Below are positions 1-34,495 of a stretch of 34,495 nucleotides of DNA, piece by piece. The position numbers and the translations under genes are program-made. The notes under the pieces were generated by a model. It did not search any database, was not told where the DNA came from, and saw nothing but the letters and a program-made list of their open reading frames with translations. This DNA is from an uncultured Eubacteriales bacterium (GTDB lineage: Bacteria > Bacillota > Clostridia > Oscillospirales > Acutalibacteraceae), in the NCBI GenBank assembly GCA_900314795.1, contig OMWP01000013.1, forward strand, positions 1-34,495, read 5' to 3'. The first letter of the stretch is position 1. Each line of letters starts with the position of its first letter.

Positions 1-510
1 GCAGGAGATGATCCGCGCGTGATCATCATACTTGAATTGGATAGCGTCGTTGGACGGGTCATTCAGCGAGGTATCGATTGTGATCGCCTGCGCCGGAGGC
101 AGATAGTTATCTTTCGCTTTTTGCAGCTCCTTGGCGCTGACGGTTTTGCGGCTGACGAAGAAGATGACGCCCAGAACGATGGCGATCACGAGCACGAGCG
201 CGATGATCGCGATGATCAGCGGTTTTTTGTAGCTGTTATTCGGTTTTTGCGTGCGTTTGTTCGCCCTGCGTTGGGCACGGTTGCCCCGATAATTCACGTC
301 GGTGTAGCGTTCATCGGGCATCCCGTCGCGGCGTTGTGTGTCGGCGGGGCGAAGAATATCGGCGTCGTCTCCGGAAGCGGTGGGGACAAATTCGCTGTCT
401 TCGTCCGCCATCACGGTATTGTTGTCAACCTGCGGGTCAATGGCTGTGCCGCATTGGGGACAGAATCGCGCGTTGTCGTTCAGCTCAGCCGAACAGTTAG
501 GACATTTCAT
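1..510 (-). CDS. Zinc-ribbon membrane protein, 3' end beyond window
   Basis: The frame stays open from the ATG at 508-510 to the window edge, giving 170 residues without a stop. The N-terminus is a zinc ribbon with C3, C6, C17 and C20 in two CPxC knuckles. A charged linker follows (about 25-95), then one hydrophobic helix (about 97-119), then the start of an extracytoplasmic domain. GAGG lies 7 nt before the ATG. It sits 103 bp downstream of the kinase gene on the same strand, so the two are probably co-transcribed. Zinc-ribbon plus single-helix proteins are common in Clostridia and usually lack a known function. Placing it in a kinase-linked signalling or envelope role is inference from position only. 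The unseen C-terminal domain would decide its family. Confidence 0.85.
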   Translation of the reverse strand, partial: MKCPNCSAELNDNARFCPQCGTAIDPQVDNNTVMADEDSEFVPTASGDDADILRPADTQRRDGMPDERYTDVNYRGNRAQRRANKRTQKPNNSYKKPLIIAIIALVLVIAIVLGVIFFVSRKTVSAKELQKAKDNYLPPAQAITIDTSLNDPSNDAIQFKYDDHARIISC

Positions 511-523
511 AGGCTACCCTCTT

Positions 524-601
524 TGGTTAGTGGTTAGTGGTCAGTGGTTAGTGGTTGTCGATCGGGTATTCATAATCGTCATTGCGAGGAGATGACCCTC
601 G
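524..601. repeat. Heptamer array plus ATTGCGAG repeat fragment
   Basis: Five consecutive 7-nt units (TGGTTAG, TGGTTAG, TGGTCAG, TGGTTAG, then TGGTTG) occupy 524-557. At 578-601 is GTCATTGCGAGG, the left half of a hairpin family seen in fuller form at 24109 and 28778. Together they fill most of the gap between the kinase stop and the ribosome site of the zinc-ribbon gene. No complementary right-hand array is present, so this is a solo arm. Confidence 0.75.
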
Positions 602-613
602 AACTTGATACTG

Positions 614-2251
614 TCAATTGATGGTGTGTGAACTGTAAAAATTCGGATTGTAGCTTTCGTTGATGACCGTTCCGTTCGCGTAATCGAGCGTACAGCTGTA
701 ATACTCCGAGCTGTCGATCATGATGGTGATCGTCGCATCCTTAGAGGAGGCGATCGTAAAATCATAGGCGCCGCTTTGGGTGATATACTGCGGATCGCCC
801 AAGGAATCTCCGTCGGCATAGCCTTGCAGGGCAACAGGGGTGTCAAAACCGTTCTTCACTTCCAGATGGATGGAGAAGGTCTTGTCGGGGTTCAGCGGCA
901 TGTTGTCGACCGATGAGGTGACGGAGCGATCCTCCTCCACCGTGACCGTGTCAGCGGCGTTGCGGTTGAGCAGGGCGAATATCGTGATACCGCCGCCGAT
1001 GATCACCAGTGCGATCAAAACAATGACAACAGCGAGCCCCGCGCTGATTCCCGAGGAGCGGTCGTCATAATCGTCCTCATAGTACGGTCGGCGCTGCGGC
1101 GCTCTGCGGTCATATCGGTCGTCCCTGTAGGGCGGATAGGGCGCTCGCGACGGCTCTCGGTAGGCGGTTTCACCGCACTGATTGTAGGGGTCATTCTGCC
1201 GCGGCATGGGGCGAACCGGTGCGGGTGCAACCTCATCCCCGGAGCGATAACGCCTCCCGGTGGCGGCTCTCGGGGACAGATCGACCTCATCCGCGCGCTG
1301 TGTAAGATGGGACGATGCGTCATGCGCCCCTACCCTCGGGAAAGACGGCTTGGGCGGATCTTTCAGCGCCGCTTTCATATCCGCGGCGGAATCATAGCGA
1401 TCCTGCGGCAGATAGGCGCACGCCTTGAGCACCACGCCGACCAGCGCGTCACTGCCGTGAGCAGGACGGGGGAAGGGGTCGCCCATCAGGCGCTTGGTCA
1501 TTGCCTCGTCGCGATCCTGTACGGTGACAGGCTCGGGATAGGGCGGCAAAAACGGATTACGGTTATCGTTGAGCAGGCGATAGAGCAGGATGCCCAGCGA
1601 ATAGAGATCGGCGCGGCGGTCGTAGTTCTGACCGCGGTAGGTCTCGGGCGCCATGTAGGAGTTGGTGCCGATGCGCGTGTGGGCGGAGGCGGTCTTTTCG
1701 ACCGTGCGGGCGATGCCGAAGTCGCCGAGCTTGTAGGTGCCGTCGTTGGCGACAAAGATGTTATCCGCCTTGATATCACGGTGCAGGATATTCTTGCTGT
1801 GGCACAGACTCAGCGCGTCGCATAGATCCATACCGAGCTTTTTGACCTCGTCCTCGGTGAGGGAATGCTTTTCCAGCAGCTCGGGCAGCGGGGTGAGCAG
1901 CTCCATCATGATCAGGATGTCATAGCCGACGCCGTCCTTGCGCTCGACGACCTTGTAGTCGTCGTAGGTGACGATGTTGGCGCTGCCGCGCAGCTCGGAT
2001 AAAAACGCGATCTCCTTGATGAACTCATTGACAAGGCTGTGGTAGTACGCCTGCGTACTCTCCTTGTCCATGCCCTCGCCCATCACCTTCTTGACGTCAT
2101 CATCGCTCGAGGGGATGCGGATGACTTTTAAAGCGCGGTGTTCTTCGATGGAGTAGCGGTTGCGCACGATCTCGTAGACCTTGCCGTAGCCGCCTTCGCC
2201 GAGCTGTTTGACGATCTTCCATTCTTGCCAGTCTTTTAATTCTTCTGCCAT
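614..2251 (-). CDS. Membrane-anchored Ser/Thr protein kinase
   Basis: A 545-residue Hanks-type kinase. Residues 12-295 form the catalytic domain: glycine loop GEGGYG at 18-23, ATP-binding K42 in ALKVI, HRDIKADN with catalytic D159 at 157-164, DFG at 177-179 and APE at 201-203. A Pro/Arg/Tyr-rich juxtamembrane linker (about 300-400) leads to one helix (about 402-428) and an external domain of about 115 residues. The catalytic set is complete, so it should be active. Unlike PknB/PrkC, I see no PASTA repeats outside; the external part is a small beta-rich domain of unknown ligand. GGAG lies 6 nt before the ATG. The zinc-ribbon membrane gene follows in the same direction and is a plausible partner or substrate (inference). 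Confidence 0.93.
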   Translation of the reverse strand: MAEELKDWQEWKIVKQLGEGGYGKVYEIVRNRYSIEEHRALKVIRIPSSDDDVKKVMGEGMDKESTQAYYHSLVNEFIKEIAFLSELRGSANIVTYDDYKVVERKDGVGYDILIMMELLTPLPELLEKHSLTEDEVKKLGMDLCDALSLCHSKNILHRDIKADNIFVANDGTYKLGDFGIARTVEKTASAHTRIGTNSYMAPETYRGQNYDRRADLYSLGILLYRLLNDNRNPFLPPYPEPVTVQDRDEAMTKRLMGDPFPRPAHGSDALVGVVLKACAYLPQDRYDSAADMKAALKDPPKPSFPRVGAHDASSHLTQRADEVDLSPRAATGRRYRSGDEVAPAPVRPMPRQNDPYNQCGETAYREPSRAPYPPYRDDRYDRRAPQRRPYYEDDYDDRSSGISAGLAVVIVLIALVIIGGGITIFALLNRNAADTVTVEEDRSVTSSVDNMPLNPDKTFSIHLEVKNGFDTPVALQGYADGDSLGDPQYITQSGAYDFTIASSKDATITIMIDSSEYYSCTLDYANGTVINESYNPNFYSSHTIN

Positions 2252-2473
2252 AGCAAACTCCGGTTATGTGATTCGATATCGGTGTACCGTAGATTGGTTA
2301 GTTCACATATCGGGGCGTGCGAGCTTTGTCTGAAAAGGGCAGAGATCCCCGATGATCGATAGTTATCAATATTGTAACATATTATATGGGCATTTTCCAC
2401 TCTTTCTGTGAATTTTTTTACATATTTTTGATGCATTTCCACTCAAAGAACGGATTACAGAATCGCAACAAAA

Positions 2474-2502
2474 TTGACATGATTTGTATTTACTGGTATA
2501 AT
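2474..2502 (+). promoter_or_regulatory. Sigma-A-type promoter toward acyltransferase
   Basis: TTGACA at 2474-2479 and TATAAT at 2497-2502, both exact consensus, are separated by 17 nt. It points at the acyltransferase gene. The inverted-repeat element begins 11 nt after the -10 box, so transcription would start at about the first bases of the element. Confidence 0.8.
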
Positions 2503-2512
2503 CGGTGTGTAA

Positions 2513-2753
2513 TACTAAGCAGCAATAAAACACTTTAATATCTATTGCGGAGAATTCCGCATAACTGCGTTTCGTCGTCGCTCGCTGCACTCGGTAGGCA
2601 TATCCGGTTGGTATGCCTTCTCCTCCTCTCCCCATAACGCGGGGCGTTATGGGGACCCCGGAAATGACAGGCGCCAGCCTGCCTGCGCCCTCCGCCTTGT
2701 TCTGCAAAATTCTCCGCTAATATCTTTTTAAAGCTTTTTATTGCTACTTAGTA
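2513..2753. mobile_element. 241-bp MITE-like element with terminal inverted repeats
   Basis: The left end TACTAAGCAGCAATAAAA matches the complement of the right end (TTTTATTGCTACTTAGTA, ending at 2753) with one mismatch. The similarity continues with small gaps for about 45 bp, to GGAGAATT on both arms. GTAA flanks it on both sides (2509-2512 and 2754-2757), consistent with a 4-bp target duplication. It has no credible reading frame. The first about 96 bases of a second copy lie at 34400-34495. The rest of the 2252-2820 gap holds the promoter and no gene. Confidence 0.72.
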
Positions 2754-2820
2754 GTAAAATGCCTGTGGTGTGTCCGTGTGATAAAGAGGATGCGTCATCA
2801 TGGCTTTGAGGAGGTTAGTG

Positions 2821-3960
2821 ATGATACAATCGCGCAGAACATTCAATCTGTTTACGATCAGTGAAGCACGCAACGTCATCTTTGGCTTGGCGACGCTTTG
2901 GATCGGTCTGTTCCACTCCAATTATCTGTCATTGGAGCGCTATACCGGCAATCAATTTTTGATCGATGTTTTCAAGAATTTCCGTGGTTCCGGTAATATC
3001 GGCGTCGATATGTTCCTGTTTTTGTCGGGCGTGGGATTGTTCTTCTCGTTCTCGAAGGACAGCCGTGTGGGCAGCTTCTGGAAGAAGCGCCTGATGCGTG
3101 TGCTGCCCTCGGCATTTTTGATTGCGGTGGTCTATTTTTCACTGCGCTATGTCCACGGCAGAGAGAGCGGACTGCTGGCGTATGTCAGCCGCGTTACGTT
3201 CACCTATTTCTTCGTCACGGGTGAGCGCGTGTTCTGGTTCATCTCGCTGATCCTGGCGCTGTATATCGTGTTCCCGATCTTCTATAAGATCATCGATAAA
3301 TTCCGCCTGTGGGGCATGCTGGGAACGGTCGCGGTGATCGTCGCGCTCACCTTCCTGTGCAGAGCGGTCGCGCCCGGCTTCTATTCGATGTGGGAGATCG
3401 CGCTGTGCCGTGTACCCTCGTTCGTCATCGGCATCTGGGCGGGCAAGTTCGTCAAGGAGAAAAAGGAGATCAACATCAACTGGCTGTGGGCGTTCTTCGC
3501 CGTATTCGTGGTGTTCATGACGCTGGTGATCAACTACACCCCCATCATCAAGGCACTCGTGCCCGGCTACACCAAGGAGCAGGAGACGATGTATATCTTC
3601 TTCTATCGCTACTGCGGTTCGGTCGCGGCGATGGCGCTGGTAGTGCTGCTCAGCTGGATCTGCGCCTCGATCCGCCACTCAGGCAGGGGCAATGTCCTGC
3701 GCAACTTCTTTGAGTTCGTCGGCATGTATTCGATGGAATATTACATGATCTACCTGAACCTCAACCATTATCTGGAACGCATCTACAAGATCCCCGCCGA
3801 ACATCCCGAGGCGCAGATCATGCTGTATTTCGGCAGCTTTATCGCCTCACTGGTGCTGTGCGCGCTGACCAGAAAGTTCTGTGACTTCTTCATGGATTAT
3901 ATGCAGAGAAAGCCGAAGAATTATGAGGAGCTCAGAGCAGCGCGCAAGGCACGGAAATAG
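2821..3960 (+). CDS. Membrane acyltransferase, Acyl_transf_3 family
   Basis: About 379 residues with roughly ten hydrophobic helices, typical of the OafA/YrhL-like acyltransferase-3 family, which moves acyl groups (often acetyl) onto cell-surface glycans. Family features seen: the first helix with the conserved His (H32 in WIGLFHSNY) and the second block GNIGVDMFLFLSG (58-70), followed by a basic KKRLMRVLP loop. I chose ATG 2821 because AGGAGG lies 6 nt upstream. An in-frame ATG at 2800 with a weaker AGAGGA would add seven residues. The neighbouring teichoic-acid-type gene on the other strand fits a cell-envelope role. The acceptor cannot be told from sequence. Confidence 0.88.
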   Translation: MIQSRRTFNLFTISEARNVIFGLATLWIGLFHSNYLSLERYTGNQFLIDVFKNFRGSGNIGVDMFLFLSGVGLFFSFSKDSRVGSFWKKRLMRVLPSAFLIAVVYFSLRYVHGRESGLLAYVSRVTFTYFFVTGERVFWFISLILALYIVFPIFYKIIDKFRLWGMLGTVAVIVALTFLCRAVAPGFYSMWEIALCRVPSFVIGIWAGKFVKEKKEININWLWAFFAVFVVFMTLVINYTPIIKALVPGYTKEQETMYIFFYRYCGSVAAMALVVLLSWICASIRHSGRGNVLRNFFEFVGMYSMEYYMIYLNLNHYLERIYKIPAEHPEAQIMLYFGSFIASLVLCALTRKFCDFFMDYMQRKPKNYEELRAARKARK

Positions 3961-4159
3961 TTAGGAATTAGGAATGAGGAATTAGGAATGAATGGCGGGC
4001 TCTGCCCGCACCTGATTAGTATTTAGCATAACAATAACGCTTGCAATTCTAACAAAGAGTTGCAAGCGTTTCATTTTGTCTGTCTGTATTTCAATCCAAA
4101 AGCCGTCAGGCTTTCCCGAAATTCCTAATTCCTAATTATTTTACTCCTAACTCCTCATT
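3961..4159. repeat. Inverted heptamer-array element (GGAATTA type)
   Basis: The left arm starts at the base after the acyltransferase stop and runs in 7-nt units (TTAGGAA, TTAGGAA, TGAGGAA, TTAGGAA). The right arm at 4122-4159 is the complementary type (TTCCTAA twice, then ACTCCTA, ACTCCTC) and enters the end of the convergent glycosyltransferase gene. Between them are a GCGGGC/GCCCGC hairpin (about 3994-4009) and the terminator hairpin. The stretch ATGG-hairpin-CACCTG followed by TAGTATTTAG matches the inverted right half of the element at 20874-21088. Confidence 0.75.
4036..4076. terminator. Probable bidirectional intrinsic terminator
   Basis: AACGCTTGCAA (4036-4046) pairs perfectly with TTGCAAGCGTT (4060-4070), an 11-bp stem with a 13-nt loop followed by TCATTTT. 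It lies between the converging acyltransferase and glycosyltransferase genes, where a two-way terminator is expected. Confidence 0.7.
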
Positions 4160-6861
4160 TTATCAACGTCCACCTGCTGCTGGAACTGCATGATCTCGTT
4201 ATAGATGCGCTCGCAGTTGTTGTGGTCGTCGTAGTGATAGAAGTCGTCAACCCTCGCGATGTACTCGGGCTTCATCTTGCAGCCGTTTTCCATGTATTCG
4301 CACAGGGTGTCGACCAGCATGTCGGAGGTGGTGCAGATCTCGCCGAAGCCCATGGTGTCGTAGAAGAATCCGCCGTCGTCATAATGCGCGGGCAGCTCGT
4401 CGGGGTGGAAGTAGACCAGCGGCTTTTTCATGTACGCAAAGTCGAACTGTACGCCGGAGTAGTCGGTGACCATCAGGCTGGATTCGGTGAGGATCTTCTC
4501 GTAGCTCATGTCGCCGACAGAGGAGATAACCTCCACATACGGGTCGGGCGTGTAGTCGTCCACCTGCGCGCTGAGGATCGGGTGCAGCAGATACTTGATC
4601 TTGTAGCCGGTGCGCTTGGCGGTCTCGATGAGCTTTTGGTTATTGATCAGGTCGTTGTAGATGCGGTAGTAGACCGTGTTCTTGAAGTCGGGGTTATAGG
4701 AGCGCTGTTCACCCTCGCTGGTGGTGACGGGCATCGCGTTGTACATACGCCACGTCGGGGTGATGAGGATCTGCTTTTGGTCGTTGTTGATCAGTCCGTC
4801 GTAGCGGCCGATACCGGTCATCTTGATGATGCCGGTGTCCTTGTAGCCGTAGGCGTGGTTGTTCAGGTTCTTTTCCTCATACTTCGAGGCGATGAAGTAC
4901 ATGCGGGTGTTATCGATGATGCGCTGCTGCGCCATCGCGCACTTCTGCACCGACAGACCGTGCTGCAGGCACATGGTCGGGAAGTTGCACAGATCACGGA
5001 TAAAGCGGCTCTTGTCCAGACTGTAGCCGTTGAAGGGGAAGGTCTGGGAGTTGGTGATCAGCGCGATGTCCGCGTTGAGGAACGCCATCTTATGCTTGAG
5101 GGAACCCGTTTTGACGGGATGCAGACCGTCCTGCTTCATCTGGCGGTAGTCGGAGGTGTTCTTGTCGATGATGTAGTAGCGGGTGATGCCGTCCTTTTTG
5201 TCCTTGCAGTAGCGGTATAGATATTCGCTGCTGTCGCCGCCCTTGTAGAGCTTGTCGTACATCAGCCAGATGCGCTTGTTCTTGTAGAACGGGCGTGTCA
5301 GCCAGTATTCGATACGGGTGATGAAGGTGCGCTTGCTCTCCATGAATACCCGCGGCAGATACTTCAGCTCCGCCTTGAGGGTCTTGCCCGCCGAGGCGTG
5401 CTCGATGACCAGCTCACGGTTGTTGTTGATGGTCGCCATGTATTTGTTGAAGCGCCAGTAGCCGCCCACGGGAGACGCCGCGAACTTCGCCCAGTGATGC
5501 AGGTAGGAGAACTGCAGCGGTACGCGGGTATTCTTGTATTTGGCGAAGAAACAGAGCTTCTGTGTGGAACGGTTATTGTCGAAAGAAAGCTCCAGATGGA
5601 AGGTGAATTTTTTATAGGCACTGATGCCGAAGTACTTGGTGAGCGAGTAGCGGTCGTTATCCTCGAGATCGATCCGCTCGCCGTTCCATTCGGCGTACAG
5701 TGCAATGTTTTTGAGGTTGAATACCTGACGGAAGGAACCGTCCAGCAGCAGCTTGCCGTCGGTGTAGTCGAGAACGTGCAGACCGACGCGCTGTCCCTGC
5801 ATGCGGGCGATGACAACGTCGTTGCAGTCGAGGGTGACGTCCTCGTTGCCCTCGCTTAAATGCTGGGGCATCCTATAGAGGTCGGTATCGTATTTGAGCA
5901 TATAGAACATCTCGGCGGCTTCTTCACTGTAGCCGAGCGCCTTATACTTGCCCGCGTTGAGGATGATGGTGTCGTCGAGCAGATCGAGCACCTTTTTGCA
6001 CGCTTGGAAGAACAGCTCCAGCTCTTCTTCGCTCATGTTGCGCTTGTTGCGGTTGTTCATGTTGGCGAGGAAGCGCGCGGATACCGCGTACATCAGGTAG
6101 AACTGGATGAAAGTGGGAAGGGTGCCGTCGCTGTTTTTGAAGCGCTCGGCAAGCGGGAGCAGGAAATGCTCGATGCTGTCGCGGTACCAGTCGATATCGT
6201 TGGAGGGGACAAAGTACGCCGAGTCGTCGCTCAGCGGCATGAAGGTGTTGAAGTTCGCCGCTTCCATCGCAAAATAGGTGGGATGATCCTGTTGCAGGCG
6301 GAGCATCACATCATGGAAGAATTCAAATTTCAGCGAGGTATCGGCGGGGTATTGTTTGAGCACCGCGCTCTCGATCAGATTACCGTCGATCTCCATTTGC
6401 AGGAGGTTGGGGTAGTCGCGGATGTCCGCCTCTTTGTTGAGCATGAGCGGCGGAACATTGGTGCGGTTGATATATTTGTAGCGCGTGTAGACGGGATTGA
6501 TGCAAAAACGGTTCGGCGCCGCAAAGCACCACGGCTTGTTCGCGCCTACCGATTTAAGGGCGTTCATAAAGTAATGACTGCCGAACACATCGCCCGGTCG
6601 CGCAACGACCGCGTAATCGGCGCTGAGGTTCTCGAGCGCGATGTTGTAGGCTGCTGCCTCACCGCCCGCGCCGGGCTTTTGGATCACGCGCGCGTTCTGA
6701 TAAGCACTGAGCTTATCGGCGGCGTTCTGCTCGGCGGAAGTGTCGATGACCAGCAGTTCGATCTCACCGGTGTTGACGTTTCTCTGGTTCTTGACGGATT
6801 CGGCTGTTTTCAGGATCAGGTCTGAGCTCTCGATATATGGAATGATAACGGAGACTGACAT
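4147..6861 (-). CDS. GT2-like and CDP-glycerol glycerophosphotransferase fusion
   Basis: A 904-residue cytoplasmic or peripheral protein. Residues 1-110 resemble a GT-A family 2 fold (SVIIPYIESSD start, ELLVIDTS strand), but where the metal-binding DxD is expected the sequence reads RPGD, so this domain may be inactive. A middle region (about 110-520) is unassigned. Residues about 525-895 match the CDP-glycerol glycerophosphotransferase family (TagB/TagF type): RIWLMYDKLY start, a CLQHGLS segment near 632, GIGRYDGL near 685 and TDYSGVQFDFAY near 800. Such enzymes polymerise polyol-phosphate chains of teichoic acids or capsules. The stop codon lies inside a heptamer repeat, so the last residues (MRS) are repeat-encoded. 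The start has AAAGGGG upstream. Exact substrate unknown. Confidence 0.88.
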   Translation of the reverse strand: MSVSVIIPYIESSDLILKTAESVKNQRNVNTGEIELLVIDTSAEQNAADKLSAYQNARVIQKPGAGGEAAAYNIALENLSADYAVVARPGDVFGSHYFMNALKSVGANKPWCFAAPNRFCINPVYTRYKYINRTNVPPLMLNKEADIRDYPNLLQMEIDGNLIESAVLKQYPADTSLKFEFFHDVMLRLQQDHPTYFAMEAANFNTFMPLSDDSAYFVPSNDIDWYRDSIEHFLLPLAERFKNSDGTLPTFIQFYLMYAVSARFLANMNNRNKRNMSEEELELFFQACKKVLDLLDDTIILNAGKYKALGYSEEAAEMFYMLKYDTDLYRMPQHLSEGNEDVTLDCNDVVIARMQGQRVGLHVLDYTDGKLLLDGSFRQVFNLKNIALYAEWNGERIDLEDNDRYSLTKYFGISAYKKFTFHLELSFDNNRSTQKLCFFAKYKNTRVPLQFSYLHHWAKFAASPVGGYWRFNKYMATINNNRELVIEHASAGKTLKAELKYLPRVFMESKRTFITRIEYWLTRPFYKNKRIWLMYDKLYKGGDSSEYLYRYCKDKKDGITRYYIIDKNTSDYRQMKQDGLHPVKTGSLKHKMAFLNADIALITNSQTFPFNGYSLDKSRFIRDLCNFPTMCLQHGLSVQKCAMAQQRIIDNTRMYFIASKYEEKNLNNHAYGYKDTGIIKMTGIGRYDGLINNDQKQILITPTWRMYNAMPVTTSEGEQRSYNPDFKNTVYYRIYNDLINNQKLIETAKRTGYKIKYLLHPILSAQVDDYTPDPYVEVISSVGDMSYEKILTESSLMVTDYSGVQFDFAYMKKPLVYFHPDELPAHYDDGGFFYDTMGFGEICTTSDMLVDTLCEYMENGCKMKPEYIARVDDFYHYDDHNNCERIYNEIMQFQQQVDVDKMRS

Positions 6862-6910
6862 TTTCTTTCCCCTTTCACAGGAGCATTCGTGCGCTCCTTT
6901 TCAACTATAC

Positions 6911-6940
6911 ATCATACCATATATGCGCCTGTGTTGTCAA
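6911..6940 (-). promoter_or_regulatory. Promoter of the glycosyltransferase gene
   Basis: On the minus strand TTGACA (complement of 6935-6940) and TATGAT (complement of 6911-6916) are 18 nt apart, about 50 nt before the ATG. The leader contains a small GGAGC/GCTCC hairpin. Confidence 0.7.
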
Positions 6941-6957
6941 TAAAGGCGGGGATTTTC

Positions 6958-7030
6958 GAGTGAGGAGTGAGGAGTTGTGGGATTGGGTGATCAGAATCAG
7001 GAGAGCCTTCCCCCCGAGGGGAAGGCTTTT
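6958..7030 (+). repeat. Solo heptamer array and terminator-like hairpin
   Basis: GAGTGAG, GAGTGAG, GAGTTGT at 6958-6978 form a short solo array. AGCCTTCCCC (7004-7013) pairs with GGGGAAGGCT (7018-7027), followed by TTTT, and resembles one arm of the element at 11361-11572. It lies between two divergent promoters, where no upstream plus-strand gene needs termination. The 6862-7267 gap contains this, three promoters and no gene. Confidence 0.65.
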
Positions 7031-7097
7031 GCGTTTTGATCGAACATTCCTCGTTATTATACCTATATTTATGCGCTTTTTTATATGATTATTTGAC

Positions 7098-7126
7098 TTG
7101 ATAAATGACGGAAAGTTCGCTATAAT
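7098..7126 (+). promoter_or_regulatory. Upstream promoter of arginine operon
   Basis: TTGATA (7098-7103), 17-nt spacer, TATAAT (7121-7126). It is the first of two tandem candidates ahead of argG. Confidence 0.6.
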
Positions 7127-7190
7127 AGTATACGGATTTTGTCGAGGATGACAGAAAATGCAGAATAATGAGAAAATATGCAAAATATCC

Positions 7191-7226
7191 TTGACAAATA
7201 GGCAGAATGATGTATAATTAATGCAT
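7191..7226 (+). promoter_or_regulatory. Main argG promoter with possible ARG box
   Basis: TTGACA (7191-7196), 16-nt spacer, TATAAT (7213-7218). The -10 box is embedded in the imperfect palindrome ATGTATAATTAATGCAT (7210-7226), which resembles the half-sites of ArgR operators (ATGNAT/ATNCAT) but with five instead of four central bases. ArgR/AhrC repression here is inference; a regulator bound at this site would block the polymerase directly. Confidence 0.6.
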
Positions 7227-7267
7227 AAACTTCAATTTTAACGCATATTCATTCGGAGGTAAGTACC

Positions 7268-8497
7268 ATGCAAGCTATCAACAAGGAAAACATCAAGAAG
7301 GTCGTTCTCGCTTATTCGGGTGGTTTGGATACATCCATCATCATCCCGTGGCTCAAAGAGAACTACAATAACTGCGAGGTCATCGCGGTATCCGGCAACG
7401 TCGGTCAGAACGACGAGCTCGAGGGTCTGGAGGAAAAGGCGCTCAAGACCGGCGCTTCCAAGCTCTATGTCCTCGACCAGACCGAGGAGTATGTCAACGA
7501 CTTTATCATCCCCACCATGAAGGCGGGCGCGGTATACGAGGAATACCTGCTGGGTACCTCCACCGCGCGTCCCTGCATCGCCAAGGGTCTCGTCGAGATC
7601 GCTTTAAAGGAAGGCGCCGACGCGATCTGCCACGGCTGTACCGGCAAGGGCAACGATCAGGTTCGTTTTGAGCTGGCGATCAAGCACTTCGCCCCCAACA
7701 TGCCCATCATCGCTCCGTGGCGTATCTGGGATATCAAGTCCCGTGAGGAAGAGATCGAGTATGCCGAGGCGCATAATATCCCCCTCAAGATCAACCGTGA
7801 GACCAACTACAGCAAGGATAAGAACCTGTGGCATCTCTCGCATGAGGGTCTTGACCTCGAGGACACCAACAACGAGCCGACCTATGAGAAGCCCGGCTTC
7901 CTCGAGATGGGCGTATCCCCGATCGACGCGCCCGACGAGCCGACTTATGTTACCATCGAATTTGAACAGGGCACACCCGTCGCGCTTGACGGAGAGAAGA
8001 TGTCCGCGAAGAATATCATCTTAAAGCTCAACGAGCTGGGCGGCAAGAACGGTATCGGTCTGCTCGATATCGTTGAGAACCGTCTGGTCGGTATGAAGTG
8101 CCGCGGCGTCTACGAGACCCCCGGCGGCACCATCCTCTACAAGGCGCATGAGACCCTCGAGTCCATCTGCCTCGACAAGATGACCATGCACGAAAAGCAG
8201 CGCCTGTCCATCACCTTTGCCGAGCTGGTCTATAACGGTCAGTGGTTCACTCCGCTGCGTGAGGCGCTCTCCGCGTTCGTCGACAAGACACAGGAGAAGG
8301 TCACCGGTTATGTTAAATTAAAGCTCTATAAGGGCAACATCATCAAGGCGGGCGTTGACAGCCCCTACAGCCTGTACAGCGAGGAGATCGCGACCTTCGG
8401 CGAGTCCGATTACGACCAGACCGATTCTGCAGGCTTCATCAACCTCTTTGGTCTGCCCATCAAGGTGCAGGCGGTCGTGGACGAGAAAAATCAATAA
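7268..8497 (+). CDS. argG: Argininosuccinate synthase
   Basis: 409 residues, the usual length. It joins citrulline and aspartate using ATP to give argininosuccinate, the penultimate step of arginine synthesis in the cytoplasm. The N-type ATP-binding loop AYSGGLDTS is at 15-23; the [15 protein letters not shown] and [13 protein letters not shown] segments of the family follow. GGAGG lies 8 nt before the ATG. It opens the cluster argGHCJBDF, whose gene order puts the last two enzymes first. The stop codon sits in the loop of a perfect 11-bp hairpin (8480-8508). Confidence 0.97.
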
Positions 8498-8508
8498 TTT
8501 TTCTCGTC
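8480..8508 (+). terminator. Hairpin across the argG stop codon
   Basis: GACGAGAAAAA (8480-8490) pairs perfectly with TTTTTCTCGTC (8498-8508); the 7-nt loop contains the argG stop TAA (8495-8497). No T-run follows the stem, so it may be a partial terminator, a processing site or a 3'-end stabiliser rather than a full stop. Confidence 0.5.
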
Positions 8509-8513
8509 AGTGC

Positions 8514-8669
8514 AAAATGGATAATGGAAAATGGATAATTGTTTTGGCATGAATCGGATAGAATTGTTCGAGCAAAGCGAGTAACATTCATTTTCAACTT
8601 TCCATTTTCAATTTTCAATTCACAGATTAATGTTTATGGGTCGGGGAAGTCTATCGATACCCCCGACCC
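8514..8669. repeat. Inverted heptamer-array element (AAAATGG type) and hairpin
   Basis: Left units AAAATGG, ATAATGG, AAAATGG, ATAATTG (8514-8541); right units ATTCATT, TTCAACT, TTCCATT, TTCAATT, TTCAATT (8586-8620). Both arms keep an exact 7-nt phase. Just after it, GGGTCGGGG (8638-8646) pairs with CCCCGACCC (8661-8669), 14 nt before the argH ribosome site. The hairpin has no T-tail and could modulate argH translation or mRNA decay (inference). Confidence 0.7.
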
Positions 8670-8697
8670 TCACGGCGTATATAAAGGATGAAATAAT

Positions 8698-10068
8698 ATG
8701 GCTAAAATGTGGGCGGGACGTACCGCCGGAGATACCAGTAAACTGGCTGACGAATTCAACAGCTCCATCGGCTTCGACTCACGGATGTTCAAGGAGGACA
8801 TCACGGGCTCGATCGCGCACGCGCAGATGCTCGCCAAGCAGGGCATCATCGAGCGCAAGGAGGCGGATACCCTCTGTGACGAGCTGTTAACGATCCTCGA
8901 GGACATCAATTCGGGGAAGCTCCCGATCGATATGGACGCCGAGGATATCCACATGTTCGTCGAGGAAGAGCTGACCAAGCGCGTCGGCGACGTGGGAAAA
9001 AAGCTCCATACCGCGCGCTCGAGAAACGATCAGGTCGCGCTCGATCTGCGGATGTACCTGATGAACCGCGTGGATGAGCTGTGTGCCGATACAAAGCACC
9101 TGATCGCCGCCCTCGCCGATAAGGCGGAGGTGTACAAGGAGGCGATCATGCCCGGCTACACCCATCTGCAAAGAGCACAGCCCATCATGTTCGGCCATCA
9201 TCTGCTCGCTTACGCGATGATGCTCCTGCGTGACGTCGACCGCATGAACGACTGCAAGCGCAGGATGAATGTCTCGCCGATCGGCTGCTGTGCGCTGGCG
9301 GGTACCACCTATGACACCGACCGTTATTTTGAGGCGGAGCAGCTCGGCTTTGAGGGCATCGCGATGAACTCGCTCGACGGCGTGTCCGACCGTGACTTTG
9401 TCATCGAGCTGTTGTCCGATATCGCGATTTTGATGATGCACCTCTCGCGCCTGAGCGAGGAGATCATCCTCTGGTCAAGTTGGGAGTTCGGCTTTGTGGA
9501 GCTCTCTGACGCTTACACCACGGGCTCTTCCATCATGCCGCAGAAGAAGAACTCCGATATGGCGGAGCTGGTACGCGGCAAGACGGGTCGTGTGTACGGC
9601 GATCTGATGGGCGCTTTGACGGTGCTCAAGGGTCTGCCCCTCGCCTACAACAAGGATATGCAGGAGGATAAGGAGGGCGTGTTCGACGCGGTCGATACCG
9701 CCTCGATGTCCGTGAAGATCTTCATCGGCATGATCTCTACCATGAAGGTCAAGACCGAGAATATGAAGAAGGCGGCACAGCGCGGCTTTATCAACGCGAC
9801 CGATCTCGCCGATTACCTGACCAAGAAGGGGATGCCGTTCCGCTCGGCGTACAAGATTTCCGGCTCCATCGTCGCCTATTGCATTGAGAACGGCGAGGTG
9901 CTCGAGACCCTGCCCCTCGAAAAATACAAGGAATATTCAGACCTGTTCGAGCAGGATCTGTATGATGATATCGATCTGTTCACCTGCGTCAATAAGCGCA
10001 ATTCCGTCGGCGGCACCTCGGTGCAGTCGATCGAACAGCAGATCAGATTTGTGAGAGAAAAAATATAA
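8698..10068 (+). CDS. argH: Argininosuccinate lyase
   Basis: 456 residues, standard length. It splits argininosuccinate into arginine and fumarate. The fumarase/aspartase superfamily signature GSSIMPQKKNSD is at 276-287 with the catalytic serine in it; HTARSRNDQV (about 104-113) and the PGYTHLQRAQP segment with its catalytic His are also present. AAAGGA lies 9 nt before the ATG. Second gene of the arginine cluster. Its 3' end is followed 17 nt later by a tandemly duplicated inverted-repeat element. Confidence 0.97.
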   Translation: MAKMWAGRTAGDTSKLADEFNSSIGFDSRMFKEDITGSIAHAQMLAKQGIIERKEADTLCDELLTILEDINSGKLPIDMDAEDIHMFVEEELTKRVGDVGKKLHTARSRNDQVALDLRMYLMNRVDELCADTKHLIAALADKAEVYKEAIMPGYTHLQRAQPIMFGHHLLAYAMMLLRDVDRMNDCKRRMNVSPIGCCALAGTTYDTDRYFEAEQLGFEGIAMNSLDGVSDRDFVIELLSDIAILMMHLSRLSEEIILWSSWEFGFVELSDAYTTGSSIMPQKKNSDMAELVRGKTGRVYGDLMGALTVLKGLPLAYNKDMQEDKEGVFDAVDTASMSVKIFIGMISTMKVKTENMKKAAQRGFINATDLADYLTKKGMPFRSAYKISGSIVAYCIENGEVLETLPLEKYKEYSDLFEQDLYDDIDLFTCVNKRNSVGGTSVQSIEQQIRFVREKI

Positions 10069-10085
10069 ATAATCATAACCTATTC

Positions 10086-10309
10086 TGTAGGGGAGGGGCT
10101 TGCTCCTCCCGTATCGCCAAAGGCGATAATCGCGTAGCGAAGGTTGCAGTTGCTTCGCATTATTATGTGATATCTCGGAAAGGTTTCGGGAGGAGCTTGC
10201 TCCTCCCGTATCGCCAAAGGCGATATTCGCGTAGCGAAGGTTGCAGTTGCTTCGCGTTATTATGTGATATCTCGGAAAGGTTTCGGGAGGAGCAAGCCCC
10301 TCCCCTACA
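10086..10309. mobile_element. TGTAGGG-type inverted-repeat element with internal duplication
   Basis: The left end TGTAGGGGAGGGGCTTGC is complementary to the right end (ending CCCCTACA at 10309) over at least 21 bp. Inside, a unit of about 97 bp beginning TCCCGTATCGCC occurs twice in tandem (from 10107 and 10204), differing at a few bases. Each unit carries small palindromes (CGCCAAAGGCG; CGAAG...CTTCG). It fills the argH-argC gap. Confidence 0.78.
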
Positions 10310-10337
10310 AATGACACCAAAAGGAACATCAAAACAT

Positions 10338-11264
10338 ATGCACAAAATATTCATCGACGGCAGCGCCGGTACTACGGGGCTCCGGATTCGTGAGCGCTTA
10401 TCTGAGCGTAAGGATCTCGAGCTGATGATCCTGCCCGACGAGCTCCGCAAGGATACCGCCGCACGCCGTGAAATGCTCAACCAAAGTGATATCAGCTTTC
10501 TCTGCTTGCCCGATCAGGCGGCGATAGAAGCAGTATCGCTGATCGATAATCCCGACACGGTCGTGATCGACACCTCCACCGCCCACCGCACGGCGGACGG
10601 CTGGACATACGGCATGCCCGAGCTGACGGATCTGCGTGAACAGATCAAAACTTCCACCCGAATCGCCAACCCCGGCTGTCATGCGAGCGGCTTTATCGCC
10701 TTAGTCCGCCCCCTCGTCGAGTTAGGGATCATCAAAAAAGACAGCGCGCTGTCGTGCTTTTCGCTGACGGGGTATTCCGGCGGCGGCAAGAAGATGATCG
10801 CGGAATATGAGGCGAAGAATCGTGACCCGCTGTTCGACGCGCCGCGCATTTACGCGCTTACTCAGGCACATAAGCATCTGCCTGAGATGAAGCAGCTCTG
10901 CGGTCTCGACAAAGAACCGGTATTCAGCCCCATCGTCGCGGATTATTACAGCGGCATGGAGGTCAGCGTGACCCTCACGCCTGAGCTCTCTTGCAAGGAT
11001 TTTACGCTTGATGACATCAAGACAGCCTACAAGGACTATTACAAGAGCGGCTTGATCCGTTATGATGACAGCACTGAGGGCGGGCTGATCAGCGCTGTGG
11101 CGTTCAGCGGTCGTGATGATATGGTCGTCGCGGCTTACGGCAATGATGACCGCATCACCCTGATCTCCCGCTTTGATAACCTCGGCAAGGGCGCGTCCGG
11201 CGCCGCGATCCAGAACATGAACATCCGTCTGGGGCTGGATGAAGCGGAAGGCTTGGTTGTATAA
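10338..11264 (+). CDS. argC: N-acetyl-gamma-glutamyl-phosphate reductase, short type
   Basis: 308 residues, the length of type-2 ArgC (about 310) rather than the longer type 1 (about 345). It reduces acetylglutamyl phosphate to the semialdehyde with NADPH. The nucleotide-binding start is IFIDGSAGTTGLRIRERL; the catalytic Cys114 is in NPGCHASGF; HRTADGWTYGMPEL precedes it. I take ATG 10338 (AAGGAA 11 nt upstream). An in-frame ATG at 10311 would start directly after the repeat element and add nine residues. A longer frame reaching back to 10167 would be repeat-encoded and is not credible. Confidence 0.94.
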   Translation: MHKIFIDGSAGTTGLRIRERLSERKDLELMILPDELRKDTAARREMLNQSDISFLCLPDQAAIEAVSLIDNPDTVVIDTSTAHRTADGWTYGMPELTDLREQIKTSTRIANPGCHASGFIALVRPLVELGIIKKDSALSCFSLTGYSGGGKKMIAEYEAKNRDPLFDAPRIYALTQAHKHLPEMKQLCGLDKEPVFSPIVADYYSGMEVSVTLTPELSCKDFTLDDIKTAYKDYYKSGLIRYDDSTEGGLISAVAFSGRDDMVVAAYGNDDRITLISRFDNLGKGASGAAIQNMNIRLGLDEAEGLVV

Positions 11265-11326
11265 TCTGCTTTTTCGAGGGAATCAAAAGTCTCCTTCTAA
11301 GGGTTACTGAAAACTGAAGAATGAAT

Positions 11327-11572
11327 AATGTCGGGAAACACTTCGTGTTTTGGCTTATATAGCCTCCCCCTTGGGGGGAAGGTGTCACCAAAGGTGACGG
11401 ATGAGGGGACAACCTCTCCTATTGATACCGGACTCGGTGAGGATGTTCGGTTTACCGAGAATCGAGGAAAAAGATCAACACTCTTTGTTAAGATGATTTT
11501 TTGGACAAGTAAGCCCCTCGTCCGACCAATTTGCTTAGGGCAAATTGCCCACCTTCCCCCCGAGGGGAAGGC
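11327..11572. mobile_element. AGCCTCCCC-type inverted-repeat element
   Basis: The left arm AGCCTCCCCCTTGGGGGGAA (from 11361) and the right arm (11549-11572, complement starting GCCTTCCCCTCGGGG) are inverted copies with few mismatches. Just upstream at 11330-11360 is TGTCGGGAAACAC-TTCG-TGTTTTGG, a hairpin module also found in variant form at 26158-26183. No gene lies in the 337-nt argC-argJ gap. Confidence 0.68.
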
Positions 11573-11601
11573 AGGGTTCTCTGAAAGGAAGGAATAGGAA
11601 T

Positions 11602-12816
11602 ATGAAACTGATTGAAGGCGGTGTGACCGCGGCTCAGGGCTTTTCTGCCTCGGGCATCCACTGCGGCATCCGCAGGAATACATCGAAAAACGATCTGTCG
11701 CTGATCGTCAGCAGTACCCCTGCCTCGGCGGCGGCAGTTTACACCACGAATCTTGTCAAGGGCGCTCCCCTGACCGTTACCAAGGCGCATATCGCCGACG
11801 GCAAGGCGCAGGCGATCATCTGCAACTCCGGCAACGCCAATACCTGTAACGCCGACGGCATCGAGATCGCCGAGGGTATGGCGGCTTTGGTCGCTGAGAA
11901 AACCGCCGTCAATGCAAGCGACGTTGTTGTCGCTTCCACAGGCGTCATCGGTCAGCCGCTGAGCCTCGATCCCATCCGAAACGGGATGGACGAGCTGGTC
12001 GGAAAGCTCTCAGAGAGCGGCAGCCGTGACGCGGCGCTGGGTATCATGACCACCGACACCGTGCCCAAAGAGGTCGCGGTGGAGTTCACCTTAGGCGGCA
12101 AGACCTGCCGTATCGGCGGCATCGCCAAGGGCAGCGGCATGATCCACCCGAATATGGCGACCATGCTGGTGTTCATCACCACCGACTGCGCAATCGCCCC
12201 CGACCTGCTCCAAAAGGCACTGTCGGGCGATATTCAAAATACATTCAACATGATCTCTATCGACGGCGACACCTCCACCAACGACATGGTCGTGGTGCTT
12301 GCGAACGGTCTGGCAGGTAACGCTGAGATCAACGCCGAGGGCGAGGATTTCACTGCCTTTATGCAGGCGCTCAACACGGTCACCGTGGGGCTGTGCCGCA
12401 TGATCGCCGGTGACGGCGAGGGCGCGACCAAGCTGCTCGAATGTCAGGTCAGTGGCGCAAAGACCCTCGATACTGCCAAGACGGTAGCCAAATCCGTTAT
12501 CTGCTCGAGCCTCTTGAAAGCGGCGATGTTCGGCGCGGACGCGAACTGGGGTCGTGTGCTGTGCGCGATCGGCTACTCCGGCGCGGATGTGGATGTGAAC
12601 AAGATCGACGTCAGCTTCAGGAGCAACAAGGGTACGATCACCGTCTGCGAAAACGGTGCGGGTATCGCGTTCAGTGAGGAAAAGGCGAAGGAGATCCTGC
12701 TCGAGAAAGAGATCGAGATCTTAGTCGCCCTCAACGATGGTGAGTATGATTCCACCGCGTGGGGTTGTGACCTGACCTATGATTATGTCAAGATCAACGG
12801 AGATTATAGGACATAA
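11602..12816 (+). CDS. argJ: Bifunctional ornithine acetyltransferase/N-acetylglutamate synthase
   Basis: 404 residues. It transfers acetyl from N-acetylornithine to glutamate, recycling the blocking group, and in bifunctional forms also makes acetylglutamate from acetyl-CoA. The self-cleavage site is in KGSGMIHPNMATML, with the nucleophile T187 after Ala; the product is an alpha/beta heterotetramer in the Ntn-like DOM fold. I chose ATG 11602 because GGAAGGAATAGGA lies just upstream; the longer frame to 11545 would encode repeat sequence. No argA or argE is in the window, which fits ArgJ doing both jobs, although genes elsewhere cannot be excluded. Confidence 0.95.
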   Translation: MKLIEGGVTAAQGFSASGIHCGIRRNTSKNDLSLIVSSTPASAAAVYTTNLVKGAPLTVTKAHIADGKAQAIICNSGNANTCNADGIEIAEGMAALVAEKTAVNASDVVVASTGVIGQPLSLDPIRNGMDELVGKLSESGSRDAALGIMTTDTVPKEVAVEFTLGGKTCRIGGIAKGSGMIHPNMATMLVFITTDCAIAPDLLQKALSGDIQNTFNMISIDGDTSTNDMVVVLANGLAGNAEINAEGEDFTAFMQALNTVTVGLCRMIAGDGEGATKLLECQVSGAKTLDTAKTVAKSVICSSLLKAAMFGADANWGRVLCAIGYSGADVDVNKIDVSFRSNKGTITVCENGAGIAFSEEKAKEILLEKEIEILVALNDGEYDSTAWGCDLTYDYVKINGDYRT

Positions 12817-12838
12817 AAGGCTTGGCAGAAACGCTTAT

Positions 12839-12953
12839 TGTAGGGTACGGCATTTATGACGTACCGTAGAATGACGGGCTTTATTAACAGTAGAAGCGTG
12901 AGATAGGATTGATAGCGGCTACAACGGTACGTCGACAAGCGCCGTACCCTACA
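12839..12953. mobile_element. TGTAGGG-type inverted-repeat element (115 bp)
   Basis: TGTAGGGTACGGC (12839-12851) and its exact complement GCCGTACCCTACA (12941-12953) bound the element. After a five-base mismatch the arms match again (GACGTACCGT). It fills the argJ-argB gap and has no reading frame. Confidence 0.75.
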
Positions 12954-12983
12954 GCTCACATATAAATTGTTATTGAGGTAACC

Positions 12984-13856
12984 ATGAACAACAATTTTTC
13001 CAACGCGGATAGGGCGGAGGTATTGACCGCCGCACTGCCGTACATCAAAAAATATAACGGAAAGATCGTCGTCGTCAAATACGGCGGCAACGCGATGATC
13101 AACGAGGAATTAAAACAGCAGGTCATGCAGGATATCGTCCTGTTGTGGCTGATCGGCGTCAAGGTCGTGCTGGTGCACGGCGGCGGCCCCGCCATCAACG
13201 AGGTGATGGAGCGCGTGGGCAAGAAGCCCGAGTTCGTAGACGGCTTACGCGTGACCGATCAGGAGACCATCGACATCGTGCAGATGGTGCTGTCGGGCAA
13301 GGTCAACAAGACGCTCGTCAATCTCATCGAGAGTAAAGGCGGCAAGGCGATGGGCATCTCCGGCATGGACGGCAGACTGATCGAAGCGGAGCAGAAGGAT
13401 CCCCGCCTCGGCTTTGTCGGCAACGTCACCAACATCCGTCCCGAGCCGATCATGGATCTGCTCGAAAAGGGCTATATCCCCGTTGTGTCCACCATCGGAT
13501 GCGACAAGGACGGCAATGCCTATAACATCAACGGCGATACCGCTGCGGCGTATATCGCGGGCGCGATCCAGGCGGAACGCCTGATCATGATGACGGATAT
13601 CGCAGGCATCCTCAAGGATAAGGACGACCCCTCGAGCCTGATCCCGCAGATCACGGTCAGTGAGGCGCAGACCCTCTATCGCGACGGCGTGATCTCGGGC
13701 GGCATGATCCCCAAGGTCGGCTGTTGTATCGAGGCGATCTATAAGGGCGTGCAGAAGGTCATCATCATGGACGGCAGAGTGCCGCATTCCATTTTGATGG
13801 AGCTGATGACCGACGAAGGCGCGGGTACGATGGTGCTCGGAGACGATAAACAGTGA
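12984..13856 (+). CDS. argB: Acetylglutamate kinase
   Basis: 290 residues, the typical length. It phosphorylates N-acetylglutamate with ATP, the second step of arginine synthesis and often the feedback-controlled one. Amino-acid-kinase features: VKYGGNAM with catalytic K32, and HGGGP at 66-70. An N-terminal helix of about 25 residues precedes the kinase core, which in the family goes with hexameric, arginine-inhibited enzymes (suggestive only). GAGGT lies upstream of the ATG. The last codon and stop (CAGTGA) are the first bases of a CAGTGAT heptamer array. Confidence 0.96.
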   Translation: MNNNFSNADRAEVLTAALPYIKKYNGKIVVVKYGGNAMINEELKQQVMQDIVLLWLIGVKVVLVHGGGPAINEVMERVGKKPEFVDGLRVTDQETIDIVQMVLSGKVNKTLVNLIESKGGKAMGISGMDGRLIEAEQKDPRLGFVGNVTNIRPEPIMDLLEKGYIPVVSTIGCDKDGNAYNINGDTAAAYIAGAIQAERLIMMTDIAGILKDKDDPSSLIPQITVSEAQTLYRDGVISGGMIPKVGCCIEAIYKGVQKVIIMDGRVPHSILMELMTDEGAGTMVLGDDKQ

Positions 13857-13975
13857 TCAGTTGTCAGTGATCAGTGATCAGCTTTTGGCTGACGCTGTCC
13901 ACAACTGTTTATATGTGAGCTGACTGACCACTGAACACTAAACACTAAACACTAAACACTAAACACTGACCACTA
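13851..13975. repeat. Inverted heptamer-array element (CAGTGAT/AACACTA)
   Basis: Left units CAGTGAT, CAGTTGT, CAGTGAT, CAGTGAT (13851-13878), the first overlapping the argB stop. Right units AACACTA four times, AACACTG, ACCACTA (13934-13975), the last abutting the argD ribosome site AGGAG at 13976-13980. The element thus fits exactly between a stop codon and a ribosome site. Confidence 0.8.
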
Positions 13976-13985
13976 AGGAGAAATT

Positions 13986-15140
13986 ATGAGTATCAAACAA
14001 ACCGATGAGCGCTATATCGCGCATACCTATAAACGCTTTGACATTGCGATCGTCAAAGGCAAGGGCTGCCTTTGCCGGGATGATAACGGTAAGGAGTATA
14101 TCGACATGACGTCGGGCATCGGCGTCAACGCCTTCGGCTATTCCGATCCCGTGTGGGCGGAGGCTGTCGCCAATCAGGCAAAGCTCTTGCAGCATACCTC
14201 CAACTTGTACTATACCGCTCCCTGCGCGGAGCTGGCAGAGATCCTCTGCACCCGCACCGGGATGAGCAAGGTGTTTTTCAGTAACTCCGGCGCCGAGGCG
14301 AACGAGTGCGCGGTCAAGGTTGCGCGCAAATATGCCGCCGAGCATAAGGGCGAGGAGTATTACAATATCATCACCTTGAACAAGAGCTTTCACGGTCGCA
14401 CCTTAACGACCCTTGCGGCGACAGGTCAGGACAACTTCCATCATGATTTTTTGCCGCTGACCGAGGGCTTCCTCTATGCTGAGCCGAATGATATCGAGGG
14501 GCTGCAACAGCTCGTCAAAGAGAACAAGGTCGCCGGCATCCTGATCGAGACCGTACAGGGCGAGGGCGGCGTGAACGCCCTCGACGCCGACTTTGTCAAA
14601 GCGGTAGAGCGTATTTGTAAAGAGCACGACATCGTCTTTATGGTCGACGAGGTACAGACCGGCAACGGCAGAACGGGCAAGCTCTATTCCTATATGAATT
14701 TCGGCGTACAGCCCGACGTGGTGTCGACCGCCAAGGGACTGGCGGCAGGTCTGCCGATGGGTGCGACCCTGATGAGCGAGAAGGTAAGCGAGGTGCTCGG
14801 CTACGGCGACCACGGCTCCACCTTCGGCGGCAACCCTGTTTGTGCCGCCGCCGCGATCTCGGTGATGAACCGCATGGATGACGCGTTCCTCGCGGACGTT
14901 GCCGCAAAGGGACAGTATGTCAAGGAGCGTATCGAAGCGGCAGGCTTTGCCGTCAGCGGTATGGGCTTGATGATCGGTATCGAAACGAAGAAGCCCGTGT
15001 CCGAGGTGATCGCCGCGTGTATGGCGAACGGCGTCTTATGCCTGTCCGCCAAAGAAAAACTGAGATTATTACCGCCGCTGAACATCCCGATGGAACAGCT
15101 CACCAAAGCGGTGGATGTGATCATAGAGGCGTTGCAATAA
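13986..15140 (+). CDS. argD: Acetylornithine aminotransferase
   Basis: 384 residues, a class-III PLP aminotransferase. It makes N-acetylornithine from the semialdehyde using glutamate. SNSGAEANECAVK (PLP phosphate binding), MVDEVQTGNGRTGK (Asp contacting the PLP ring nitrogen) and the Schiff-base lysine K250 in STAKGLAAGLP are visible. Related ornithine or succinyldiaminopimelate aminotransferases look similar; the cluster position settles the call. AAGGAG lies just upstream of the ATG. Confidence 0.95.
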   Translation: MSIKQTDERYIAHTYKRFDIAIVKGKGCLCRDDNGKEYIDMTSGIGVNAFGYSDPVWAEAVANQAKLLQHTSNLYYTAPCAELAEILCTRTGMSKVFFSNSGAEANECAVKVARKYAAEHKGEEYYNIITLNKSFHGRTLTTLAATGQDNFHHDFLPLTEGFLYAEPNDIEGLQQLVKENKVAGILIETVQGEGGVNALDADFVKAVERICKEHDIVFMVDEVQTGNGRTGKLYSYMNFGVQPDVVSTAKGLAAGLPMGATLMSEKVSEVLGYGDHGSTFGGNPVCAAAAISVMNRMDDAFLADVAAKGQYVKERIEAAGFAVSGMGLMIGIETKKPVSEVIAACMANGVLCLSAKEKLRLLPPLNIPMEQLTKAVDVIIEALQ

Positions 15141-15145
15141 TGAAC

Positions 15146-15269
15146 TGTAGGGCGGGGGCTTGCTCCCGCCGCATCCCGCAGGGATAATTGCGAAGCAAAG
15201 TTTCATCTGCTTTGCAGGGATCATTGAAATAACAGAAGCGTATCGGCGGGAGCAAGCCCCCGCCCTACA
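15146..15269. mobile_element. TGTAGGG-type element, perfect 26-bp inverted ends
   Basis: The first 26 bases (beginning TGTAGGGCGGGGGCTTGC) are the exact complement of the last 26. Each arm also folds on itself (GGCGGG/CCCGCC). The core holds small palindromes (GCATCCCGCAGGGAT; GCAAAG...CTTTGC). 124 bp, no frame, filling the argD-argF gap. The perfect ends suggest a recent copy. Confidence 0.85.
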
Positions 15270-15287
15270 AATATACCGAGGTGCAAT

Positions 15288-16274
15288 ATGAATTTACAAA
15301 ATCAACATTTCCTGAAACTATTAGACCTGACTCCCGACGAGATCGGCGGGCTGATCGATCTTGCCGCCGAGTTGAAGGCAAAGAAGAAGGCGGGCACACC
15401 CCATCGCCTGTGCGAGGGCAAAAGCATCGCGCTGATCTTTGAAAAGACCTCGACCCGCACCCGCTGCGCGTTTGAGGTTGCGGCGGCCGACCTCGGTATG
15501 CACCCGACCTATCTCGACCCCTCCGGTTCGCAGATCGGCAAGAAGGAGAGCATCGCCGACACCGCCCGTGTGCTGGGCAGGATGTATGACGCGATCGAAT
15601 ACCGCGGCTATGGTCAGGTGATCGTCGAGGAGCTCGCGAAATATGCGGGCGTCCCCGTCTATAACGGACTGACCAACGAGTTCCACCCGACCCAGATCCT
15701 TGCCGACTTCCTCACCATCCGCGAGCATTTCGGCACCTTACAGGGCAAAAAGCTCGTCTATATGGGCGACGCGCGCTATAATATGGGCAACTCCCTGATG
15801 GTCGGCTGCGCCAAGAAGGGCATGCACTTTGTCGCTTGCGCGCCTAAGAAGTATTTCCCGAACGCGGAGCTGGTGGCACAGTGTCAGGCGATCGCGAAGG
15901 ACACAGGCGCTACTCTTGCATTCATCGAGGATCCGATGATCGCGACGAAGAACGCCGACGTGATCTACACCGACGTATGGGTATCGATGGGCGAGCCCGA
16001 CGAAGTGTGGGAGGAGCGCATCCGCGACCTCAGCCCCTATCAGGTGAACAAAGCGCTGATGGATAACGCCGGGGAAGGGTGCCGCTTTATGCACTGCCTG
16101 CCCGCGTTCCATGACCTGAACACCACTATCGGCAAACAGATTCATGACAAGTTCGGCATCGACTGCATGGAGGTCACCGACGAGGTGTTCGAGAGCGAGC
16201 AGTCCATCGTCTTTGACGAGGCGGAGAACCGCATGCACACCATCAAGGCGGTCATCGCCGCGACGCTGGCATAA
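15288..16274 (+). CDS. argF: Ornithine carbamoyltransferase
   Basis: 328 residues. It makes citrulline from ornithine and carbamoyl phosphate. The carbamoyl-phosphate site STRTR is at 55-59 within [12 protein letters not shown], and the catalytic HCLPAF starts at H269. Biosynthetic rather than catabolic, because it closes an arginine biosynthesis cluster with no arcA or arcC nearby. A GAGG sits upstream of the ATG. A good intrinsic terminator follows, marking the end of the arginine operon. Confidence 0.96.
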
Positions 16275-16285
16275 TCAAGTAATGT

Positions 16286-16319
16286 AAAAGCTGTTGTATT
16301 TCGGTACGACAGCTTTTTT
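16286..16319 (+). terminator. Intrinsic terminator after argF
   Basis: AAAAGCTGT-TGTA pairs with TAC-GACAGCTTTT around a TTTCGG loop, with one bulge, and ends in TTTTTT. It closes the arginine operon. Confidence 0.85.
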
Positions 16320-16446
16320 GTTATGATCGGGCATTTTCCGAGAAACTATTACCGAGTGACGGAGGTTTCTGTAGATATTTCAACCGATTTGTGTTATCAT
16401 GTGACCAAATACAGAATAACGGTAGTATATAGATAGAGGTGATAAC

Positions 16447-17004
16447 ATGGAGGATGAAAGAATCGTCGCGCTGTACTGGGCGCGGGACGAGCGTGCGATT
16501 ACGCTCAGCAAAGAAAAATACGAACACTATCTGTATACGATCGCTCTCAATATCCTCGCTTCTATGCAGGACGCGGAGGAGAGTGTGAGCGATACCTATA
16601 TCGGTGCGTGGAACTCCATTCCGCCGCAAAAGCCCGTTGTCCTGCGCACTTATCTGGGCAGGATCACGCGCAATCTGTCGCTCAAGCGCTACCGCTATCT
16701 ACATGCCGAAAAGCGATACGGCAGTGAGACGGCATTGGCGCTGGACGAGCTGTCAGAGGTCGTCGCCGATACACAGACGGCTGAGAGTGAAGCCGAGCGC
16801 AGGGAGCTCGTACGGATCCTGCAGGTGTTCTTGACGAGCCTTTCGAGCGATCAGCGCATGATCTTTTTGATGCGGTACTGGCATCTGCACCCTGTCGCCG
16901 TGATCGCGAAAAAGCTCGGCTACTCGCAGAGCAAGGTCAAGATGACCCTCAAGCGCACGCGTGACAGCCTGCGCGACTCTCTCAAAGAGGAGGGATTGCT
17001 GTGA
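16447..17004 (+). CDS. ECF-type RNA polymerase sigma factor
   Basis: 185 residues. Region 2 (about 20-90) has the ECF pattern with AEESVSDTYIGAWNSIPP and YLGRITRNLSLKRYRY; region 4 (about 118-175) ends in the helix-turn-helix VAVIAKKLGYSQSKVKMTLKRTRDSLRD. No region 3 lies between them. It directs RNA polymerase to a small stress- or envelope-type regulon. GAGGTGATAAC precedes the ATG. Its stop overlaps the GTG start of the next gene by 4 nt, the usual layout for a sigma and its controlling membrane partner. Confidence 0.93.
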   Translation: MEDERIVALYWARDERAITLSKEKYEHYLYTIALNILASMQDAEESVSDTYIGAWNSIPPQKPVVLRTYLGRITRNLSLKRYRYLHAEKRYGSETALALDELSEVVADTQTAESEAERRELVRILQVFLTSLSSDQRMIFLMRYWHLHPVAVIAKKLGYSQSKVKMTLKRTRDSLRDSLKEEGLL

Positions 17005-18239
17005 AGAGGAACGAACTCTTGCTCGATGTGATCGGCGAGGTCAAGGATGAGTATTTGCAGGAGATCGACAGCCGCATTAAGCGCGTGCGTCGCGGGCGGA
17101 GGTGGAAGCGCGCCTTGCTTGCCGCATGCGTGATCTTGATCGCGGGTATCGTGGTACAGTTCGCTGTGATGCTCGGCGGCGGTCTCGGATCGAGAAGCGG
17201 AGGCTTTTCAGCGGAGGGGCTTGTCGCAGGAGGATACTATTTTCATCAAACAAGAGATGGAGATGTTTTTCGCTATACGCCTGAGGAGGGATCGGTTCGC
17301 TTGATCAAGGGCTGTATCCTTGACCGATGGAAAAACACGCGGTGTTCCACAACGGCGAATGGCTACGGCTTCTACTACTCCAAGGGCGATTGGATCTATC
17401 GCATCAAGCACGGTGAAACAAAAAGCGAAAAGCTCTATCATTATGAGAGCAAGGCGAAATATCCCGATTTGTATCCGGCAGGCGCGAACGATATCGCGGT
17501 GTTTGTGGATTACAATAGGGCAGATGTGTTAACACATCATGAAGTGCTCATTATTGACGGCATTACGGGTGAGTGCAAGACGGTTGTGATGGAGCGGAAT
17601 ATTCCGTATTATGAGCCGGAAACTATGCCGTTTGATGATCCGAGGTTTGCCGACAAGAGTGACAAGTCGGATGAGAATTTCACCGTCTATGCCGATACGG
17701 TGACCTATACCGTGGGCGGCAGAACGCTGGAACTGGTTTATCAGGGAAGCGAAGATGAGCTCGACTACACCTACTGCCTGACCGAAAACGGAAAGCCGCT
17801 CTATAACGGCTATGTTGAGCCGTATGATGTGAGGACGGTGGGCGACAGCCTGGTGTTTACCATTGGACGCGGCGGCAATAACCTCGGCAAAGATCTGAAC
17901 GGTTATGTGATCGTTTCTCCCGACGGTACCAATCGTGTGGTCAATGTTCCGTCTGTACCGGGTAATGAGAAGTTCTTCTTTACTGTCAAGGATGTGGAGG
18001 ATGGACAGAGTATTTTCGCGGTACGCACCAGTGACAATGAGAAGTTCAAGCTGAAATGGGACAGAGCGGAGGAGCGTCACGTTCGGGACATCTATTCCAA
18101 CGGATCGTATATTTGGACGATGGGATTTGATGGGAAGAAGGGTGATGGTCCGGCATCCTGCTATCGGATCGAGTATGAGAACGGTATCCCGACCGCTTTG
18201 ACGCTGATCGACGACGATATCACCGACAACAACAAATAA
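17001..18239 (+). CDS. Putative membrane anti-sigma partner
   Basis: 412 residues starting with GTG inside the sigma stop (GTGA overlap). A short charged cytoplasmic part (1-37) could bind the sigma factor, then one helix (about 38-59), a Gly/Ser linker and a large external domain (about 75-405) rich in beta strands with repeating YYF/WIYRI-type motifs, suggestive of a beta-propeller. I see no zinc-binding HxxxCxxC anti-sigma motif, so assignment as anti-sigma rests on translational coupling and topology (inference). The external domain could sense an envelope signal. GAGG in the sigma coding region serves as ribosome site. Confidence 0.75.
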   Translation: MKRNELLLDVIGEVKDEYLQEIDSRIKRVRRGRRWKRALLAACVILIAGIVVQFAVMLGGGLGSRSGGFSAEGLVAGGYYFHQTRDGDVFRYTPEEGSVRLIKGCILDRWKNTRCSTTANGYGFYYSKGDWIYRIKHGETKSEKLYHYESKAKYPDLYPAGANDIAVFVDYNRADVLTHHEVLIIDGITGECKTVVMERNIPYYEPETMPFDDPRFADKSDKSDENFTVYADTVTYTVGGRTLELVYQGSEDELDYTYCLTENGKPLYNGYVEPYDVRTVGDSLVFTIGRGGNNLGKDLNGYVIVSPDGTNRVVNVPSVPGNEKFFFTVKDVEDGQSIFAVRTSDNEKFKLKWDRAEERHVRDIYSNGSYIWTMGFDGKKGDGPASCYRIEYENGIPTALTLIDDDITDNNK

Positions 18240-18245
18240 GACAAA

Positions 18246-18274
18246 AGGCTCCTTTGTACAAGGAGTCTTTTTTT
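18246..18274 (+). terminator. Intrinsic terminator after sigma/anti-sigma pair
   Basis: AGGCTCCTT pairs with AAGGAGTCT (one G-T pair) around TGTAC, followed by seven or more T. The rest of the gap to spoIIE (about 265 nt) shows no gene and only a weak TATACT box near 18443. Confidence 0.85.
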
Positions 18275-18537
18275 ATGTATGCGCATATTTCTTCCGTATT
18301 TCTCAGCCTTGCGCCAGTGTTCCGTATCCTGCGCCAATCTTCCGTAGGATGGGATGATTTCCGTTTTGTCTTTCGATAATCCGTGAAAACATTACCGAAA
18401 AATCCATCCACACCCCGACAAACGCATGCAGTCATTTCCGCTATACTTAGGACAAGATCAATGTGAAATCCGTCTGTTTCTTTGCGGGAGGAACGATTCT
18501 CCCCTGCAAATCCGGCGGATCAAAAAGGAATGATAAA

Positions 18538-20871
18538 ATGTCTGTTGTACAAGCTGTTCGGGGTGGTCGTGCCCGCGGAAAGGAACATTCGGCGCGGAAT
18601 GTCGCGCGGGAGGTGGTCATCCATATCTCCTGCTTCTTGGTAGGCGGCGTGGTGTCGCGCGGCGCGACCTTGGGTGAGCTGTCGCCGTTCGGCGCGTCGG
18701 TGGTGGCGGCATTGCCGTTTACTTACATGCCGGCGGGGATGCTCGGCGCGGCGCTGAGCTATTTGTTCGCGTCACCCGTATCGTCCTTTCGGTACATTGC
18801 GGTGGTGGTATCCATCGGGGCGATCCGCTGGGTGCTGAATGAGATCAAAAAGCTCTCCGACAGCCGCTTTTTTGCGCCTGCGGTCGCCTTTATCCCGATC
18901 TTCGCGACGGGGATCGCCCTGACTTTTTCGGCAAAAAGTGAGATGACCGAGGTGGTCGAGTGCGTGATCGAGGGGCTGATCGCGGCGGCGGGAGCGTACT
19001 TTATGAGCCGTGCCGCACAGCTCTTCTCGTCCAAAAGAGCGCTGTCGGGCTTCTCACAGCAGGAGCTGAGCTGTCTGTCGATGAGCGGCTGTATCCTGCT
19101 GTTGTCGCTGTCGCGCGTGATGATCGGCACGGTGTCGGTCGGCAGGATCCTCGCCGTACTGTTGGTGCTGTTATTCGCGCGCTATGGGATGGTCAAGGGC
19201 GGCAGTATCGCGGGGATCGCGACGGGCGCAGTGTTTGCGTTGTCGGACGCCAAGCTGTTATTCTTGGCGGCGGGCTACTCGCTGTCGGGGTTGATCGGCG
19301 GACTGCTCGCGCCGATGGGGAAGGCGGCGGTGATCTTTGCCGCGGTGATCTGCAATACGATGTTTGCGTTCGCGTCACCCGATCGGGCGATGGTGCTGTC
19401 GGTTGCGATCGAAAGCGCCGTGGCGTCGGGGCTTTTCCTGCTGATCCCGAAGGACGCGGGTAACTTTCTCTCGACGGTGTTCACCGATGACGGCGCGCGC
19501 ACCTCACAGGAGGCGATCCGCCGTAATGTGACCATGCGTCTGGAGCATTGCTCCAAGGCGCTCGATAACGTCAGCTCCTGCGTCAACGCGGTGTCGGACA
19601 GGCTCGCAAAGCTCTATGAGCCAAACGCGGACACGATCTATGAACGTGCTGCCGACTACACCTGCAAGAGTTGCGGACTTCGTGCCTACTGCTGGGAGAA
19701 GGAGCGCGGGCTGACGATGGATGATTTTCACCGCCTGACAGACGCGTTGAAGAAGCGCGGCTTCGTCAAGGAGAAGGATATCGAGGACAACTTTATCAAG
19801 CGGTGCTGCAAGTCGTCGGAGCTTACGCGGAGCATCAACCGCAGTTACCGCGAGTACCAGTCGCTGGAGGCGGCGCGTCATCGGATCACCGCGGTGCGAA
19901 GCGTAGTAGCGGGTCAGTTCGCGGGACTGAGCGATATATTGCACGACCTGTCACAGGAATTCGCGGCGGTAGAGGGCTATGATGAGGCGCGTGCCGAGCG
20001 GGTGATCGAGGCGCTGTCGGCAGAGGGGCTGACGGTAGCGGATTGCTCCTGCCGAACGGGTGAGGTCAGCGGCATGACCGTGGAGATCGAGATCATCGTC
20101 GGCAAAAAGACCGCGCTCTCCAAGACGCTCTTACTGCGGGTCGTCAATCGCGCCTGCGGACGGTATTTCGAGAGCCCCGAGCTGAGCTTTGAGGGTGATC
20201 GGGCACGGGTGGTGATGTGTGAGATGCCGCTTTATGACCTCGAGATCGGCTCGGCACAGCATGTGTGCGATGACGGCGAGTTATGCGGCGACTGTCTGAA
20301 TTACTTTGTGAACGGCGCGGGCAGTACCGTGGCGCTGATCTCGGACGGCATGGGCTGCGGCGGTAGAGCGGCGGTGGACGCGAATATGGCGGTCAGCATC
20401 ATGTCGAAGCTCTGCAAGGCGGGGCTGAGCTATGACTGCGCCTTGGCGGTGACGAATTCCTCGCTGATGATCAAGAGTGAGGAGGAGTCGCTCGCGACGA
20501 TGGACTTGATGGATTTCAACTGCTTTACAGGAAGAGCAGGACTGATGAAGGCGGGCGCCTGTACGACTTATATCAAAAAGAACGGCAAGCTGCTGCCAAA
20601 GGAAATGCCCTCCCTGCCGCTCGGGATCCTGAACGAAGCCCGATTCAGCAAAGAGGACGTTGTGTTGACCAAGGATGACTGGATCGTGATGGTGTCGGAC
20701 GGCGTGATGATCGGCTCCCCCGAATGGATCGAAAAGCTGATCCTGAGTTGGCGCGAGGGCAGCGCCGAGCAGCTCGCCGCGCAGATCGTCAACGAAGCGC
20801 AAAAGCGCAGGAAGAACGACCACGACGACGACATCACCGCCATCGCGATGCGGGTGGTGGAGAACGGGTGA
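18538..20871 (+). CDS. spoIIE: Stage II sporulation protein E (phosphatase)
   Basis: 777 residues. The N-terminal 25-310 region has about ten membrane helices, a central cytoplasmic region (about 310-560) carries the Cys cluster C376-x2-C379-x5-C385, and the C-terminus is a PP2C-type phosphatase with ISDGMGCGG (D603, G604) and VSDGVM (D721) metal ligands. In the family it dephosphorylates SpoIIAA to release sigma-F in the forespore and acts at the polar septum. ATG 18538 has AAAGGAA 7 nt upstream; an in-frame start at 18463 has no ribosome site. It marks the organism as a likely endospore former. It stands alone, ended by a strong hairpin. Confidence 0.95.
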   Translation: MSVVQAVRGGRARGKEHSARNVAREVVIHISCFLVGGVVSRGATLGELSPFGASVVAALPFTYMPAGMLGAALSYLFASPVSSFRYIAVVVSIGAIRWVLNEIKKLSDSRFFAPAVAFIPIFATGIALTFSAKSEMTEVVECVIEGLIAAAGAYFMSRAAQLFSSKRALSGFSQQELSCLSMSGCILLLSLSRVMIGTVSVGRILAVLLVLLFARYGMVKGGSIAGIATGAVFALSDAKLLFLAAGYSLSGLIGGLLAPMGKAAVIFAAVICNTMFAFASPDRAMVLSVAIESAVASGLFLLIPKDAGNFLSTVFTDDGARTSQEAIRRNVTMRLEHCSKALDNVSSCVNAVSDRLAKLYEPNADTIYERAADYTCKSCGLRAYCWEKERGLTMDDFHRLTDALKKRGFVKEKDIEDNFIKRCCKSSELTRSINRSYREYQSLEAARHRITAVRSVVAGQFAGLSDILHDLSQEFAAVEGYDEARAERVIEALSAEGLTVADCSCRTGEVSGMTVEIEIIVGKKTALSKTLLLRVVNRACGRYFESPELSFEGDRARVVMCEMPLYDLEIGSAQHVCDDGELCGDCLNYFVNGAGSTVALISDGMGCGGRAAVDANMAVSIMSKLCKAGLSYDCALAVTNSSLMIKSEEESLATMDLMDFNCFTGRAGLMKAGACTTYIKKNGKLLPKEMPSLPLGILNEARFSKEDVVLTKDDWIVMVSDGVMIGSPEWIEKLILSWREGSAEQLAAQIVNEAQKRRKNDHDDDITAIAMRVVENG

Positions 20872-20873
20872 CA

Positions 20874-21088
20874 GTGAGGAGTTAGGAGTGAGGAGTGAGG
20901 AGTTAGGAGTTGTTATTATCATACATCGCTCCATTTGTTTCACATTTAGATTATAAAAACAACAAAAAGGGTCATCGGACAACCTCTCGTCCGATGACCC
21001 TTATCATATATTATACTAAGTATTAAAACAGGTGTGGGCGAAGCCCACCATTAATTCCTCACTCCTCACTCCTCACTCCTAACTGTTA
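20874..21088. repeat. Inverted heptamer-array element (GTGAGGA/GTTAGGA)
   Basis: Left units GTGAGGA, GTTAGGA, GTGAGGA, GTGAGGA, GTTAGGA (20874-20908) start 2 nt after the spoIIE stop. Right units ATTCCTC, ACTCCTC, ACTCCTC, ACTCCTA, ACTGTTA run to 21088, where the last unit in phase contains the stop of the converging hydrolase gene. The right half (TACTAAG tail, CAGGTG, GGGC/GCCC hairpin, CCAT) is an inverted relative of the element at 3961-4159. Confidence 0.78.
20967..21002. terminator. Strong bidirectional terminator
   Basis: AAGGGTCATCGGAC (20967-20980) pairs perfectly with GTCCGATGACCCTT (20989-21002), a 14-bp stem with an 8-nt loop, A-rich on its left and T-rich on its right. It lies between convergent genes. 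Confidence 0.85.
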
Positions 21089-23353
21089 CAGCTCCTCCAT
21101 CACCTTTTCGATGTGCGGGAGGTAGTGCATGGAGTAGCCCAGACCGTTCGGGTGCACGCCCGAGTCGTCGACGCTGCCGTCCGACCAGAAGCCGTCGTAG
21201 CAGAATTTTGCTGCCATGCGTTTGTTGAAGCCGTCGAGGTCGGAATTATTGAACAGATCGACCGTATGGATGCCGTGATCGGCGGCGAGCGACAGTACCT
21301 TTTCCTGATACATCCGCTGACGCTGCAGGGAACCGTAGTCGATCTGGTGGGATCGCACGTAGATGACAGGTGCGGAGGAATATGTCTTTTGTACCAGATC
21401 AAATGTCATATTCGTTCCTGCGACAAACGATGTTTCATTTGAGTAATCCTCCATGACCTTTTGGTCGCCGTAATGGAAATACTCGGGATTCTCATAGTGA
21501 AAATCACGGGAATACGCCGAGCTGAACCAGTCGGGCGCGCTGTAGCCCCAGTCATAGACGAGCCGTGAGGGGGTAGAGGCGTTGTACGGGATGGACGGAT
21601 AGCCTTCGTCATTATCGCCACCGTTAAGGATCACCAGATCGGCGCTCTGATTCTCCTTGATCGCGGTACGCACCTGATTGGCGATGTGGCATTTATAGCT
21701 CGCGTAGTTGGTGAAGATGTAGTAGTTGCCGTCTTTTTCAAGCTCGGTGCCCATCGACGCGCCCGACCAAGAATAGTCGCGGTGGATCATGCCGTATTTT
21801 TCGCCGATGAATTCGACGGGGCCTTCCATCATCTCTTCGTCGTAACGAGGAAAACGCTTGTTGACAAAATCGTTGCGGTTGATATCGCGGTACGTGCTGT
21901 CGATGACGCCGCCGTCCGAATAAACGATATTGCCCCTGCCCTGCATACCGCTGTCGCCGAACGAGATCACGGTCTTGCCGTGCCATGTCTTGTACAGAGA
22001 GAGGTCGGTCATCAGATGATCCCATTCATCCGCGGTGACGTCGTTGTACAGATACAGGCGGTTGTATATATCGGGGGTGAACCAGCCGTAGTAGGCGACG
22101 GTGTTGATGTTCGGGTAGGTGGTATCCGAAGCATAGTAGTTGTCGGCGCTGACGCGTGTGAATTTGACGGTGCTGTTGCCGGGGGTGTTGTAGGTGTTGC
22201 CAAGTGAATGGGCTGTGTAGCCGAACAGGTTGACCAGTGTGTCGGCGGTAAAGCGCCTGGTCAGGGAGGTGCCGTCGTTGAAGTAGCCCGTAGGGGTCAG
22301 AGCGCCGTATTCATGCGCCGCGTCGCTGAGTTCAGCGTAGGAAAGATCGGAGAAATCCGTGTCGTCAAAGCCGTCGATCTTAGCGCTCAGCAGCTCATAG
22401 ATCCAGCGGTTGCGGGTGCAGTACAGATCACCCGAGGCGTAGTAGGGCGTCACGCCGCAGGCGCTCGCGACTTCGCCGTAGCGATCCAGCGCGCATACCT
22501 TGTAGGCATAGACCGAATCATCCTCGGGGTCATACTCGCAGGTGTAGGTCAGGTCGGTGGTATCCTCGCACAGCACCTCGAGCTTATCGGGTTCATTCAG
22601 ATACTTGCGGTATACGCGGTAGGAGGGAGCTGTGCCTTTCCAGGAGATGATATCCCTTCTGACTGCGGGTGCGGCAGCGGTAGGGGCGAGATCGGAATCC
22701 CCCTTGGATTTGAGCACGATCTCATCCTCCGCTTCCTCCTGTGTCGGTTGTACCGTTGTCTCTTCTTCTGCAGTGTCGTCAACGGTTACATCTGTACCCG
22801 ATTGGATGAATCGTTTATCCTCGTCGGAGCTTTCACTGCTCACAGTATCGGTGGATTCATTGCTCTGCGTTTCGTCGGGCAAGTTATCGGTACCGGTTTG
22901 AGCCGATCCGGCAGCTTTGCCGATCGTCGCAGTCACAGTGGGAGCGTCAAAATAGGTAGCGGTCCATCCGCGGGTATCACAATCCGAGGCGAATTCCATG
23001 CCGTCGGGAGTAACACAGCGGATCGTGTAGGTATATGATTTTCCGATATGGACGTCGAGATCCACAAACTGTGTGGAGGCGGTGGTGATCATCCTGACCC
23101 AATCGCCTTGGGCGTTCTTGTAATAGACGCGGTAGAATACGCCGTCGGGACAATTCTCGTTGACAAAGGGTTCCCAGGTGAACCGCACGCCGCCGTCGAT
23201 GATCTCGATATTGCTGAAATACGGGATCGGCGTATTGTCATCATACAGCTCTTCGGCAGAGAAGGACGGAGCAATTCCGGCATAAGCGCCGATCATGACG
23301 ACCGCCGCGAGCACTACCGAAACGACGCGTTTTAAAGACATGTTATCATTCAC
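21086..23353 (-). CDS. Secreted SGNH/GDSL hydrolase with Fn3-like domains
   Basis: 755 residues. A signal peptide (about 1-32, ending SFSA) is followed by a fibronectin-III-like domain (about 45-135), an acidic Ser/Thr/Glu-rich linker (about 150-225), a second Fn3-like domain (about 230-300), and the hydrolase (about 460-755). SGNH blocks: GDS at 466-468 (nucleophile S468), WSGASMG, GGDND and DSGVHPNG with H734. The Asp usually three residues before His is Ser here, with D730 four before. Such enzymes remove ester groups from cell-wall or dietary glycans; the target is unknown. The start is a GTG; an ATG four codons later is possible. Confidence 0.86.
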   Translation of the reverse strand: MNDNMSLKRVVSVVLAAVVMIGAYAGIAPSFSAEELYDDNTPIPYFSNIEIIDGGVRFTWEPFVNENCPDGVFYRVYYKNAQGDWVRMITTASTQFVDLDVHIGKSYTYTIRCVTPDGMEFASDCDTRGWTATYFDAPTVTATIGKAAGSAQTGTDNLPDETQSNESTDTVSSESSDEDKRFIQSGTDVTVDDTAEEETTVQPTQEEAEDEIVLKSKGDSDLAPTAAAPAVRRDIISWKGTAPSYRVYRKYLNEPDKLEVLCEDTTDLTYTCEYDPEDDSVYAYKVCALDRYGEVASACGVTPYYASGDLYCTRNRWIYELLSAKIDGFDDTDFSDLSYAELSDAAHEYGALTPTGYFNDGTSLTRRFTADTLVNLFGYTAHSLGNTYNTPGNSTVKFTRVSADNYYASDTTYPNINTVAYYGWFTPDIYNRLYLYNDVTADEWDHLMTDLSLYKTWHGKTVISFGDSGMQGRGNIVYSDGGVIDSTYRDINRNDFVNKRFPRYDEEMMEGPVEFIGEKYGMIHRDYSWSGASMGTELEKDGNYYIFTNYASYKCHIANQVRTAIKENQSADLVILNGGDNDEGYPSIPYNASTPSRLVYDWGYSAPDWFSSAYSRDFHYENPEYFHYGDQKVMEDYSNETSFVAGTNMTFDLVQKTYSSAPVIYVRSHQIDYGSLQRQRMYQEKVLSLAADHGIHTVDLFNNSDLDGFNKRMAAKFCYDGFWSDGSVDDSGVHPNGLGYSMHYLPHIEKVMEEL

Positions 23354-23403
23354 TTTCGTTGTTTTATGAGATAGGCATATGGATGATTAATATACAATAT
23401 TAT

Positions 23404-23432
23404 ATAATAGCGCTTTTTGTCGAATCGGTCAA
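23404..23432 (-). promoter_or_regulatory. Promoter of the SGNH hydrolase gene
   Basis: On the minus strand TTGACC (complement of 23427-23432), 17-nt spacer, TATTAT (complement of 23404-23409), about 50 nt before the start codon. Confidence 0.65.
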
Positions 23433-23454
23433 GAAAAAACAGAATTTTAGGGTG

Positions 23455-23488
23455 CAAAAAAAAGAGCCTTCCGAAGAGGAAAGCTCTT
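23455..23488 (-). terminator. Intrinsic terminator after GNAT gene
   Basis: On the minus strand AAGAGCTTTCC pairs with GGAAGGCTCTT (one G-T pair), followed by eight T. It lies just after the acetyltransferase stop and just before the next promoter. Confidence 0.85.
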
Positions 23489-23493
23489 ATCAT

Positions 23494-24051
23494 TCATCCA
23501 TTATTGCATTCATCCCTGAGGATCGCGTGCAATACGGTATCGCACACACCTTGGTTATTGCGGTCTGCCTGACGCAGGGTGCCCTCATACCGCATACCGC
23601 ACTTCTCCATCACTCTGCCTGAGTTCGGATTGTTCACATCATGACCCGCTTGGATGCGGTTCAGCCCGACGGCGTCAAACAGATAGCGGATAACAGCGCT
23701 GAGCGCCTCGGGCATCATTCCTTTGCCCCAAAAGTCATCGCTCAGACAGTAGCCGACCTCGGCGGATTCCACCGCTTCGTTGAGCCATATCACGCTGATA
23801 CTGCCGATGACCTGTCCGCTGTTCTTTTCCTCGATCGCCCAGTAGTAGGTATCGGGTTTTTCATAGGTACCGATCACGTATTGTATGTAGCCTTTGACGT
23901 CCTCAACATTTTGGTAGGGCTGCCATGTCATGTAGCGCGTGACCTTCTCGCGCGACATCCAGTTGTCGAACGCCTGCTGTGCGTCATCCAATGTGAACCG
24001 CCGCAGAATCAGTCGCTCGGTCTCGAGCGAAACGGTTCCTGCATGTTTCAT
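23494..24051 (-). CDS. GNAT acetyltransferase, RimJ/RimL type
   Basis: 185 residues with the GNAT fold: TERLILRRFTLDDA start, IGSISVIWLN beta hairpin, VGYCLSDDFWGKGMMPEAL acetyl-CoA loop (RimL-type xxGxG/M) and the late NPNSGRVMEKCGMRYEGTLR segment. This subgroup acetylates N-terminal amines of proteins such as ribosomal proteins, or small amines; the substrate cannot be told. I chose the ATG at 24049-24051 because GGGAGG lies 5 nt upstream; a longer frame to 24102 runs into repeat sequence. Same strand as the GH13 gene upstream but separated by repeats. Confidence 0.9.
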   Translation of the reverse strand: MKHAGTVSLETERLILRRFTLDDAQQAFDNWMSREKVTRYMTWQPYQNVEDVKGYIQYVIGTYEKPDTYYWAIEEKNSGQVIGSISVIWLNEAVESAEVGYCLSDDFWGKGMMPEALSAVIRYLFDAVGLNRIQAGHDVNNPNSGRVMEKCGMRYEGTLRQADRNNQGVCDTVLHAILRDECNNG

Positions 24052-24071
24052 CATTACCTCCCTATAGATAG

Positions 24072-24163
24072 GGGGACGGTATTGACCGTCCCCGTGATTC
24101 ATTCAATAGTCATTGCGAGAGCCTGACACGCGTGTCAGCTCGTGGCAATCTCAACCGATAAAA
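24072..24163. repeat. Leader hairpin and ATTGCGAG palindromic repeat
   Basis: GGGGACGGT (24072-24080) pairs with ACCGTCCCC (24085-24093) around ATTG in the GNAT leader. Next to it, GTCATTGCGAG...GGCAATCTCAACC (24109-24156) forms an imperfect long hairpin with CTGACACG/CGTGTCAG at its tip, from the same family as 578-601 and 28778-28824. Confidence 0.72.
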
Positions 24164-24201
24164 ACGGTCAAGCTCTTTGCGCCTTGTACCGGGGAAGCTT
24201 A

Positions 24202-25761
24202 TTATCCCTCATTCCGCAACAGCAGGAAGCTGCGGCTGCGGATGGTGACGCTGTCCTCGCCGATCTCATAGCCGCCGAGGAAGTAATATTCCTTCATGCC
24301 GTCGGCGTCGAATTCGATGGTCTTGTCCTCATCACTCGGGTTGATGAACGCCGTGAAGCTGCCCCTTTTGTAGACAAAGGGATACTCCTTTTCTCTGGCG
24401 TATACGATCTCAAAATCGCTCTCGTTCATCAGCTCGGGGTTTGCCTTGCGCAGGGCAATCAGGGATTTGAGGTTCTCATAGATACTGCCGCCTACGCCGA
24501 TCTGATCCTCGACGGTGGGGTAGCCCTCGCTGTAGTCGAGCGGCAGATAGAGCATATCCTCGTCCGCGTCGGAGAAGCCGAGGTTCTTCTCATGGTTCCA
24601 CTGCATCGGGGTGCGGGAGCCGGTGCGCGAGAAGCCGCCTTCCTTAGAGATCAGGTCGGTGCGGTAGCGCATGCCGATCTCGTCACCGTAGTAGACGAAG
24701 GGTACGCCCGGCATCGTCATGATAAAGGCGTGGCTGAGCTGGATCATCCATTCGCTCATGTAGAAGGGTGCTCTGGGCATATCGTGATTGTTGGTGATGA
24801 AGCTGATGTAGCCGTGATCCTTACTGCAAAGGTAGGCGGGCACATAGTCCGCTAAAAAGGCGGTGATATCGCCGTGCGCGCCGTCGGCAAACACACTCAG
24901 GTTATCACCGTCGGGGGTGGCTCTTTTGCGGAACAATTCATTATAACCGTTGCCCTGATGATCAAGGTAAAAATCCGCGTGGAAGCCCGCGTTGACGATC
25001 GCGCGCAGGGGGTTGCTCCATTCGCTCACGAGCACCGCGTCGGGGTAGTCGGCGTCCATCATCTCGCGAATATTGCGCCAGATCTTGGCGGTCGCGATCT
25101 TGTCGTCGTCATTCTTGACCAGTGAGTCCGCCATGTCGACACGGAAGCCGTCAATTCCCTTGTCAAGCCAGAAGCGCATGATATCCTTGAGCGCGTCGAC
25201 GGTCTCCCATGCTTCGGGGGAGTCGGACGAGAACTGCCACTCGGGATGGGTGACCTCGTAGAAGCCGTAGTTGAGCGCCGGCTGAGAGGAGAAGTAGTTG
25301 ACCAGATAGTTGCCGTCGCGCTCGCATATGCCGCACATCATGCGGTATTCCGCGGGCGCGTCCCATACGCATTTGGTGAAGATATAACGGTCGTCGTGCG
25401 GGGTCGGGAAGCCCGTCTTGGCGCTTTGGAACCACTCGTGCGTATCGCTGGTGTGACCGGGTACGAGGTCGAGCAGGATCTTCATATCGCGCTTATGAGC
25501 CTGCTCCAACAAATGCTCAAAGTCCTCCATCGTGCCGTAGCGTGCGGCGATCTTTTTGTAATCGCGCACATCGTAGCCCGCGTCCATGAACGGCGAATCA
25601 TAGATCGGGTTGATCCAGATCGCGTTACAGCCGAGGTTTTTGATATAATCGAGCTTGGTCACGATACCGCGCAGATCGCCGATACCGTCCGAGTTGCTGT
25701 CGCAAAAGCTCTGGGGGTAGATCTCATAGAAAACGGAATTTTTCAGCCAGCTTGTACTCAT
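24202..25761 (-). CDS. GH13 alpha-glucosidase / oligo-1,6-glucosidase type
   Basis: 519 residues, cytoplasmic (no signal peptide). The (beta/alpha)8 glycoside hydrolase 13 motifs are complete: DLVPGHTSD (region I, about 98-106), GFRVDMADS with nucleophile D209, VSEW with acid/base E247, and NNHD with H326/D327. It hydrolyses alpha-glucosidic bonds of short oligosaccharides such as isomaltose or maltose; specificity is not certain. It is a little shorter than typical oligo-1,6-glucosidases (about 555). I chose ATG 25759-25761 (GGAGTG upstream). The possible 53-residue extension is encoded partly by the repeat at 25806-26082 and is rejected. Confidence 0.92.
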   Translation of the reverse strand: MSTSWLKNSVFYEIYPQSFCDSNSDGIGDLRGIVTKLDYIKNLGCNAIWINPIYDSPFMDAGYDVRDYKKIAARYGTMEDFEHLLEQAHKRDMKILLDLVPGHTSDTHEWFQSAKTGFPTPHDDRYIFTKCVWDAPAEYRMMCGICERDGNYLVNYFSSQPALNYGFYEVTHPEWQFSSDSPEAWETVDALKDIMRFWLDKGIDGFRVDMADSLVKNDDDKIATAKIWRNIREMMDADYPDAVLVSEWSNPLRAIVNAGFHADFYLDHQGNGYNELFRKRATPDGDNLSVFADGAHGDITAFLADYVPAYLCSKDHGYISFITNNHDMPRAPFYMSEWMIQLSHAFIMTMPGVPFVYYGDEIGMRYRTDLISKEGGFSRTGSRTPMQWNHEKNLGFSDADEDMLYLPLDYSEGYPTVEDQIGVGGSIYENLKSLIALRKANPELMNESDFEIVYAREKEYPFVYKRGSFTAFINPSDEDKTIEFDADGMKEYYFLGGYEIGEDSVTIRSRSFLLLRNEG

Positions 25762-25805
25762 GTTATTCACTCCTATGGTTGGTGTTTGATGGGGTGGAAT
25801 TTGCT

Positions 25806-26082
25806 TAGGGTGACAGGAAAAATCCGAACCGTGGTTTTGACGGGCATATTTCCGCCTGCCCATTGTTAAAATCCTCGCGAACCCGTCAGGTTTCGCTGTG
25901 GTTTTGCCGCGGTCAGACATAAATCTGCTCCGTCAAAACTCCGAAGGACTGAAAATGAGCAAGATTTCGAGCAAGTTTCGGTGCAGAAAGTGCAGGCAGG
26001 CTGGCGCCTGCCAAGATCGATAAGCCGAAAATTGCTGAAATATTGCCATTTTCAGCAGGTTCGGATTATTCCTGTCACCCTA
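25806..26082. mobile_element. 277-bp inverted-repeat element (TAGGGTGACAGGA ends)
   Basis: The left end TAGGGTGACAGGAA...TCCGAACC (25806-25830) is repeated inverted at the right end (GGTTCGGA...TTCCTGTCACCCTA, to 26082) with about two differences in 25 bp. The core contains CAGGCAGGCTGGCGCCTGCC, which echoes a stretch inside the 2513-2753 element. It has no frame of its own and lies upstream of the GH13 gene. Confidence 0.75.
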
Positions 26083-26131
26083 TACCAAAATATTACAATA
26101 TGTGACAGGGAGTGTCAATGGTTTTTTGGAG

Positions 26132-26314
26132 AACAGTTAACAGTTAACAGTTAACGGTGTCGGGAAACGCCGACGCGTTTTGGATTGATATGATGTCTGC
26201 GAAAGATAACGTCTGTCACTCTATGATAAGCCAGCGGACGTTTGTTGTTTTTACAAATCGGGTGAGGGCGATGCCATCCCTTCACCGTTCTCTGTTAACC
26301 ATTCACCGTTAACC
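26132..26314. repeat. Inverted heptamer-array element (AACAGTT type)
   Basis: Left units AACAGTT three times then AACGGTG (26132-26159); right units TTCACCG, TTCTCTG, TTAACCA, TTCACCG, TTAACCG (26281-26315). Inside are the TGTCGGGAAACGC/GCGTTTTGG hairpin (variant of 11330-11360) and AACGTCTG/CGGACGTT followed by TTGTTGTTTTT, which is terminator-like. With the preceding element it fills the 25762-26410 gap; no gene is seen there. Confidence 0.72.
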
Positions 26315-26410
26315 GCATATGATAAGAATGCCAATTCTTTCCATCCAGTGATCTTCACTTGTATATGGGTGGCGGATATTTTATCATGGGTTCAGATATG
26401 AGGTGTGTGT

Positions 26411-26944
26411 ATGACGGTTGAGATGATCGGGGAAAAGACAATACTGGTGTCCCTTTGTGAGGGGGATATGCGGCGGTATTCGCTTTCTTTGGAGGGTGAC
26501 GACGATAAAATGCGCTCAGGGCTGAAAGACCTGCTCTGCCGCGTGGGAGAGATCTGCGGACTGGATCATCGCGGCAAGAGCTATCTGATCGAGGCGCTGC
26601 CCTCGAGCAAGGGCTGCTTGCTGATCATCTCGGTACATGCCGTCAAGCATCGCAGAAAGTTCCGCATCAAGCGCAATCGGGCGCGTGAGCTATGTGTATT
26701 CTTCGACGCTGACGCGATGCTCGATTTTTGGCGGTCGCGCCCGCAGGGCGGCTATGCTGTCTATACCTATGAGGGCAGATACATCCTCCTGCCCTGTGGT
26801 TCGGCGAAGGCGGATATGATGGCGCGGTTGAGTGAATACGGCGAGCTGTACCCCGTGAGCGAGGCGACCTTTGCGCGGATCCGGGAGCACGGCAAGATAC
26901 TCCTGTCACCCTACCCGATGACCGCGTCCAGAGAGGCCATATAG
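26411..26944 (+). CDS. MecA-like adaptor protein
   Basis: 177 residues. The N-terminal half (TVEMIGEKTILVSLCEGDM ... RSGLKDLLCRVGEICGLDHRGKSYLIEALPSSKGCLLIISV) resembles the N-terminal fold of MecA, the adaptor that delivers substrates to ClpC/ClpP; a second, more diverged half follows a basic linker (about 78-95). MecA is usually about 220 residues, so this is short. ATG 26411 is preferred (GAGG 7 nt upstream); a GTG at 26405 would add two residues. Its 3' end overlaps the converging lipase-like gene by 34 bp. Function as a protease adaptor is inferred from fold resemblance only. Confidence 0.68.
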   Translation: MTVEMIGEKTILVSLCEGDMRRYSLSLEGDDDKMRSGLKDLLCRVGEICGLDHRGKSYLIEALPSSKGCLLIISVHAVKHRRKFRIKRNRARELCVFFDADAMLDFWRSRPQGGYAVYTYEGRYILLPCGSAKADMMARLSEYGELYPVSEATFARIREHGKILLSPYPMTASREAI

Positions 26945-28023
26945 GCGGCGGGGGAGTGGCTGTCCGCGACGCTGCACTTCGGGATCGCGTTCGCGGATGC
27001 GATCAGGTCGTTTAAGTCCGCTCCGCTTGACAGAAAGTTGAGCAGATCGGCGTAGTCGGACATCATCGCCGAGAGGAAGACGTCAGCGGTGTCGTCATCC
27101 ATGTTCTGTGACAGCATATGAGCGACCGTGGTCATGAATTCATAGAGGCTGAGCTTGCGGTCGCCGACAGGTCTGCGGCGGCGGTAGTAGGCGTTGACGT
27201 TCGGCGCAAGGTCATATAAAGCGCCGATAAAGTTGTCCACGGCTCTTTGACGGGTAAAGCCGATGTACTCCTCGCCCGTGAGCTGACGGTAGCGCGCGGT
27301 CATATCGCCCACATCCGACAGGGAAATGTTCTTGCCGTACTTGGTGTAGCCCCAGCCCTCGGGCGGAACACGGGTGAAGAGATCCTCCTGCCGCACGAGG
27401 TTATAGATGCAGTTGTAGCGGTTGGTACGGCGGCTGAGTGTGGTGGATGGGGATGCGAAGGTATAGGCACAGACGCGTTCGAGTCCGTAGCGATCGCATA
27501 ATCGCTTTGCGAGGATATTGGCGACGGCGCCGCCGCGGCTGTAGCCTGTCACAAAGAACTCGGGCTCCATCCCGATCACGTGGGTGAATACATAGTCGCC
27601 GAGCTTCAGCTCCGCAAAGTCAGCCGCCTTCGCAAAGCCGCTGTGCTCCGCCGAGTAGCCGACTTCGAAGTTGGAGTACCACTCGTCTCCCGAGGTGCCG
27701 CGCAGTACCGCGGCGATCTGCAGGCGGTTTTCCCTGACGCGGCTCGCGATACACATGCCGACCTTATCACGCTCGGTGGTTTGGTACGCGATGGTGATGA
27801 CATCGCCGTAGCCCAAGGCGCTCAGATTATCACGCAGCAGCTTTTCATCATCAGCGCTCATGCTCAGCGCTGCCGCGACAGAACAGGCAGTCGGGCTGAA
27901 AAAGCAGCTGTTCTGCGGCAGAAAATCGTGATTTGCCGTGATGTGGCGCAGGGTGGTTCGGTGCGGTGAACCCGAGATCGGAAAACGCAAAAACCATTCT
28001 TTCTGTTGGGGTTTGATGATCAT
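26911..28023 (-). CDS. Lipase class 3-like alpha/beta hydrolase
   Basis: About 370 residues without a signal peptide. The nucleophile elbow GYSRG is at 160-164 (S162), preceded by AAVLRGT (about 104-110, oxyanion region) and followed by YTFASPS with Asn/Asp candidates downstream, as in lipase-3 or Mbeg1-like proteins of Firmicutes. It probably hydrolyses an ester, intracellularly; the substrate is unknown. ATG 28021-28023 is chosen because GGAGG lies 5 nt upstream. It starts divergently from a lipoprotein gene, and the two promoters share about 100 bp. Confidence 0.82.
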   Translation of the reverse strand: MIIKPQQKEWFLRFPISGSPHRTTLRHITANHDFLPQNSCFFSPTACSVAAALSMSADDEKLLRDNLSALGYGDVITIAYQTTERDKVGMCIASRVRENRLQIAAVLRGTSGDEWYSNFEVGYSAEHSGFAKAADFAELKLGDYVFTHVIGMEPEFFVTGYSRGGAVANILAKRLCDRYGLERVCAYTFASPSTTLSRRTNRYNCIYNLVRQEDLFTRVPPEGWGYTKYGKNISLSDVGDMTARYRQLTGEEYIGFTRQRAVDNFIGALYDLAPNVNAYYRRRRPVGDRKLSLYEFMTTVAHMLSQNMDDDTADVFLSAMMSDYADLLNFLSSGADLNDLIASANAIPKCSVADSHSPAAYMASLDAVIG

Positions 28024-28039
28024 AATGCCCTCCATCATG

Positions 28040-28067
28040 TTGACTAAATCGTAATTTGTGCTATAAT
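28040..28067 (+). promoter_or_regulatory. Promoter of the lipoprotein gene
   Basis: TTGACT (28040-28045), 16-nt spacer, TATAAT (28062-28067), about 60 nt before the ATG. Confidence 0.7.
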
Positions 28068-28128
28068 AGCAAATGTCAAATCACGATCATCAGCGTGCAC
28101 AAACACGCTATGTATAAGGAGAGGTTTT

Positions 28129-28632
28129 ATGAAACGGATCATTTCGTTATTACTTGCTGTGATGCTCATTCTGTCGGTTGCTATGATGACCGGTTGCAAG
28201 AAGAGTGAGAAAAAGGCTGAATCCGTCAGTACTTCCGGTACTTCGAGTGGATTGAGCGCGGCATCGGTTCCCGAGGGTGCAACACCTATTGCGACCACCG
28301 CCGAGGGTAACGCTACCGGTTACACGAAGTTTGATAAGGATGAAAAAGACCGTGTCGTGCGCAACTATACCTATGATTCACTCGGCAAGCTGCAGGGTTC
28401 GATCGGCTATGAATATGACGACAAGGATAATGTCGCCAAGGAGATCCACTATAACACCGATGGTACCATCAACACGCAGATCGTATATGAGCGCAACGAA
28501 AAAGGCTTTGAGACCAAGCGTACCGAAATGGACGCCAATGGTAAGGTCAAGTTCAGCGTTGTGACTACCTTTAATGAGGACGGTACCTCCAGCCGCACCA
28601 AGTATGACGCGGACGGTAAAGAGATCAAATAA
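28129..28632 (+). CDS. Small lipoprotein with YD-like repeats
   Basis: 167 residues. A lipoprotein signal peptide ends in MMTGC with lipidated C23, followed by a Ser/Thr/Lys-rich spacer (24-65). Residues about 68-167 contain tandem strands of the type YDSLGKLQGSIGYEYDDKDN, YNTDGTINTQIVYERNEKG and MDANGKVKFSVVTTFNEDG, about 22-24 residues each, like a short run of RHS/YD-type beta repeats. It should be anchored outside on the membrane. Function unknown; short repeat lipoproteins like this are too small to be RHS toxins. GGAGAGG precedes the ATG. It is a single-gene unit with its own promoter and terminator. Confidence 0.85.
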   Translation: MKRIISLLLAVMLILSVAMMTGCKKSEKKAESVSTSGTSSGLSAASVPEGATPIATTAEGNATGYTKFDKDEKDRVVRNYTYDSLGKLQGSIGYEYDDKDNVAKEIHYNTDGTINTQIVYERNEKGFETKRTEMDANGKVKFSVVTTFNEDGTSSRTKYDADGKEIK

Positions 28633-28686
28633 CATCGTTGCTGCGAGGTGTCGGCATAAGTCGATGACATGGAGATACAATAAAAG

Positions 28687-28714
28687 AAGCAGGAGTTTTC
28701 GCTCCTGCTTTTTA
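28687..28714 (+). terminator. Intrinsic terminator after lipoprotein gene
   Basis: GCAGGAG (28689-28695) pairs with CTCCTGC (28702-28708) around TTTTCG, followed by TTTTTATT. Confidence 0.85.
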
Positions 28715-28753
28715 TTATGTCCGTTTTTGTTTGTGTTATGAATCGGTATTGTG

Positions 28754-28824
28754 TTTTATTGCTACTTAGTATTAACTGTCATTGCGAGGACAGACATTCG
28801 TGTCTGTCCTCGCAATCTCAACCG
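28754..28824. repeat. TACTAAG-type end plus perfect ATTGCGAG hairpin
   Basis: TTTTATTGCTACTTAGTA (28754-28771) is identical to the right end of the 2513-2753 element but stands alone. Six nt later GTCATTGCGAGG starts a hairpin in which 16 bp (28781-28796 with 28801-28816) pair perfectly around a TTCG loop, followed by CTCAACCG. It lies just downstream of the rpe stop and may help terminate that gene. Confidence 0.78.
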
Positions 28825-28868
28825 CTAAATGGCTTGGATTCGCCGTCCGTTTGTTACACGGAACAAGC

Positions 28869-29519
28869 TTATTCACACAATCCGCGCAGCTCGGTGATCG
28901 CTTGTTTCGTGTCGGGTGCGCCGAATACCGCTGTGCCCGCAACGCAGATATCCACGCCTGCTTTTGCGGCGGTGGCGATGGTATCCTTGGCGATGCCGCC
29001 GTCCACCTCGATCAGGGTAGAGAGCCCGCGTCGCATGATCTCCTCCTTGAGGAAGGTGACCTTCTCCATCATATCGGGCATGAAGCTCTGTCCGCCAAAG
29101 CCCGGCTCCACCGTCATCACCAGCACCATGTACAGCCTGTCGAGATACGGCAGGACAACGTCGGGCGCGGTGCCCGGCTTGATTGCGAGGGCAGGCTTGA
29201 CGCCGCGCGCTTCGATCAGCTTCAGGGTCTCGTCGATGTCGCTGTCGGACTCGGTGTGGAAGGAGATGATGTCCGCGCCCGCGTCGGCAAAATCATTGAT
29301 ATAGCGGTGCGGTTCACTGATCATCAAGTGTACGTCAAAGGTCTTTTCGGTTGCCCCTCTTAGCTTTTTGATGACCGGTGCGCCGAAGGTGAGGTTCGGC
29401 ACAAAGTGACCGTCCATGACGTCGAGATGCATGATATCCGCGCCGCCCTTGTCGATACGGACGATCTCGTCACGGAACACGGAAAAATCACAGGATAACA
29501 GAGATGGTGCAATTAACAT
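28869..29519 (-). CDS. rpe: Ribulose-phosphate 3-epimerase
   Basis: 216 residues, the usual length. It interconverts ribulose 5-phosphate and xylulose 5-phosphate in the pentose phosphate pathway. TIM-barrel signatures: APSLLSCDF start, HLDVMDGHFVPN with metal ligands H31 and D33, DVHLMI with H64, VEPGFGGQSF and EVDGGI (phosphate and Asp). It is close to a large membrane gene on the same strand but separated by a repeat. In many Firmicutes rpe sits next to rsgA and a PASTA kinase; here it does not. Confidence 0.96.
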   Translation of the reverse strand: MLIAPSLLSCDFSVFRDEIVRIDKGGADIMHLDVMDGHFVPNLTFGAPVIKKLRGATEKTFDVHLMISEPHRYINDFADAGADIISFHTESDSDIDETLKLIEARGVKPALAIKPGTAPDVVLPYLDRLYMVLVMTVEPGFGGQSFMPDMMEKVTFLKEEIMRRGLSTLIEVDGGIAKDTIATAAKAGVDICVAGTAVFGAPDTKQAITELRGLCE

Positions 29520-29541
29520 AATGAAACTCCTTAAGAGATTG

Positions 29542-29668
29542 TGTAGGGGAGGGTCTTGACCCTCCCGAAAACCTATATTGAAATAATCGTTTTGTTATGA
29601 TACTTCCATGATTCAGTATTCATTTCTTACGGTTGTTTGACCGATTATGCGATGATCACGCCCCTACA
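29542..29668. mobile_element. Degenerate TGTAGGG-type element
   Basis: The left end TGTAGGGGAGGGTCTTGA (self-palindromic with CCCTCCCG) begins at 29542; the right end CGCCCCTACA stops at 29668 and matches only the outer 8 bases. Probably an eroded or recombined copy of the family at 10086 and 15146. Confidence 0.55.
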
Positions 29669-29709
29669 GGCACATCCGTTTTGTTTCAAGGGAAAAAGGC
29701 ACGCGTGCC

Positions 29710-32373
29710 TTACGGTCGTCTGACCAGCTCGGCGATGAGGGTCGCGGCGACCCAGAAGCCGATGTAGATCAAAAGCTCTACGACCGACAGTCGTGCGACT
29801 GAGGCATACAGCGCGAGGGTCGCGCACAGCAGGATGCCCAGTATCATGCCGAAGATCTCGATCACAATACCCAGACTGATGTTGGACTTGACGCCGATAC
29901 ATCCGCCCACGGCGCGTGCCAGAGAGCCGATGCGTCCACGCGTCGCGACATAGGCGCGCGAGGCTTCCTCGACCTTTTCGGTGGCTTCATCAATGACGGT
30001 AGAGTAGCCCGGTGCGGTGACCTTGACCGAACGATAGAAGATCTCATAGCGGTTGGCGATCAGCTCGGGGGTGATGTTGGCGTCGGTCGTGCTGACGACC
30101 AGTGCCAGACCGCTGCTCTCGGCGCGTTGGATCTGTGTTTTGAGCGGTTCTGCCGCTTCATAGGACAGCCCCAGCACCGCGATCGCCTGTCCCGCGACCG
30201 CAACATAGGCGATCTCAAGACCGCTGCCCCGCTTTTTGAAGGGCACCTCAGCGGTGGGGATGGTGATGTGATAACGGTTCATCAGCTTCATGTTGCCGAT
30301 GAGGATGCGCTCGCCCTTGATCCAGCCGACCACACCGCTCTTGTCCTCATACATCACGCTTTCGACAGCGGGCAGGACGTTATTGTTCTCCATCGCCAGC
30401 TCATCAAACGCCGGCGCGATAGGAGAATTAGCCTCGCGCAGTACCGCGGTGGCGAGCAGCAGGTTCTCGCTGATTCTGTACTGTTGCAGCGGATACATCT
30501 CTTCGAGCTTGACGGAGCCGTTGGGGAAGAGGTCGGTGGCGTTCATCATCACGGCGTTGGTGTCACAGAATTGGCGTACCGACGGATAGCCGGCTACCAT
30601 CGCGTCCTCGCGCAGCATCTTGCGGCTGAACAACAGCATGGGCAGGTTGCCTGCGAGCATGCCCGTGAAGGGAATGCCGATACACAGCATGACCGTCAGC
30701 GCCGATACCGCACCCTGGACGCTCTTGAAGATGATCGCGTAGAGGATGGTGACGATGACGGAGCTGATGATCGCGATCGGCGCCATTTTACCGGTGAGCT
30801 CTTCGCTCGGGTCGGGCGCGTAAGAGATCTTCAAGAAGTCCGATAAAAAGCGGGTGACATGCTGGTAGGCGACGACTCCTTTGGATGAGGTGGTGCCGCT
30901 GACCAGCCGACGTGCCGTTTCGACGTCATCGTATATTTTTGCCGCATAGGCAGGAGAATGGTCGTTGATAAAGGTAAAGTTGCTCTTGACCCTCAGCGCC
31001 ATCAGCAGTCTGCCTGTCGCGTTCAGAATCAGCGCAAACGCCACGACAAAGCTGTACAGATGGTGATCACCTCCGACGAATGAGGTGGAGGTAAAGAGGG
31101 AAACAAGGCATTGTATGAAGCACCCCAGATACGCGAGCGCGATCACGGTGCTGCAATTGGATTTGAAGCGTGCCAAAGGCTTGAGCCCGTCGATCAGAGT
31201 ATGCCGTGCCACCAGTCCCAGCGCGAAGGTCAGGATCAGATACAGACCGCAGAAGGTGAAGGCGCTTCCGGGACCGTTCGCAGCGACGGTCGCCGCGCCT
31301 GCCATGCGTTCCCAGATCGTCAGACCGAGCATGGCGATACCGATGAGCAGCGCCAGCAGCAGATGGGTGAGCTGGTGTTTGATGTTTTGGCGGGTGGTCT
31401 CAAATATGTACTGCACATCTTCATTACTGTTGTAGTCCATCGAGCGCACCTGCTCGTTTTCAGACGGCGTGGTAAAGCCCGATGAAATGACAGCGCCCAG
31501 TACACGGAAGAACTTAGCGACACGCGAGCGCTTCTTTTTCTTGGGCTTGGGCGCTTCTTCGTCAAAATTGTTGCGCATGATCTCTTTGTTCTTCTGTTTT
31601 TGTGCCGATTCGGTCTTGTGACGCGCGGCGATCTGCGTGAGGGTATACAGCAGACTCTGGTGCGGTCTGACCATCGGCTTGGTCGCGTGATAATTCCCCG
31701 AGATGGTGGGATCGGTGGATTTGAGATATTCGTCGTACTCACTTTCGACGACATCGGTGAAGCGACCCGCTTTGAGGTACAGCTTTTCGACGCTTTCCTC
31801 GTGCTGATACACGGGAATGGTCTCCACGATCGTATCACCTGTGGGCGTGTAGGGCTTTGTCGGTTTTTTGGAAGCATGCGATTCATGATGCTCCGCGTAT
31901 TGTGCCGACTTTTGAGGCTCGCCGGGATTGTCTGCGGGGTCGAGGCTGACGTCGATCTCATCGATATCCTGTACATAGATGTTGCGCAGCTTCTTGACGT
32001 CTACAACATCCTCGATGATATCCTCGGCGACGGTCGCTTTGGGGTCGAACTCCGGCTCGAGGGTGACCTCGGGCGCGTTGACCTTTTCGGGCATGCTGAA
32101 CTCCAGCTTACCGCGGATCAGCTCGTCCTTGGTGACCTCCTTACGCCGTGCCGCCGCTTCTTCCTCGAGCGGCTGATGACGGCGGAATTTCACCTGTTTA
32201 TCTTTTGTGGAGTAGATCTCCTCCATCTTGTTGTCGAGAGACTGTGAGGATGAGTCGTATGCCGCCTCGTTGATATCAGTCAGCTCGTCCTCTGCCGAGT
32301 TCTCGACAGGGAGTTCGATGATACCGTCGGATTTGTCCTTGTTATCTCCTCTGTCCCAGCGGAATATGCTCAT
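29710..32373 (-). CDS. Degenerate P-type-ATPase-like membrane protein
   Basis: About 887 residues. A long charged, probably disordered N-terminus (1-300) precedes eight helices in pairs: about 330-354/367-392, 405-425/435-457, 525-545/550-578 and 833-858/863-885, the layout of P1B ATPases. After helix six comes LLFSRKMLREDAMVAGYPSV, then D604 in CDTNAVMM where DKTGT should be. N-domain-like parts follow: ENLLLATAVLREANSPIAPAF, GVVGWIKGERILIGN (K686) and GQAIAVLGLSYEAAEPLK, then STTDANIT where TGD is expected. No TGE loop (about 70 residues between helices four and five) and no GDGxND. So it should not pump by the normal cycle; a binding, sensor or scaffold role is inference. GGAG lies upstream of ATG 32371-32373. 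Confidence 0.72.
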   Translation of the reverse strand: MSIFRWDRGDNKDKSDGIIELPVENSAEDELTDINEAAYDSSSQSLDNKMEEIYSTKDKQVKFRRHQPLEEEAAARRKEVTKDELIRGKLEFSMPEKVNAPEVTLEPEFDPKATVAEDIIEDVVDVKKLRNIYVQDIDEIDVSLDPADNPGEPQKSAQYAEHHESHASKKPTKPYTPTGDTIVETIPVYQHEESVEKLYLKAGRFTDVVESEYDEYLKSTDPTISGNYHATKPMVRPHQSLLYTLTQIAARHKTESAQKQKNKEIMRNNFDEEAPKPKKKKRSRVAKFFRVLGAVISSGFTTPSENEQVRSMDYNSNEDVQYIFETTRQNIKHQLTHLLLALLIGIAMLGLTIWERMAGAATVAANGPGSAFTFCGLYLILTFALGLVARHTLIDGLKPLARFKSNCSTVIALAYLGCFIQCLVSLFTSTSFVGGDHHLYSFVVAFALILNATGRLLMALRVKSNFTFINDHSPAYAAKIYDDVETARRLVSGTTSSKGVVAYQHVTRFLSDFLKISYAPDPSEELTGKMAPIAIISSVIVTILYAIIFKSVQGAVSALTVMLCIGIPFTGMLAGNLPMLLFSRKMLREDAMVAGYPSVRQFCDTNAVMMNATDLFPNGSVKLEEMYPLQQYRISENLLLATAVLREANSPIAPAFDELAMENNNVLPAVESVMYEDKSGVVGWIKGERILIGNMKLMNRYHITIPTAEVPFKKRGSGLEIAYVAVAGQAIAVLGLSYEAAEPLKTQIQRAESSGLALVVSTTDANITPELIANRYEIFYRSVKVTAPGYSTVIDEATEKVEEASRAYVATRGRIGSLARAVGGCIGVKSNISLGIVIEIFGMILGILLCATLALYASVARLSVVELLIYIGFWVAATLIAELVRRP

Positions 32374-32392
32374 GTTTCTCATCTCCTTTATG

Positions 32393-32565
32393 TGTCACGC
32401 AAGGCGTGACAGTGATGTTTTGCATTTCAGCAAAGTGATGTGCGCACTGCGCGTGATGAGTGAAGTTTGCCTTACGGCAAGTTGCGGGAGGGCATATTGC
32501 CCTCACCCGATTTGATATCGATCGAAAACGCGACAGCATTTTCGATCACCGTTCACCGTTAACCC
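32393..32565. repeat. String of small hairpins and solo heptamer arm
   Basis: Four palindromes in a row: TGTCACGC/GCGTGACA (32393-32411), TTGCC/GGCAA (about 32467-32480), GAGGGCA/TGCCCTC (32488-32504) and GATCGAAAA/TTTTCGATC (32520-32547). They end in TCACCGT, TCACCGT, TAACCCA, like the right arm at 26281. The stretch fills the gap between rlmB and the large membrane protein gene. Confidence 0.65.
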
Positions 32566-32571
32566 AATATG

Positions 32572-33327
32572 TTATCTGCTTTCGGCTACCTTGTACATCA
32601 GGATGCCGGCGGCTACCGAGGCGTTGAGGGAGTTGATCCTGCCCTTCATCGGCAGGGATACGATCACGTCGCATTTTTCACGCACGAGCCGCGAGATCCC
32701 CTTGCCCTCGTTGCCGATGACCAGCGCCGCGCCGCCGCTGAAATTGGTTTTGCGGTAATCCTCACCATTCATGTCCGCGCCGTAGATCCAGATGTTGCGG
32801 CGCTTTAAGTCGTCGATGGTGTCCGCAATGTTGGTCACTCTGGCGACGGGAAGATATTCGAGCGCGCCTGCGGACGCTTTGTAGGCGGTATAGGTCAGCC
32901 CCGCGTTGCGGCGCTTCTTGATGATGACGCCGTGCGCGCCGACACATTCCGCCGAGCGGATGATCGCGCCGAGGTTGTGCGGATCCTCGATCTCATCGAG
33001 GATGATGATAAAGGGCTGCTCTCCGCGTTCCTCTGCGAGGGAGAGGATGTCCTCCACAGAGGCATATTCCTTCATTGCGCAGAGGGCCGCGATCCCTTGA
33101 TGTGCCGCGCCGCCCGTCATGAAGTCCAGCTTTTTGCGCTCGACCTCCTGCACGGGGATACCGGCTTTCTTTGCTTTGGCGGTGATCTCCACCGCGGCGC
33201 CCGATTGGGTGCCCTTGGCGACCATCACCTTGATGATCGAACGCCCTGCGCTGAGCGCTTCGGCGACGGGGTTGCGTCCGATCAGCAGCTCGTCGTTCTG
33301 ATACGGCTGATTCTTTTCGTTATTCAT
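32572..33327 (-). CDS. rlmB: TrmH/SpoU-family 23S rRNA 2'-O-methyltransferase
   Basis: About 251 residues. An N-terminal substrate-binding domain (LLIGRNPVAEALSAGRSIIKVMVAKGT, about 10-40) is followed by the SPOUT knot domain: ILDEIEDPHNLGAIIRSAECVGAHGVI (motif 1 with the catalytic Arg), ALVIGNEGKGISRLV (motif 2) and SLPMKGRINSLNASVAAGI (motif 3). This matches RlmB, which methylates the ribose of a conserved G in the 23S rRNA peptidyl-transferase loop using S-adenosylmethionine. Sister enzymes such as TrmH differ in specificity. The ATG at 33325-33327 has GTAGG 7 nt upstream; one two codons earlier is possible. Confidence 0.92.
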   Translation of the reverse strand: MNNEKNQPYQNDELLIGRNPVAEALSAGRSIIKVMVAKGTQSGAAVEITAKAKKAGIPVQEVERKKLDFMTGGAAHQGIAALCAMKEYASVEDILSLAEERGEQPFIIILDEIEDPHNLGAIIRSAECVGAHGVIIKKRRNAGLTYTAYKASAGALEYLPVARVTNIADTIDDLKRRNIWIYGADMNGEDYRKTNFSGGAALVIGNEGKGISRLVREKCDVIVSLPMKGRINSLNASVAAGILMYKVAESR

Positions 33328-33432
33328 AGGCATACCTACACATTATAATCGTACTTATACCAATACAGTATACCATATATAGTATGCGGCTTTGCTTCTT
33401 AGCAAGAATAAAAGCGAAAAATGAAGAAGAAT

Positions 33433-33990
33433 TTACCGTTCTTTTTCGACGAATTTCTCGACGATCCCGAATCCGCCGCTGACAGGATCACGAAACAATT
33501 CCGTTTTTGGCGGAAAAATCGTGAAGGAAAAGAACATCAGGTAGTACAGCGTCAACAGCATCAGCGCGGGATAGAAGTACTCCTCGAGCCGATTTTCAGC
33601 GGTCTCCAACCGATAGGACAACGCCTGTGCCGTGAGCACTGCGATCAGTGACGCGGCGATATCCAGCAGAAAAATGTTTTGCTCCGTGAAAAGCGAGAGG
33701 AGATGTGACGAGCCGATGATCATGCCCGCCATGACGTAAAGCCCGATCACCTTGGCGACGACATACTGCCGAAAATGCACCTTAAGCCAGCAAAGTTGGA
33801 GCAGCGCCCAGCCGATATAGGGCGCGGCAAAGATCTTGGTGTGCTCCCACACGCTCTCATTGACAGCGCCGAATACGATGCTCAACGCCGCGCCTTTGCT
33901 GAGCGGATAGACGAAGTGCAGCAGCACGGCGGCGCTGTAGATCAAAACGCACCCTGCCGCTTCTGACAGCGCGACAGCCCTCTTGTCCAT
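33433..33990 (-). CDS. DUF6512-type integral membrane protein
   Basis: 185 residues with about six hydrophobic helices and almost no loops. The conserved-looking stretch GAVNESVWEHTKIFAAPY lies between helices one and two and contains Asn, Glu and His that could form a site in the membrane. I recognise the family as the uncharacterised DUF6512 group of Firmicutes, from memory of this motif. The ATG at 33988-33990 follows GGGGGTTC; an upstream ATG at 34000-34002 has a poorer site. It lies upstream of rlmB on the same strand, about 105 nt away. Function unknown. Confidence 0.82.
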   Translation of the reverse strand: MDKRAVALSEAAGCVLIYSAAVLLHFVYPLSKGAALSIVFGAVNESVWEHTKIFAAPYIGWALLQLCWLKVHFRQYVVAKVIGLYVMAGMIIGSSHLLSLFTEQNIFLLDIAASLIAVLTAQALSYRLETAENRLEEYFYPALMLLTLYYLMFFSFTIFPPKTELFRDPVSGGFGIVEKFVEKER

Positions 33991-34168
33991 ATGAACCCCC
34001 ATTTATCTCAACCGATCAAATCGCATCACCCCGGGGTGGCGACAGTCGATAACATGATATGAGAGTTTCCTTGTACACTATTCCTGAACAGAGAGGAATT
34101 TATAATGATAAATAATAATTATTTTAAGAAAATATACAGTTTGTATTATTCGTATTTTTCAATAAAAA

Positions 34169-34189
34169 TGTTGATAACTCTGTGGATAA
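34169..34189 (+). other. Two tandem DnaA-box-like 9-mers
   Basis: TGTTGATAA (34169-34177) and TGTGGATAA (34181-34189) start 12 nt apart. The second is the exact complement of the consensus DnaA box TTATCCACA; the first has one mismatch. They lie in a very AT-rich, gene-free stretch (33991-34495). The pattern resembles regions ahead of dnaA in Firmicutes, but no dnaA, rpmH or rnpA is in view. Confidence 0.4.
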
Positions 34190-34399
34190 GTGGAATAACT
34201 CGGGGTTCAAAACGCTCAAATCGACTAATAAATCCTGCGTTTTTTTGAGTTTTCATAGTTTTCCATAATTTTTTTAACAGAATTATCCTATCTTCTTTTT
34301 GTGAATTAAGCGGTTTTCCCTATACAAATAGTAATATGGCGCTTGTCAATTACTGTACGGAATAATAAAGAAATATTTCAGGATCATTGTGCTATATAA

Positions 34400-34495
34400 T
34401 ACTAAGTATCATTAAAACACTTTAACATTTATTGCGTTAAATTCCGCATAGCGGTGTTGTCGTCGTCGCACGCCGTACTCGATAGGCATATCCGG
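34400..34495. mobile_element. Second copy of TACTAAG element, cut by window end
   Basis: From TACTAAGTATCATTAAAACA the sequence follows the 2513-2753 element: AACACTTTAA, ATTGCG, AATTCCGCATA, GTCGTCG, GATAGGCATATCCGG correspond to bases about 2513-2608 with scattered differences. The right end lies outside the window. Confidence 0.75.

Follow-up and report, generated by a model that had tools for sequence, protein, structure and literature searches.

The gene under study lies on the minus strand of the stretch of DNA analyzed (34,495 nucleotides in all, referred to as the window), between rlmB and rpe (28869-29519); its features are listed in Table 1. The open frame spans 29710-32382 and amounts to 890 aa. 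The sequence AAAGGAG (32389-32383) lies 9 nt ahead of a second ATG at 32373 but abuts ATG 32382, and because of this spacing ATG 32373 was judged the better start, as in the original prediction, giving a protein of 887 aa. Residue numbers of the protein, referred to here as the pseudo-pump, count from ATG 32382 (890-aa frame) unless noted, and helix boundaries were converted by adding 283 to the model number.

P-type ATPases are textbook pumps. When searched against Pfam, the window protein gave no match above cut-off, and among the 81 aligned members described below none matched a Pfam P-type family, with a single weak Hydrolase match in one of them. The NCBIfam P1B model TIGR01525 matched residues 527-782 at 1.9e-13, far below its curated cut-off; to name the protein by this weak match would mislabel it as a metal pump. 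Neither Pfam nor NCBIfam offered an accepted family for it. In the PDB, Legionella CopA (3rfu) was matched at 3e-14 by phmmer with the single window sequence and at 2e-38 by a profile of the 81 members. With that profile, P1B structures scored from 2e-38 down to 3e-5 and other P-type structures 6e-5 or weaker, so that by sequence comparison the pseudo-pump is most closely related to the P1B group among the P-types.

Table 1. Coordinates of the pseudo-pump gene, its predicted parts and the adjoining rlmB gene in the window
Feature	Position	Strand	Basis
Pseudo-P1B-ATPase gene	29710..32373	(-)	887 aa from ATG 32373; frame reaches ATG 32382
Ribosome-binding site AAAGGAG	32383..32389	(-)	Read from sequence; serves start at 32373
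Cytoplasmic N-terminal tail (residues 4-319), predicted disordered	31426..32373	(-)	AlphaFold full-length model; group-wise conserved short motifs
Helices MA, MB (with amphipathic helix), M1, M2 (320-473)	30964..31425	(-)	Predicted model
Actuator-domain remnant (474-524), about 51 residues, without TGE	30811..30963	(-)	Model and alignment
Helices M3, M4; CPC site reads I-P-F (570-572)	30610..30810	(-)	Model and alignment
Pseudo P and N domains (592-817)	29932..30609	(-)	Model, profile and structure matches
DTNAVM (607-612), previously supposed phosphorylation site, upstream of the real one	30547..30564	(-)	Alignment
Replaced phosphorylation motif NATDLFP (614-620); DKTGT[ILV]T in P1Bs	30523..30543	(-)	Alignment
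Conserved N-domain stretch YEDKSGVVGWIKGERILIGN (678-697)	30292..30351	(-)	G683 and G696 in 81/81; CopA N-domain superposition
TGD position, TTD (765-767)	30082..30090	(-)	Alignment
Helices M5, M6 (818-890)	29713..29931	(-)	Predicted model
rlmB, 23S rRNA (guanosine-2251-2'-O)-methyltransferase	32572..33333	(-)	TIGR00186 at 1.4e-75, above cut-off; conserved upstream neighbor

Predicted fold and domain layout

The AlphaFold model (pLDDT 89.6) has the full P1B layout, with helices MA, MB and M1 to M6, an A domain of reduced size, and the P and N domains. Helices were predicted at residues 320-369 (MA), 371-391 (MB, followed by an amphipathic helix at 393-405), 412-430 (M1), 444-473 (M2), 525-552 (M3), 555-591 (M4), 818-860 (M5) and 867-887 (M6). 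The model thus shows the MA-MB-M1-M6 fold of eight helices, into which the A and P-N domains are inserted, and the eight helices in four pairs of the original prediction were recovered. The cytoplasmic loop between the third and fourth pairs was also found, between M4 and M5, at about 226 residues rather than the 250 claimed. Similarly, the actuator loop was rightly described as short; it had been put at about 70 residues, and the M2-M3 loop of the model has about 51. Counted over aligned columns 464-530, the A loop has a median of 67 residues in the 81 members versus 132 in 21 true P1Bs.

A structure search with the predicted model returned CopA and ATP7B as the top PDB matches, providing the match to the P and N domains that had been proposed as a check. 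When superposed on the predicted N domain, the N domain of CopA (2voy_J) fitted with 2.2 Å over 115 residues. The resemblance to the P1B copper ATPases (Legionella CopA, 3rfu and 4bbj; human ATP7B) therefore covers MA, MB, M1 to M6 and the positions of the A, P and N domains, as well as a proline in M4 and a glycine-rich N domain. In contrast to CopA and ATP7B, the pseudo-pump lacks DKTGT, TGE, GDGxND, CPC, the HP His and the motif III Lys, has T.D in place of TGD, has an A domain of about half the length, and mostly carries a long disordered N-terminal tail.

Pump motifs and their replacement

The window protein and 80 fetched family loci (81 members) were aligned with 21 true P1Bs, of which 10 were taken from class genomes that lie outside the order, 9 from within the order and 2 from the window genome. 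These controls were selected by having DKTGT; L257, which would have been the 22nd, was left out because it duplicates L231. DKTGT was intact in none of the 81 members, with K, G and the second T gone in all of them; homologs with an intact motif, which the original prediction would have taken as a sign of local decay, were thus absent among these members. That prediction had placed the phosphorylation position at DTNAVM and suggested looking for its conservation in a clade. The alignment puts this seven residues too early, the site being N614, and it is at the NATDLFP position that the members share a pattern, D[AS]x[DE][LI][FY]P, in the place of DKTGTxT. The phospho-Asp column holds D in 59 members, N in 8 (window included) and other residues in 14. 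By position, the replacement motif was D/N in 67/81, A/S in 69/81, D/E in 75/81, L/I in 78/81, F/Y in 79/81 and P in 56/81, and it was matched at every position by 41/81 members with D or N first and by 38/81 with D first.

Other elements of the phosphorylation cycle are also missing. The columns of TGE were gapped in 81/81 members versus T-G-E in 21/21 P1Bs, and those of GDGxND were gapped in 81/81 versus filled in 21/21, with the pattern GDGx[NED]D found in 0/81; the absence of GDGxND had been read correctly from the window sequence. The HAD motif III Lys was likewise present in 0/81 members versus 21/21 P1Bs. TTDAN had been correctly placed at the TGD position. In that column the Asp is kept in 77/81 members, while the Gly is lost, falling outside the five commonest residues there. 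The letters TGE occur elsewhere in the sequence of five members.

Since Asp is kept at the DKTGT (59/81) and TGD (77/81) positions, some use of these residues is possible. One candidate use is a new enzyme, in which D-x-x-[DE] of the replaced motif and the TGD Asp would form a novel HAD-type active site; the [DE] three residues on, found in 75/81, would fit this. We consider it very unlikely, given that the window protein has Asn at motif I, that no member has the motif III Lys and that the GDGxND segment is deleted throughout.

In the N domain, G683, G696 and Y741 are invariant across the 81 members, while N697 is found in 58/81 and R698 in 65/81 (N and M in the window). The HP His was found in 1/81 members and the Glu five residues before it in 0/81, both versus 21/21 P1Bs, and only 24/81 have Gly at the first position of GxG. 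The lost Glu and His correspond to E1064 and H1069 (ATP7B numbering), which bind nucleotide in P1Bs. These observations bear on whether the protein is a nucleotide-sensing receptor, with the N domain binding a nucleotide or phosphorylated ligand and the membrane domain relaying its state. The retained N-domain fold and the residues kept at 683, 696, 697 and 698 are in keeping with such a role, but the residues that would hold the nucleotide are gone, which makes it unlikely. The "nucleotide or metal sensor" of the original prediction loses ground because the CPC cysteines and the N-domain Glu and His are missing, although the two glycines of the nucleotide pocket (683, 696) remain in all members.

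In the membrane domain, Cys was found in 2/81 members at each column flanking the CPC proline versus 21/21 P1Bs, whereas the proline itself, at the center of the motif in M4, was retained in 73/81. The NMD motif that follows MB in P1Bs has N in 44/81 and D in 65/81, and reads N-C-S in the window. A passive or secondary transporter, reusing the P1B membrane path without ATP as a channel or carrier, would draw on the eight modeled helices, the M4 proline and the Asp after MB (Ser in the window). Set against this, the metal ligands of M4 are gone, and a simple channel would need no such conservation of the P and N domains; we regard a transporter as distinctly unlikely.

The pseudo-pump thus lacks the motifs of phosphorylation, dephosphorylation, Mg binding and metal binding, together with the N-domain Glu and His. 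It is without the features that Cu binding through CPC and phosphorylation by the usual cycle are known to require.

Distribution, descent and selection

Within the family, 140 of 150 genomes matched the single window sequence at 1e-3; three of these (G090, G109 and G140) were P-ATPase-like partial matches or a fragment, and the pseudo-pump was present in at least 137/150. In the order, which we take from the organism names to be Oscillospirales (Clostridia), 284 of 295 genomes matched at 1e-20 and 270 at E <= 1e-45, a threshold fixed after the best match outside the order proved to be 1.7e-39. The 25 genomes below 1e-45 comprised 11 with no match and 14 with a weaker one. At most four candidates per genome were scored in the order and class searches, and spans are known for the matches listed. 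In a class sample of 291 genomes, 12 from the order matched nearly the full model. Among the matches listed for the other 279, the start was at model positions 188-191 and none extended past position 508 of 554 (the M3-N part), so that they cover only the part common to true P1Bs; ten of these outside-order matches were fetched, and all contain DKTGT and are true P1Bs. Carriers include Ruminococcus bromii, Pseudoruminococcus massiliensis, Caproiciproducens faecalis and Anaeromassilibacillus senegalensis. Of 14 genomes examined that lack a full member, 7 are small (1.0-1.4 Mb).

A FastTree phylogeny over 261 columns joined all 81 members in one clade against the 21 P1Bs, with support of 1.0 and a long stem of 1.24. 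The best explanation is that the pseudo-pump descends from a P1B-type (heavy-metal) ATPase and was fixed early in one Clostridia order. Of 793 close pairs, the first 160 were taken and yielded 31 with usable dS; the core has a median dN/dS of 0.10 (range, 0.02 to 0.13) over these, and the tail a median of 0.15 (16 pairs). A single open frame containing the core was found in 80/80 fetched family loci, which had been picked from the 140 matching genomes with contig-edge pieces avoided. At locus L228, one copy has an in-frame TGA.

A decaying pseudogene or sequencing artefact could be argued from the lost catalytic motifs and from that TGA, but the open frames, the core dN/dS of about 0.1, the newly conserved residues and the order-wide presence leave such an account practically negligible. 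Local decay of a pump was ruled out by the first three of these, and the original view that the gene is kept by selection was supported. With the fold kept in the predicted model, the catalytic motifs lost from the sequence and selection purifying, the pseudo-pump has the marks of a pseudoenzyme.

Two further roles were weighed by distribution. In the first, the protein would regulate a true P1B pump as an inactive subunit paired with its active paralogue. Two P1Bs over the cut-off are present in the window genome and 284/295 order genomes have one, but of eight order genomes without TIGR01525 at 1e-70, seven still have the pseudo-pump (E < 1e-50). Five of the seven are drafts 47-83% complete and two are fuller (G245, 94%; G299, 97%), which makes this evidence moderate; the role appears most improbable. 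A sporulation protein was suggested by spoIIE, which lies in the same window (18463-20871), is found within 8 genes in 5/81 loci and has a match in 261/295 order genomes. However, 34 genomes have no spoIIE match at 1e-20, and among the 20 of these that were listed, 16 retain the pseudo-pump (E < 1e-45). The test is soft, because 0/295 order genomes pass the spoIIE model cut-off and draft gaps could explain some of the absences. We rate sporulation as extremely improbable. Both a sporulation role and an obligate partnership with an active P1B are weakened, and the distribution is poorly accounted for by either.

Pairing with rlmB, the N-terminal tail and candidate function

Profile searches placed rlmB on the same strand and no more than 1.5 kb upstream in 79/80 family loci; in the remaining one (L083) it lies about 4.3 kb upstream. 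Among the named loci, 10/80 had no upstream DNA, and rlmB was upstream in 69 of the other 70 (exception, L176). These two counts are not independent, because 7 of the 81 family proteins match named loci, being identical to one of them over the last 300 residues. The pairing extended to other families of the order, where rlmB was upstream in 19/19 loci, a 20th having no upstream DNA. In a survey of neighbors within 8 genes, rlmB was present in 74/81 loci and the next most frequent, rpe, in 15/81, with no family besides rlmB in more than 15. Of 74 loci in which the spacing was measured, 63 had rlmB and the pseudo-pump gene either slightly overlapping or no more than 40 bp apart. RlmB, a 23S rRNA methyltransferase of the TrmH family, has no kinship with the pseudo-pump. 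When 12 genomes without a detected pseudo-pump were tested for rlmB, 6 lacked a match and 6 kept the gene. The double absences may be assembly gaps, because the two genes adjoin in draft genomes, and they are given no weight here. The six genomes with rlmB alone indicate that the pseudo-pump is dispensable, that RlmB is independent of it and that the coupling is not obligatory.

Overall, the pseudo-pump is very probably a non-pumping, repurposed protein of the P1B fold, the predicted fold and the motif loss in 81 members both supporting the original prediction on this point. A P1B-fold family without the known catalytic and metal-binding motifs, retained in most genomes of a large order, would show that this fold can be rebuilt for another job. 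Precedent comes from Plasmodium guanylate cyclase beta, for which the accessible part of the published account (PMC6592433) describes a degenerate P4-ATPase domain. That domain is eukaryotic, of the P4 (lipid flippase) type and fused to a cyclase, whereas the pseudo-pump is P1B-like, stand-alone, bacterial and conserved in its order. No bacterial pseudo- or inactive P-type ATPase was found in the open-access literature searched, and the accessible part of a P-type review (PMC10654040) makes no mention of a bacterial pseudo-pump.

As to what such a protein might do, a role as membrane scaffold or sensor, with recruitment by the tail, has, in our judgment, about an even chance of being correct. 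The membrane domain would serve as an anchor that no longer moves an ion uphill, and the P and N domains, instead of running a kinase/phosphatase cycle, would form a binding module. The contact site could be formed by the D[AS]x[DE][LI][FY]P motif and the kept glycine-rich face of the N domain. The disordered tail, where present, would recruit a cytoplasmic partner via short motifs, and the scaffold might be switched by a ligand. A wider proposal, in which an order-wide non-pumping receptor or scaffold uses the rebuilt loop as contact site and the tail to recruit partners, with the rlmB pairing reflecting a connection of ribosome maturation to the membrane, is tentative and rather doubtful. 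For genetic work in cultured relatives, R. bromii among them, the close pairing with rlmB offers a direct point of entry.

The tail itself had been described as a 300-residue disordered cytoplasmic segment unusual for the family. Its disorder was reproduced, with about 256 of residues 1-313 (887-aa numbering) in segments of pLDDT < 50 in the full-length AlphaFold model; it is N-terminal, however, and typical of this family rather than unusual. The length before residue 330 ranges from 30 to 1093 residues in the 81 members. In order family f10 there is practically no tail, with frames of about 550-600 aa among the matches listed; because some members are without one, the function cannot lie in the tail alone.

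The full-length model placed neither the tail nor its motifs on the core with confidence, and docking of the two was rejected. A shared docking motif was rejected as well, since a search of 10 genomes with profile A4 for the N-terminal motif given next matched the pseudo-pump alone well in each (E of 3e-7 to 5e-6; next, 0.13). The pattern [FYWPT][ST][VLIMF][DE][DEN][IL][LID], drawn up after viewing the sequences, was found in the first 140 residues of 27/81 members versus 0.07 expected in shuffles, the other 54, the window among them, being unmatched. In addition, a YYGLQLKP block is present in the tails of about 12-15 members, and a block of the form EIFSN...RL.N.NPL in those of relatives in the R. 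bromii group.

Second tail motif and the tail-less form

The N-terminal tails of the pseudo-pump, the P1B-ATPase-fold protein that lacks the pumping motifs, carried a second conserved motif resembling DD[IL]YYGLQLKP[LI][DE]EY in approximately 12 to 15 of the 81 aligned members, including the related-genome loci L190, L071, and L056. In the order family f10, the pseudo-pump was naturally without a tail, at ∼553 aa, and its gene was still immediately preceded by rlmB, as in L217.

Window features and an interrupted copy

In the window, rlmB and the pseudo-pump gene were separated by 189 bp; the spacing was ≤40 bp in 63/74 loci. The window gap had a fold z-score of −4.9, and two portions of it were repeated at other sites in the genome, with 84% and 76% identity. 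For the 167-aa protein of the window, searches of Pfam and NCBIfam returned no match. A single TGA was observed within the pseudo-pump frame of L228 (order family f23), and this copy is therefore broken, mis-sequenced, or recoded.

Positions and character of the features
Feature	Location	Strand	Description
Tail-less pseudo-pump (f10)	L217, 5736-7394	-	∼553 aa
rlmB-pseudo-pump gap	window, 32383-32575	-	short-hairpin array, ACATCAC-like spacers
167-aa protein	window, 28129-28632	+	lipoprotein-like N-terminus; YD/RHS-like repeats (by eye)
Interrupted pseudo-pump (f23)	L228, 5256-6557		in-frame TGA
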